Assembly: GCF_011064545.1 (NCBI RefSeq)
Contig: NZ_JAAMFG010000034.1
Location: forward strand, 558,001-622,000
DNA: 64,000 bases
Reading direction: 5' to 3'
Source of the DNA: Wenzhouxiangella sp. XN24
Lineage (GTDB): Bacteria; Pseudomonadota; Gammaproteobacteria; Steroidobacterales; XN24
Both the position numbers and the translations under genes were made by a program. The first letter of the stretch is position 1, and each line of letters starts with the position of its first letter. The notes beneath the pieces are model-generated. The model saw nothing but the letters and a program-made list of their open reading frames with translations. It made no database searches and had not been told where the DNA came from. Of the stretch, positions 1 through 64,000 are shown in pieces.

Positions 1-43
1 CCATCGCCGCGGTGAGAAGAACAAGAACTAGTGAAAAATCCAA
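1..43 (-). CDS. lepB: Signal peptidase I, N-terminal fragment
   Basis: Only the first 14 codons lie in the window; they read MDFSLVLVLLTAAM, the typical cytoplasm-to-membrane start of LepB, the leader peptidase that removes signal peptides at the inner membrane. The start is TTG, preceded by a GGGGG Shine-Dalgarno-like run about six bases upstream. The position directly after lepA is the conserved lepA-lepB order. The catalytic Ser/Lys region is outside the window, so the call rests on the short N-terminus and on synteny. Confidence 0.65.
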   Translation of the reverse strand, partial: MDFSLVLVLLTAAM

Positions 44-76
44 AGCTTGCCCCCGATAACTCAAGCAGTGTATTCG

Positions 77-1870
77 TTATTTACGGTCGACCTGCAAGAC
101 GGACAGAAAGGCTTCCTGCGGGATCTCCACGTTGCCGACCTGTTTCATCCGCTTCTTGCCTTCCTTCTGCTTCTCCAGCAGCTTGCGCTTGCGGCTGACG
201 TCGCCGCCGTAGCACTTCGCCGTCACGTTCTTGCGCAGCGCCTTGACGCTGCTGCGCGCCACGATCTGCCCCCCGATGGCCGCCTGGATCGCAACCTCGA
301 ACATCTGCCGCGGAATCAGCTCGCGCATCTTCTCCACGACCTCGCGCCCGCGGCGCTGCGCCGCTTCCCGGTGCGTGATGATCGACAGCGCATCGACGCG
401 ATCGCCATTGACCAGGATGTCGAGCTTGGTCAGCGGCGCCGCCTGGTACCTGTCCAGGCGATAGTCGAAGGACGCGAAGCCCCGGCTGCATGATTTGAGC
501 CGGTCGAAGAAGTCCAGCACGACCTCCGAGAGCGGCAACTCGTATTCGACCTGCACCTGGCTCCCGGTGTAATGCAGGCGCTTCTGCACGCCGCGCTTCT
601 CTATGCAGAGCTTGATCACTGCGCCGACGTGCGCGTGCGGCACGAGAATGCTCGCGACGATGATCGGTTCACGGATCTCGGCGACGAGATTACTCGGCGG
701 CAGGCGCGAGGGATTGTCGACCTGCACCACCGCACCGTCCGTCTGCAGGACTTCGTAGACCACCGTGGGCGCGGTCGTGATCAGGTTCAGCTTGTATTCG
801 CGCTCGAGGCGTTCCTGCACGATCTCCATGTGCAGCATGCCCAGGAACCCGCAACGGAAACCGAAGCCGAGCGCGGTGGAGGTCTCGGGCTCGAAATGCA
901 GCGCGGCGTCGTTGAGCCGCAGCTTGTGCAAGGCGTCCCGGAAGTCCTCGTAGTCCTCGGAATTGATCGGGAACACCCCGGCGAACACCCGCGGCTGGAC
1001 CTGCTTGAAGCCCGGCAGGGGCGCGGCGCAGGGCCGTGCATCCAGCGTCACGGTGTCGCCGACGGGCGCACCGTCGATCTCCTTGATGCCGGCGATCAAA
1101 AATCCCACCTGGCCGGTCGAGAGCCGCTCGCGATCCGTCCGCTTGGGGGTGAAACAGCCGACCCGGTCCGCGTTGTGGCTGCGCCCGGTGGACATCACGC
1201 GGATCTTCGCGCCCTTCTCAAGCACGCCGCTGACGATCCGCACCAGCGACACGACCCCGACATAGTTGTCGAACCATGAATCGATGATCAGCGCCTGCAG
1301 GGGCGCCTGCGGGTCGCCCGTGGGGGGCGGGATGCGCGCGATGATCGCATCGAGGACGTCTTCCACGCCCTCGCCCGTCTTGGCGCTGGTGAGGACGGCG
1401 TTCTGCGCCTCGATGCCGATGATCTCCTCGATCTCGTTCTTCACGCGGTCCGGCTCGGCGGACGGCAGGTCGATCTTGTTGATGATCGGGATGACCTCGA
1501 GCCCCGCCTCCACGGCCGTGTAGCAATTGGCGACACTCTGGGCCTCGACGCCCTGCGCGGCATCGACGATCAGGATCGCGCCCTCGCACGCGGCCAGGGA
1601 ACGCGACACCTCGTAGGAGAAATCGACATGTCCCGGGGTATCGATCAGGTTGAGGTCGTAATCCCTGCCGTCGCGGGCGCGATAGCGCAGCGCCACGGCC
1701 TGCGACTTGATGGTGATGCCGCGCTCACGCTCCAGGTCCATCGAATCGAGCACCTGCGCGGACATCTCCCGGTCCGACAGTCCGCCGCAGACCTGGATGA
1801 ACCGGTCCGCCAACGTGGACTTGCCGTGATCGATGTGGGCGATGATCGAAAAATTGCGGATTTGATCCAT
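77..1870 (-). CDS. lepA: Elongation factor 4 (LepA), ribosomal back-translocase GTPase
   Basis: About 597 residues, the usual LepA length. The P-loop AHIDHGKST lies at residues 11-19, followed by the switch II motif DTPGHVDF and the NKIDLP guanine-specificity motif. The C-terminal LepA-specific domain ends in the basic stretch around [17 protein letters not shown]. LepA binds stalled or mistranslocated ribosomes and acts in initiation and elongation under ionic stress. I chose the ATG giving [17 protein letters not shown], which matches the family start; a GTG three codons earlier is also open. It lies upstream of lepB and downstream of the sigma-E operon, which is the common gammaproteobacterial arrangement. 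Confidence 0.97.
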
Positions 1871-1909
1871 GAAGGGCACGCAGCACGCCGGCGTCGTGCC
1901 GGCCCGACA

Positions 1910-2176
1910 TTATACCGGGCGCGAGCCTGTCGAGGGCGCCCGGAGGGCGGCATGCAGGCGCGCCGTATCCAGGAAATGCTTGCAGACGACCTCGTCGTCC
2001 AGGGCCAACACCGGGACATCGCGGCCGAAACGGCCCATCAGCTCGGGATCATCATCGATTTCGACCCGGCGGACGATTGCCCCGGGGAACGCGTCATGGA
2101 TGGCCGCCTCCATCTGTTCGCACAAGCCGCAGCGGCGACGCGTATAGAGCAGCAGTTCGGGGCCCGCGTCGCTCAA
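1910..2176 (-). CDS. Glutaredoxin-like (DUF836-type) thiol-disulfide protein
   Basis: A small thioredoxin-fold protein of about 88 residues. A beta strand ELLLYTRRR is followed by the redox pair CGLC, and a later DVPVLALDDEVV segment resembles the cis-proline (VPVL) strand of glutaredoxins. It probably reduces or glutathionylates protein thiols in the cytoplasm; the substrate is unknown. The TTG start overlaps the stop of rseC as TTGA, which suggests translational coupling to the sigma-E operon. An upstream in-frame TTG would add seven residues. In Pseudomonas this place holds the protease gene mucD, which is not seen here. Confidence 0.75.
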   Translation of the reverse strand: MSDAGPELLLYTRRRCGLCEQMEAAIHDAFPGAIVRRVEIDDDPELMGRFGRDVPVLALDDEVVCKHFLDTARLHAALRAPSTGSRPV

Positions 2177-2640
2177 GCGGGCGCCCGCCCCGCGCAACCC
2201 TCGCCTGCCGCGAGGCCGAGAATCACCGGCTGCAGCGCCGCATCGGCCGCCACTCGTCGGCCGTAGCGCCGCGCCCAGCCCAGGCCGAGAATCAACCCGG
2301 CCGCCGCACCCGCGATGGCGGCTAGATCGCCGCCGCCGGTGATCGTCGCGGCCGTGGCGCCCACCGCCAGCGCGGCGACCAGCGGCACGAGGTAAACGGC
2401 CGCCGCCGCGCGCAGCACGGCATCCTCGCCCAGGCCGATCAGGACCTGGTCTCCGGGTTCCACCGCGACAGAGCCGGTGGCGGCCCGCACCTTGTGGAGC
2501 CGGTCACCGAGCAATTTCCCCAGCACCCCGCCACCACAACCGCGGCCCTCGGCGCAGCGCGGGCATTCCACCTGGCGCCGGCAGGCGACCCAAGCCCAGT
2601 CGCCGTCGACCTCCAGGACCCGGCCGGTCTCGGTGATCAC
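2173..2640 (-). CDS. rseC: Sigma-E regulator RseC/MucC
   Basis: About 155 residues with the RseC layout: an N-terminal domain with a cysteine cluster (CPRCAEGRGC, near residues 20-30) and two hydrophobic segments at roughly 85-105 and 110-130 that place it in the inner membrane. RseC is a positive modulator of sigma-E in E. coli and is also tied to SoxR reduction with Rsx; the precise role here is inferred. The start is the GTG of a GTGA overlap with the rseB stop, so it is probably translated by coupling. It is the fourth gene of the rpoE operon. Confidence 0.88.
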   Translation of the reverse strand: MITETGRVLEVDGDWAWVACRRQVECPRCAEGRGCGGGVLGKLLGDRLHKVRAATGSVAVEPGDQVLIGLGEDAVLRAAAAVYLVPLVAALAVGATAATITGGGDLAAIAGAAAGLILGLGWARRYGRRVAADAALQPVILGLAAGEGCAGRAPA

Positions 2641-3632
2641 TGGCGCGCGACTGCGGCCGGCTGCAGGGCGCGGGCGATGCGCCGCACGGTGTCGGGCGGC
2701 ACCTCGCCCACGGCCGTGATCTGCTGCCCGTCCAGGATCAGCGTGAACGCATGGGCGGCACCCATGCGCGACAACCCGGCCAGGTCGCTGTCCGCCTCGT
2801 TCGCGGGCTCGACGAACACCGACACGGAAGCGAGGCCGTCCGAAAACACCAGGTGCTCGACCGGATGATCGGCGCCGGGCAGCGTGCGCACGCGTGACTG
2901 CGTGAGCCGGAAACCGGGCGGCGGTTCCTCCAACACCCAGGCGGCGGTTTCCGGGTCCGTATCGAACGGTGTCCTGGGCTGATCGTGCTTGTACCAGGTG
3001 AAGCCGTCGATCTCGACGTCGGGTTGCAGCCGCGCATCGGAAATCTCGGCGGACATCAACATGCTGACGAACTGGATCTGTTCGACCGCAGCGCCGTCGG
3101 GATCCAGCAACTGCACTTTCAGCGGCATGGCGGTCGCCGCATCGAGCCACAGGCGGTGCCCGTAGCGATAGCTGTCATGAGGGTGGATCTCGATGACCTG
3201 CACGACGCGCCCGAGCTTGTGGCCGGTGCCCGCCTCGCGAAACTCGTACCATTCGTCGGCCGCACCGGTATCGGAAGCGAAGGAACTGATCAGGGGCGTG
3301 CCGCGGTCGCCCCTGCGCCGCTCCACCAGGACCATGCGCTGGTCGGCGAAGATGCAGGTCACCCGGTCATTGTGACGCAGGATCTCGCGCCCCGGCTGGT
3401 CGAGAGAAAACAATCGCTCGGCAACATCGCCGTCCACCCGCCGGTGGATGACGTGCATCGTCTCCATGCGGTTGCCGACCATGTGCACGAAGGTGCCTTC
3501 GTAACTGAGCGTCTCGACCGCGGTTTCCATGCGCTTCAGCCAGTCGCGCGCGCCGTCCGCGAACGCGGCCGCCGGCAGCGCGCAGGCAAGGCACGCGAGC
3601 AGCACGGTGGAGCGGGAGAACGCCGCCTTCAT
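2637..3632 (-). CDS. rseB: Sigma-E regulatory protein RseB/MucB
   Basis: 331 residues. The N-terminus is a signal peptide with a hydrophobic core (LLACLACALPAAAFA) that sends it to the periplasm. The rest matches the MucB/RseB two-domain fold: an LolA-like large domain carrying WLKRMETAVETLSYEGTFVH and a smaller C-terminal domain. RseB binds the periplasmic part of RseA and protects it from DegS cleavage until lipopolysaccharide intermediates release it. The ATG overlaps the rseA stop (ATGA), so the stoichiometry of the two partners is likely set by translational coupling. Confidence 0.95.
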   Translation of the reverse strand: MKAAFSRSTVLLACLACALPAAAFADGARDWLKRMETAVETLSYEGTFVHMVGNRMETMHVIHRRVDGDVAERLFSLDQPGREILRHNDRVTCIFADQRMVLVERRRGDRGTPLISSFASDTGAADEWYEFREAGTGHKLGRVVQVIEIHPHDSYRYGHRLWLDAATAMPLKVQLLDPDGAAVEQIQFVSMLMSAEISDARLQPDVEIDGFTWYKHDQPRTPFDTDPETAAWVLEEPPPGFRLTQSRVRTLPGADHPVEHLVFSDGLASVSVFVEPANEADSDLAGLSRMGAAHAFTLILDGQQITAVGEVPPDTVRRIARALQPAAVARQ

Positions 3633-4255
3633 CGCGCGTTCCCGGTCTCCTCGACGTTCACGGCGGCATCCTCCGCATCACTCGCCTCGATCTCCATGCT
3701 CTCCGGCTGCGTCGCCTCGGGCTGGATCACGATGATGCGCGTCAGCGCGCCGCGACCGCTCATCGGCGGGGCGTATTCCGTGTGGTTGACGTAGTAGCGG
3801 GTCAGCCGGTCCGGGCCGCCGCCGGCTGCGCGCGCGGACTGGACGGCGAAGCGCTGCTCCGGCGCAGGCGAGGCGACTTCGGTCGCGGACAACGTCGGCG
3901 GCGGCGTCTCGTCGATCTGACGGCCGGGCAGCGCCACCAGGGCGGCCACGGCGACGGAGGCCGCCACGGCGAATCCGCCGGCCGCGCGGGCGAAACGGCT
4001 GCTGCGCGCCGGCGCGGCCGTCGCCGGCACGGGCTCCGGCTGCCTGTCCAGCTCGGCGCGCACCCGATCGACGAGGTCGGCGGGCCGGGCCGCCGGGAGC
4101 TCGTCGCGCATGGCGTCGCCGATCAGGCTGTAACGAAGCGCCGTGGACCGCAGCCCGGCATCGCGAGTGAGGCGGCGTACCGCCATTTCCGCTTCCGCGT
4201 CCGGCAATTCGCCGTCGAGCAGTGCCGAGAGCTGTTCGTGCACTTGTGTCGTCAT
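3629..4255 (-). CDS. rseA: Anti-sigma-E factor RseA/MucA
   Basis: About 208 residues. The N-terminal cytoplasmic anti-sigma domain begins TTQVHEQLSALLDGEL, a classical RseA/MucA opening that clamps sigma-E. A membrane segment (GGFAVAASVAVAALVALPG) lies near residues 90-110, followed by a periplasmic domain that binds RseB and is cut by DegS and then RseP; an rseP gene lies elsewhere in this window. I chose the ATG because it has GAGG six bases upstream; a GTG four codons earlier overlaps the rpoE stop as GTGA. The C-terminus ends in an acidic Glu/Asp-rich tail. Confidence 0.95.
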   Translation of the reverse strand: MTTQVHEQLSALLDGELPDAEAEMAVRRLTRDAGLRSTALRYSLIGDAMRDELPAARPADLVDRVRAELDRQPEPVPATAAPARSSRFARAAGGFAVAASVAVAALVALPGRQIDETPPPTLSATEVASPAPEQRFAVQSARAAGGGPDRLTRYYVNHTEYAPPMSGRGALTRIIVIQPEATQPESMEIEASDAEDAAVNVEETGNAR

Positions 4256-4263
4256 CGTTATCC

Positions 4264-4848
4264 TCACGTCCCCTGGTCGAGCAGGGGCTTCAATCGCTTG
4301 TCAATGGCTTCGCGCGCGCGGAAAATTCTCGAACGCACCGTGCCCACCGGGCACTCCATGGCCGCGGCGATCTCTTCGTAACTCAATCCCTCGATCTCCC
4401 GGAAAACGATCGCCGTTCTCAGGTCCTCCGGAAGTGCTTCGATGGCCTGGTTCACGGTCTCGCGAATCTCGTCGGTGAGTGCGAGACCCTCGGGTGTATC
4501 GTTCTCACGCAATCGGCCGTGAATCTCGTACTGGTCCGGATCCTGCAGGTCGAGATCAAAGTCCTCACCCCGGCGCTTGTTCGATGCCAGCTGGTTCTTG
4601 GCGGTGTTGATCGCGATCCGGTACAGCCAGGTGTAGAAGGCGCTCTCGCCGCGGAAAGACGGCAGCGCTCGATATGCCTTGATGAAGGCATCCTGCGCGA
4701 CGTCCTGGGCTTCGTCCGGATCCCGCACATAGCGGCCGACCAGCTTGACGATCTTGTGCTGGTACTGGCCGACGAGAATGTCGAACGCCGCTTTGTCACC
4801 TTGCTGGACTCTCTCGACCAGCAACTGGTCGCTGCTTTTCGTGCCCAT
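4264..4848 (-). CDS. rpoE: RNA polymerase sigma-E factor (envelope stress)
   Basis: About 194 residues, close to E. coli RpoE. Region 2 holds FIKAYRALPSFRGESAFYTW and the core-binding helix, and region 4 holds the helix-turn-helix YEEIAAAMECPVGTVRSRIF. It directs transcription of outer-membrane biogenesis and protease genes when released from RseA. The ATG chosen gives [18 protein letters not shown], which aligns with the E. coli start; a GTG four codons upstream is also open. It is the first gene of the rpoE-rseA-rseB-rseC operon. A sigma-E-type promoter lies about 40 bases upstream. The 5' end overlaps the 3' end of ygfX by about 53 bases. Confidence 0.97.
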   Translation of the reverse strand: MGTKSSDQLLVERVQQGDKAAFDILVGQYQHKIVKLVGRYVRDPDEAQDVAQDAFIKAYRALPSFRGESAFYTWLYRIAINTAKNQLASNKRRGEDFDLDLQDPDQYEIHGRLRENDTPEGLALTDEIRETVNQAIEALPEDLRTAIVFREIEGLSYEEIAAAMECPVGTVRSRIFRAREAIDKRLKPLLDQGT

Positions 4849-5389
4849 GCGGGCAAGCACCTCGGAATCCCGGCGAATCCATTCGCCACTCGGAGTGACC
4901 GGGGGCCGTGCGTGAAGTTCTCCCGGCCGGAGTGGCGATAACCGCGGCCGTCAACATTCTATCCTGTCCTTCATACAATCTCGCAATCACCATCATGCGC
5001 CGCCAATCATCCGGATGCATCGCGTCCCTGGGCAGGACGATGCGCCATATCGAGATGCCGTCGTCCCAATGCAAGAACATTGCGCAAGTTGTGACCACGG
5101 AACTCGGGCGTAGTTCCATGCCAAGGGGGTCGTGGCTTATACCGATACGCGTCCAGCCATGTGCTGCGCTCCAGCCGATGGCCCGCACGCCGGCGCCGAG
5201 CGGCGCCGCTGCCCGCCGCAGGGACAGGAACAGCGATGATCCGATCACCGCCAGGCCGATGACGGCAGGAAGATCCGCCAGCCACCAGGCCAGGCCACCG
5301 AGCAGGTGTCCGAGTGTCAGCCAGGCACCGAGCGTGCGGGAGGGCCCGACGCGAAACTCAAGTGGGCCGTCGTAAACACTCCAGGACAC
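4796..5389 (-). CDS. ygfX: YgfX-like inner-membrane protein with long C-terminal extension
   Basis: The 197-residue frame starts with GTG inside the sdhE gene. Residues 20-60 hold two hydrophobic segments ([18 protein letters not shown], then [16 protein letters not shown]), followed by a conserved-looking soluble part ending [11 protein letters not shown]. This is the YgfX/CptA layout, and the position next to sdhE is the family context. YgfX is a small membrane protein proposed to act on SdhE or the cytoskeleton. The last 55 or so residues are unlike the family, read through the rpoE promoters and overlap the rpoE start, so the true end may be earlier through a lost stop or a frameshift. 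Confidence 0.75.
4893..4920 (-). promoter_or_regulatory. Probable sigma-E autoregulatory promoter of rpoE
   Basis: On the minus strand a GAACTT -35 element (4915-4920) is separated by 16 bases from TCACTC (4893-4898), close to the sigma-E consensus GGAACTT with a TCTGA-like -10. Initiation would fall near 4886, leaving a leader of about 38 bases before the rpoE ATG. Autoregulation by this type of promoter is established for E. coli rpoE. A weaker sigma-70-like pair, TTGCGA (4981-4986) and TAGAAT (4956-4961) with a 19-base spacer, lies upstream. Both are inside the ygfX coding region. Confidence 0.55.
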
Positions 5390-5603
5390 GTGCCAGCGCC
5401 TCGTCTTGCGGATCCAGCCCGCCGAAAACCAGGGCGTTGACCTCGGGATCCTGCCGCTCGAGCAACTCGCCGAATGCAGCGCGCTCCGCGGCCGGGGCCG
5501 TCGGCCAGTCGCGCTCCAGGTAACGCACCAGCACCACGTCGAGTTCGCGCATGCCGCGGCGGCACCGCCAGCGCAACCGCCCGGTTTCGGCGGACCCCAT
5601 CAT
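5358..5603 (-). CDS. sdhE: FAD assembly factor SdhE
   Basis: About 81 residues, typical of the SdhE/Sdh5 family. The diagnostic motif RRGMRELD lies at residues 15-22, where the RGxxE core contacts SdhA. SdhE promotes covalent attachment of FAD to the succinate dehydrogenase flavoprotein in the cytoplasm. The chosen start is the first of two adjacent ATG codons, with a GGGAAGG stretch just upstream; an ATG eight codons earlier is also possible. The gene sits between sdhB and ygfX and its end overlaps the ygfX start by 32 bases. It is not a DNA-targeting antitoxin, despite the older CptB/YgfY toxin-antitoxin label. Confidence 0.93.
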
Positions 5604-5659
5604 GCCTTCCCGTTCATCCGGATGCATGGCGGATTTCCGCAGGGAAGCGCACGAATCCG

Positions 5660-6442
5660 TTAATGCTGGCGTTCCGCCAGTTTCAGCTTGATCTCGGCGA
5701 TGGCCTTGGCGGGATTGAGACCCTTGGGACAGGTCCGCGTGCAGTTCATGATGGTGTGGCAGCGATACAGCTTGAAGGGGTCCTCGAGCGCATCGAGCCG
5801 CTCCCCGGTCGCCTCGTCGCGACTGTCCACGATCCAGCGGTAGGCCGCGAGCAGCGCGGCCGGGCCCAGGTAGCGATCGCCGTTCCACCAGTAGCTCGGG
5901 CACGCCGTCGAGCAGCACGCGCACAGGATGCACGCTGACGGCTCGTTGATCTTCTCCTGGTCGCTCTTGGACTGCAGGCGCTCGCGGTCGGGCGGCGCCG
6001 GGGTGCGTGTCTGGATCCACGGCTTGATGGAAGCGTACTGGGCGTAGAAGTTGGTGAGATCCGGCACGAGATCCTTCACCACGGGCATGTGCGGCAGGGG
6101 ATAGATCTTCACGTCGCCGCGCGCCTCCTCGATGGCGATGGTGCAGGCCAGCGTGTTCACGCCGTCGATATTCATCGCGCAGCTGCCGCAGATCCCCTCG
6201 CGGCAGGAACGACGGAACGTGAGCGTCGGGTCGATCTCGTTCTTGATCTTGATCAGCGCGTCGAGAACCATCGGGCCGCAGCGCTCGAGGTCCACCTCGT
6301 AGGTGTCCATGCGCGGCGTCTCGCCGCTGTCGGGATCGTAGCGGTAGACGACGAAACGCCTGATCTTCCCAGCACCCTCGGCAGCGGGAAAATGCTTGCC
6401 GCGGGTGATCTTCGAATTGGCCGGCAGCGTGAATTCAGCCAT
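5660..6442 (-). CDS. sdhB: Succinate dehydrogenase iron-sulfur subunit
   Basis: 260 residues. The N-terminal ferredoxin domain carries the [2Fe-2S] ligands in CREGICGSC with a downstream Cys. The C-terminal domain carries [12 protein letters not shown] for the [4Fe-4S] cluster and [14 protein letters not shown] for the remaining clusters. SdhB passes electrons from the flavin of SdhA to ubiquinone at SdhC/SdhD in complex II, linking the TCA cycle to respiration. It follows sdhA by 15 bases. The N-terminal extension before the ferredoxin domain resembles the alphaproteobacterial and mitochondrial form more than the enterobacterial one. Confidence 0.97.
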
Positions 6443-6457
6443 GTGGGCTCATCTCCG

Positions 6458-8251
6458 TCAGTAAGTCCGCGCTTTCGGCGGGATGGGATCCGCGTCGCTC
6501 GTCAATGTCTGCTGATGGACCGGGCGATAGTCGATACCGACCTCGGTGGTCGCTTTTCGCCAGGCCAGCGTGTGCTTCATCCAGGCCGCGTCGTCCCGAT
6601 CGGGGAAATCCTCGCGCGCATGCGCCCCGCGGCTCTCCTTGCGATTCTCGGCGGAAGCGATCGTCACCAGCGCCTGGCCGAGCAGGTTGTCGAGCTCGAG
6701 CGTTTCGACCAGGTCGGTGTTGAACACCATGGAACGGTCCGCCACGCGCACGTCGTCGAACGACGCCGCGATCTTGCGCACCTTATCCAGGCCCTCGCCC
6801 AGCACGTCGCCCGTGCGGAACACCGCGGCATGATCCTGCATGGCGCGCTGCATCTCGTTGCGGATCTCGGCGGTGGGGCGGGAGCCTTTCGCGTGGCGCA
6901 GCTTGTCGAGGCGCGCGATGCTCTCCTCGCCGGCATCGGCCGGCAGCGGCGCATGTCGTTCGCCGGGCTTCAACGTCGCCCCGCAGCGCTTGGCCGCCGC
7001 ACGGCCGAAGACCACGAGGTCCAGCAGCGAATTCGAGCCGAGGCGATTGGCGCCGTGCACCGACACGCAGGCCGCCTCGCCGACGGCCATGAGGCCGGGC
7101 ACCACGTGCTCGGGATCGCCGTCCTTGAGCGTCACGACTTCGCCGTGGTAATTCGCCGGAATCCCGCCCATGTTGTAGTGCACGGTCGGCAGCACCGGGA
7201 TCGGCTGCTTCGTCACGTCCACGCCGGAGAAGATCCGCGCGGTCTCGGCGATGCCCGGCAGGCGCTCGTGGATGACCTCCGGGCCGAGATGCTCGAGGTG
7301 CAGATGGATATGGTCGCGATCCGGGCCCACGCCGCGGCCTTCGCGGATCTCGATGGTCATCGAACGGCTGACGACATCGCGCGAGGCCAGGTCCTTCGCG
7401 TTCGGCGCATAGCGTTCCATGAAGCGCTCGCCGTCCGAATTCGTCAGGTAGCCGCCCTCGCCGCGCACGCCCTCGGTGATCAGGCAGCCGGCGCCGTAGA
7501 TCCCCGTCGGGTGGAACTGCACGAACTCCATGTCCTGCAGCGGCAGGCCGGCGCGCAACACCATCGCGTTGCCGTCCCCCGTGCAGGTGTGCGCGGACGT
7601 GCAGGAGAAATACGCGCGGCCGTAGCCGCCGGTGGCGAGGATCACGCGGTGGGCGCGAAAACGGTGCAGCTCGCCGCTGTCGAGGTTCCACGCCATGACG
7701 CCGCGACAGGCGCCCTCGTCGTCCATGATCAGGTCGAGCGCGAAGTACTCGATGAAGAACTCCGCCTGGTGCTTGAGCGACTGCTGGTAGAGCGTGTGCA
7801 GCATCGCGTGGCCGGTGCGATCGGCCGCAGCGCAGGTGCGTTGCGCCGGCGGGCCCTCGCCCATGCGGGTGGTCATGCCGCCGAAGGGACGCTGGTAGAT
7901 GCGCCCGTCCTCGGTGCGCGAGAACGGCACGCCGTAGTGCTCGAGTTCGATGACCGCGTCGGGGGCTTCCTTGCACATGTACTCGATGGCGTCCTGGTCG
8001 CCCAGCCAGTCCGAACCCTTGACGGTGTCGTACATGTGCCAGCGCCAGTCGTCTTCGCCCATGTTGCCGAGCGCCGCGCTGATCCCGCCCTGCGCGGCCA
8101 CCGTGTGGCTGCGCGTGGGAAACACCTTGGTGACACAGGCCGTGCGCAGCCCCTGTTCCGCCAGGCCGAAGGTGGCGCGCAGTCCCGCCCCGCCCGCGCC
8201 GACCACCACCACGTCGTAGCTGTGATCGACGATCTTGTATCCGGCACTCAT
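6458..8251 (-). CDS. sdhA: Succinate dehydrogenase flavoprotein subunit
   Basis: 597 residues. The Rossmann FAD motif [14 protein letters not shown] lies near residue 15, and the FAD-linking histidine is in [13 protein letters not shown]. The catalytic region includes the HPTG motif and a conserved arginine in the [13 protein letters not shown] stretch; the late [15 protein letters not shown] motif is also present. SdhA oxidises succinate to fumarate on the cytoplasmic face of the inner membrane. Phrases such as [20 protein letters not shown] are close to the mitochondrial type. The start lies one base after the sdhD stop. Two flavinylation/assembly helpers (sdhE and an SDHAF4 homologue) flank the operon. 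Confidence 0.98.
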
Positions 8252-8252
8252 C

Positions 8253-8633
8253 TCAGCGTCCTCCGATGGCGATCTGCAGGATCGCGACGATGCCCACCAT
8301 GGCGGCGGCCGCGTGCAGGAACTGGAGCGTCACCAGCAGCGGCACCTTGAGCGCGCCCTTCACGTAGTCCTCGACTATCACGCGCGTGCCGAGTTGCGAA
8401 TGCCACGCGGCGGTCAGCACGAGCAGGGCCAGCAGGGCCGCATTGAGCGGCTGCGCCACCCAGGCGATCACGGCGCTGCGATCGGCCAGTTCCAGGCCGA
8501 GCAGGCAGATGGCGAACCAGGCCCCCAGCAAGGCCAGCGCCACGGCCGTGACGCGCTGCTGCCACCAGTGCTGGGTTCCCTTGCCGGCGGCGCCGAGACC
8601 GAGCGCGCGGCCCAACGGGGTGCGCAGGCTCAC
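8253..8633 (-). CDS. sdhD: Succinate dehydrogenase membrane anchor subunit D
   Basis: About 126 residues with three hydrophobic helices: around [40 protein letters not shown] and [20 protein letters not shown]. The histidine in [16 protein letters not shown] is the position expected for a haem b ligand, and the DY pair is the conserved SdhD quinone-site tyrosine region. With SdhC it anchors the enzyme and forms the ubiquinone site. The start is the GTG of a GTGA overlap with the sdhC stop; longer in-frame extensions upstream lie entirely within sdhC and are not supported. Confidence 0.93.
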
Positions 8634-9022
8634 GACGCACCGCCGAACAGGATCCAGGCCCAGGTGCCGAGCGTGAGCACCACGGCCACGACGATCACCA
8701 GCCGGCCCGAGGCATACACTTGGGAAATCTCGAAGCCCCGGCCCGAATCCCACCACAGGTGGCGCAGGCCGTTCGCGAAGTGGAAAAAGAAGGCAAAGCT
8801 CGCCGCGAACAGCAGCAGCCTGGCCGGCCAGGCGGCGAAAACCGCCACCGCGGTGGCATAGGCCTCGGGGCCGCTAGCGAGCGCCGCGAGCCAGGCCACC
8901 AGGGCGAACAGCCCGAAGGCGAGCACCGCCCCGCTGAAACGATGGGAGATCGACAGCACCGAGGTGATCTGCGGACGGTAGATCTGCAGGTGCGGCGACA
9001 GCGGCCGATTGCCAGCAGCCAT
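8630..9022 (-). CDS. sdhC: Succinate dehydrogenase cytochrome b556 subunit
   Basis: About 130 residues. The family signature RPLSPHLQIYRPQITSVLSI opens the protein, followed by SHRFSGAVLAFG, where the His-Arg pair belongs to the quinone and haem region. A second histidine in FFHFANGLRHLWWD fits the haem ligand. Three membrane helices are visible. The ATG chosen has a strong AAGGAGG nine bases upstream; earlier starts add an unlike, Arg-rich stretch. It is the first structural gene of sdhCDAB and lies 98 bases after the SDHAF4-like gene, with a perfect hairpin in the gap. Confidence 0.95.
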   Translation of the reverse strand: MAAGNRPLSPHLQIYRPQITSVLSISHRFSGAVLAFGLFALVAWLAALASGPEAYATAVAVFAAWPARLLLFAASFAFFFHFANGLRHLWWDSGRGFEISQVYASGRLVIVVAVVLTLGTWAWILFGGAS

Positions 9023-9071
9023 GGGCGAGATCCTCCTTGCCTGGACCTGGAACCGACCTGCCGGACCTCGC

Positions 9072-9092
9072 GGACGCACGGTGTGTGCGTCC
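9072..9092 (-). repeat. Perfect 8-bp inverted repeat between the SDHAF4-like gene and sdhC
   Basis: GGACGCAC and GTGCGTCC form a perfect 8-bp stem with a 5-base loop, placed 50 bases upstream of the sdhC start. There is no T-run after it on either strand, so it is not a standard intrinsic terminator. It could be an mRNA stability or processing hairpin, an attenuator, or a dimeric-repressor operator for sdhC. I see no other copy by eye. Function unknown. Confidence 0.5.
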
Positions 9093-9120
9093 CGTGGACT
9101 CGGCGGGGTCGGGATAGTGA

Positions 9121-9312
9121 TCAGAAATCGATACAGCGCCCGTTCTTTTCCCAGTCGCCGTAACGCACCGGTTCCGGACCGTCGCGTCCGCCTACTTCTT
9201 TCGGCGGCGCGGTCTCAGCGGTTTCGGCGGCTGCGGTGGTTGCGACGTCCTGCTCGGGTTCGGGCGCGCCCTCGACCGGTTCGTTCTTGTTTGCTTCGGG
9301 TGACTCGGACAT
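9121..9312 (-). CDS. SDHAF4-like succinate dehydrogenase assembly factor (DUF1674)
   Basis: About 63 residues. The N-terminal half is acidic and low in complexity; the C-terminal half has the DUF1674 signature EVGGRDGPEPVRYGDW followed by EKNGRCIDF at the very end. In mitochondria SDHAF4/Sdh8 binds the flavinylated flavoprotein, limits stray oxidation and hands it to SdhB; bacterial homologues are known mainly from alphaproteobacteria. The location just upstream of sdhC supports the same job. The start is uncertain: an ATG ten codons further upstream is also open and neither has a clear Shine-Dalgarno. Confidence 0.88.
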   Translation of the reverse strand: MSESPEANKNEPVEGAPEPEQDVATTAAAETAETAPPKEVGGRDGPEPVRYGDWEKNGRCIDF

Positions 9313-9411
9313 AGCAGCGAATTCTGCCACGCACCGCAACATGAGGCCAGCGCCACGGCACTCGGGGTAGAATCAGGACGCATTCGAACCCGCCCTGGAG
9401 TCCCGCCCGAC

Positions 9412-10269
9412 ATGACGCCCCGCCCCTTTTCGTTCGACAGCCTGCGCGCCCTGTCCGTCAGCGGTCCTGACGCCCGCGCGTTCCTGCAGAACCAGCTCTC
9501 GTCCGACCTCGACGAGGTGACCGCGGCGCGCGGCCAGTTGTCCGGATGGCACGATCCGAAGGGCCGCGTACTGGCCTTCCTGCGGGTTTTGCCGGCCCCC
9601 GAGGGCTTTTTGCTGGTCATGCATGCCGGTCTCCTCGAAACGGTCCAGCAGCGCATGCGCCTGTTCGTCCTGCGGGCCCGCGTCGAACTGCGACCCGGGC
9701 CGGCCGTCCATGGCCTGCCGGACGGTGCAGGCGCCGCGGCCGGGGTGGTCGGCGGCCTGGCCCTCGAGCGCACCCCGTTAGCGGCAGGCTGCAGCGAGCA
9801 GCTCAGCGTCCTGCGCCTCCCGGGCCACGCCGGATGGCTGCTGGCGGGTGCCCTGGGCGCGGCCGGCGACGGTCCGGATGCCGCGGCCGAAAGCGCATGG
9901 GCGCGCGCGGAGATCGAGGCGGGGCTGCCCGAGGTGTATCCCGCGACCAGCGGCCAGTTCGTCGCCCAGATGCTGAATCTCGACCGGATCGGCGGGGTCA
10001 GCTTCACCAAGGGCTGTTATCCCGGCCAGGAAATCGTGGCCCGCGCCCACCACCTCGGGCGCGTGAAACGCCGCGCCCGCCTGTTCCGTGCCGAGACCGC
10101 GCCGCCGGCGCCCGGTGCGAGCCTCGCGGAGGGCGGCGGCACCGTGGTGCGTGCCGCCCCGGTGGGGGACGGCTGCGTGGTGATGGCCGTCGTGGCCGAG
10201 GATGCCCCGGGGCCCTTTGCGCTTGCGGACGGTGTCGCGCTCACGCCATGGGCGGCGGAGTCCGCATAG
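9412..10269 (+). CDS. ygfZ: Folate-binding YgfZ-family protein
   Basis: 285 residues with the GcvT-like fold. The diagnostic motif KGCYPGQE with the redox-active cysteine lies near residue 200, and the preceding segment AEIEAGLPEVYPATSGQFVAQML is typical. YgfZ binds tetrahydrofolate and supports assembly or repair of certain Fe-S enzymes such as MiaB. It is divergent from the succinate dehydrogenase genes, which themselves need Fe-S clusters, and in E. coli ygfZ also lies close to sdhE and ygfX. A TAGAAT box at 9368-9373 may be its -10 element; I see no good -35. Confidence 0.93.
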   Translation: MTPRPFSFDSLRALSVSGPDARAFLQNQLSSDLDEVTAARGQLSGWHDPKGRVLAFLRVLPAPEGFLLVMHAGLLETVQQRMRLFVLRARVELRPGPAVHGLPDGAGAAAGVVGGLALERTPLAAGCSEQLSVLRLPGHAGWLLAGALGAAGDGPDAAAESAWARAEIEAGLPEVYPATSGQFVAQMLNLDRIGGVSFTKGCYPGQEIVARAHHLGRVKRRARLFRAETAPPAPGASLAEGGGTVVRAAPVGDGCVVMAVVAEDAPGPFALADGVALTPWAAESA

Positions 10270-10312
10270 CCCGGCGGGGTGGCCCGCGCCAGGCGCCGGC
10301 CAACGCAGCGCG

Positions 10313-11812
10313 CTAACCTGCGGGAGGCTCTTCCGGCCGCATCTGCGGGAACAACAGCACGTCGCGAATGGACGGCTGGTCCGCGTAGAGCATCACCAGG
10401 CGGTCCACGCCGATGCCCAGCCCGCCGGCCGGCGGCATGCCGTACTCGAGGGCGCGCACGTAGTCGGCGTCATAGAACATCGCCTCCTCGTCACCGGCGC
10501 TCTTCTGCGCGACCTGCGCCCTGAAGCGTGCGGCCTGTTCCTCGGGATCGTTGAGCTCGGAGAAACCGTTGGCGAGTTCCCGTCCCGCGATGAACAACTC
10601 GAAGCGGTCGGTCAGGAACGGGTCCGTGTCGCGACACCGCGCGAGCGGGGAAACCTCCAGCGGATAACCCGTGACGAAAGTCGGCTGCTGCAGGTCCGGC
10701 TCCACCGTCTTCTCGAACAGCTCCAGCAGCAGCTTGCCGGCGCCCCAGCCCGGCTCGACGTGCATGTCGAGCTGCGCCGCGATCTCTCGCAGGTGGTCCA
10801 CGTCGCGGCTGCGCGCCGCATCCAGTCCCGGGTTCGCCTCCAGCACGAGCGTCTCGAGCGCCACGCGGCGGAAAGCGGGCTCGAGGTCCACTTCCACGCC
10901 CTGCGATGCCAGCTTCAGCGTGCCGAGCAGCGCCTCGGCCATGGACCGCAACAGGTGTTCCGCGATGTCCATCATCGCCACCTGGTCCACCCAGGCCTGG
11001 TACAGCTCGAGCATCGTGAACTCGGGGTTGTGCCGGGTCGAGAGCCCCTCGTTGCGGAAGTTGCGATTGATCTCGTAGACGCGCTCGAACCCTCCGACCA
11101 CGAGGCGCTTGAGATAGAGTTCCGGCGCGATGCGCAGGTACATGTCGATGCCGAGCGCATTGTGATGCGTGACGAAGGGTCGGGCATTCGCACCGCCCGG
11201 GATCGGCTGCATCATGGGGGTTTCCACCTCGAGAAATCCCTGTGCATCGAGATAGCGGCGCATGAAAGTCACCATGCGCGAACGGAGCCTGAACACCGCC
11301 CTGCTGTCCTCGTTCATGACCAGGTCGAGATAGCGCTGCCGGTAGCGCGTTTCGGTGTCGGCGAGGCCGTGATATTTCTCCGGCAGCGGGCGCAGGCACT
11401 TCGACAGAAGGCGCGCGCGGCTCACTTTCACCGACAACTCGCCGGTCCGGGTCTTGAACAGCGTGCCCTCCACCCCGATCAGGTCGCCGAGGTCCCAGGT
11501 CTTGAAGGCGGCGTAGACTCCTTCCGGCAGTGCATCGCGCTGCATGAACAGCTGGATCGCGCCGCTCATGTCCTCGAGGCGCGCGAAGCTCGCCTTGCCC
11601 ATCACGCGCTTGGCCATCATGCGCCCGGCCACCGCGACCGGAATGCCTTCGCTCTCCAGCGTCTCGGCCTCGTGCTCGCCGAACGCGAGGTGGAGATCGC
11701 CCGCCAGCGCATTGCGGCGAAAATCGTTGGCGTAGGCCTCACCGGCCTCGCGCTGCGCTTCCAGCTTGCGGCGGCGCTCCGCGATCAGTGCGTGCTCTGG
11801 CTGCTCGGACAT
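10313..11812 (-). CDS. lysS: Lysyl-tRNA synthetase, class II
   Basis: About 499 residues. An N-terminal OB-fold anticodon-binding domain (with [20 protein letters not shown]) is followed by the class II core: motif 1 around [17 protein letters not shown], motif 2 [18 protein letters not shown], and motif 3 [12 protein letters not shown] near the C-terminus. It charges tRNA-Lys in the cytoplasm. The chosen ATG ([14 protein letters not shown]) has GGGAG seven bases upstream. It follows prfB by 20 bases, an order shared with E. coli prfB-lysS and with Xanthomonas. Confidence 0.97.
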
Positions 11813-11832
11813 GGTGACTCCCCGTCGCCGAC

Positions 11833-12928
11833 TTACAGGCCCTGCTTCAGGCTGGCCTCGATGAACTGGTCCAGGTCGCCGTTCAGCACGGCCTGGGTGT
11901 TGCCGACCTCGACGCCGGTGCGCAGGTCCTTGATGCGGGACTGGTCGAGCACGTAGCTGCGGATCTGGTGCCCCCAGGCGATATCGGACTTGGTGTCCTC
12001 GACCGCCTGGGCCTTGGCGCGCCGCTCCTGCATCTCCAGCTCGTAGAGCTTCGCCTTGAGCTGCTTCATGGCGGTGGCCTTGTTCTTGTGCTGGCTGCGG
12101 TCGTTCTGGCACTGCACGACCGTGTTGGTCGGCAGGTGGGTAATACGCACCGCGGACTCCGTCCGGTTCACATGCTGGCCGCCGGCGCCGCTGGCGCGGT
12201 AGACGTCGATGCGCAAGTCCGCCGGATTGATGTCGATGTCCACCTCGTCGTCGACTTCCGGGGAGACGAACACGCCGGCAAAACTGGTGTGACGCCGGTT
12301 GCCGGAATCGAAGGGCGACTTGCGCACCAGCCGATGGATGCCGGTTTCGGTGCGCAGCCAGCCGTAGGCGTAAGGCCCCGTCACCAGCACGGTGGCGCTC
12401 TTGATCCCCGCCACCTCGCCTGCGGAAGCCTCGATGATCTCGGCGGAGAAATCGTGCGCCTCGATCCAGCGCAGGTACATCCGGAGCAGCATCTCGGCCC
12501 AGTCCTGCGCCTCCGTGCCGCCCTGGCCCGCATTGATGTCGACGAAGGCGTTGCTGGCGTCCATCGGGCCGGAAAACATCCGCTGGAATTCCAGTTCCTC
12601 GATCTTCTTTTCCAGGCCGTCGGCATCCGCCGCGATACCTGCGGCCGTCGCCTCGTCGTCCTCCTCGGCGGCGAGGTCCAACAGTTCGGTCGCGTCTGTC
12701 AGCCCCTCGGCGAGCGCATCGAGCACGTCCACGACACCCTCGAGCCGGGCGCGTTCCCGGCCCAGCGCCTGGGCTTGCTCCGGCTGGCTCCAGATGGCCG
12801 GGTTTTCCAGCTCGCGCCGGACTTCCTCGAGCCTTTCGCGCTTGTTCGGGTAGTCAAAGATACCTCCTCAGGGCATCCGCCCTGGAGGAGAGATCGGCCA
12901 GTTGCTGGCGCAGGGGTGAGATTTCCAT
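11833..12928 (-). CDS. prfB: Peptide chain release factor 2, made by programmed +1 frameshift
   Basis: The first reading segment, 24 codons from ATG at 12928, ends at an in-frame TGA (12854-12856). A +1 shift at CTT TGA C restores a frame giving RF2 of about 364 residues, the usual length. RF2 motifs are clear: the SPF anticodon-like motif in [12 protein letters not shown] and the catalytic GGQ in [14 protein letters not shown]2 reads UGA and UAA and hydrolyses peptidyl-tRNA, so low RF2 favours the shift and raises its own synthesis. The start gives [13 protein letters not shown], a good family match. recJ lies upstream and lysS downstream. Confidence 0.97.
12853..12868 (-). promoter_or_regulatory. 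prfB programmed +1 frameshift site
   Basis: On the minus strand the sequence reads AGGAGG, TAT, CTT, TGA, C. This is the canonical autoregulatory element: an internal Shine-Dalgarno-like AGGAGG three bases before the slippery CTT codon, then UGA followed by C, a weak termination context. Ribosomes pausing at UGA slip to read GAC. Here the Shine-Dalgarno element is a full AGGAGG complement of 16S rRNA, while E. coli has AGGGGG. Confidence 0.95.
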
Positions 12929-13018
12929 GTTCGACGGTCAATCGCGGCAGGTGATCCAGCCGGAAAGCTTAGCATGGGCGGCAGGCTCGCCGGCGCTTAG
13001 ACGCCCGCAGCACGCCGG

Positions 13019-14722
13019 TCAGGCGGGCTCGAGGTAATCGATGACGAGCTGCGCGGAACGGACGCCGGCATAGTCGTTGACGCCGAGGCGATAGGCGAGG
13101 CGCACATGCGCCGGCCGGGCCGCGCCGAGACGCTCCGCCTGGCGGAACGCGATGCCGTCGAGCGTGCGTCGCCCGCCGGCGGTGCGCAGCCGCAGCTTGA
13201 GATGATCGAGACCCACCACCCGCGCCTCCAGCAATTCGAAGATCCCGTCGAACAGCGGCTCGGGGAAACCCTGGCCCCAGGGCGCCGCGTCGCGCAGCAG
13301 CTCGGCGGTCGCCAGGCCGAAAGCCTCTTCAGGCAACTCGCCGTCCGACAGGATGGCGCCGTCGAGGACGCCTGGCTCGAGCCGTGCCGTGACTTCGGCG
13401 GCCAGGGCGGCGCGGAAGGTTGCGAGACCCTCCGGCGCCATGCTCAGTCCCGCGGCCATCGCATGCCCGCCGAAACGCTCGATCAGTCCCGGATGACGCG
13501 CGTCGACATCGGCGAGGGCATCGCGAATATGCAATCCGGGCACGGAGCGCGCCGAGCCTTTCAGCAGCCCGCCCTCGTCCGCGGCGAACGCGACGGCCGG
13601 CCGGTGATAACGCTCCTTCAGGCGGGCGGCGACGAGCCCCACCACGCCGCTGTGCCAGCCCGGGCGATGCACGCACAACACCGGCGGCAGCGCGCCCGTC
13701 CCGGGCTCGAGCCCGGCAATGGCCTTGAGCGCCTCCTGTTGCATGCGCGCCTCGATTTCCTTGCGCTCCTCGTTCAGGCTCGACAACAGTTCGGCCAGTT
13801 CGCCGGCCCGCCCGGGGTCGTCGCTCAGCAGGCACTCGATCCCCACCGACATGTCGTCCAGCCGCCCCGCCGCATTCAGTCGCGGGCCGGCGGCGAAGGC
13901 GAGATCGGTGGTGACGGCCAGGCGCGGATCACGCTTGCCCGCCGTGAGCAGCGCCGTGATCCCCGGCCGGCAGGCGCCGGCGCGGATGCGCCGGAGGCCG
14001 TGCTCGACGAGGATGCGGTTGTTCCGGTCGAGCGGCACCAGGTCGGCCACGGTACCCAGCGCCACCAGGTCGAGCAGTCCCGGCACCAGGCCGCGATCCG
14101 CGCCCAGTTCTCTCCCCAGCGCGGCCGCCACGTAGAACGCGACGCCGACCCCCGCGAGGCAGCGGCTCGGGAAGCCCTGGCCGGGCAGCGCCGGATTGAC
14201 GATCGCCGTAGCGTCCGGGAGGGAGGCGCCAGGGAGGTGATGATCGGTCACGAGCACGTCCATGCCCATTTGCCGTGCCAGTGCGACGCCGGCGTGACAG
14301 TTGATGCCGCTGTCCACCGTGACCAGCAGCGCGGGCTCGTGCGCCGCGGCATCACGCACGAGGTCCGGGCTGAGGCCGTAGCCGTGTACGAAGCGATCCG
14401 GCACGAGATAAGCCACGGTCCCGCCGAGCGCGCGCAGCACGCGCACCAGCAACGCCGTGCTGGTCGCGCCGTCGGCGTCGAAGTCGCCGACCACCAGGAT
14501 CCTGTTCCCGGCGCCGAGGTGGCGCGCCAGCAACGCCACGGCCGCTTCGATGCCGTCGAGGCTGCCGATCGGCGCCAGGGCGGCCAGGCCGAGATCGAGC
14601 TCCGCCACGCTGCGGACGCCGCGGGCCGCGTAGAGCCGCGCCAGCACCCCGCCGGCTCCGCTCAAAGCCGTCACGGCCGCGGGATCCGCGGCCCGCCGGT
14701 GGATGGGGCGCCGGCTCAGCAC
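13019..14722 (-). CDS. recJ: Single-stranded-DNA-specific exonuclease RecJ
   Basis: About 567 residues, near E. coli RecJ (577). DHH-superfamily motifs are intact: VVGDFDADGATSTA, LLVTVDSGINCHAG, VTDHHLPG, GTVADLVPLD and the DHHA1 motif GGHAMAAGLS. RecJ degrades single-stranded DNA 5' to 3' in RecF-pathway recombination, mismatch repair and base excision repair. The GTG chosen overlaps the stop of the rpfE-like gene by 7 bases and gives a family-like N-terminus (PIHRRAADPAAV); longer starts lie within the upstream gene. The order rpfE-like, recJ, prfB, lysS suggests one transcription unit. Confidence 0.96.
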   Translation of the reverse strand: MLSRRPIHRRAADPAAVTALSGAGGVLARLYAARGVRSVAELDLGLAALAPIGSLDGIEAAVALLARHLGAGNRILVVGDFDADGATSTALLVRVLRALGGTVAYLVPDRFVHGYGLSPDLVRDAAAHEPALLVTVDSGINCHAGVALARQMGMDVLVTDHHLPGASLPDATAIVNPALPGQGFPSRCLAGVGVAFYVAAALGRELGADRGLVPGLLDLVALGTVADLVPLDRNNRILVEHGLRRIRAGACRPGITALLTAGKRDPRLAVTTDLAFAAGPRLNAAGRLDDMSVGIECLLSDDPGRAGELAELLSSLNEERKEIEARMQQEALKAIAGLEPGTGALPPVLCVHRPGWHSGVVGLVAARLKERYHRPAVAFAADEGGLLKGSARSVPGLHIRDALADVDARHPGLIERFGGHAMAAGLSMAPEGLATFRAALAAEVTARLEPGVLDGAILSDGELPEEAFGLATAELLRDAAPWGQGFPEPLFDGIFELLEARVVGLDHLKLRLRTAGGRRTLDGIAFRQAERLGAARPAHVRLAYRLGVNDYAGVRSAQLVIDYLEPA

Positions 14723-15825
14723 AGCTCGTGCACCGGACGGGGCCGGCGCCAGAAACGCAGTGCGGCGAAGCGACTCGTCTCGTGGATGGCACGGCCCGTG
14801 ACGAGGCGGATCCCGCTCACGCCGCCGCGCAGCAGCGCCGCCAGCAGGGGCGCCGCCCAGTCCGTTTCCACCGCCTCCCACGGCGCCGTGCCGACGGATT
14901 CCGCCGCAACGGGCCAGGCGAAACCACCGGGCGCGGCTCCGGACGTGTAGCGCGGGCCTTGCGCGCCCCCGATGACGCCGAGCCGGCCGAGACCGGCGAG
15001 ATAAGGTTCTCCCGGCGTCGGCGCAGGCGCAGTCGCAGTCGCAGTCGCAAAGGACGACTCCGGCGCGACGCCGGAACGAACCGGGCTCGCTGCGCGGGCG
15101 TCGTTGTCGGCGTCGTTGTCGGCGTCGTTATCGGCGTCGTTATCGGCGTCGTTATAGGCATCGCTATCGGCTTCGGCTGCGGCTTCGGCTTCGGTTTCGG
15201 CGTCGCCACCGCCCACCAGGCCGCCGCCCCAGGGATGCAGGCCGGCGATCGTCGCCTCGCCCTGTGCGCGCCGCGCCTCGTTGACGGGATGCGCGTGGAA
15301 CAGCATTTCGACTTCCGACAACAACAGCCGCAAAGCCGGCTCCGGTGGCGCCGGGCGCGCCTGTTCCGCCAGCGAACGGGCCGGGCCACCGAAGCCACGC
15401 CATTGCAGCGCGCTCCAGCGCGCCGCGTCGATGCACAGGTACCAGCGTTCGGGCGTGACAGCCTCGAGGCGCAGACCGTCCGCCGCGAACAGTTCGCCGA
15501 AAGCCGCGGCCAGCGCACCCGCTTCGTCCATGCTGATCCCGAGGGCGGCGGCCGGCAGGCGGAGCATGCCCTGTTGCTCCGCCTGCGCGCCCAGCGGCTC
15601 GACGCGCAGGCAGGCATGCGCCTTCGCAGGCAACTCGGCCAGTGCGCTCACCGGCCCGACCGGAAAGCGGCCCGGCGCGGCGCCGCCAAGACGGGCCAGG
15701 GCAGTCCATGGGTCATCGTCCAGCGGAAAACGTCGCCCCCGGGCGAGCAGGCGTTCCAGCGCCGGCAGGCGCGGCGCACCGGCGGGCCGGCCGGATTCGA
15801 TACCGGGAACCAGGAGAGTAAACAC
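14716..15825 (-). CDS. RpfE-like / phosphoglycerate-mutase-like protein with repeat insert
   Basis: 369 residues, resembling the conserved protein encoded upstream of recJ in Xanthomonas (rpfE) and relatives, a distant member of the phosphoglycerate mutase/alkaline phosphatase-like group; its biochemical role is not established. Family-like parts are FPLDDDPWTALARLGG, the EVEMLFHAHPVNEARR segment and LHPWGGG. Between LHPWGGG and EPYLAGLGRLGVIGG lies an acidic low-complexity insert of about 55 residues, built of Ala-Glu, Asp-Ala-Asp-Asn and Ala-Thr repeats that come from tandem DNA repeats. The start lacks an obvious Shine-Dalgarno. A divergent gene begins 50 bases upstream. Confidence 0.7.
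   Translation of the reverse strand: MFTLLVPGIESGRPAGAPRLPALERLLARGRRFPLDDDPWTALARLGGAAPGRFPVGPVSALAELPAKAHACLRVEPLGAQAEQQGMLRLPAAALGISMDEAGALAAAFGELFAADGLRLEAVTPERWYLCIDAARWSALQWRGFGGPARSLAEQARPAPPEPALRLLLSEVEMLFHAHPVNEARRAQGEATIAGLHPWGGGLVGGGDAETEAEAAAEADSDAYNDADNDADNDADNDADNDARAASPVRSGVAPESSFATATATAPAPTPGEPYLAGLGRLGVIGGAQGPRYTSGAAPGGFAWPVAAESVGTAPWEAVETDWAAPLLAALLRGGVSGIRLVTGRAIHETSRFAALRFWRRPRPVHELC
15098..15205. repeat. 12-bp tandem repeat (about five near-perfect units plus decayed units)
   Basis: Units GCGTCGTTGTCG or GCGTCGTTATCG follow each other from 15098 to about 15157, differing at one or two positions, and decay through 15205. A separate six-base CAGTCG repeat lies near 15030-15049. 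The unit length is a multiple of three, so copy-number change keeps the reading frame of the enclosing gene and only lengthens or shortens the Asp-Ala-Asp-Asn tract. Slipped-strand variation between strains is expected. Confidence 0.9.
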
Positions 15826-15875
15826 GTTCCTCGCAAGCGCCTTGTCGTGCGTCCGAATTTGGTTATCGTAGCGGC

Positions 15876-16247
15876 ATGAGATTCACACTCGACAATCATC
15901 CCACAGCCAACCTCGTCACGGGACTCACCCGGGACGGCATTCATGTCGGCGAGCGGTTTTTCGGCAGCAGCCTGATCCTGAGCGCGAGCGCGCTGTTTGC
16001 CGACTGGGCGGCGACGGACGTCGCGACCCTCGATCTCGAGGCGCTTGCACCCGCACTGCAGATGGATCCGGAGATCCTGATCCTCGGCACGGGCGCGCAG
16101 ATTCGCTTCCCTGAATCCGCGCTGTACGCCGCCCTCGCCGCGCGCGACATCGGACTGGAAGTCATGGACACCGCCGCGGCCTGCCGGACGTACAACGTGC
16201 TGGTCACCGAGGAACGTCCGGTGGTCGCCGCGCTGATCCTCTCCTGA
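15876..16247 (+). CDS. Mth938-like domain protein (DUF498/NDUFAF3 family)
   Basis: 123 residues, a full-length single-domain member. Family marks are ERFFGSSLILSAS near residue 26, the DPEILILGTGAQIRFP segment in the middle and DTAAACRTYNVLVTEERPVVAALI at the end. The mitochondrial relative NDUFAF3 is a complex I assembly factor; the role of bacterial members is not established. It is divergent from the rpfE-like gene (50 bases between) and convergent with rpoS. It is cytoplasmic, with no signal peptide. Confidence 0.88.
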   Translation: MRFTLDNHPTANLVTGLTRDGIHVGERFFGSSLILSASALFADWAATDVATLDLEALAPALQMDPEILILGTGAQIRFPESALYAALAARDIGLEVMDTAAACRTYNVLVTEERPVVAALILS

Positions 16248-16282
16248 CGATCAGCGCGGCGCCCGGCCGTTGCGGCGCGGTC

Positions 16283-16307
16283 GCCCCGCGTCTCCGCAGC
16301 GCGGGGC
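16283..16307. terminator. GC-rich hairpin between convergent genes
   Basis: GCCCCGCG (16283-16290) and CGCGGGGC (16300-16307) form a perfect 8-bp stem around a 9-base loop, in the 65-base gap between the convergent Mth938-domain gene and rpoS. No T-run follows on either strand, so it may be a weak or bidirectional terminator, or a 3'-end stabiliser for the rpoS mRNA. Confidence 0.45.
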
Positions 16308-16312
16308 AGGCG

Positions 16313-17329
16313 CTAGTCCAGCAAGGCGTCCTGCGAGAGCCCCTGGTTCTCCATGAAGCTGCGCAAGCGCGACAGGGCGTCCATCTGGATCTGCCGGACC
16401 CGTTCGCGGGTGACGCCGATCTCCGCGCCCACCTGCTCCAGCGTCGCCCGCTGGTGACCGTGCAAGCCGAAACGGCGCTCGACGACGGCCCGCTGCTTGT
16501 CGCTCAGGCGGTCCAGCCAATGCTCCACCGCGTTATGGACGTCGTCCTCCTGGCAGACCTCGGCCGGCTCGGTGTCGTCCTCGTCCGGGATGAGATCGAA
16601 CACGCTGCGTTCGCCGTCGTGGCTGAGCACGCTGCCGCTCATGACCTGTCGTTCATGCAGGCCCAGCATCCGATCGACGTCCGCCGGATCGCGACCGAGG
16701 TCGTCCGCGATCTCGTCGACGCTGGGTTGCCGATCGAGCTCCTGCGTCAGGCGCCTCGCCGTACGGAGATAGACGTTGATCTCCTTCACGACGTGGATCG
16801 GCAACCGGATGGTCCGGGTCTGGTTCATGATCGCCCGCTCGATGGTCTGGCGGATCCACCAGGTCGCATAGGTCGAGAAGCGGAAACCCTTTTCCGGATC
16901 GAATTTCGTGACCGCGTGCATCAGCCCGAGATTGCCTTCCTCGATGACGTCGAGCAGTGGCAGGCCGCGGTTGAGGTACCTGCGCGCGATCTTCACGACG
17001 AGCCGCAGGTTGCTCTCGATCATGCGCTTGCGCGCGGCTTCGTCGCCGCGGCGCGCCCGCCGGGCGAAATAGACTTCCTCTTCGGCGGTGAGCAGCGGAG
17101 AGAAGCCGATCTCCGAGAGATAAAGCCGGGTCGCATCGGGTGCGGCGCCTTCGCCCGCAGACATGCGCTCGTCATTGCGACCGGTTTTGCTTCTGGCGGT
17201 GCCTTGCGCGCGGGGCGCGCCGGTTTCGGTCTCTTCCGTGAGTTCCGGCGTGTCCGCCATGGTCGCCGTCGTAGATTGGCGCGCTGCGGCGCCGCGACGA
17301 CCCGTATCCTTCTTGGTCGTGTTTCCCAT
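16313..17329 (-). CDS. rpoS: RNA polymerase sigma factor RpoS (stationary phase)
   Basis: 338 residues. After a divergent, charged N-terminus of about 60 residues, region 1.2 starts at [17 protein letters not shown]. Region 2 contains [21 protein letters not shown] and the -10 recognition helix [17 protein letters not shown]. Region 4 contains [20 protein letters not shown]. The length and the linker ([18 protein letters not shown]) fit RpoS rather than RpoD or RpoH. RpoS drives the general stress and stationary-phase response. It follows nlpD by 49 bases; in E. coli the main rpoS promoter is inside nlpD, which could hold here. Confidence 0.96.
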
Positions 17330-17378
17330 TCTGGCCCTCCGTAAGGGTCTACGGAACGTGGCTTGATGGGGGCTCGCG

Positions 17379-18113
17379 TCACTGCGAAGGCAGGAATCGT
17401 ACCGGATCTGCTGGTTTTCCCTCTACTCTGATCTCGAAATGCAGCAGCGGCACGTCGGCAGGTCCTCGACCCATCAGGGCAATCACCTGGCCCGACTTCA
17501 CGCGCTCCCCCTCGGATACCTTGAGCGTCTCGTTGTAACCGTAGGCACTCAAAAATGTATCACTATGTTGGACAATAATAAGCTGACCATAGCCGATAAG
17601 TCCACTTCCACTATAGACCACCTCGCCGTCGGCTGCTGCCCGGACCTCGGCTCCCTCGGTGCCGCCGATGCCGATTCCCGTGGGATTCCGCCGACTTTCG
17701 CCGAAACGCCACAGCAACGGACCGCGCACCGGCCAGCCCCATGCCGGCGCCGGGCCGCGCGGGACGCTCGCCGCCGCTCCCGCGGGTCGGCGGGCTGTGG
17801 TGGCGGAGTTCGAAGCCGGCCGTGACGGCGCTGTCGCCGACCCCGCAGCGGGCCTGGAGGCCCGGGCGCCACCGGGCGGCGACAGGCGCAACTCCTGGCC
17901 GGGATAGATCCGGTGCGCATTGCCGAGCCCGTTCCACGCGGCCACGTCGCGCCAGTCCAGGCGGTGCTTGAAAGCGATCTGGAAAAGCGTGTCGCCACGC
18001 TGCACGACGTGCACGTCCGGAGGATCCCAGCGGGTCAATGCGGCGCAGCCGGCCAGGACCAGGGCCAGGCCCACGACGGCCGCCAGCCGGGTCAGGCCTG
18101 GACCAGGAACCAC
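17379..18113 (-). CDS. nlpD: NlpD-like lipoprotein, LysM plus degenerate LytM domain
   Basis: About 244 residues from a GTG start. A lipobox LVLAGC near residue 22 directs lipid anchoring. A LysM domain ([19 protein letters not shown]) binds peptidoglycan, then comes an Ala/Pro/Arg-rich linker and a C-terminal M23/LytM domain. The zinc-binding residues are altered: the usual YAH is replaced by YGY and the HLH motif by LLH, so it should not cut peptidoglycan itself but, like NlpD, activate an amidase (AmiC) at division. The exact start is uncertain; a GTG ten codons upstream is also open. The gene overlaps the end of yqaA. Confidence 0.88.
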
Positions 18114-18670
18114 GCGATCAACAACAGCCCGACCAGCAGCCACCCGAGGAATTCCACGTGGCGCCGCAGCTGGGCTTGCATGGGCGCCCCGCCCCAGCGG
18201 ATCAGCCCGGCGACGAGAAAAAACCGTCCGCCGCGGCCGACGAGGGAGGCCAGCACGAAAGCGGGCAGGAACATGCTGAGCGCACCGCCGGCCACGGTGA
18301 AGACCTTGTATGGGATCGGCGAGAACCCTGCGGCGAGGATGGCCCAGAAGCCCCAGGTCTCGAACCAGTCGCGCGCCTGGAGGTAGCCCTCCCAGTAGCC
18401 GGCGGAAACCAGCCAGGGCTCGATGAGCTCCAGGGCAAAATAACCGATCAGGTAGCCGAACATGCCGCCGGCCACCGAGGTGACCGTGGTCAGCAGCGCG
18501 AGGCGCCAGGCATCGACGGGACGCGCGAGCGTCATGGGCGCCAGCATGACGTCCGGCGGGATCGGGAAAAAACTGGACTCCGCGAAGCTCAGCGTGCCGA
18601 GGTACCAGCGCGCGTGCGGATGCCCCGCCCAGCGCAGCACGCGGTCATAGAGCGGGCCGAACAGGCGCAT
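18092..18670 (-). CDS. yqaA: YqaA-type DedA/SNARE-associated membrane protein
   Basis: 192 residues with several hydrophobic segments. The DedA-family motif appears as FAESSFFPIPPDVMLAPM near residue 30 and FGYLIGYFALE near residue 70, with the second half-repeat ending GRGGRFFLVAGLIRWGG. DedA proteins act as undecaprenyl-phosphate or phospholipid flippases or related transporters; YqaA's own substrate is unknown. The position between pcm and nlpD is a known gammaproteobacterial variant. Its last 22 bases overlap the chosen nlpD start. Confidence 0.9.
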   Translation of the reverse strand: MRLFGPLYDRVLRWAGHPHARWYLGTLSFAESSFFPIPPDVMLAPMTLARPVDAWRLALLTTVTSVAGGMFGYLIGYFALELIEPWLVSAGYWEGYLQARDWFETWGFWAILAAGFSPIPYKVFTVAGGALSMFLPAFVLASLVGRGGRFFLVAGLIRWGGAPMQAQLRRHVEFLGWLLVGLLLIAWFLVQA

Positions 18671-19302
18671 CAGGCGGTGCCGCCCAACAGGGGAACGAAA
18701 CTGACCAGCCCCAGGCTGCGCCGCTCGAAGGTATCGCCGGTCCGCGTGATCTCCATCAGTTCCTGCCGGCCCCGCGGCCCGACCGGAACGATCAGGCGAC
18801 CGCCTTCGCCCAGCTGCTCGAGCAGCACCGGGGGCACTTCTTCGGGCGCCGCCGTGACGAGGATGCCGCCGTACGGCGCGTGCTTGTTCCAGCCCTTGAA
18901 GCCGTCACCGTGTCGCAGGTGCACGTTGTAGAGGTCGAGCGATCCCATCAGGGGGCGCGCGCGGCGCAACAGCGGCGCCAGGCGCTCGATGCTGTAGACC
19001 TGCGACACGATCCCCGCCAGCACGGCCGTCTGGTAACCGCAGCCGGTGCCGATCTCCAGCACTTTTTCCGGGAGCGGCTCCGCCACCAGCGCCTCGGTCA
19101 TGCGGGCGACGACATAGGGCTGGGAAATCGTCTGGCCGAGACCGATCGGCAGGGCCGTGTCCTCGTAGGCCCGGCTCGCCAGCGCCTCGTCCACGAACAG
19201 GTGGCGCGGCACGCTGCGGATGCGCTCGAGCACCCGCGGATCCGTGATGCCGCGCTCCTTGAGACGCGCCACCAGCCGGTCGCGCGTGCGTGCCGAGGTC
19301 AT
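18670..19302 (-). CDS. pcm: Protein-L-isoaspartate O-methyltransferase
   Basis: About 210 residues. PCMT motifs are clear: YEDTALPIGLGQTISQPYVV (substrate pocket), the SAM-binding VLEIGTGCGYQTAVLAG, and the late LLEQLGEGGRLIVPVG. It methylates isoaspartyl residues to start repair of aged proteins. The start ATG (MTSARTRDRLVARLKERGI) lies 30 bases after the surE stop; the upstream open frame lies inside surE and is rejected. Linkage to surE, nlpD and rpoS is classical for stationary-phase survival genes. Stop and yqaA start share one base. Confidence 0.96.
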   Translation of the reverse strand: MTSARTRDRLVARLKERGITDPRVLERIRSVPRHLFVDEALASRAYEDTALPIGLGQTISQPYVVARMTEALVAEPLPEKVLEIGTGCGYQTAVLAGIVSQVYSIERLAPLLRRARPLMGSLDLYNVHLRHGDGFKGWNKHAPYGGILVTAAPEEVPPVLLEQLGEGGRLIVPVGPRGRQELMEITRTGDTFERRSLGLVSFVPLLGGTA

Positions 19303-19331
19303 GCCGATGCCGTGCTGATCCAGCCGGTCGA

Positions 19332-20084
19332 TCAACGGCGCGGACTCCCCAGCCACTTCTCGATGCGGCCGACGTCTTCGTGCTTCGTCAGGTCGACCTT
19401 GAGCGGCGTGACGGAGACCTGGCCCGATTCGATGGCGTGGAAATCCGTGCCCGGGCCGGCGTCCTGCCCCGCACCGGCGAAGCCCACCCAGAACAGCGGC
19501 CGTCCCCGCGGGTCCGTGCCGCGCACCACCGGTTCGGCCTTGTGCCGGTAGCCGAGCCGGGTCGCGGCAAAGCCTTCCAGCGCGTCGAAAGTACGGTCCG
19601 GCACGTTCACGTTGAGGATCGTGTTCGGCGGCAGCGGGTGCTCCTGCACGCGGCTCACCAGTTCCCGCGCCACGCGGCCGGCCGTCTCGAACAGCCGGCC
19701 TTCCCGGCACACCATGGAGATCGCGATGGTCGGCAGGCCCAGGAAGCGACCCTCCATGGCCGCGGCGACGGTGCCCGAGTAGATCACGTCGTCGCCGAGG
19801 TTCGCGCCGTCGTTGATCCCCGAGATCACCATGTCGGGTTCCTCGTCGAGCAACCCGGTCAACGCCAGGTGCACGCAATCCGTCGGCGTGCCGTTGACGA
19901 AGAAAGAGTCGGGGCCGACTTCGGTGAGGCGCAGCGGCTGCTCGAGCGTCAGCGAATTGCTGGCGCCGCTGCAATTGCGCTCCGGCGCCACGATGACGAT
20001 GTCGGCCACGTCGCGCAGGTGCTCGGCGAGACACCGCAAACCCTCGGCCCGATAGCCGTCGTCATTTGAGAGCAGGATTTTCAA
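19332..20084 (-). CDS. surE: 5'/3'-nucleotidase SurE
   Basis: About 250 residues. The metal-binding opening KILLSNDDGYRAEGL is followed by APERNCSGASNSLT and DMVISGINDGANLGDDVIYSGTVAAA, all canonical SurE motifs; the two aspartates of NDD, the serine and the asparagine of SGIN bind the divalent metal. SurE removes phosphate from nucleoside monophosphates and exopolyphosphate in stationary phase. I chose the TTG codon that gives the family start; an upstream TTG would add ten residues. The 64-base gap to the divergent smrA holds an AT-rich TATA-like box near 20112-20124 that could serve either strand. Confidence 0.95.
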   Translation of the reverse strand: MKILLSNDDGYRAEGLRCLAEHLRDVADIVIVAPERNCSGASNSLTLEQPLRLTEVGPDSFFVNGTPTDCVHLALTGLLDEEPDMVISGINDGANLGDDVIYSGTVAAAMEGRFLGLPTIAISMVCREGRLFETAGRVARELVSRVQEHPLPPNTILNVNVPDRTFDALEGFAATRLGYRHKAEPVVRGTDPRGRPLFWVGFAGAGQDAGPGTDFHAIESGQVSVTPLKVDLTKHEDVGRIEKWLGSPRR

Positions 20085-20148
20085 GGAGTGGACAACCGGT
20101 CCGGAGAGATGCAATTACTATACCGATGAGCCTCGGGAGGAACCAGCG

Positions 20149-20670
20149 ATGACGCCAAGCGATGACGACCGCGAATTGTTCCGCAAGGCCGTGGAAGGCG
20201 TGCGCCCGTTGCCGCCACGCGAAGCGCCGGTGACGCCGCCTGCCCCGCTGCCGCGCGCGCGCTTCAGGCGCGCAGACGAGGCGCAGGTGCTCGCCGAGAG
20301 CATGGCGGTGGACCCGGAAGGCGTCGACGACACCGGGGAAGACCTGAGCTTTCGCCGCCCCTCGGTGGGGCTGCCCGTGTTTCGCAAGCTGCGGCGGGGC
20401 GAGTTCAGCGTGCGCGAGGAGATCGACCTGCACGGCCTCACCGCGGTCGAGGCGCGTGCCGCGCTGTACGAGTTCCTCGCCGAGGCGGGCTTTTCCGGCG
20501 CCCGCTGCGTTCGCGTGATCCACGGCAAGGGACGGCGCTCGGGCCACCGCGGCCCGGTCCTCAAGCGCAAGATCGGCAAGTGGCTGCAGGTCCGCGACGA
20601 CGTGCTTGCCTACTGTTCGGCCCGCCCCGTGGACGGCGGCACGGGCGCGATCTACGTCCTGCTCTCCTGA
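20149..20670 (+). CDS. smrA: Smr-domain protein, SmrA/YdaL type
   Basis: 173 residues. An N-terminal segment typical of YdaL (FRKAVEGVRPL, then FRRPSVGLPVFRKLRRGEF) precedes a C-terminal Smr domain with the DLHG motif (EIDLHGLTAVEARA) and VIHGKGRRSG. The end DGGTGAIYVLLS is also family-like. Smr domains are nucleases that cut DNA or mRNA; relatives such as SmrB cut mRNA on collided ribosomes. Unlike E. coli YdaL, where the DLHG motif is lost, this copy keeps it, so nuclease activity is plausible. Transcribed away from surE. Confidence 0.88.
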   Translation: MTPSDDDRELFRKAVEGVRPLPPREAPVTPPAPLPRARFRRADEAQVLAESMAVDPEGVDDTGEDLSFRRPSVGLPVFRKLRRGEFSVREEIDLHGLTAVEARAALYEFLAEAGFSGARCVRVIHGKGRRSGHRGPVLKRKIGKWLQVRDDVLAYCSARPVDGGTGAIYVLLS

Positions 20671-20678
20671 TCGCGGTG

Positions 20679-21134
20679 TCAGTCGGCGATCCCGGCACGA
20701 CCTTCGACGGCCATCATGGTGCCCAGCATCGTGAACACGTGGCGCTCGTCGTCACCGCTGCACATGAAGCCCTCCCCGGCGACGATCGTCAGCGTACGAC
20801 CGCTGCGCACGACCCGGCCCCGCGCCAGCAGCCGTTCGCCGGCCGCGGGCGCCATCAGGTTCACCTTGAATTCGACCGACATGACCGCGGCGCCCGGCGC
20901 CATCAGGCTCAGGGCGGCGTAGCCGCAGGCGCTGTCCACCACCGAGGTCAGTGTCCCGGCGTGCAGAAAGCCGTGCTGCTGCGTGAAGGCCGCGGCGAAC
21001 GGCATCTCCATGTCGCACTCGCCGGGTGCCACGCGCAACAGGCGCACGCCGAGGGTCTGCATGAGCCGCTGGCGCGCGAAGCTGGTCCGTACGCGGGCGT
21101 CGAAATCGGGGTCCCTGGGGACGAACTGGGTCAT
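20679..21134 (-). CDS. PaaI-family hotdog thioesterase
   Basis: 151 residues with a single hotdog domain. The PaaI signature TQQHGFLHAGTLTSVVDSACGYAA includes the HGG-like HxGxL and catalytic-acid region, followed by the beta-strand run VEFKVNLMAPAAGERLLARG. Such enzymes hydrolyse acyl-CoA or aryl-CoA thioesters; the substrate cannot be told from sequence. Convergent with smrA with only 8 bases between. It precedes truD by 37 bases on the same strand. Confidence 0.85.
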   Translation of the reverse strand: MTQFVPRDPDFDARVRTSFARQRLMQTLGVRLLRVAPGECDMEMPFAAAFTQQHGFLHAGTLTSVVDSACGYAALSLMAPGAAVMSVEFKVNLMAPAAGERLLARGRVVRSGRTLTIVAGEGFMCSGDDERHVFTMLGTMMAVEGRAGIAD

Positions 21135-21171
21135 GCGTGGTTCCTCTCGGGGTGCTCAGCCACTCGCTCTT

Positions 21172-22206
21172 TCAGTCGGTGTCCAGGATCTCGCGCAGCA
21201 CCGCGGTCGCATAAGCCCCGGCGGGCAGCCCGAAGGACAATTCCAGTAGGTCTGGCGTGCGTCGCCACTCGAGTGCGCGGACCCGCAGCCGGAGCGCACG
21301 CCGTTCCTGCTCGAGGCCCGCCGCCGCAAGCCCGCCTGCATACACCGGGAAACGCCCGGCGACGGCCGCCTCCAGCTCGCTCCCCGGACCGTGGCCGGGC
21401 GGCATCCCGCGGCCCCACAGGGGGCCCGTCGGGTGCACGTCGAGCGCATCCAGGCGCGCGGCCAGCGCGGGGTCGTCGTCTGCCGCGATGAACCAGCTGC
21501 CGCTGCCGTCGAGTCCCACCGGATCGCCGGGCGCCGCACGATTCCAGGTTCCCGCAGCGATGCGTTCGGCCAGCACGGCGTTGAACAGCAGCGAGCGGGC
21601 TGCCGACAGGGCGAAGCCGCGTTCGGCGCGGCGCGGCTCGCGCCCGCCCGAGAACCACTCGGCCGCGAGACGCAGGTTGCCGCGTTCCCGGCCGAAACGC
21701 TGCGGCCCGAAGGCGTTGGGCACCCCCGCTCGCCCGACCTCGGCCAGCCGCGCCTCGAGCAATGCGGGATCCGCCTCGAGTCCGGTGACGCGCAGCCGAA
21801 AGCGGTTGCCCGTCAAGGCGCCGCGCTTGAGCTTGCGGTTGTGCGGCACGGCCGCCAGGCACTCCACGCCGGGAATCTCCAGCGCCTCGAGCGCCGGATG
21901 ACGGCCGCCGGGGAAGCGCACGCTGAACCATTGCTCCGTGACGGCATGGCGATCCTTGAGCCCGGCATAGCCGACGTCGTTGCGGGGGCGCCCGCCCCAG
22001 CGCGCCAGCCGGCCGGCCACCCAGTCGGTGTTGCAGCCAGTCTGGCGCAACTTCAGGAACAGGTGCTCACCCTCGCCCGTCGGTGCGAAACCCAGTTCTT
22101 CCTCGACGATGAAGTCCTCGTCACGCGCCCGGATCCGTCCGCGGCCGACGACGCCCCCGAGGGCGGCCGGCAGGTCGCTCCAGGGATCGAATTCCGTCGT
22201 GCTCAA
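21172..22206 (-). CDS. truD: tRNA pseudouridine-13 synthase
   Basis: About 344 residues. TruD motifs present are [29 protein letters not shown] and the catalytic [15 protein letters not shown] with the nucleophilic aspartate, then [18 protein letters not shown] and the late [17 protein letters not shown]. It makes pseudouridine 13 in tRNA-Glu and some other RNAs. The start is TTG in a TTGA overlap with the ispF stop, with AGGA eight bases upstream. The ispD-ispF-truD-surE order is common in gammaproteobacteria; here the thioesterase and smrA lie between truD and surE. Confidence 0.95.
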
Positions 22207-22679
22207 GCGGCTTCCTGCAGCAGCACGACCGCATGCGCCGCCAGGCCCTCGCCGCGGCCGATGTAACCCAGCCGCTCGGTGGTGGTGGCCTTGATATTCA
22301 CCTGCCCTACGGAAACCCCGAGCACCGTGGCGATGCGGGTCCGCATCGACTCGAGATGAGGCGCGATCCGGGGCGCCTGGGCGATGACCGTGATGTCTGC
22401 GTTTCCGACGCGCAGGCCTGCCGTGCCCAGCCGGGTCACGACCTGGCGCAACAGCTCGAGGCTGTCCGCCCCGGCCCAGCGCGGATCCGTGTCGGGGAAC
22501 ATGCCGCCGATGTCGCCGAGCCCGGCAGCGCCCAGCAGCGCGTCGCACAGGGCGTGCAGGGCGACGTCACCGTCCGAGTGCGCCACGACGCCCCGCTCGT
22601 GCGCTATCCGCACCCCGCCGATCATGACGTGGTCGCCGGGCCCGAAAGCATGCACGTCGAAGCCATGGCCTATGCGCAT
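22203..22679 (-). CDS. ispF: 2-C-methyl-D-erythritol 2,4-cyclodiphosphate synthase
   Basis: 158 residues, normal for IspF. The zinc ligands lie in [12 protein letters not shown] (Asp-x-His) and in the [18 protein letters not shown] motif; [10 protein letters not shown] and the C-terminal [20 protein letters not shown] are also family hallmarks. The enzyme closes the cyclodiphosphate ring in the MEP isoprenoid pathway. The ATG has GAGGAGG six bases upstream and overlaps the ispD end by 10 bases. dxr and uppS in this window belong to the same pathway and its product. Confidence 0.97.
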
Positions 22680-23374
22680 CGTTCCTCCTCGCGGCCGCGC
22701 AACACCGCGGCGGCCAGCGCCAGGTCCTCGGGACCGGTGATCTTGATATTGGCGGCATGACCGGGCACGAGCGCCGGCCGATACCCGGCATGTTCCATCG
22801 CCGCCGCTTCGTCCGTCACGAGCACTCCGGCGGCGACGGCCGCTGCCAGCGCCTCGTGCAACAGGCCGAAGCGGAACATCTGCGGTGTCAGCGCACGCCA
22901 CAGGCCCTCGCGCGGCAGCGTTTTCGCCACCCGGCCGGCCTCGTCCGCCGTCTTCAGGGTGTCGGCCAGCGGCGTCGCCAGGAGTCCGCCCACGGCATCG
23001 TCTTCCAGTGCATCGAAAAGCCGCCCGAGCTCTTCGCCCGACAGGCACGGCCGCGCCGCATCGTGCACCAGCACCCAGTCGTCCTCGGCGGCGCGGCCCA
23101 CCAGCGCCTCCAGCCCCGCGAGCACGGAATGACATCGCTCGGCCCCGCCGGCGGCGACGATCATCCGCTCGCCCGGACTGACGATCCCCGCCCAGCGCTC
23201 ATCACCGGGCGCCACCACGAGCACGACCGCGGCGATCCGCTCGCAGGCGGACAAAGGCGCCAGGGCATGCGCCAGCACCGGCCGGCCGCACAAGGGGAGA
23301 TACTGCTTGGCCACTTCGGCGCCCATCCTGCGTCCGCTCCCCGCGGCCGGGACCACCGCCCAGGCGCGCGCCAT
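22670..23374 (-). CDS. ispD: 2-C-methyl-D-erythritol 4-phosphate cytidylyltransferase
   Basis: About 234 residues. The nucleotide-binding start [20 protein letters not shown], the [12 protein letters not shown] motif and the [12 protein letters not shown] motif match IspD. It activates methylerythritol phosphate with CTP in the MEP pathway. The ATG forms TGATG with the ftsB stop; a TTG directly before it is an alternative. The ftsB-ispD-ispF-truD order matches E. coli. Confidence 0.96.
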
Positions 23375-23667
23375 CAATCGCGCTCCGCGGACGTGTCGGG
23401 CTCGACCACCTGGTAGAGCGTCTCGCCCTCGCGGATCATGCCGAGTTCGCTGCGCGCGATCTCCTCGACGGCGTCCAGCCCCGTCTTGAGATCGGCCACT
23501 TCGGCTTTCAGGGCGCGGTTCCGCTCCACGAGCATGGCGTTCTCGCGCGCCTGGGACGCGACCTGGTCCGAGAGGCGCCAGGCGGCGCGATAGCCGTCGT
23601 CGGCGATCCAGAGTCGGGCCTGCAACACTGCCAGCAACAGCAACAACAGGAGCAGCACGACCCGCAC
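23374..23667 (-). CDS. ftsB: Cell division protein FtsB
   Basis: 97 residues from a GTG start. A single leucine-rich membrane segment at residues 3-15 (VVLLLLLLLLAVLQARLWI) is followed by a coiled coil of about 40 residues (QARENAMLVERNRALKAEVADL) and a short periplasmic end containing GMIREGETLYQVVE. FtsB forms the FtsQLB complex that activates septal peptidoglycan synthesis. It lies 19 bases after eno, as in E. coli. Confidence 0.93.
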   Translation of the reverse strand: MRVVLLLLLLLLAVLQARLWIADDGYRAAWRLSDQVASQARENAMLVERNRALKAEVADLKTGLDAVEEIARSELGMIREGETLYQVVEPDTSAERD

Positions 23668-23686
23668 GCGTGGCCTCGCGTGCCGC

Positions 23687-27532
<3,846 letters not shown>

Positions 27533-27582
27533 TCAGGGAAGAATGGCGCGCCGTCGGCGCGTGGAAACGACGGGAAGTCAGA

Positions 27583-28983
27583 CTAGCAGAAGCCCCGCCC
27601 GCCGACAACGAAAGTCTCGTGCCCGGGCAGAGCGGAACCGGTCCACTCGAGTCGCCAGGCGGGCTCGCCCGGCGGCGCCCAGAAAGCCGTGTCCACCCAG
27701 AGACCGCCCACTGCGGCGAGCTGCCCGCCGATTTCCAGCAGCGGCAGGCGCGCGCGGATCCACGGCGGCATGCCCTGTTGTTGCAGCAGTTTCTTCAGCG
27801 CGCGGTGTCCCGTCCGACCCGGCAGGGCCAGGCGCTCGCCGCCGCGCCGGGGCACCACCCGCCACGGCCCGGCAACCAGGGCCGCCTCCCCCAGCCCGCC
27901 CCGGTTGCTGGGTGCCAGCGCGAGATGCCCGAGGCCCGTACCGAGCGCCAGCGGCGCGCGCGGGTCCGGCCAGTCGATGTCTTTCGCGGGCGGCGGCAAG
28001 GACGAGGCCGGCGCAAGCCAGAGCAGGTCCGCGTGGCGCAGGGCGACGACCTCGCCCCACTCGACCTGCGGCCGGGCATCGGGTGCCGCCTCCAGCACCT
28101 GCTCCAGCAGGGTCGCCAGGCGGCTTTCGTCGGGCACCGCCAGGCCCAGCCGGCGCGCCTGCCAGCGCACCAGGTTGCGCCGCCGCGCCGGGGACAGGCC
28201 CCGCAGGGCCGACACGCGGATCGCCTCGCCCGCCACGCTCGTCGCCGCATCCAGCGCCGCGAGGTCCTCCAGCAGGCCGGCGGCCTCGGCACAGTGGCGC
28301 GCGCTGCGCCCGACTGCGGCCGCCGCCCCCGGCCAGTGCGCGCGCAACGCCGGCAGCACCTCGCTGCGCAGGTGATTCCGGGCGTAGCGCAGTTCCTCGT
28401 TGGCGGGATCACGGAGCCAGCCCGAGAGCCCTTCGCGCGCCGCCCACTCGACCAGCTCGGCCCGCGTGAAGCCGAGCAGCGGCCGCAGGTGCAAGCCAGG
28501 ACCAAAGGCTGCGGCCGCCGGCATGGCGGCCAGGCCGGCCACCCCGGCGCCTCGCAACAGCTGGATCAGCACCGTCTCAAGCTGGTCGTCGGCATGGTGA
28601 GCCGTCAGCAGCGCCTCGCCCGGCGCGAGTGCTTCCGCGAGCGCGGCATAACGCACGTCGCGGGCCCTGGCCTCGGGGCTCTCGCCGCGCGCGGGCCGGG
28701 CATCCGCCCGCAGCACCGACAGCGTCACGCCCAGGCGAGCGCACAGCGCTTCGCAATGCCGCGTCCAGGCATCGGCGTCCGCATGCAGGCCGTGGTGCAC
28801 GTGAATCGCCCGCAGGCCATCCGCCGGCAGCCGGTCACGGACCCGGCACAGCGCTTCGAGCAACACCGTCGAGTCGAGCCCCCCGCTCAGGGCGACGCAC
28901 AGGGGCCGCGAGCCGGCCCGCGAGTCGGCGGCGGCCAGGGCGGACCAGAGGGATGCAGGATGAAGGTGCGACACCGCAGCCAT
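27583..28983 (-). CDS. tilS: tRNA(Ile)-lysidine synthase
   Basis: 466 residues. The PP-loop SGGLDSTVLLEAL lies at residues 34-46, followed by HVHHGLHADADAW and LLTAHHADDQLETVLIQLLRG, all TilS motifs. C-terminal accessory domains are present. TilS converts cytidine 34 of the AUA-reading tRNA-Ile to lysidine, an essential decoding step. It lies between the exported-protein gene and pyrG, downstream of accA; accA-tilS proximity is common in gammaproteobacteria. Confidence 0.95.
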   Translation of the reverse strand: MAAVSHLHPASLWSALAAADSRAGSRPLCVALSGGLDSTVLLEALCRVRDRLPADGLRAIHVHHGLHADADAWTRHCEALCARLGVTLSVLRADARPARGESPEARARDVRYAALAEALAPGEALLTAHHADDQLETVLIQLLRGAGVAGLAAMPAAAAFGPGLHLRPLLGFTRAELVEWAAREGLSGWLRDPANEELRYARNHLRSEVLPALRAHWPGAAAAVGRSARHCAEAAGLLEDLAALDAATSVAGEAIRVSALRGLSPARRRNLVRWQARRLGLAVPDESRLATLLEQVLEAAPDARPQVEWGEVVALRHADLLWLAPASSLPPPAKDIDWPDPRAPLALGTGLGHLALAPSNRGGLGEAALVAGPWRVVPRRGGERLALPGRTGHRALKKLLQQQGMPPWIRARLPLLEIGGQLAAVGGLWVDTAFWAPPGEPAWRLEWTGSALPGHETFVVGGRGFC

Positions 28984-29031
28984 TCTGCCACTGAAAAAGG
29001 GGCACGACGCCGAAGTGCGTACCCAGGGCGC

Positions 29032-29556
29032 TTACTCGCTGCGATCTGGGCCGGGAGCGAGGATGTCGAAATCGCGATAATCCTCGATCGCATCATCCAT
29101 CGTCCATGCCTTGGCGGTAACGTCCACCCTGGACAACGCCAATCCGGCCAGCATGGTTGGCGATCCAGCCGGCGACTTGCCAAGGGATCCGGACCCATCA
29201 GCGATCGCATCCACGACCAGCCAGTAATTCACGGTTGCTGGCACATTGATCTTCAGGACAGCCCTCTCGGCGTCCCGCTTGTAGTCGATGTTCACCCTTG
29301 ACGTGGCGTCGGAAAGCCGGCTGACCAGGGGGCTAAGCGCAGCCTCGTCCGATGCTGCGAACACAAAGACCGTGTCAGCTATTCCGTCCTCGGGTTGCCC
29401 GGGACCGACGAAGCCATCTAAAACGATCACGAGGTTGCCGTGCTCGTTGATCTCTGCCACCACCGAGCCGTGCACGACCTCGTCTGCAACCACGACCGAA
29501 GAAAACAACACGAGAAGAGACACAAACAACGTCGATCTGGAAATAAAGGTTCTCAT
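29032..29556 (-). CDS. Hypothetical exported protein
   Basis: 174 residues that I do not recognise. Residues 1-24 form a clear signal peptide (STLFVSLLVLFSSVVVA) with a likely cut before DE. The mature part of about 150 residues has no cysteine, is rather acidic and looks beta-rich (EINEHGNLVIVLDGF, ERAVLKINVPATVNYWLVV). GGAGAAAGAGG precedes the ATG. Its DNA is visibly more A+T-rich than its neighbours. It lies alone between accA and tilS, which usually adjoin, so it may be a late insertion or a lineage-specific gene. No function is assigned. Confidence 0.7.
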   Translation of the reverse strand: MRTFISRSTLFVSLLVLFSSVVVADEVVHGSVVAEINEHGNLVIVLDGFVGPGQPEDGIADTVFVFAASDEAALSPLVSRLSDATSRVNIDYKRDAERAVLKINVPATVNYWLVVDAIADGSGSLGKSPAGSPTMLAGLALSRVDVTAKAWTMDDAIEDYRDFDILAPGPDRSE

Positions 29557-29663
29557 CCTCTTTCTCCTCTACCAGTCGATCACGTCGAAAGGCGCTACTG
29601 AGAAGAATAGCGGACGTCGACGAGCATAGGTTCGGCGATGGCGAGGTTGCGCCCGAACCCCAA

Positions 29664-30623
29664 TCAACCCTCGCGGAAATCCCCATAGCCGACCAGGCGC
29701 TCGTAGCGCTCCGCCAGCAGCTGCTCGCGCGGCAACTCGCCGAGCTTCGCGAGGTGCTGCACCAGCCGGCCGCGGAGCGATTCGGCCATGGCATCGAAAT
29801 CGCGGTGCGCGCCGCCGAGCGGCTCGGGCACCACTTCGTCCACCAGGCCGAGCTCGTGCAATTTCTGCGCCGTGATGCCCATGGCCTCGGCCGCGTCGGC
29901 GGACTTCTCCGCGCTCTTCCACAGGATCGAGGCGCAGCCTTCGGGCGAGATCACGGAGTAGATGCTGTACTGGAGCATCAACACGCGGTCCGCCACGCCG
30001 ATCGCCAGCGCCCCGCCGGACCCGCCCTCGCCGATGACCACGGCCACGATCGGCGTCTTGAGGCCGGACATCTCGAGCAGGTTGCGCGCGATCGCCTCGC
30101 TTTGGCCGCGCTCCTCGGCGCCGACGCCGGGATAGGCGCCGGGGGTGTCGATGAGCGTGATCACGGGCAGGCCGAACTTCTCCGCGAGGTGCATCAGCCG
30201 CAGCGCTTTACGGTATCCCTCGGGCCGCGGCATGCCGAAGTTGCGGTGCACTTTCGCCTTCGTGTCGCGGCCTTTCTGCTGGCCGATGATGACGATGGGC
30301 CGCCCCTCGAGGCGCGCGAGCCCGCCGACGACGGCCGGGTCGTCCGCATACGCGCGGTCGCCGTGCAGTTCCTGGAAATCGGTGCAGATCCGCTCGATGT
30401 AGTCGAGCGTGTAGGGGCGCTGCGGATGGCGCGCCACCTGCGCCACCTGCCAGGCGCTGAGACTGGAGAAAATGCTGCGCGTCAGCGTGTCGCTCTTCGA
30501 CTTCAGTCGCTTGATCTCGGCCGACAGGTTCACCTGCGAGTCGTCGCCGACGAAGCGCAACTCGTCGATCTTCGCCTCGAGCTCGGCGATGGGTTGTTCG
30601 AAATCCAGGAAATTCAGGTTCAT
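29664..30623 (-). CDS. accA: Acetyl-CoA carboxylase carboxyltransferase subunit alpha
   Basis: About 319 residues. The start [19 protein letters not shown] is the family start, and [62 protein letters not shown] and [20 protein letters not shown] are signature stretches. With AccD it transfers carboxyl from biotin to acetyl-CoA, the first step of fatty acid synthesis. It follows dnaE by 34 bases, as in E. coli. A 7-bp inverted repeat (29629-29635 with 29653-29659) lies just after the stop and may act in 3'-end formation. Confidence 0.98.
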
Positions 30624-30657
30624 ACGCTTCGGAAAGCAGCCGGCCAGGGCGCCAAAG

Positions 30658-34172
<3,515 letters not shown>

Positions 34173-34176
<4 letters not shown>

Positions 34177-35396
34177 GGACGCGCGCCCTCGAGGTCGGGC
34201 GGCCAGCGGTTCACGAGACGCAACACGACCTCTGCAGCGCGCCGGTCGGCGCCCTGGCGCAGGGTGTCGTGCAGCTCGGCGAATCGCGTGACGACGTGCG
34301 CGCGACGGGCGGCATCGCCGAGCAGCGCACTGAACTCGCGCGCGATCCGCTCGGGATTGGCCGCCTCCTGGAGCAGTTCGGGCACCAGGTCCTCGCCGGC
34401 CAGCACGTTGGGCAACGCGAAGCGCCGCGTCTTCATGAGTCGCAGCGCCCGGACCATCCAGGCGGTCAACGGCGCGACACGGTAGGCCATCACCATGGGT
34501 CGCTTCAGCAGGGCGGCTTCCAGCGTTGCGGTGCCTGAGGCCAGCAGCACGAGGTCGGACGCGGCCATCACCTCGCGGGAGCGCCCGTCCACCCGCTCAA
34601 CCTGGAGCCCCGGCGCATGCTCGGCCAGCAAGGCCTCGAAACGAGCCCGGATCGCCGCCGAGGCCATCGGCGCGATGAAGCGCAGCCCGGGGTGGCGCGC
34701 GGCCAGCAGCGCCGCCGCCGCCGCGAATGCTCCGCCGAGCCGCTCCACCTCCCCCGTGCGGCTGCCCGGCAGCAGCGCAACCAGCTCACGCGCGCCGGCA
34801 GGATCGACGATACCGAGCGCCGCACGGCTGGCGGCCTGGTCCGGCTCGAGCGGAATCGTGTCGGCCATCGGATGGCCGATGAAGGTGGCGGGAATGCCTT
34901 TCTCCGCATACAGCGCGGGTTCGAACGGCAACAGGCAGAGGACGTGATCCGTCGCCCGGCCGATGGCATCGATGCGACTGGCACGCCAGGCCCAGATGGA
35001 CGGACTCACGTAGTGCACCGTGCGAATGCCGGCGGCGCGCAACTGGCCCTCGACGCGCAGGTTGAAATCCGGCGAATCGATCCCGATGACGACGTCGGGT
35101 TGCAGCGCCTGGAAACCGCGTACCAGCCGCTTGCGGATCCGCAACAGCTCGGGCAGGTGGCGGATCACTTCCGCCAGGCCCATCACGGACAGGCGCTCCA
35201 TCGGTACCCAGCTGTCTACGCCTTCCGCGATCATGGCGGGGCCGCCGATGCCATGGAATGTCGCATCGGGGTACCGGCGCCGGATCTCGTGCACGAGCCC
35301 CGCGCCCAGCAGGTCGCCGGAGGCCTCGCCGGCCATGATGCCGACGCGCAGGCCGCCCCGCCGTGAATCCAGGGAATGCTCGCTGCTGGCCGGCAT
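34173..35396 (-). CDS. lpxB: Lipid-A-disaccharide synthase
   Basis: About 407 residues, a GT19 glycosyltransferase. Motifs: VGIMAGEASGDLLGAGL at the start, GIGGPAMIAEG, IGIDSPDFNLRVE, HYVSPSIWAWR and LLASGTATLEAALLKRPMVM. It joins UDP-diacylglucosamine and lipid X at the inner membrane. The ATG gives an N-terminal extension of about 15 residues before the family start. It is the last gene of the lpxD-fabZ-lpxA-lpxB row. Confidence 0.96.
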
Positions 35397-35407
35397 CGCC
35401 CCCCCGG

Positions 35408-36178
35408 CTAGCGCACGATGCTGCGCGTGGCGTCCCGGATGGAGGCCGCGAAGATGTCCAGCTCGGGGTGGTCCGCGGCGAGCTTCTCGATCTCGGCGAG
35501 CGCCTCGGACAGCTTGAGCCCGCTGCGATAAAGCAGCTTGTAGCCGTGGCGGATGTTCGCGATCTGCGCGGCGCTGAAGCCGCGCCGTTTCAGGCCCTCG
35601 GAGTTGATGCCGTGGGGCCGCGGCGGGGAGCCGCCGACCATGACGTAGGCCGGCACGTCCTGGCTGACGCCGGCGTACTTGCCGAGAAAGGAATGCGCGC
35701 CGGCGCGGCAGAACTGGTGCAGGCCGGCGAAGCCGCCGAAGATCACCCAGTCGTCTACGCGGCAGTGACCGGCCAGCCCCACGTTGTTCGCCAGGATGAC
35801 GTTGTTTCCCACCACGCAGTCGTGCGCGATGTGGGCATAGGCCATGATCCAGTTGTCGTTGCCGACGCGGGTGACGCCCTCGTCCTGCACGGTGCCGCGA
35901 TTGATCGTCACGCACTCGCGAATCGTGTTGCGATCGCCGATTTCCAGGCGCGTCGGTTCGCCGGCGTATTTCTTGTCCTGCGGTTCGTCGCCGATCGAGG
36001 CGAACTGGAAAATCCGGTTGTCGCGGCCGATCACGGTCGGGCCCTGGATCACCACGTGGGGACCGATGGAGGTACCTGCACCGATCTCGACGCCCGGGCC
36101 GATGACGGAATAGGGCCCGATGGAAACTGTCTCGTCGATCCGCGCATCGGGCGCGATGATCGCGGTCTGGTGAATCAC
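35408..36178 (-). CDS. lpxA: UDP-N-acetylglucosamine O-acyltransferase
   Basis: 256 residues made of left-handed beta-helix hexapeptide repeats (for example [29 protein letters not shown]). The catalytic histidine lies in [16 protein letters not shown]. The C-terminal helical part ends in [14 protein letters not shown]. It adds the first 3-hydroxyacyl chain in lipid A synthesis. The start is GTG in a GTGA overlap with the fabZ stop, so coupling of the two acyl-ACP-using enzymes is likely. Confidence 0.97.
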
Positions 36179-36633
36179 GCCTTGCCTCCTTCCGGCGCCA
36201 CCATCATCACCGCGGAAGCGACCACTTTGCCGGCCACGCTCGCCTCGGTGCGAAAACGCCAGATCGTCCTGATGCGACGCTCGATCGTCGCCTTGAGGAT
36301 GAGTTGATCGCCGGGCACGACGGGCGCGCGGAACCGCGCCTCGTCGATGCCGACGAAATAGAACGTCGAGTGCTCTGTCGGTTCGACGCCCGCCGTGCGG
36401 AACGCCAGCACGCCGGCGGCCTGGGCCATTGCCTCGATGATCAGCACGCCGGGCATGATCGGCCGGCCGGGGAAATGGCCCTGGAAAAAAGGCTCGTTGA
36501 AGGTCACGTTCTTGAGCGCCGTGATCTCCCCGCCGGGCGTGTGGGAAAGGATGCGGTCGATCAGGAGAAATGGGTAACGATGCGGCAGGTAGACCAGGAT
36601 CTGCTGCAGGTCGAGCGTGCCGTCGTCAGCCAT
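36175..36633 (-). CDS. fabZ: 3-hydroxyacyl-[acyl-carrier-protein] dehydratase FabZ
   Basis: About 152 residues, a hotdog enzyme. [13 protein letters not shown] carries the catalytic histidine and [23 protein letters not shown] the active-site glutamate. It removes water from 3-hydroxyacyl-ACP in fatty acid synthesis and competes with LpxA and LpxD for the same substrate. I chose the ATG giving [13 protein letters not shown], which has GGAG seven bases upstream and overlaps lpxD by 8 bases; a GTG five codons earlier is possible. Confidence 0.97.
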
Positions 36634-37708
36634 TACGTTCTCCGTCACCGTCGTTGCCGTCCTCGGCCGTTATGCCGTCGCGCCCCTGCCCTGCTTCGCC
36701 CTCCGCGCGCTCGAGTTGCGCCACGCGCTTCGCCAGCGTGTCGAGCTGGCGAAAACGCGCTGCATTGCGCCGCCAGCGGCTCGCATCGTCCACCGACAGG
36801 GCGCCCGAGTATACGCCCGGCTTACGGATCGAGCGGCTCACCATGCTCAGCCCCGTCACGACCGTGCCATCGGCGATCTGGAGATGCCCCGCGATGCCGA
36901 CCGCGCCCGCGATCATGCAGTTGCGGCCGATGGTCGTGCTGCCGGAGATGCCGGCGCAACCGGCGACCACCGTATGGGCCCCGATGCGGACGTTGTGCGC
37001 CACCTGGATCTGGTTGTCCAGCTTGACGCCCGCCTCGATCACCGTGTCTTCGATCGCACCCCGGTCGATGGTAGTGTTGGCGCCGATCTCGACGTCGTCG
37101 CCGATCGTGACGCCACCGAGCTGGGGCACCTTGATCCAGCCCTCCGGCTCGCGCGCGAGCCCGAAACCGTCGGCGCCGATGACCGCCCCCGGATGCACCA
37201 GCACCCGCGCCCCGAGGCGCACGCCATGGCACAGGGTCACGTTGGCCACCAGGCGCGTGCCGGCGCCGATCTCGACCCCCGCGCCCACCACGCAATTCGG
37301 TCCGACATAGGCGCCCGCGCCGATGACGGCGCCGTCCTCGACCACCGCGCCAGGAGCGATGCATGCATCCGGCGCGACCCGGGCGCTGCCGTCGACGACC
37401 GCGCCCGCGCGGATGCCCGGCACCACGGCCGGCCCCGGGTGCAGTTCCGCGGCAATCCGCGCGTAGGACGCGTAAGGATTCGAGGACAACAACACCGCGA
37501 CGGGGCACTCCGCCGCGAACTCGGGCGAGAGGATGACGACGCCCGCCTGCGTCCCGGCCAGCTGCTTGCGGTACTGCGGATTCGCGAGGAACGACACGGC
37601 ATCCGGCCCCGCGTTCTGCAAGGTCCCCACGCGCGTGACACGCGTCTCCGGGTCACCGCGCAGCTCCAGGCCGTGGCGGATGGCGAGTTCGCCCAGGCTC
37701 AGCGCCAT
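36626..37708 (-). CDS. lpxD: UDP-3-O-(3-hydroxyacyl)glucosamine N-acyltransferase
   Basis: 360 residues. The N-terminal uridine-binding domain contains [15 protein letters not shown], followed by many hexapeptide repeats; the catalytic histidine is in [15 protein letters not shown]. The last 20 residues form a charged Asp/Gly tail beyond the usual end. It adds the N-linked hydroxyacyl chains in lipid A synthesis. It follows skp by 16 bases. Confidence 0.96.
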
Positions 37709-37724
37709 GCCGGGGCGGCCGGTC

Positions 37725-38246
37725 TCAACCGCCCTGGTGCCGGCGCTGCAATACCTGCAGCACCTGCCGGGTGATGTCGATCGTATCGCTGGCGTGAATA
37801 AAACCTTCCACCAGCACCAGGTCGTAGCCCTGGGCCTGGCCGTAGGCCTGGATCTCGGTGATGAACAGCCGCTGCAGTTCGCCGAGCCGCTCGTTGCGGC
37901 GCAGGTTCAGGTCTTCGACGAACTCGTTCTGGGCGCGCTGGAAATCCCGCTGGCCGTCGCGGAAGTTCTGCTCGAGACGGCGGCGCTCGTCGTCCGAGAT
38001 GAAGTCCTGGCCCTCTTCGAGACGCTTCTCGATCGCCACCAGCTCCTCGCGCTTGGCACGGATCTCCCGCTCGCGGGGAGCGAATTCCTCGGTGAGGGAG
38101 CGCTGCAGCGCCATGGCCTGCGGCGCCTCCTCGAAGAGCAAGTTGAGCTTGACGACGCCGATGCGGGTTTCGGCCAGCGCGGCGGCGGGCGCCGCCGCCA
38201 GCGTGGCCAGCAGCAGGGCGGCGAGAGTTCGAGTCATTGCGTTCAT
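37725..38246 (-). CDS. skp: Periplasmic chaperone Skp/OmpH
   Basis: 173 residues. A signal peptide (TLAALLLATLAAAPAAALA) is followed by RIGVVKLNLLFEEAPQ, a typical OmpH start. Residues 50-120 form a long charged coiled coil (the two Skp tentacle helices), and the C-terminal strand closes the trimer body. Skp holds unfolded outer-membrane proteins for the BAM complex. bamA is directly upstream, as expected. The start could be the ATG three codons later. Confidence 0.94.
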   Translation of the reverse strand: MNAMTRTLAALLLATLAAAPAAALAETRIGVVKLNLLFEEAPQAMALQRSLTEEFAPREREIRAKREELVAIEKRLEEGQDFISDDERRRLEQNFRDGQRDFQRAQNEFVEDLNLRRNERLGELQRLFITEIQAYGQAQGYDLVLVEGFIHASDTIDITRQVLQVLQRRHQGG

Positions 38247-38291
38247 ACGTACGCTGTCCTCATCAAGAGTTTTGTAATTTGATCCCGGCCG

Positions 38292-40676
38292 TCAGAACGC
38301 CGAGCCGATGGAAAACTGGAACCGTTCCAGCCGGTCGCCGGGCTCGCTGTTCAACGGGAACCCGTAGCTGAATTTGAACAGGCCCAGCGGCGCCAGCCAT
38401 TGGGCCGAGAAGCCCGCAGAATACCTGAGGTCCGAGGCAGAGAGCTCAAAGTTCTCCGGCTCTCCGGTCTCAGGATCGAAAAAGGGCGTCGTGTCACTGG
38501 AGAATATATTACCGGCGTCGACGAACAAACTGAAACGCGTCGTGCTCGCGACCGCCTCGGGGGACGGCAGCACGAGCTCCAGCTGGGAACTTGCGCGCAC
38601 GTTGCCGCCATAGGGATTGTTGTTCGTGTCGCGCGGCCCCAGCCAGCCCTCGCGGTAACCGCGCACCGTCCCGGGGCCGCCGCCGAAGAAACGCTTGAAC
38701 GGCGGGATTTCCGTGGTGTCGCCCACTGCGTCCGCGTAGGAGATGCCCGCATTCAACTCGAAGAACGTCGGCCCGATGAAAGGGAAATACCGCAGCAGCT
38801 CGTAAGTGGCCACGTAGTATTCCACGTCACTGCCGGGCACCGTGTAGTTGAGTGACACGCGGTGACGCGCGCCGCGGTTCGCAAACAGCACCCGGTTTCT
38901 CGAATCGAACACCCAGCCGAGCAGCAACTCGTAGGACTGGAACTGGCTCTCGACCAGCGTGGAGCCCGCCACGTCGAAGACCTCCGAGTCGCCGTTCAAG
39001 AGCACCCAGCGCGAGGACTGCAGCGGACTGAACTGGTTCGTGAGCAGCTTCGTGTCGAGCAGCTGCATGCCGAAGCGCAGGCGCGTGAACTCCGAGATGG
39101 GGTAGCTGTACTCCAGGCCGAGGGACGCCGTCTTGGCGCTGAACTCGGAGGCGCCCGAGACGAACTGCGTGACGTCGCGGTAACCGGCGGACACCGTGCG
39201 CGCCACGCCGTCGGGCGTCACGTACGGGTCCGTGTGCAGGAAACTGTAGACCGTGCTGAAGCGCCCGGTGTTGACGTCGGCCTCGATGCGGTTGCCCGTG
39301 CCGAGGAAATTCGTGTGCACGAAGTTGGCGTTCAGGAGTACGCCCTGCAGCCCCGAGTAGCCGATCCCTCCGCCGAAACTGCCCGGCAGGCCTTCCTTGA
39401 CGCTCATCTCGATATCGACGAGATCGTCGCTGTCCACCACCGGGAGCGTCTCTTTCTTGACCTCCTCCACGAACGGCAGGCGACGGATGCGTTGCTCGGA
39501 GCGTTCCAGCGCGCGGTTCGACAGGTAGCCGCCCTCCATCTGGCGCATTTCCCGGCGCAGCACCTCGTCGTTGATGCCCGTCGTGCCGGCGAAATGAATG
39601 CGTCGCACGTAGGCGCGCTTGCCCGGATCGATGAAGAAGGTGACCGCCACGCTCTGGCCGTCCTCGGAGATTTCCGGCACCGGATCGACGCGCGCGAATG
39701 CGAAGCCCTCCTCGCCGAGGCGGAAGGTGATCAGTTCCGCCGACTGGGTCAGCTGCCGGCGCGAAAACGTCTCGCCGGGCTTGACCACCACGAGGCGGTT
39801 CAGCTGCTCCTCCGGCACCACCATGTTTCCGGCGAGGCGGATGTCGGAGATGCGGTAGGGCTCGCCCTCGTCAATGTTGACCGTGATGTAGATGCCCTGG
39901 CGGTCCGGCGAGATCTGCACCTGCGTCGAGACCACTTCGAAATTGGCGTAGCCGCGATCCATGTAGTAGGACTGCAGGGCCTCCAGGTCCCCGACGAGCG
40001 CCTCGCGCGAGTACCGGTCGTCCTGGCGATACCACGACAACCAGTTGCCGGTCGTGAGTTCGAACTCGGAGCGCAGCTCGTCGTCGTCGAAGACCTCGTT
40101 GCCGATCAGTGTGATCTGGCGGATCCTGGCGCGCTCTCCCTCGTTGATGACCACGCTGATGTCGACGGTGTTTTCCGCCTCGTTCTCCCTGACGTTCGCC
40201 TCGATCTTGACGCTGTACTTGCCGCGGGCATAGTACTGGTCGGTGAGGAACTGCTTCACGTCTTCGAGCACCGGCCGATCGAAGGTCCGGCCGCGGGTCA
40301 GGCCCACGCCGACCAGCGACTCCTCCAGGTCCTCCGTCTTGATGTCCTTGTTGCCGGTGAAAGTCAGCCGACGGATAGAGGGGCGCTCGCGCACGGCGAT
40401 CACCAGCGTATCGTCGTCGCGGCGCAGCTCGACGTCGGAGAACAACCCGGTGCCGAACAGCACGCGGATCGCCTCCGCGATGCGCGTGGCGTCCAGCCGG
40501 TCGCCGAGGCTGACCGGCAGGTAGTTGAACACGGTGCCCTCGGCGATGCGCTGCAGGCCCTCCACACGCATGTCGCGCACCACGAAGTCGTCGCCCTGCT
40601 GGGCGAATGCCGGCGCGGTCGTGGTTGCCAGGGCGATGCACAGGATCGCCATCCCGATCGAGAGAAGCTGTTTCAC
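38292..40676 (-). CDS. bamA: Outer membrane protein assembly factor BamA
   Basis: About 794 residues. A signal peptide (SIGMAILCIALATTTAPAFA) leads to five POTRA domains (the first starts FVVRDMRVEGLQRI) and a C-terminal Omp85 barrel. The barrel's conserved lid-loop motif is VRGYREG. The protein ends in phenylalanine (FQFSIGSAF), the usual outer-membrane signature. BamA inserts beta-barrel proteins into the outer membrane. The GTG start has GAGG five to six bases upstream and lies 7 bases after the rseP stop; earlier in-frame starts fall inside rseP. Confidence 0.97.
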   Translation of the reverse strand: MKQLLSIGMAILCIALATTTAPAFAQQGDDFVVRDMRVEGLQRIAEGTVFNYLPVSLGDRLDATRIAEAIRVLFGTGLFSDVELRRDDDTLVIAVRERPSIRRLTFTGNKDIKTEDLEESLVGVGLTRGRTFDRPVLEDVKQFLTDQYYARGKYSVKIEANVRENEAENTVDISVVINEGERARIRQITLIGNEVFDDDELRSEFELTTGNWLSWYRQDDRYSREALVGDLEALQSYYMDRGYANFEVVSTQVQISPDRQGIYITVNIDEGEPYRISDIRLAGNMVVPEEQLNRLVVVKPGETFSRRQLTQSAELITFRLGEEGFAFARVDPVPEISEDGQSVAVTFFIDPGKRAYVRRIHFAGTTGINDEVLRREMRQMEGGYLSNRALERSEQRIRRLPFVEEVKKETLPVVDSDDLVDIEMSVKEGLPGSFGGGIGYSGLQGVLLNANFVHTNFLGTGNRIEADVNTGRFSTVYSFLHTDPYVTPDGVARTVSAGYRDVTQFVSGASEFSAKTASLGLEYSYPISEFTRLRFGMQLLDTKLLTNQFSPLQSSRWVLLNGDSEVFDVAGSTLVESQFQSYELLLGWVFDSRNRVLFANRGARHRVSLNYTVPGSDVEYYVATYELLRYFPFIGPTFFELNAGISYADAVGDTTEIPPFKRFFGGGPGTVRGYREGWLGPRDTNNNPYGGNVRASSQLELVLPSPEAVASTTRFSLFVDAGNIFSSDTTPFFDPETGEPENFELSASDLRYSAGFSAQWLAPLGLFKFSYGFPLNSEPGDRLERFQFSIGSAF

Positions 40677-40683
40677 TCGCACC

Positions 40684-42051
40684 TCAGCCAGTCGCCAGCC
40701 GGACGATGTCGTTGTAAAAGGCAAAGGTCATGAGCATCAACAGCATGACGATCCCGACCTGCTGGCCGACGATCTGCGCGCGCTCCGACACCGGGCTGCC
40801 CTTGGTGATCTCGACGACCTGGTAAACGATCTGCCCGCCGTCCAGCAACGGGATCGGCAGCAGGTTGATGATCCCGAGGCTGATACTGACGACCGCAAGA
40901 AAGGCGAGAAACGTGGTCAATCCCGCGGCGGCGGTGAATCCGGCGACCTGCGCGATGTTGATCGGCCCGCTGATGTTCTTCACCGAAACCTGGCCGAGCA
41001 GCATGCGCCCCATCATCGTCACGGTGAGTGCGGACATGCGCCAGGTCTCGCCGACGGCTTCGGTCGCCGCCCCCAGCGGACCGTAACGCTGCTCGGTGCG
41101 CGCCGGGTCCCACAGCTCGGGGGTGACCAGCGGTCCGGCGCCGATGCGCCCCACGAGCTCACCCTCGTCGTCGGCCGCGCCGATGAACAAGGGCATGACC
41201 TGGCGGCTGCCGTCCCGTTCCAGCGCCAGGTCCACCGTCTCGCCGGGATGCGCGCGGATGAAAGCGACCCATTCATCCCAGTTCTCCAGTGGCCGCCCGT
41301 CGGCGCTCACCAGGCGGTCGCCCTGCCGGAGTCCGGAACTGGCGGCGGTCCCTTCGGGCAGCACTTCCCCGATGACTGCGGGGAGCTCGGGGCGCCATTG
41401 CTGGATCCCGAGTTGCGGAAACATGACACCCGGCTCCGAGAGGTCATGGGTGTCGCCGTCGTAGCTGATCTGCACCGTCGCCCGGCTGCCGTCGGTCCGT
41501 TCCAGTTCGAGCGTGGCCCGGCCGCCCGGCACCATGGCCTGCAACATCTCCAGCTGCGCCGCCATCATGGTGTCCGTCCGGGCATCATCCACGGCCACGA
41601 TGAGGTCTCCGGCGCGCAATCCCGCTTCCGCGGCCGGCGAATCCGGCTCGATGGCGCCGACCAGCGGCTTCATCGCCGGCACGCCGACGACGAACATGAG
41701 CCAGTAGGCGGCGATGGCGAACAGGAAATTGAACGCCGGCCCCGCGAACAGCACGGCGATGCGCCGCGACGGCGGCTGCCGGTTGAAACAGCGTTCCAGG
41801 TCCTCGGGAGCGACGTTGCCTTCGCGCTCGTCGAGCATTTTCACGTAGCCGCCCAGGGGGATGGCCGATACCCAGTACTCGGTGCCATCGGCGCCCGTCC
41901 GGCGCCACAGGGGCCGGCCGAACCCGATCGAGAACCGCAGGACCTTGATGCCAAGGCGCCGTGCGACCCAGAAATGCCCGAACTCGTGCACCGCCACCAG
42001 CACCGCGATGGCAACTACGAAAGCCAGGGCCGAGGTCAGTATTCCGCTCAA
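40684..42051 (-). CDS. rseP: Site-2 zinc protease RseP
   Basis: About 455 residues. The first membrane segment holds the zinc-binding VAVHEFGHFWVARRL; the last membrane part holds the second motif LLPIPLLDGG. Two PDZ domains occupy the periplasmic middle (around GLRAGDLIVAVDDA and GLRQGDRLVSADGRPL). RseP cuts RseA within the membrane after DegS, freeing sigma-E; rseA and rpoE are in this same window. The TTG start giving MSGILTSALAFVVA has GAGG six bases upstream and matches the family length; no ATG fits. Confidence 0.95.
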   Translation of the reverse strand: MSGILTSALAFVVAIAVLVAVHEFGHFWVARRLGIKVLRFSIGFGRPLWRRTGADGTEYWVSAIPLGGYVKMLDEREGNVAPEDLERCFNRQPPSRRIAVLFAGPAFNFLFAIAAYWLMFVVGVPAMKPLVGAIEPDSPAAEAGLRAGDLIVAVDDARTDTMMAAQLEMLQAMVPGGRATLELERTDGSRATVQISYDGDTHDLSEPGVMFPQLGIQQWRPELPAVIGEVLPEGTAASSGLRQGDRLVSADGRPLENWDEWVAFIRAHPGETVDLALERDGSRQVMPLFIGAADDEGELVGRIGAGPLVTPELWDPARTEQRYGPLGAATEAVGETWRMSALTVTMMGRMLLGQVSVKNISGPINIAQVAGFTAAAGLTTFLAFLAVVSISLGIINLLPIPLLDGGQIVYQVVEITKGSPVSERAQIVGQQVGIVMLLMLMTFAFYNDIVRLATG

Positions 42052-42102
42052 AATGTTCCTCAGGTCGCAAAGGTCTTCCGCCGGCAAGGCGCCGGCGAAG
42101 GG

Positions 42103-43281
42103 TTAGAGTGCCAGATCCCGTATTTTCTCCTCGGCCGACAGCCGGGATTCCGCATCCAGCGCCAGGATCGCCTCGAGGTCGGCCGGATCGGGACCCGCAT
42201 ATTGTGCCAGAACCGAGTCGATGACCGACGAAATCGAAGTGAAACCGATCGTGCCCGCGAGAAAAGCCGCGACCGCCGCCTCGTTTGCCGCGTTCAACAC
42301 GACGGGGGCCCCGCCCCCCGCCTGCGCCGCCGCGATCGCCAGGCCCAGGCACGGGAAACGCTCCGGCTCGGCGGGCCTGAAACTCAGTTGCCCGAGCGCG
42401 ACGAGATCCAGTGGCGTGGCGCCGGACAGCATCCGCTCGGGCCAGCCCAGTGCATGGGCGATCGGGGTGCGCATGTCCGGGTTGCCGAGTTGCGCCAGCA
42501 CCGAGCCGTCCCGGTACTCGACCAGCGAGTGCACGATGCTCTCCGGGTGGATCACCACCCTGACGCGCTCCGGGCCGACCCCGAACAGCCAGCAGGCCTC
42601 GATGATCTCCAGGCCCTTGTTCATCATGGTCGCCGAATCCACCGAGATCTTGCGCCCCATTTCCCAGTTCGGGTGGCGACAGGCCGCGTCGGGCGTCACG
42701 CCCGCGAGCGCCTCCAGCGGGGTGTCCAGGAACGGCCCTCCCGATGCCGTGAGCAGGAGGCTGACCACGCCCGCCCCGTCGGGGTCGTTGCGGCCGTCCG
42801 GCAGGCACTGGAACAGCGCGTTGTGCTCGCTGTCGATTGGCACCAGCGTGCCGCCCGAGGCGGCCAGCGCCTCGTTGAGCAGCCGCCCGGCCATCACCAC
42901 CGCTTCCTTGTTGGCCAGCAGCACGCGCTTGCCCGCGCGGGCCGCGGCGAGGGTCGGCAACAGCCCGGCCGCGCCGACGATCGCCGCCATCACGGCATCC
43001 ACGTCCTCGCGCCGCGCCGCATCCTCGAGCGCCGCGGCGCCGGAGCGCACCTCCACGGCCAGGCCCTCCGCCGCCACCGCGGCCGCGAGCTCTGCCGCGG
43101 CGTCGTCGTCGGCGAGCACGGCGACCGACGGCGAGAACCGGCGGCACTGCTCCAGCAGCACGCGCCAGTTGCGACAGCCGGTCAGCGCGCGCACCGCGAA
43201 GCGTCCCGGGTTGCGCGCCACGACATCCAGCGTACTGACGCCCACGCTGCCGGTGGCGCCGAGAATGGCCAGGCCGATCAA
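42103..43281 (-). CDS. dxr: 1-deoxy-D-xylulose 5-phosphate reductoisomerase
   Basis: About 392 residues. The NADPH motif AILGATGSVGVSTLDVVARN starts the protein. Metal and substrate motifs include PIDSEHNALFQCL, LTASGGPFLDTPLEAL and GRKISVDSATMMNKGLE. It makes methylerythritol phosphate, the first committed MEP pathway step. The start is TTG in a TTGA overlap with the cdsA stop; a longer frame upstream is only the shadow of cdsA. Confidence 0.96.
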   Translation of the reverse strand: MIGLAILGATGSVGVSTLDVVARNPGRFAVRALTGCRNWRVLLEQCRRFSPSVAVLADDDAAAELAAAVAAEGLAVEVRSGAAALEDAARREDVDAVMAAIVGAAGLLPTLAAARAGKRVLLANKEAVVMAGRLLNEALAASGGTLVPIDSEHNALFQCLPDGRNDPDGAGVVSLLLTASGGPFLDTPLEALAGVTPDAACRHPNWEMGRKISVDSATMMNKGLEIIEACWLFGVGPERVRVVIHPESIVHSLVEYRDGSVLAQLGNPDMRTPIAHALGWPERMLSGATPLDLVALGQLSFRPAEPERFPCLGLAIAAAQAGGGAPVVLNAANEAAVAAFLAGTIGFTSISSVIDSVLAQYAGPDPADLEAILALDAESRLSAEEKIRDLAL

Positions 43282-44078
43282 GGCGACACCAGCCAGCGCA
43301 GTCCGATGACGTAGACCGGCAGCGCGGCGAGGAGGCTGTCGATGCGATCGAGCACGCCGCCGTGGCCCGGAAAGACCTGGCCCGTATCCTTCAGGCCGAT
43401 GCTGCGCTTGAGCATGCTGATGCCGAGATCGCCGATCACGGAGACCGCCGCCACCGCCAGCGACAGCGCCGCGACGTGCGGCGCCGGGACGTCGAACCAC
43501 CAGGCCGCGCCCAGGCTGACCAGCGCCACGAAGGCCAGGCCACCGAACAGCCCTTCCCAGGTCTTGCCCGGACTGACCTGCACGGCCAGCTTGATGCGCC
43601 CGAAGCGGCGCCCGACGAAATAGGCCCCCACGTCGGCGGCCGCCACGACGACGAACAGGTAGAGAGCCCACCAGGCGCCGAAAGCGTCGGTCTTGAGAAC
43701 GTGGGCGAAAGTCAGCCAGGCCAGCGGCAGGATGACGAGCCCGGAGAGCGCCACGGCCGGGCGCGGAACAGCCACGGGGAAACGCGCCAGCAGCACGGCG
43801 GTTGCGACCCATACGAGCAGCTGGAGCCACAGGAACGGGGCCGGCATGTCGCCGGTGGGCGTCCACCACGCGAGCCAGCCGATCAGCAGCGCGGTCAGCA
43901 GGGTGTATGCCGCGCGGATCACGGGCCGCGCCGCCTGGGCGAGTCCGGCCCACTCCCAGGCCGCCACCAGCAACAGGAGGCCGAACAGCACGACACCGAC
44001 GTCTTCCGAGGCGAAAAACAGCACGGTGAGCAGCGCAATCACCAGCAACAGCGCCGTGATGATCCGCTCCTTCAGCAT
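43278..44078 (-). CDS. cdsA: Phosphatidate cytidylyltransferase
   Basis: About 266 residues with roughly seven to eight hydrophobic segments. The CdsA signature lies near the C-terminus (VSVIGDLGISMLKRSIGLKDTG, then PGHGGVLDRIDSL). It forms CDP-diacylglycerol for phospholipid synthesis at the inner membrane. The ATG giving MLKERIITALLL overlaps the uppS stop by 7 bases. Conserved frr-uppS-cdsA-dxr-rseP-bamA order. Confidence 0.96.
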   Translation of the reverse strand: MLKERIITALLLVIALLTVLFFASEDVGVVLFGLLLLVAAWEWAGLAQAARPVIRAAYTLLTALLIGWLAWWTPTGDMPAPFLWLQLLVWVATAVLLARFPVAVPRPAVALSGLVILPLAWLTFAHVLKTDAFGAWWALYLFVVVAAADVGAYFVGRRFGRIKLAVQVSPGKTWEGLFGGLAFVALVSLGAAWWFDVPAPHVAALSLAVAAVSVIGDLGISMLKRSIGLKDTGQVFPGHGGVLDRIDSLLAALPVYVIGLRWLVSP

Positions 44079-44818
44079 GCATCGTCCTCCAGGGCGTCCT
44101 CGAGCTGCTCGGATATCCGGCCGTAGCGCCGTTCCACGCCGCGGAAACGGTCGAGCGCCTTGTCCAGGTCCTGTTCGTCGAAGTCCGGCCACAGGCGATC
44201 CGTGAACCAGCATTCCGCGTAGGCCAGGTTCCAGAGCAGGAAATTGCTGATGCGGTGGTCGCCGCCCGTGCGGATCAGCAGGTCCGGGTCCGGTAACCCG
44301 GCGAGGGCGAGCCGATCCGCGAACATCGCGTCGTCGATCGCCTCCGGATCCAGCCGGCCGGTCGCCACCTCGCGGGCGAGCGCCCGCGTCGCCGCGACGA
44401 TGTCCCAGCGCCCGCCGTAGGCGAGCGCGATCACCAGCGTGAGCCGCGTGTTGTCCCGGGTGGTTTCTTCCGCCGCCGTCATCCGCGCCTGCAGCGTGTC
44501 CGACAAGCCGCTCCGGTCACCGATGAACATGAGCCGGACGCCGTTGCCGTGCAATTCGTCCACCTGGCGATCCAGCGCTTCGACGAACAGCCGCATCAGC
44601 GCACCCACCTCGCGGCTCGGCCGCCGCCAGTTCTCGCTGGAAAATGCGAACAGGGTGAGGACGCCGACGCCGCGTCGGGCGCAGGCCTCGACGATGCGGC
44701 GCGCCGTCTTGACGCCGGCGCGGTGCCCCGCCTGGCGAGGCAGGGTGCGCTGCTTCGCCCAGCGACCATTGCCGTCCATGATGACGGCGACGTGGGCAGG
44801 AATGTCTGGAACGTTCAC
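44072..44818 (-). CDS. uppS: Undecaprenyl diphosphate synthase
   Basis: 248 residues. Cis-prenyltransferase motifs: AVIMDGNGRWAKQ with the catalytic aspartate, LFAFSSENWRRP, and the late DLLIRTGGDHRISNFLLWNLAYAE with SNFLLW. It makes the C55 lipid carrier for peptidoglycan and O-antigen. It starts with GTG (NVPDIPAHVAVIM). It lies 25 bases after frr. Confidence 0.97.
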   Translation of the reverse strand: MNVPDIPAHVAVIMDGNGRWAKQRTLPRQAGHRAGVKTARRIVEACARRGVGVLTLFAFSSENWRRPSREVGALMRLFVEALDRQVDELHGNGVRLMFIGDRSGLSDTLQARMTAAEETTRDNTRLTLVIALAYGGRWDIVAATRALAREVATGRLDPEAIDDAMFADRLALAGLPDPDLLIRTGGDHRISNFLLWNLAYAECWFTDRLWPDFDEQDLDKALDRFRGVERRYGRISEQLEDALEDDAC

Positions 44819-44843
44819 CGGATGTGCGCCAGGCCCTGCGGGC

Positions 44844-45401
44844 TCAGACCTCCAGGAGTTCCTGTTCCTTCTCCTCGACGACCTTGTCCACGATCGCGAT
44901 GTGCTTGTCGGTCAACTGCTGGATCTCCTCGTGCGCGCGGCGATCGTCGTCCTCGCTGATCTCCTTCTCCTTGAGGAGTTCCTTGACCGTATGCAGGGCA
45001 TCGCGGCGGATGTTGCGGATCGCGACCTTGGCGTTCTCGCCCTCGTGGCGCACCACCTTGCCCATGTCGCGGCGCCGTTCTTCAGTCAGCGGCGGCAGCG
45101 GCACGCGGATGACGGTCCCCGCGGTGTTGGGGTTCAACCCGAGGTCCGAGGTCATGACCGCTTTCTCGACGGCCTGCACCATGGTGCGCTCCCAGGGCGT
45201 GATCGTCAGCGTGCGCGAATCCTCGACCCCGATGTTCGCCACCTGGCTAAGCGGCACGGGGCTCCCGTAGTACTCGACGGTGATGTGATCGAGCAGGCTC
45301 GTGTGGGCCCGGCCGGTGCGCAGTTTCTTGAGCTCGTTGCGCAAGGCGTCGATGCTCTTGACCATGCGTTCAGCGGCGTCTTTCTTGATGTCCTGCAACA
45401 T
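44844..45401 (-). CDS. frr: Ribosome recycling factor
   Basis: 185 residues, the invariant RRF length. Family marks: [48 protein letters not shown] and [15 protein letters not shown]. With EF-G it splits post-termination ribosomes. It follows pyrH by 12 bases; pyrH-frr coupling is nearly universal. Confidence 0.98.
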
Positions 45402-45413
45402 GCTGGTCCCCTC

Positions 45414-46154
45414 TCACGCGTCCGCGGCGGAGTCGGCAGCCCGGGTCACCAGGGTGCCGATATCCTCGCCGTTGATGATCTTGAGCAAATCGCCCTTGGT
45501 GTGGACGTTGAACACGCGCAACGGCAGGTCGTTGTCCCGACACATCACCACGGCGGTGGCGTCCATGACCCCGAGCCGGGCATCGAGCACCTGGTCGTAG
45601 GTGAGACGCGTGTAGCGCTCGGCATCCGGGAACTTCGCCGGATCCGCCGAGAACACGCCGTTGACCTTGGTCGCTTTCAGCAGCAGGTCCGCGTTCATCT
45701 CGATCGCCCGGAGGCTCGCCGCGGTGTCCGTGGTGAAGAAGGGGTTGCCCGTGCCGGCGGCGAGGATCACCACGCGGCTCTTCTCGAGGTGCCGGATCGC
45801 GCGGCGCCGGATGTAGTCCTCGCAGACCTCGTTGATCTTGATGGCCGACATCACCCGCGCATGCACGCCGAGCTTCTCGAGGGCGTCCTGCAGCGCCAGC
45901 GAGTTGATCACCGTGCCCAGCATGCCCATGTGGTCGCCGGTGACGCGGTCCATGCCGCCCTGCGCCAGCCCCGCGCCGCGGAAGATGTTGCCGCCGCCGA
46001 TCACGACCGCCACCTGGATCCCGAGTTCGCGCACGTCGCGCAACTCGCCGGCGATACGGTTGATCACTTCCGGATCGATGCCGTAGTCCACGCCCCCGAG
46101 GAGCGCCTCGCCGCTCAACTTGAGGAGGATTCGTTTCGGAATTTTCCGGGTCAT
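45414..46154 (-). CDS. pyrH: UMP kinase
   Basis: About 246 residues of the amino-acid kinase fold. Motifs: [49 protein letters not shown] and the late [20 protein letters not shown]. It phosphorylates UMP to UDP and is inhibited by UTP and activated by GTP in relatives. The ATG has a GGGGGG stretch close upstream. It is separated from tsf by a likely terminator, so it probably has its own promoter or is read through. Confidence 0.97.
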
Positions 46155-46193
46155 CTCGCCCCCCGAGATCTGTGTCCTGGCAGAGCCTGCCGC

Positions 46194-46219
46194 AAAAAAG
46201 AACCCCGCTGTCCGCGGGG
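46194..46219 (-). terminator. Rho-independent terminator after tsf
   Basis: On the minus strand a GC stem (GCGGGG paired with CCCCGC, 46203-46208 with 46214-46219) with a 5-base loop is followed by a T-run (46194-46199). It lies in the 137-base gap between tsf and pyrH and would end, fully or partly, the rpsB-tsf transcript. Partial read-through into pyrH is common in relatives. Confidence 0.8.
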
Positions 46220-46291
46220 CCCCAAAGCTTACCTCATCTGCGGGCGCCGTGACCCATGGCCAGCGAGATAAAGCGTCGCAAGGGCCGCGGC

Positions 46292-47167
46292 TCAGCCGCC
46301 ACGCACCTGCGCCATCACTTCCTCGACGAAGTTGTCGGCCTTCTTCTCGATCCCTTCGCCGACCTCGAAGCGCACGAAGCCCGCGACGGTCGCGTCGTGG
46401 CTGGACAGCAGCTTGCCCACGGTCGTGTCCGGATCCTTGACGAAGGGCTGGCCGACCAGTGTGATCTCGGCAAGCTGCTTGCGCAGCCGCCCTTCCACCA
46501 TGCGGGCCACGATCTCGGCCGGCTTGCCCTCGCCTTTCGCCTGCTCGACGAGAATCTCGCGTTCCTTGTCCAGGAAGTCGCCGGGGATCTCGCTCTCGTC
46601 GATGTACTGCGGACGCGAGGCCGCGACATGCATCGCCAGGTCGCGGACCAGGGCCTCGTCGCCACCCTCGATGGCGACCAGCACGCCGATCCGCGTCCCG
46701 TGCAGGTAACTGCCGATCGTGCCGGTGGACTCCAGGATGGCGAAGCGGCGCACGCCGATGTTCTCGCCCAGCTTCGCGACCAGGCCGCGGCGCGTCTCCT
46801 CGACGGTGGAATCGCCGAGCGGCAGCGCCAGCAGCGCCTCCAGGTCCGCCGGGCGCTGCTCCAGCACCAGTTCGCCGACGGTATCCGCGAACCCCTTGAA
46901 GTCGTCCCCGCCCGCCACGAAGTCGGTTTCGCAGTTGATCTCGACCACGACACCGGTGTGCTGGTCGCTCGTCGTCTTGACGACCACCAGCCCCTCGGCG
47001 GCGATGCGGCCGGCCTTCTTGTCGGCCTTCGCGAGCCCCTGCTTGCGCATGTGCTCGATCGCGGCCTCGATGTCGCCGTCGGTCTCCACGAGCGCCCGCT
47101 TGCACTCCATCATGCCGGCGCCCGTGCGCTCGCGAAGTTCCTTGACCAGGCTTGCTGAAATACTCAT
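46292..47167 (-). CDS. tsf: Elongation factor Ts
   Basis: 291 residues. The N-terminal UBA-like domain ([21 protein letters not shown]) and the core motif [12 protein letters not shown] are diagnostic. EF-Ts exchanges GDP for GTP on EF-Tu. It follows rpsB by 15 bases and is followed by a terminator. Confidence 0.98.
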
Positions 47168-47182
47168 ATCCGGATACCTCGC

Positions 47183-48079
47183 TTACTCTGCGGCGGGCTT
47201 GGGCGCTTCGTCGGCGGCCGGGGCCGCAGCGTCCTCGCCTGCCTGCTGGAGTTCGGCGCCCTCGGTCTCGGCGACCTGGGGACCCGCGGTGGGCGGCGCC
47301 GGCTTCGCGGCGGGCCGGGGAGCGCCGTCCTTGCGCGCGGGGGGGGCACGGTCGTCGACCTCGACGAAGTCGTCCTCGCCCTGCGGCACCTGCGGCACGG
47401 AGGCCTTGCCTTCCAGCACGGCGTCCGCGATGCCCGCGGTGTAGAGGCGGATCGCGCGCATGGCGTCGTCGTTACCCGGGATGACGTAGTCGATGCCTTC
47501 CGGCGAGCAGTTGGTATCGACGATCGCGACGATCGGGATGCCCAGCTTGATGGCTTCCAGCACGGCGATCCGCTCGTGCTCGATATCGACGATGAACAGC
47601 ACGTCGGGCAGCGAGCCCATGTTCTTGATGCCGCCCAGGCTGCGCTCGAGCTTTTCCATCTCGCGCTTCAGGCCGAGGACCTCTTTCTTGGTCAGGCTCT
47701 CGAAGGTGCCGTCCTCGGACATCTGCTCGAGCTCGAACAGGCGCTTGATCGACTGGCGCACCGTCTTGTAGTTCGTAAGCATGCCGCCGAGCCAGCGATA
47801 GCTGACGAAGGGCATGCCGCAACGCTCGGCTTCCTTCTGGATGGATTCGCGCGCGGAGCGCTTGGTGCCGACGAACAGCACGCTGCCGCCGTCGGTGGCG
47901 AGCTTGCGGACGAAGTCCTGCGCCTTGAGATAAAGCGGCAGGGTCTTCTCGAGGTTGATGATATGAATCTTGTTACGTTCGCCAAAGATGTAGGGTGACA
48001 TCTTCGGGTTCCAGAAACGGGTCTGGTGGCCGAAATGAACGCCGGCCTCCAGCATCTGGCGCATGGAGATAGAAGCCAT
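47183..48079 (-). CDS. rpsB: 30S ribosomal protein S2 with long acidic C-terminal tail
   Basis: 298 residues, about 55 longer than E. coli S2. The core is typical ([66 protein letters not shown]). The extra part is an Ala/Pro/Glu-rich tail that is probably disordered. S2 binds the 30S head-body junction with S1. AAGGAG precedes the ATG. The leader is about 118 bases long and could carry autogenous control, as known for E. coli rpsB-tsf. Confidence 0.97.
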
Positions 48080-48204
48080 GTTGTACTCCTTCGGGTTGAG
48101 CCTCCACGCACCCCACCCGGCAACCCGCTTTCCCGAGGAAAAGAAGGCACCCAGCCGGGCGTGACGGTGCGTGTGTGGGATTTAATTGCGATTAAGGCGC
48201 GCGC
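48080..48204 (-). other. rpsB 5' leader region
   Basis: From the predicted start site near 48198 the rpsB transcript has an untranslated leader of about 118 bases. It contains a CCCGGC / GCCGGG pair that could form a stem and ends in a clear AAGGAG ribosome site. In E. coli S2 represses its own mRNA through the leader; whether this leader folds likewise cannot be told by eye. Confidence 0.4.
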
Positions 48205-48233
48205 TTTATACCATAGGCCGCCGCTCCGGACAA
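48205..48233 (-). promoter_or_regulatory. Predicted sigma-70 promoter of rpsB-tsf
   Basis: On the minus strand TTGTCC (48228-48233) and TATAAA (48205-48210) are separated by exactly 17 bases. The bases after the -10 are GCGCGCGCC, a GC-rich discriminator of the kind associated with ppGpp/DksA repression of ribosomal promoters. It lies in the divergent rpsB-map gap. Confidence 0.7.
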
Positions 48234-48355
48234 TCTCCCCGGAGGCGCCGGGGCCACATAAGTGGTTGAACCGGGATGAAGTTCTCCCCCACGAACAGCA
48301 CAATGCCAACGCGGGCGAATATCGAGAGGCCGCGGCTCGGGAGGCCGCAGACACC

Positions 48356-49126
48356 ATGCCGGTAACGATCAAGAAAACGGCTGCGGAACGAGACGGCATG
48401 CGGGAAGCCGGGCGCCTTGCGGCGCAGGTCCTCGACATGATCGGCGAGCATGTCCAGCCAGGGGTTTCGACCGAGGAGCTGGACTCGATCTGTCACCGCT
48501 ACATCACCAAGACCCTGGAGGCTGTCCCCGCGCCGCTGAACTACCGCGGTTTCCCCAAGTCGATCTGCACCTCGGTCAACCACGTCGTGTGCCACGGCAT
48601 CCCCGGCGAGCGCAAGCTGAAGAAAGGCGACATCGTCAACATCGACATCACGGTGATCAAGGACGGCTGGCACGGGGACACCAGCCGGATGTTCTACGTG
48701 GGCGAGCCGACGGTCATCGGGCGGCGGGTCAGCGAGGTGGCGCACGAGGCAATGCGCATCGGCATCGACATGGTCGCGCCCGGCGTGCGGCTCGGCGACA
48801 TCGGCCATGCGATCCAGGCCTGGGTCGAGGCGCAGAACTGCGCGGTCGTGCGGGAGTACTGCGGGCACGGCATCGGCCGGGAATTCCATGAAGACCCCCA
48901 GGTGCTGCACTACGGCAAGCCGGGCACCGGCCTCGAGCTGCTGCCCGGCATGACCTTCACCATCGAGCCCATGGTCAATGCCGGCAAGCGCCAGGTGCGC
49001 CTGTTGCCCGACAACTGGACGGTCGTGACCAAGGACCATTCGTTGTCCGCCCAGTGGGAACACACCATCCTGGTCACCGAGGACGGCCACGAGGTGCTCA
49101 CGCTGGGCGCTTCGGGGCAGGTTTGA
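48356..49126 (+). CDS. map: Methionine aminopeptidase, type I
   Basis: About 256 residues. The metal ligands are visible in VNIDITVIKDGWHGDTSRMF (two aspartates), GHGIGREFHE (histidine), TIEPMVN and WEHTILVT (glutamates). It removes initiator methionine co-translationally. The ATG giving MPVTIKKTAAERDGMREAG fits the family; the frame upstream lies in the rpsB leader region. Divergent from rpsB, as is common. Its stop overlaps the glnD TTG start. Confidence 0.97.
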   Translation: MPVTIKKTAAERDGMREAGRLAAQVLDMIGEHVQPGVSTEELDSICHRYITKTLEAVPAPLNYRGFPKSICTSVNHVVCHGIPGERKLKKGDIVNIDITVIKDGWHGDTSRMFYVGEPTVIGRRVSEVAHEAMRIGIDMVAPGVRLGDIGHAIQAWVEAQNCAVVREYCGHGIGREFHEDPQVLHYGKPGTGLELLPGMTFTIEPMVNAGKRQVRLLPDNWTVVTKDHSLSAQWEHTILVTEDGHEVLTLGASGQV

Positions 49127-51804
49127 GCGCCTCCGTGGACGGCAGCGAACAAGTCGCCGCGGCGGACCGGCCGGACCTGCCGGCCGAAGACGGCGCGCCC
49201 GGGCCGGACACCGTGCGCCAGTTCCGCAGCGTCCTCGACGGCGGCGATGCGGAGTTGCGCCAGCGCTTCACGGCCGACGAGCCGGTCGAGCACCTGGTAC
49301 GCGAGCGGGCGAGGCTCATCGACATCGTCCTGGTGCGCGCCTGGCGCCTGCACCTCGGCGAGGTCGCAAACCAGCTCGCCCTCGTCGCGGTGGGCGGCTA
49401 CGGCCGCGGCGAACTGCACCCCTGTTCGGACATCGACATCATGGTGATCGTGCCGGACGGCGACACCGCGGCCTGGCGCGACCGGGTGTCGGGTTTCCTG
49501 ACCTTTCTCTGGGACATCGGCCTCGAGGTCGGCCACAGCGTGCGCTCGATCGCCGACTGCGCGCGCGAGGCGGAAGCCGACGTCACGGTCGTCACCACGC
49601 TGATGGAGTCCCGCCTGCTGGACGGGACCGCGGGCCTGTTCGAAGCCATGCAGGACGTCACGGCGCCCGACAAGCTGTGGCCGCCCCAGGCCTTTTTCAC
49701 GGCGAAGTGCGCCGAGCAGACCGCCCGCCATCATCGCTACCACGACACGGCGCACAACCTCGAACCGAACATCAAGGGCAGCCCGGGGGGACTGCGCGAC
49801 ATCCAGGTCGTCTGCTGGCTCGCGCGCCGCCACCTCGGCATCGGCAGCCTTCACCAGCTGGCGCAACACGGGTTCCTGACCGACTACGAGTATCGCCGCC
49901 TGCTCGCGGGGCAGAATTTCCTGTGGCGCATCCGCTGGGCGCTGCACACCGTGACGGGCCGGCGCGAGGACCGCCTCCTGTTCGACCACCAGGTGAAGCT
50001 CGCGCAGATGTTCGGCTACGAGGACGCCAGCTTCACCCTCGCGGTCGAACAGTTCATGCAGAAGTACTACCGCACGGTGCAGGAACTGGCGCGGCTCAAC
50101 GAAATGCTGCTGCAGCTTTTCGAGGAAGCCATCCTGCTCGACCCGGCGGCGCCCCCGCGCCCGCTGAACGCGCGCTTCCAGGTACGCAACGATTTCCTCG
50201 AAGCCACCGACGAAGAAGTCTTCGAGCGCACGCCCGCGGCGCTGCTGGAAATCTTCCTGTTGCTGCAGCAGGAACCGGGCCTCAAGGGCGTCAGCGCCGG
50301 CACCATCCGCCGCGTGCGACGCGCATTGCCGCTGATCGACGAAGAGTTCCGGCAGAACCCGCGACACCATCGGTTGTTCATGGACATCATCCGCGCGCCG
50401 GAGGGCGTCACGCACGAGCTCAGGCGCATGAATCGCTACGGGGTGCTCGGCCGCTACATCCCCGCCTTCGGGCGCGTCACCGGGCGCATGCAGTTCGACC
50501 TGTTCCACGCGTACACGGTGGATGCGCACACGCTGTTCGTCGTCTCGAACCTGCGGCGCTTCGCGCTGGCGCGTTTCGACCACGAAATGCCGATGTGCAG
50601 CCGCATCATGCAGTCGCTGCCGAAGCAGGAACTGGCCTACCTGGCCGGACTGTTTCACGACATCGCCAAGGGGCGCGGCGGCGACCACTCGGAGCTCGGC
50701 GCAGTGGACGCCGAAGCGTTCTGTCTCGAACACGGCCTTTCGCCCTACGATGCGCGGCTCGTGGCCTGGCTGGTGCGCAACCATCTCGTGTTCTCCATCA
50801 CCGCGCAGAAAAAAGACATCCACGATCCCGCGGTGGTCGCAGAGTTCGCCCGCCGGGTCGGCGACGAGGCGCATCTCGATTACCTGTACGTGCTGACCGT
50901 GGCGGATGTTCGCGGCACCAGCCCGAAACTCTGGAACGCGTGGAAGGCCTCGCTGTTCGAAGAGTTCTACGACAGCGTCAAGCGCGCCCTGCGGGCGGGA
51001 CTGGAGTCGCCGATCGATTCCGAACAGCTGATCGCGGAAACCCAGGCCGAGGCGCTGGCCCTGCTCGCCGCCCGCGGGATCCGCGAGGCGCGCGCCCGGG
51101 AAGTCTGGGGCGGATTCGCCGGCGAGTATTTCCTGCGCCATACGCCGGAGGAGATCGCCTGGCACATCCGCGTGCTGGCGGGACTCGAGGACCGGGGCGA
51201 GCAATCCGCGGTCTCCGTCGAGGAGCAGACGGGACGCGGCGGCACCGCCATCATGGTCTGCACGATGACCGGCCAGCACAGCTTCGCGCGCGCCACGGGG
51301 GCGCTGGACGAGCTCGGCCTGAACATTCTCGATGCGCGCGTCGTGCCGGTGGGCGACGGCCGCAACGTCCACACCTACGTGGTGCTGGAGAACGACGGCT
51401 CGCCGATCGGCGACGCGGAACGGCTGCAGCAGATCGAGGCCGCCGTGCGCAAGGCCACGCTGGAGCACGGCGGGGGAATGCCGACCGTGCAGCGCCAGCC
51501 GCCCCGCCAGGTGCGGCTCTTCTCGACCCCCACCCGGATCGCCTTTTCCGAGGACCTCGACGGCCGGCGCACGGTGATGGAGCTGGTCGCCGCCGACCGG
51601 CCGGGGCTGCTGTGCGAAGTCGGCAAGGCCTTCGTGGAAATCAACGCGTCCCTGCGCGCAGCGAAGATCATGACCATCGGCGAGCGCGCCGAAGACGTGT
51701 TTTACATCACGACGCTGGAAGGCGACACGCTGGACGCCGGGCAGCGCGAGGCGCTGGGACACCAGCTCAGGGCGCGGCTGGACGAGGCGGCCGCGACACG
51801 TTGA
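49123..51804 (+). CDS. glnD: Bifunctional uridylyltransferase/uridylyl-removing enzyme GlnD
   Basis: About 893 residues, the E. coli length. The nucleotidyltransferase domain has VAVGGYGRGELHPCSDIDIM near residue 90. The HD domain has LAGLFHDIAKGRGGDHS near residue 510. Two C-terminal ACT domains (from AIMVCTMTGQHSFARATG and VMELVAADRPGLLCEVGKAF) sense glutamine. GlnD uridylylates PII proteins when nitrogen is low and deuridylylates them when glutamine is high. The TTG start overlaps the map stop (TTGA) and has GGGG about six bases upstream. Confidence 0.97.
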   Translation: MSASVDGSEQVAAADRPDLPAEDGAPGPDTVRQFRSVLDGGDAELRQRFTADEPVEHLVRERARLIDIVLVRAWRLHLGEVANQLALVAVGGYGRGELHPCSDIDIMVIVPDGDTAAWRDRVSGFLTFLWDIGLEVGHSVRSIADCAREAEADVTVVTTLMESRLLDGTAGLFEAMQDVTAPDKLWPPQAFFTAKCAEQTARHHRYHDTAHNLEPNIKGSPGGLRDIQVVCWLARRHLGIGSLHQLAQHGFLTDYEYRRLLAGQNFLWRIRWALHTVTGRREDRLLFDHQVKLAQMFGYEDASFTLAVEQFMQKYYRTVQELARLNEMLLQLFEEAILLDPAAPPRPLNARFQVRNDFLEATDEEVFERTPAALLEIFLLLQQEPGLKGVSAGTIRRVRRALPLIDEEFRQNPRHHRLFMDIIRAPEGVTHELRRMNRYGVLGRYIPAFGRVTGRMQFDLFHAYTVDAHTLFVVSNLRRFALARFDHEMPMCSRIMQSLPKQELAYLAGLFHDIAKGRGGDHSELGAVDAEAFCLEHGLSPYDARLVAWLVRNHLVFSITAQKKDIHDPAVVAEFARRVGDEAHLDYLYVLTVADVRGTSPKLWNAWKASLFEEFYDSVKRALRAGLESPIDSEQLIAETQAEALALLAARGIREARAREVWGGFAGEYFLRHTPEEIAWHIRVLAGLEDRGEQSAVSVEEQTGRGGTAIMVCTMTGQHSFARATGALDELGLNILDARVVPVGDGRNVHTYVVLENDGSPIGDAERLQQIEAAVRKATLEHGGGMPTVQRQPPRQVRLFSTPTRIAFSEDLDGRRTVMELVAADRPGLLCEVGKAFVEINASLRAAKIMTIGERAEDVFYITTLEGDTLDAGQREALGHQLRARLDEAAATR

Positions 51805-51835
51805 AGACCCCGCAGCACGACAGGCAGGCAAACGC

Positions 51836-53044
51836 ATGAATCCGCTGCTCGACAGGCTTCATCCCTATCCTTTCGAGCGGCTCGCCGCACTCACGGACGG
51901 CGTCGCGCCGCCCCCGGACCGGCCGCACATCGCGCTGTCCATCGGCGAACCCCGGCATGCGCCCCCGGCGTTCATCGGCGCCGCCTTGAGCGCGGCGCTC
52001 GACCGTCTCGCCGTGTATCCCAAGGCCGCGGGGCTGCCCGAGCTGCGCGCGGCCTGCGCCGCCTGGCTGGAGCGCCGCTACGCCCTGCCGGCCGACGCCG
52101 TCGATCCCGCCACCATGGTGATCCCCGTCAACGGCACGCGCGAAGGCCTTTTCTCTTTCGTCCAGGCGGTGCTCGATCCCGCAGCGGGCGGCCTCGTGCT
52201 GATGCCGAACCCCTTCTACCAGATCTACGAGGGCGCTGCGCTGCTCGGCGGGGCGACGCCCTGCTACCTCGACACGACGGCGTCGACCGGCTTCCTGCCG
52301 GACCTGGACGCGGTTTCCGAGGAGACCTGGGAGCAATGCCGCATCCTGTTCATCTGCAGTCCCGGCAATCCCACCGGCGCGGTCATGGACGAGGCCTACC
52401 TGCTGCGTGTGCTCGAGCTGGCGGAACGCTACGACTTCGTCGTCGCCGCGGACGAGTGTTACGCGGACATCTATCTCGACGAAGGCGCGCCGCCCCCCGG
52501 ACTGCTCGGCGCCTGCCTGCGCGCCGGCAACACGAGTTTCACGCGCTGCGCCGTGTTCCACAGCCTGTCGAAGCGCTCCAGCGTTCCCGGGCTGCGCTCC
52601 GGCTTCGTCGCCGGCGACCCGGCGATCATGGAGCGCTTCAGGCTGTACCGCACTTACCACGGCTGCGCCGTGCCGGAGATGGTGCAGTTGGCCAGCGTCC
52701 CGGCCTGGGCCGACGACGCCCATGCCCGGAGCAACCGGCAGCTTTACCAGCAGAAGTTCGATGCCGTCGTGCCGATTCTCGCCGCAGTCATGCCCGTCGA
52801 GCGGCCTGCGGCGGCCTTCTATCTGTGGCTGGCCGTCCCCGGCGACGACGAGGCCTGGACGCGCGACCTGTACGCTGCGGAGAATGTCACGGTCCTGCCC
52901 GGCCGCTACCTGTCGCGCGACCACGCCGGCGGCAATCCCGGGCACGGCCGGGTGCGCATCTCGCTGGTCGCCGAACCGGAGACCTGCATCGAAGCGGCGC
53001 AACGCATCGCGCGCTTCGCGTCCGCACGCCACCCAACCGCCTGA
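51836..53044 (+). CDS. dapC: Succinyldiaminopimelate aminotransferase
   Basis: 402 residues, a class I/II PLP aminotransferase. Motifs: YPFERLAALTDGV, SIGEPRHAPP, CSPGNPTGAVMD, VAADECYADIYLDE and the PLP-lysine segment FHSLSKRSSVPGLRSGFV. It makes N-succinyl-LL-2,6-diaminopimelate for lysine and peptidoglycan synthesis. It lies 31 bases after glnD and 18 before dapD; the glnD-dapC-dapD order is seen in several gammaproteobacteria. Confidence 0.95.
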   Translation: MNPLLDRLHPYPFERLAALTDGVAPPPDRPHIALSIGEPRHAPPAFIGAALSAALDRLAVYPKAAGLPELRAACAAWLERRYALPADAVDPATMVIPVNGTREGLFSFVQAVLDPAAGGLVLMPNPFYQIYEGAALLGGATPCYLDTTASTGFLPDLDAVSEETWEQCRILFICSPGNPTGAVMDEAYLLRVLELAERYDFVVAADECYADIYLDEGAPPPGLLGACLRAGNTSFTRCAVFHSLSKRSSVPGLRSGFVAGDPAIMERFRLYRTYHGCAVPEMVQLASVPAWADDAHARSNRQLYQQKFDAVVPILAAVMPVERPAAAFYLWLAVPGDDEAWTRDLYAAENVTVLPGRYLSRDHAGGNPGHGRVRISLVAEPETCIEAAQRIARFASARHPTA

Positions 53045-53062
53045 GATCGATCGGAGAAGCTC

Positions 53063-53887
53063 ATGAGCACGCTGCAGGAAACGATAGAAGGCGCCTTCGA
53101 GGAACGGCAGCGTTTCTCGCCGGACGACACGCCCGCCGCGGTCCGCCAGGCGGTGGCCGAAGCCATCGATGCGCTCGACGACGGGCGCGAGCGCGTGGCG
53201 GAAAAAGTGGATGGCGCCTGGGTCGTCAACGAGTGGCTCAAGAAAGCCGTCTTGCTGTCGTTCCGCATCGAGGCCAACCGGCTCGTCGAAATGGGCGCGC
53301 TGCGCGGCTGGGACAAGGTGCCCCTGAAATACTCCGGCTATGACGCGGCGGCCTTCGGGGCGGCGGGCGCACGGATCGTGCCGCCCGCGATCGTGCGACG
53401 CGGAGCCTACATCTCCGCAGACGCCGTGCTCATGCCCAGTTACGTGAATATCGGCGCCTGGATCGGGCCGGGCACGATGGTGGACACCTGGGCCACGGTC
53501 GGCTCCTGCGCGCAGATCGGCGCGCATGTGCACCTGTCGGGCGGCGCGGGGATCGGCGGGGTGCTCGAGCCGCTGCAGTCCAACCCGACCATCATCGAGG
53601 ACCACTGTTTCATCGGCGCCCGCTCCGAAGTCGTCGAGGGCGTCATCGTCGAGGAAGGCGCGGTAATCTCGATGGGCGTGTTTCTCGGCCAGAGCACCCG
53701 CATCTATGACCGGGAACGCGACGAAGTCACGTACGGGCGCGTGCCGGCCGGCGCGGTCGTCGTGCCCGGCTCATTGCCGTCGAGTGACGGCCGCTGCCAC
53801 CTGGCCTGCGCGGTCATCGTCAAGCGCGTGGACGCCGCGACGCGCGCGAAAGTCGGCATCAACGAACTGCTGCGCGCGGCGCGCTAG
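53063..53887 (+). CDS. dapD: Tetrahydrodipicolinate N-succinyltransferase
   Basis: 274 residues. An N-terminal helical domain ([10 protein letters not shown]-like start with [17 protein letters not shown]) is followed by a left-handed beta-helix from [16 protein letters not shown]. The signature [15 protein letters not shown] and the [27 protein letters not shown] segment are present. It transfers succinyl from succinyl-CoA, the step before DapC. Confidence 0.97.
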
Positions 53888-53932
53888 CGAACACCGCGGG
53901 GCCGCGCCGGATCCCCGCAACACGAAGGTCGC

Positions 53933-54802
53933 ATGAAAGTGGACTTCCGATTCCCGGCCTGTTGCCGGTCAGTCCTGCTGCTGCTCGGCGCCGTGCTCTG
54001 CTCGGGCTGCGGCGCGCTGACCGTGGTGAATGCACTGAGCCCGTCCGAACATTACGTCGCCGAAACCGGCCAGGCCTACGGCGACGCGCCGCGCCAGCGG
54101 CTGGACGTCTACCGTCCCGACGCCGCCGCGCCGGACGCGCCGGTGGTGGTGTTCTTCTACGGCAACGGCTGGAGAGAGGCATCGCGCAGCGACTTCGAGT
54201 TCGTCGCTGCGGCGCTGACCGAAGTGGGTTACATCGTCGTGATCCCCGACTACCGGGGCCATCCCGACGCCACGTTCCCGCGCTTCGTGGAAGATGGCGC
54301 CGCCGCCGTCGCCTGGACCGCAGGACACGTCGACGGGGTCCGGGACGGCCGTCGCAGGCTGTTCCTGGCGGGGCACTCCGCGGGGGCGCACATCGCCGCC
54401 ATGCTCGCGTTCGATCGGCGTTATCTCGATGCACTGGAGGACCCGCCACCGGTCGCGGGTTTCATCGGGCTCTCCGGGCCCTACGACTTCCTCCCGCTCG
54501 AGGAGGGCTACCTGCAGGAAGTCTTCCCGGAGTCCTTGCGCGAGCGGAGCCAGCCCATCAATTTCGTGTCCGCCGATGCGCCGCCGACACTGTTGATCCA
54601 TGGCGCGGACGACACGCGGGTCCTGCCCGGGAACAGCGTCCACCTGCTGCAGGCGTTGCGCACCCACGATGTGCCGGCGACGCTCGAGATCTATCCCGAC
54701 ACGGGCCATGCCCGGGTGGTCGCGGCGCTGGCGCCGCCCCTCGGATTCCTCGGGGACACGCTCGGCGACATCGTCGAATTCATCGCGGACACGCCACGCT
54801 GA
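53933..54802 (+). CDS. Lipoprotein alpha/beta hydrolase (carboxylesterase-like)
   Basis: 289 residues. A signal peptide ends in the lipobox LCSGC near residue 25, so it is probably a lipid-anchored envelope protein. The hydrolase core has the nucleophile in AGHSAGAHIA; a charge-relay aspartate is likely in HGADDTRVLP and the histidine in DTGHARVV. The oxyanion strand reads FFYGNGWREAS, where the usual HGGGW has become YGNGW. Such proteins resemble hormone-sensitive-lipase or kynurenine-formamidase-type esterases; the substrate is unknown. It follows dapD by 45 bases and is convergent with phoU. Confidence 0.82.
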   Translation: MKVDFRFPACCRSVLLLLGAVLCSGCGALTVVNALSPSEHYVAETGQAYGDAPRQRLDVYRPDAAAPDAPVVVFFYGNGWREASRSDFEFVAAALTEVGYIVVIPDYRGHPDATFPRFVEDGAAAVAWTAGHVDGVRDGRRRLFLAGHSAGAHIAAMLAFDRRYLDALEDPPPVAGFIGLSGPYDFLPLEEGYLQEVFPESLRERSQPINFVSADAPPTLLIHGADDTRVLPGNSVHLLQALRTHDVPATLEIYPDTGHARVVAALAPPLGFLGDTLGDIVEFIADTPR

Positions 54803-54857
54803 ACCGCGGAGCGCCGGCCAGCCCCGATCCGCCGAAGCGCGCGGCCGGGGCCGTGGA

Positions 54858-55598
54858 TCAGCCTGCGTCGTCCTCCTCGTCGGTCTTGCCGAGCGCCTCG
54901 GCGAGCCGCTTGCTCTTGACGTGTCGCACGTCGCGGCCGGCGACCTGGTAGACCACCAGTTTCGCCATGTTCTTCGCATGATCGCCGATGCGCTCGATGG
55001 CCTTGATGATCAGCACGGACTCGGCGGCCACCGGCAGCAGCGAGGGCGTGGACACGAGGCCCTCGTGGATGGCGCGCAGCGCATCCTTGTATTCGATATC
55101 GAGCAGCTTGTCGCGTTCGGCCACCTGGATCGCGAGGTTCTCGTCCTGCTCACGGATCGCGCGCAGGACTTCGACCAGCGAATGCTCGGCCGCAATCGCC
55201 ATCCGCTTGACGGAATCGCGATAGGCGTCGATGGGATCCTGTTCGTCCACGATCATGCGGCGCGCGATCTTGGCGATCTTCTTGGCCTCGTCGCCGACGC
55301 GTTCCAGTTCGGTGAAGCTCTTGAGCATCACGATCACCGAGCGCAGGTCCACCCCCATCGGCTGGCGCCTGGCGATCACCTGGATCGCCATTTCCTCGCC
55401 CTGGGTGTCGTAGGCGTTGATTTGTTTCTCGCGGGCCACGACCTCCTGGGCCAGTTCGTCATCCCGCTCGAACAGCGATCGCGTTCCGTCCCGCACCTGG
55501 GCTATGGCGAGGTCGCCCATGTCCAGCAGTACGCCCGAGAGGCGCTTCAATTCCTCGTCGAAACTCTGCACCGTGTGTCCGCCGTGCCCGTCGCTCAT
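54858..55598 (-). CDS. phoU: Phosphate-signalling regulator PhoU
   Basis: About 246 residues made of two PhoU repeats, each a three-helix bundle with an E/DxxxD metal motif (ELERVGDEAKKIAKIARRM and ERIGDHAKNMAKLVVY). PhoU links the Pst transporter to the sensor PhoR and represses the Pho regulon when phosphate is ample. The ATG has GAGGAGAAG upstream. It is the last gene of the pst locus, 37 bases after the degenerate PstB paralogue. The C-terminus is acidic (TDEEDDAG). Confidence 0.96.
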   Translation of the reverse strand: MSDGHGGHTVQSFDEELKRLSGVLLDMGDLAIAQVRDGTRSLFERDDELAQEVVAREKQINAYDTQGEEMAIQVIARRQPMGVDLRSVIVMLKSFTELERVGDEAKKIAKIARRMIVDEQDPIDAYRDSVKRMAIAAEHSLVEVLRAIREQDENLAIQVAERDKLLDIEYKDALRAIHEGLVSTPSLLPVAAESVLIIKAIERIGDHAKNMAKLVVYQVAGRDVRHVKSKRLAEALGKTDEEDDAG

Positions 55599-55635
55599 GA
55601 TCTTCTTCTCCTCGTGGACCCAGGATGGCCGCCGC

Positions 55636-56472
55636 CTACGCGACACGGCCCGTGACATACGCTTCGGTCAAACGGTGCCGGGGCGTCGTCAGCAATTCGT
55701 CAGCCGCGTTCACCTCGATGAGGCGTCCGGCATGCAGAAAGGCGATACGCCGGGCGACCCGCCCCGCCATCTGCATGGACTGCACGGTCAGGATAACGCT
55801 GCAACGGGTCGCAAGACCATGCACCAGGTCTTCAATGCGCGCCGCCGCCGTGGGATCGAGACCCTGGCAGGGATTCTCGAACAATAGCACCTGCGGCTCG
55901 AGCGCCAGCGCGCGGGCGATGCACAGGCGATGCAGCTGCTCCGGCCGCAGCCCCTCGGGTGACGCACGCAGGCGTTCGCGGACGTCATCGAACAGGCCCG
56001 CCAGCTGCAGGCTGTCGCGGACGCGGCGTTCCAGTTCGGTGCGATCCGGCGCCAGGCCGTGGATGCGCGCGCCGTAGGCCACGTTGTCGAACACCGACAT
56101 GCGGAAGGCCGTCGGCTGGGCAGGCAAGAGCACGACCCGTGCGCGCAAGGCGAGGACATCGACACCGGGCGCACGCAGGTCTTCGCCGTCGAGCAGCACG
56201 CGACCCACCGTGCGATAGATCGAATCGAGATCCATCATGCGATTGAGCGAGCGCAGCAGGGCCGTCTTGCCCGCGCCCAGCGCGCCGACGATGGCCGTGA
56301 CCTCGTGGCGGCCGAAACTCAGGTCCACGCCGGTCACGAGGGGTTCCTGCCCGCGGAATACGCTCAGCCCCTGGCACTCCAGGACCGGATCAGGATGCCC
56401 TGGCGAGCCGGCCGGGCGGACCCTTGCCACACCCTCCGCGGCCGGCGCGCCCGACTCCGGATGCGCGCTCAT
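55636..56472 (-). CDS. PstB-like ABC protein with degenerate ATPase motifs
   Basis: 278 residues, the same length as the intact PstB nearby and clearly related (RSLNRMMDLDS, RLCIARALALEP, EAYVTGRVA end). Walker A is kept (GALGAGKT, 63-70). The ABC signature LSGGQ reads LRPEQ (175-179). Walker B with its catalytic glutamate reads LLFEN where the intact copy has LLMDE (E200 is N). The switch histidine region THNMQ reads TVQSMQ, and the Q-loop glutamine is displaced (PAQP). It may bind but not hydrolyse ATP. It overlaps the second pstA by 4 bases and precedes phoU. Confidence 0.9.
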   Translation of the reverse strand: MSAHPESGAPAAEGVARVRPAGSPGHPDPVLECQGLSVFRGQEPLVTGVDLSFGRHEVTAIVGALGAGKTALLRSLNRMMDLDSIYRTVGRVLLDGEDLRAPGVDVLALRARVVLLPAQPTAFRMSVFDNVAYGARIHGLAPDRTELERRVRDSLQLAGLFDDVRERLRASPEGLRPEQLHRLCIARALALEPQVLLFENPCQGLDPTAAARIEDLVHGLATRCSVILTVQSMQMAGRVARRIAFLHAGRLIEVNAADELLTTPRHRLTEAYVTGRVA

Positions 56473-57341
56473 GCCGCGCGCCCGCGCCGCTCGAGCAGCC
56501 AGCCCAGCAGGCCCAGCAGCAACACCACCGCGAGCAGCGTCAGCGCGGCTGCGGCGGCCTTCGCGGCAAACAGCTGGCCCGGCAGTTCGGCCCAACGAAA
56601 TACCAGCACCGGCAACGGAATGCCGGGTTCGGCCGGCGATGCGGGCAACCCGGCGGCGAACGCCGCGAATCCGACCAGCAGCAGCGGGGCGGCCTCGCCG
56701 AGCGCCCGCGCCAGCACGGTGAACGCGCCGCCGAGCATGGCGGGCGCCGCACGCGGCAGGACATGCCCGGCCACGACCTGCAGCGGCGCGGCCCCCATTG
56801 CGTAGCCCGCCTCCCGACCCGCGGCCGGCACCCGTCTCAGCGCCGCCTGCCCCACCATCACGATCCTGGGCAGCATCACGAGGCCCAGCACGGCGCCGGC
56901 GAGCAGCGGCGTCCCGACCGGCAGGCCGAGCACGACGACCAGGCCGCCGAAACCCAGCAATCCGTAGATGACGGGCGGCAGCATCGCCAGGTGGTGCAGG
57001 CTGCGGTTCACCAGGGCCGCACCGCGCCCCCGCCGGGCGATTTCTTCGAGGTAGACCGCCACGCCGAGGCCGAGCGGGATCGCCACCAGCAGCACCGGCA
57101 GCAAGGCCAGCCCGGAGGCGATCACGGCGCCGGCGATACCGGCGGTCTCGGCATCGATCGAATCCGGCTGCAGGAAAGTGATCGCACCGAGGCCGGGCCC
57201 CGCATGGCGCAACAGGTCGAGCAGGGGCAGCGCGAGGAGCGCCACGAGCAGCCACGCCCCGGCACGGGCGAGTGCGCGCATCGCACGCTCGCGGCGCTGC
57301 CGGCCGGCAGCGATTTCAGAAGATCGGCGAAGGGGCGACAT
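56469..57341 (-). CDS. Second PstA-like phosphate permease subunit
   Basis: About 290 residues with six likely membrane segments. The conserved EAA-type coupling loop appears around RRVPAAGREAGYAMGAAPLQVV, as in binding-protein-dependent permeases, and PRAAPAMLGGAFTVLARALGEAAPLLLVG matches the PstA core. It is the short PstA form, unlike the 581-residue PstA of the same locus. The ATG has GGAG six bases upstream and lies 26 bases inside the end of the preceding binding-protein/permease fusion, so expression is coupled. Confidence 0.9.
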   Translation of the reverse strand: MSPLRRSSEIAAGRQRRERAMRALARAGAWLLVALLALPLLDLLRHAGPGLGAITFLQPDSIDAETAGIAGAVIASGLALLPVLLVAIPLGLGVAVYLEEIARRGRGAALVNRSLHHLAMLPPVIYGLLGFGGLVVVLGLPVGTPLLAGAVLGLVMLPRIVMVGQAALRRVPAAGREAGYAMGAAPLQVVAGHVLPRAAPAMLGGAFTVLARALGEAAPLLLVGFAAFAAGLPASPAEPGIPLPVLVFRWAELPGQLFAAKAAAAALTLLAVVLLLGLLGWLLERRGRAA

Positions 57342-59412
57342 CGGATCTCCGTAACAGGCGCAGCGCCCAGGCGTTGAGCGGCAGCACGATGATGACGAGA
57401 AACAGTCCCAGTACGAAGGGTAGCTGAGTTCTGACGTTGTCGAGGGCATGGGTGCCCGACATGAGCGCGACCATCTGGGCGGTCAGCGTCGTCGTGGCCC
57501 CCAGCGGATCCACGCTCCAGGTGGCCACCAGGCCGGCGGCCATCAGCACGATCACCGTCTCGCCGAGCGCGCGCGATACGGCGAGCAGCACCGCCGCACC
57601 GATGCCGGGACGTGCCTGGGGCAACACGATATCCCGCAGCGTCTCCCAGCGGGTCGCACCGAGGCCGAGGGCCGCCTCCGCCGCGCCCCTGGGCACCCGG
57701 TCGAGCGCCTCTTCGAGACGCACCGTCAACACCGGCAGCAACATGATGCCGACGGCCACGCCGGCCGCGAGCGTGCTCTGGGTCGCCGCGGCCATCCCCA
57801 GGCTCGCAGCCGCGGCCGCCACCAGGGGGCCGAGCGTGAGCACGGCGAACAGGCCGTAGACGACGGCCGGCACGAGGGCGGCCAGGCGCATCGCCACGCG
57901 CCAGCGTGCGCGCCGCCTCGCGCCGGTCCAGGCATAGCTGTGCAGCGCGGTCGCCAGCGCCAGCGGCAGGGCGACGAGCAAGGCGATCAGCGCGACCATG
58001 ACGCTGCCGAGCAATACGGGAAGCACCCCGAAGGCGCCCTCGCCGACCGCCTGCGCGGCGCGAATGGCGCTCTCCGGACTCCAGTGAGTGCCGCCGAGAA
58101 ATGCCAGCGGCGACACCTGCAGGAAGAAATTCATCGTGGGCACGAGCAGGGTCACCCAGACCAGCGCCAGCACGCCTGCCGCCAGGCCCGTACTCCCCCA
58201 CAGGGCCAGGCCGACCGAGCGTTGCAGCATGCGTCCCACGGGCGCAGCACGGCGCAGCAACGCCAGGCCGACAAGGAGGGCCAGCAGCACGCCGAGCAAG
58301 GCCAGGGCCAGCACCATGGAGCCGACCTTCGGGCCCAGCGAGAAACTCGCCGGCTGGCCCCGCGTCAGCGCGGGCTCGGGCGAAGCACCCGCTACCGGCA
58401 CCAGGCCGAGCGCCAGCAACCAGCCGCCCGGACCGATGGCCCCCGGCGAAAAGAAGCCCGCGACGAATTCGTCGAGCCCCGGCACGAAGTCGCGGTGCGC
58501 CCTCTTGACGTAGAGGTAGAGCGCGCGCGCCAGCGGATAATCGCCCGCCGCGATGCTCGACATATCCGGGCACACGCCATCGATGCAGACGGCCGCCACG
58601 CGTCCGGCGTTGCGCACCAGCGTGCCGAAACCGAACACCCCCACGGCCACCGGGTCGGCCTGGAGCCTCGCCACCAGTCCGTCGTCGTTCTCGCCCGCAT
58701 CCACCCAGGCGCCGTCGCGCCGCAGCTCACCGCAGCGGGCGGGATCGAATCCCGACTCCGGATTCGTCCGCAGCGCGGCGCGGCAGGCGGGTTCGATGGC
58801 GAGCCGGGCGAAGCTGTCGCGCGTGCCCGAGGTCGCCGGGGGGCCCAGGACGCGAATCGGCATGGCCGGCAGACCGGCGCCGATCTCGTTCCAGTGCGTG
58901 TAGGGGTTCGCGATCCAGCGCGAGCCCCCTGCGGGATCCGGCACCCGCTGCGCGAGCGCGAGCCAGAGCTGGGTGCGGGTGAGGCTGCGCAGGCCGGCAT
59001 CCGGATGGGCCCCGATCACGATCCCGTCGCGCCCCACCTCGAACTCGCTCATCGGCACCGCGCCCGCCACGCGGCAGGCACTGGCCTCCTCGGGCGTCAT
59101 CGCCCGTGATGCGATCGCCACGTCGGGCGTGGCCGGCCCGAGGCCTTCGCAGAACCACGCAATGCCGGCCCCGGTGCCCATCGGCAGCACGAGTGCACCA
59201 CGGCCGACCTCGCGCTGCGCCACGGCCACCGCGAAGGGGTACATCGTGGAAGAGCCCGCCACCAGGGGATGATCACGAACGCCGGCGGCCGTATCGCGCG
59301 TTCCTTCGGCGGCGGCAGCGGCAACCGCAGGCGCCGGCCAGGCAAGCAGCGCCGCCAGCAGCAGGACGATGGACGGCCCGCGCCTAACCGAAGCGTCCCG
59401 TGACGTAGTCAC
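57316..59412 (-). CDS. PstS-PstC fusion: phosphate-binding domain joined to permease
   Basis: About 698 residues from a GTG start. A signal peptide or first membrane anchor ([18 protein letters not shown]) leads to a periplasmic binding domain at about residues 45-350 with PstS-like motifs [42 protein letters not shown] and [16 protein letters not shown]. After a linker, a PstC-like permease with about six to seven membrane segments follows; its coupling loop is [23 protein letters not shown]. It overlaps the end of the intact pstB by 29 bases. A binding protein fused to its permease is unusual for Pst systems. Confidence 0.88.
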
Positions 59413-60220
59413 TGGTGCGCTTCGCTTTCGGATTCGTGAACACCGTCTCGGTGTTGCCGTACTCGATGAGGCGGCCGAGATACATGAATGCGGTGTTGTC
59501 GGAAACACGCGCCGCCTGCTGCATGTTGTGGGTCACGATCACGATCGTGTAATGGCCCTTCAACTCGTCGATCAGCTCCTCGATCTTGGCGGTGGCGATC
59601 GGGTCGAGCGCCGAGCAGGGCTCGTCCATCAGCAGGATCTCGGGATCGGAGGCGATCGCCCGCGCGATGCACAGGCGCTGCTGCTGCCCGCCCGAGAGCC
59701 CCAGCGCCGATTCCGTCAGCCGGTCCTTGGCCTCGTTCCACAGCGCCGCGCCGCGCAAGGCCCGCTCGCAGGTCTCGTCCAGCACCTTGCGGTTCCTGAC
59801 GCCGTCGACGCGCAGCGGGTACACGACGTTCTCGTAGATCGACATGGCGAAGGGGTTCGGCTTCTGGAAGACCATGCCCATCCGCTTGCGCAGTGCGATG
59901 ACGTCGATCGCCGGCTTACAGATGTTCTCGTCGTTGACGATGATCTCCCCGGAGATTTTCAGGTTGTCCACCAGGTCGTTCATCCGGTTGAGCGAGCGAA
60001 GCAGCGTGGACTTGCCGCAACCGGAGGGTCCGATCAGTGCCGTCACGAGACCTTTCTGGATCTCCATGTCGATGTCGTACAGCGCCTGCGCCTCGCCGTA
60101 CCACAGGTTGTAGCTGCGCACGTCGAGGGCCGGCCCGTCCGGTGCCTTGGTGAAATGGTAATTCGTGGGCTCGATGGCGCCGGACGTGACGCCGGACGCT
60201 TGCTGGGCAACCGAATTCAT
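59384..60220 (-). CDS. pstB: Phosphate ABC transporter ATPase PstB (intact)
   Basis: 278 residues. All motifs are canonical: Walker [11 protein letters not shown]-loop VFQKPNPF, signature [15 protein letters not shown], Walker [14 protein letters not shown] and H-switch [13 protein letters not shown], with the family end [10 protein letters not shown]. PstB powers high-affinity phosphate uptake. It lies 21 bases after pstA. The next gene begins within its last 29 bases. It may also serve the second permease pair, whose own PstB copy is degenerate (inference). Confidence 0.98.
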
Positions 60221-60241
60221 CGGCAGGCCTCCATTGGTTGA

Positions 60242-61987
<1,746 letters not shown>

Positions 61988-62004
61988 CGCTCAGATCCTC
62001 CCGT

Positions 62005-64000
62005 TCACAGCTGGAACGCCCGCTTGCGGAAGCGCTGGCGCACGAGCTCGGCAAGCGTGTTGATGACGAAGGTCATGACGAACAACGTCAGCGCGGCAAG
62101 AAACAGCGTGCGGTACAGGGTGCTGTCCTTGACCGCTTCCGGCAGTTCGACCGCGATGTTCGCCGACAGGGTCCGCAGCCCGGAAAAGATGTTCCAGTCG
62201 AGTATCGGCGTATTGCCGGCCGCCATGACCACGATCATCGTTTCGCCGACCGCACGCCCCATGCCGATCATGACGGCCGAGAACACGCCGGAGGCCGCCA
62301 CCGGCAGGATCACCCACATCGCGGTCTGCCAGGGGGTCGCGCCCGCGGCCAGGGACGCGGCGCGCAGGTGGGACGGCACCGAGTTCAGCGCGTCCTCCGC
62401 GAGGGTGTAGATGTTCGGAATGACCGCGAAACCCATGACGAAACCGACCACCAGCGCATTGCGTTGCGAATAGGTGTCGATGACGCCGCCGCGTGGATCG
62501 TAGCCCAGCGCGGTCAGCAGCGCCGACAACCCCAGGGAGAGCCCGGACGCCGCGAGGAGGAACACGATCCAGCGAGCGAAATCGAGCCGCCCGGCCTGCT
62601 CGCGGCGCCGCTCGCGCAGCATCAGGCGCCAGTGGTGGCCCCAGCCACGACCGAATCCCCAGGCCACGAGCATGAAACTCAGCGGGAAACCGACCAGGAA
62701 AAGGAACGGCATCCCGGTGCCCACGTCGCCGTTCACCCAGGCCTTGAAGTCGCCGTAGAAGAACAGTCGCTCGAAAGCGGGCCCGAGGCGGTAAGCGACG
62801 TAGCCGAAGACGAAGATCGACAGGATCATGAAGAAGAACTTGGGCACCCCGCCGAGCCTGAGCCCCACCTTCGGCGGCAGCATCTGCCAGGTGAAGGCGC
62901 CCAGCATCAGCCCCATCGGGATCGAGACGAAGGCGAGCAACACGGCCGCGATCCACTCCTCGACGATCGGCGCCAGCACCAGCGCCGCCACGAATCCCAG
63001 CACCACCGTGGGCAGCGACTCCATCATTTCCATGACCGGCTTGACGGTGGCGCGCACCCTGCGATGCAGGAACTCCGAGGTATAGATCGCCCCCAGCAGC
63101 GCGATCGGCACGGCGAACAGCAAGGCATAGACCGTCGCCTTGAGCGTGCCGAAAATCAGCGGCACTAGCGAGTACTTCGGTTCGAACACGTCGGTGCCGG
63201 AGGACGACTGCCAGGTGTAGGTCGGCTCGGGATAGCCCTCGTACCACAGCTTGCCGAACAGGGCGCGCAGGGTGGTCTCGGGATGCGGGAAATAAAAACG
63301 CCAGGCGTCCACGGCGCCGGTGTCGTCCGCCAACAGCAGGCCGTCCATGCGCGGCATGAGCATCAGGTTCGCATCCACGTCGGGATCGCTGTCGCGCTGC
63401 AGCTTGAACAGCGTGCGCTCGGCGGTCGAGTAGCGCACCCAGACGCTGCCGTCCGCCCCGAGCGTGGCCATGGCCTTCTTGCGCTGCGCCACCGAAATTT
63501 CGGTGACCGGGGTGCCCTGGTTCTCGTGCACCCGGGCGCGCACCATCTCGTAGCCGTCGGTGGTGCCCGCATCCGGCGCCTCCAGGCGGAAGAACACGTC
63601 CACCGCGCCGTTCGAACCGCCGACCACCAGCGCGTGCTCCGCGTTGAGGAAGTCCATCGCGGTGATGGCCACGCTCTCGTCGAAAGCGCGGGTGGTCTCG
63701 GCCAGCACCGGGTTGTTGAAGTCCCGCAGGTCGTAGCGATAAAGTGTCCCCACGGCCGTGGCGATGATCACCCGATCCGCGGCGCTGTTCATCAGGACGC
63801 GGGTGACCTCCGTGTCCTCCGGCAGCGTCGGCAGTGTGGTGGACGTCAGCCGGACGGTCTCCGCGCCGGTCATGAGGTTGCGCTGGACCACCGCGCGCGA
63901 GACACGCGCCACGCCGACGGCATCCACCGTGACGAACGAGCGCGTCGGTCGTTCATTCGTGCCGCCCACGCGGTAGTCGATGGCGACGATCGCGTGTTCG
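62005..64000 (-). CDS. pstC: Phosphate permease PstC, long form, N-terminus outside the window
   Basis: At least 664 residues are visible and the frame runs open to the window edge. The first 265 residues are soluble and repeat-like (DRVIIATAVGTLYRYDLRDF, HALVVGGSNGAVDVFFRLE, KAMATLGADGSVWVRYS), suggesting WD40 or beta-propeller-type blades in the periplasm. The permease starts near YSLVPLIFGTLKATVYALL and has the PstC loop ALNSVPSHLRAASLAAGATPWQT. Long PstC proteins are known from Pseudomonas. A GTG at 63969 is in frame but probably internal. Any pho box would lie beyond the edge. Confidence 0.93.
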   Translation of the reverse strand, partial: EHAIVAIDYRVGGTNERPTRSFVTVDAVGVARVSRAVVQRNLMTGAETVRLTSTTLPTLPEDTEVTRVLMNSAADRVIIATAVGTLYRYDLRDFNNPVLAETTRAFDESVAITAMDFLNAEHALVVGGSNGAVDVFFRLEAPDAGTTDGYEMVRARVHENQGTPVTEISVAQRKKAMATLGADGSVWVRYSTAERTLFKLQRDSDPDVDANLMLMPRMDGLLLADDTGAVDAWRFYFPHPETTLRALFGKLWYEGYPEPTYTWQSSSGTDVFEPKYSLVPLIFGTLKATVYALLFAVPIALLGAIYTSEFLHRRVRATVKPVMEMMESLPTVVLGFVAALVLAPIVEEWIAAVLLAFVSIPMGLMLGAFTWQMLPPKVGLRLGGVPKFFFMILSIFVFGYVAYRLGPAFERLFFYGDFKAWVNGDVGTGMPFLFLVGFPLSFMLVAWGFGRGWGHHWRLMLRERRREQAGRLDFARWIVFLLAASGLSLGLSALLTALGYDPRGGVIDTYSQRNALVVGFVMGFAVIPNIYTLAEDALNSVPSHLRAASLAAGATPWQTAMWVILPVAASGVFSAVMIGMGRAVGETMIVVMAAGNTPILDWNIFSGLRTLSANIAVELPEAVKDSTLYRTLFLAALTLFVMTFVINTLAELVRQRFRKRAFQL

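Follow-up and report, generated by a model that had tools for sequence, protein, structure and literature searches.

An in-frame repeat of hexamer and dodecamer units in an otherwise short loop of the RpfE-like protein of Wenzhouxiangella sp. XN24

Introduction

An rpfE-like gene of Wenzhouxiangella sp. XN24 carries within its reading frame a short tandem repeat, which an original prediction from the sequence had described as a potentially adjustable linker. This raises the question of how such a repeat came to lie between the conserved parts of the protein: as a device for tuning its length, as a selected acidic adaptation, as a copy of a mobile element, or as an ordinary product of local sequence change. 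Here we address it from the 64,000-nucleotide stretch of DNA that holds the gene (hereinafter the window), related loci, and predicted structures.

The rpfE-like gene and its genomic context

The features of the gene that frame the question are:

14716 to 15825, minus strand: rpfE-like gene, 369 codons, with a GTG start as listed (from the ORF list and aligned relatives)
15268 to 15324, minus strand: conserved LLSEVEMLFHAHPVNEARR block, upstream of GLHPWGGG (from the alignment)
15220 to 15243, minus strand: conserved GLHPWGGG motif, directly before the loop (from alignments)
15010 to 15219, minus strand: whole loop, residues 203-272 (70 residues; from alignments of relatives)

The next gene 3' of the rpfE-like gene in the window is recJ, in which RecJ domains were found and which scores above the cut-off of the NCBIfam model TIGR00644; upstream of the rpfE-like gene come a DUF498 gene and rpoS. 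The protein carries the blocks LL.E..MLFHAHPVN..R and WGGG and its gene has recJ directly downstream, the combination by which we define the recJ-linked RpfE-like family. A same-strand recJ follows the rpfE-like gene at 61 of the 75 related loci examined, a count that takes in three duplicate pairs, and no recJ match was found at the other 14. Three of these (L080, L142 and L152) have less than 1 kb of sequence downstream, and five (L078, L082, L083, L084 and L087) have no recJ match despite more than 3.6 kb of room, which indicates that the rpfE-recJ linkage is common but not universal. The available text on Xanthomonas citri gives the gene order carA-orf-carB-greA-rpfE-recJ (PMC4619228). The rpfE-recJ order fits the name RpfE-like used in the original prediction, which rests on gene order: as in Xanthomonas, a same-strand recJ comes immediately after the gene, but the upstream neighbour there is greA, unlike the DUF498 gene and rpoS of the window (PMC4619228).

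Pfam offered no family for the window protein at E-values up to 1. Nucleotide differences from both same-genus relatives are most frequent at third codon positions (0.558 and 0.490, compared with 0.300-0.341 at the first two positions), and this excess suggests that the gene still is constrained. We take the protein to be probably cytoplasmic, as no obvious signal is present. Titles retrieved by literature searches on bacterial hexanucleotide repeats, repeats in Xanthomonas or Stenotrophomonas, linkers and in-frame intragenic repeats name no repeat in an rpfE-like gene, and the searches gave no match joining rpfE, rpfF and phosphoglycerate mutase.

Make-up of the repeat arrays

Examination of the loop reveals two arrays with a non-repeated stretch between them:

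15158 to 15205, minus strand: decayed hexamer or 12-bp units coding a Glu-Thr/Glu-Ala/Asp-Ser stretch
15098 to 15157, minus strand: five near-perfect 12-bp units, Asp-Ala-Asp-Asn (from TRF and unit comparison)
15049 to 15096, minus strand: non-repeated middle of the insert, RAASPVRSGVAPESSF, holding the palindrome CCGGCG-CGA-CGCCGG at 15060-15074
15022 to 15049, minus strand: second hexamer array, GCGACT, coding Ala-Thr (from TRF)

Read on the plus strand in register from 15098, the 12-mers are GCGTCGTTGTCG twice, GCGTCGTTATCG twice and GCGTCGTTATAG; each of these five units has at most one mismatch to GCGTCGTTATCG, and the four further units up to 15205 share 10, 7, 8 and 7 of 12 positions with it, so that the units decay towards one edge of the array. 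TRF reports the tract as 15097-15175, with a period of 12, 6.6 copies, 91% matches and a score of 116. When the codons of the gene were shuffled, none of 500 shuffles reached this score (best 96), a conservative comparison because the gene's own repeat-biased codons were retained. The self-match at a lag of 12 is also the strongest in the 64 kb window (0.92 over 60 bases, against a mean of 0.329). Thus the five near-perfect in-frame units of the original prediction are borne out by TRF, unit comparison and codon shuffles. The five-fold Asp-Ala-Asp-Asn tract that it proposed is exact in four units, whereas one reads Asp-Ala-Tyr-Asn, the coding strand of the core being DAYN-DADN-DADN-DADN-DADN. 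Synonymous GAT/GAC changes are the sole differences among the four DADN units, which form two pairs of identical neighbours. As for the neighbouring short tracts, Glu-Thr and Glu-Ala do lie within the predicted repeat, up to 15205, but the Ala-Thr array at 15022-15049 falls outside it.

The reading frame is intact across the insert, the units being of 12 and 6 bp, so the proposal that the repeat is neutral to the frame holds. The tract accordingly has the make-up of a coding microsatellite, with units alike beyond chance, a length in multiples of three, and a position inside an open frame. Such a repeat in a draft assembly of 37 contigs could in principle reflect faulty assembly or binning, given that repeats can be mis-assembled. 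We find this hardly credible, as the tract spans only about 110 bp, its units are not all identical, and it lies within a 703 kb contig with its frame intact and the gene order normal.

A further reading of the locus places a gene on the opposite, plus strand at 14728-15879, where the repeat would encode Gly-Val-Val. This candidate is unsupported: the same frame is also open, or nearly so, in the short-loop relatives of the genus (no stop in 244 codons of a partial gene, and one in 311), and openness in relatives that have no repeat says nothing about the repeat.

Loop length among relatives

The loop lies between GLHPWGGG and EPYLAGL, just after the conserved WGGG. Two conserved blocks flank the repeat in the alignments, in line with the earlier view that it divides the protein between two family segments. 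Loop lengths were measured on MAFFT alignments with 74 relative rows, representing 71 distinct proteins (L077, L089 and L091 duplicate L003, L004 and L006); L021, which had no tblastn match, and L030, the same gene as L002, were left out, the start is missing from L003/L077, and contig ends truncate L012 and L080. Of the 71 distinct relatives, 70 have a loop of 15-21 residues and one has a loop of 34 (L018, where it is non-repetitive), against 70 residues in the window protein. Both other species of the genus that were compared, one of them Thioalkalivibrio sp. XN8, have loops of 15 and 19 residues without the repeat. Matches to the family profile are present in 232 of 370 genomes, and of the 150 matches listed none exceeds the profile by a larger net margin than the window protein (+33, followed by +22), even though this protein is some 20-30 residues short further on. 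The 30 loci taken from this profile search were the best-scoring ones, so the sampled relatives lean towards profile-like members.

A nearly fixed loop in the family, together with absence of the repeat from two same-genus species, argues for a recent gain at the species level and not for a family feature. As read from the sequences compared, one species recently acquired about 50 extra residues with this insert. The mildly unusual point is that a repeat has entered a loop kept at 15-21 residues in all but one of the distinct relatives.

Near-identical repeat copies are prone to change in copy number, and the original prediction proposed that slippage could tune a linker without frameshift. 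A strain-varying copy number would then set the length of the loop, and hence activity or partner binding. The frame-neutral units, their five nearly identical copies, and the position of the loop directly behind the motif that is best conserved in a mutase-like fold are compatible with such a device. However, the family loop is almost fixed at its short length and both same-genus species have no repeat, from which it follows that repeat-based length tuning is not a feature of the rpfE-like family; we therefore regard the device as unlikely. Conserved length in relatives had been named in advance, together with an identical repeat number in all strains, as what would speak against the original prediction; length in relatives is indeed conserved, but in proteins that have no repeat. 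Its further suggestion, use in strain typing, stands to the extent that the array is a candidate marker site, one genome per species having been compared.

As a separate observation on the same protein, the rpfE-like proteins of the genus are some 20-30 residues shorter in their C-terminal part (14716-15009 in the window) than other members, and the missing residues include a predicted core strand when compared with the relative L085.

Predicted structure and acidity of the loop

In the AlphaFold model of the window protein, pLDDT stays below 50 at residues 205-222 and 224-271, and the loop is probably disordered. The model is of no more than fair quality (mean pLDDT 69.0; 18 rows), which makes this disorder a prediction, and since the genus lacks those C-terminal residues the model is uncertain beyond the loop as well. 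The model of L085, which has a 16-residue loop, reaches a mean pLDDT of 88.8, with the loop in blocks of pLDDT 93-96.

The fold of L085 resembles the archaeal cofactor-independent phosphoglycerate mutases (ApgM; 2zkt, 3kd8 and 3idd), with a Foldseek E-value of 3.5e-11 and TM-scores of 0.49/0.47, and a VIA Z of 20.6 at an rmsd of 5.0 over 307 aligned residues. The window protein's own model gives a weaker Foldseek match (best E 2.5e-4, with TM 0.28-0.32 for the first three). At the sequence level, a weak profile match to archaeal phosphoglycerate mutase (2zkt, E 0.0027) covers the conserved LLSEVEMLFHAHPVNEARR block, and an HPxNxxR...N...GxG stretch is common to both. Identity to ApgM is only 13-16%, and the window protein falls below the NCBIfam ApgM cut-off (14.5 bits against 320).

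The loop is markedly acidic, with 17 acidic and 2 basic residues among its 70. Organisms named Thioalkalivibrio live in haloalkaline habitats, and the genus includes Thioalkalivibrio sp. XN8; the acidity might on these grounds be a selected adaptation, for instance to saline and alkaline conditions or to the binding of ions. Yet in the other two species of the genus the loop is short and the tract missing, and part of the 70-residue loop is Ala-Thr-Pro and not acidic, which leaves the adaptive reading with a slim chance. The gain was probably near-neutral rather than a selected tuning, while a functional acidic loop would look alike here.

Search for further copies of the insert

The non-repeated middle, with its perfect 6-bp-stem palindrome at 15060-15074 and arrays on either side, also calls to mind the Rickettsia palindromic elements, which insert in frame. 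In that event the insert would be one in-frame member of a dispersed set of palindromic or mobile elements. Yet a search of the species' own genome (40 matches scored) did not return the whole insert a second time: the window copy alone exceeds 38 bases, and the other matches cover only 15-38. The best three of these (E 0.001; 26-31 bases of simple repeat) look like parts of ordinary coding sequences. Among six other genomes of the family, five gave partial matches only (E 0.01 or better), mostly to the simple-repeat part, and one gave none. Palindromes of this type number 9 in 464 kb of the own genome and 20 in 400 kb of a sibling genome; being frequent in both samples, they are not special. 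With no full copies and a common palindrome, we reject a palindromic or REP-like element, and an origin from a mobile element of any such kind appears very improbable.

The degenerate pattern (RNCGAN)6 was found twice in the own genome, not at all in the two same-genus genomes and once in the family genome G003; in G010 its nine matches overlap within a single GAC run. Its reversed control matched four times in G007 and once in G010. These counts are weak evidence either way on whether this array type is specific to particular genomes.

Comparable tracts elsewhere in the genus and family

In the sibling genome G002, a GCATCG array (coding GATGCC) yields EPDADADADADPDAAA in the N-terminal part of RpoS (G002:C28:37920-37962, L115:2920-2962), before the conserved part of that protein and about 1.3 kb from its rpfE gene. 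The other seven RpoS-like genes found in seven family genomes, including that of the window, have no EPDADADADADPDAAA tract. In the own genome, a DUF748/AsmA-like protein (L063:7-2754, G000:C30:186365-189112) carries DADADADADA and TEAETEAETEAETE tracts at variable linkers; the linkers of its relatives at these places are different and abound in Ala, Pro and acidic residues. At the second of these sites the sibling G002 has a different, semi-repetitive Ala/Pro/Asp linker of its own, which makes this comparison less clean than that of rpfE. A TRF survey of 464 kb of the 3.29 Mb own genome (window included) and 400 kb of the approximately 3.1 Mb sibling genome found other short-unit arrays in long reading frames, these being open frames and not confirmed genes. 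Comparable tracts in other genes suggest that frame-neutral growth of hexamers in variable segments is recurrent and ordinary in this genus.

It is conceivable, though doubtful, that a mutational bias in the genus keeps generating GAN-GCC hexamer tracts, which selection lets pass only in disordered segments. Were this so, acidic linkers would arise de novo in different genes of each species (the rpfE loop and the DUF748 protein here, RpoS in the sibling), and the rpfE loop would represent a rare entry of such a tract into a loop otherwise almost locked in length.

Several other arrays came to light in the same searches. Another genus of the family has a GAAGCC hexamer array (L062/L134, G003:C51:11574-11613), the other strand of which would encode Gly-Phe repeats in a putative antiporter-type membrane protein. 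At L138 (G005:C30:83881-83906), GACTGC-type hexamers encode a long run of Ser-Gln dipeptides in a predicted protein, which is read from the strand opposite to the match. Longer units occur in open frames of the own genome, namely a 30-bp unit at L095:18145-18328 (6.2 copies, 98%) and a 36-bp unit rich in Lys-Pro-Ala codons at L108:17701-18030 (9.2 copies).

Proposed origin of the insert

In light of the above, we consider it likely that slippage or local duplication enlarged a coding hexamer/dodecamer in a tolerant loop of the rpfE-like protein in one species. Slippage as the process, and the order of its steps, we infer from the identical neighbouring units, the decayed edge, the unit lengths, the absence from siblings and the predicted disorder. 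GCC-GAN hexamers, coding Ala and an acidic residue, would probably have come first; duplication of a 12-bp double unit may then have followed at the centre, where the units are still nearly identical, with those further out decayed. A second hexamer, GCG-ACT, would have grown near the other end of the insert. All units being multiples of three bases, the frame would have held throughout. The loop would in this way have grown from 15-21 to 70 residues, acidic and probably disordered, with the flanking conserved blocks unmoved. Since the insert has a central stretch of about 48 bp that is non-repetitive, simple copying of units cannot explain the whole gain.

The locus thus offers a clean, small example of a long, acidic and probably disordered loop gained through frame-neutral repeats. 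It also holds a warning for annotation, in that the extra segment of this rpfE-like protein is not a domain.

Comparison with known repeat systems

Coding satellites have been described across prokaryotes, with units in multiples of three and, in the available text of that survey, a 12-nt family derived from a hexamer (PMC6749651). The rpfE-like repeat shares with the coding satellites and microsatellites set out there a unit that is a multiple of three, an intragenic position and a short total length. Against that account we see no difference in kind, the distinguishing point being a host loop whose length otherwise hardly varies among relatives (PMC6749651). A second comparison is with prokaryotic low-complexity regions, for which a possible origin by slippage is discussed in PMC6821194: the rpfE-like segment similarly has a possible slippage origin and lies between folded parts, but the accessible portion of that work stresses conserved functional regions, unlike the present tract, which is absent from same-genus relatives. 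The 'Periscope' surface proteins, to judge from excerpts of PMC8201768, likewise have in-frame repeats able to alter protein length; theirs, however, are repeated folded domains at the surface with observed length variation, whereas the rpfE-like repeat forms a short, predicted disordered loop, seen in one genome, of a probably cytoplasmic protein. Together these comparisons place the rpfE-like repeat as a further example of coding repeats already described, and as an ordinary kind of change.
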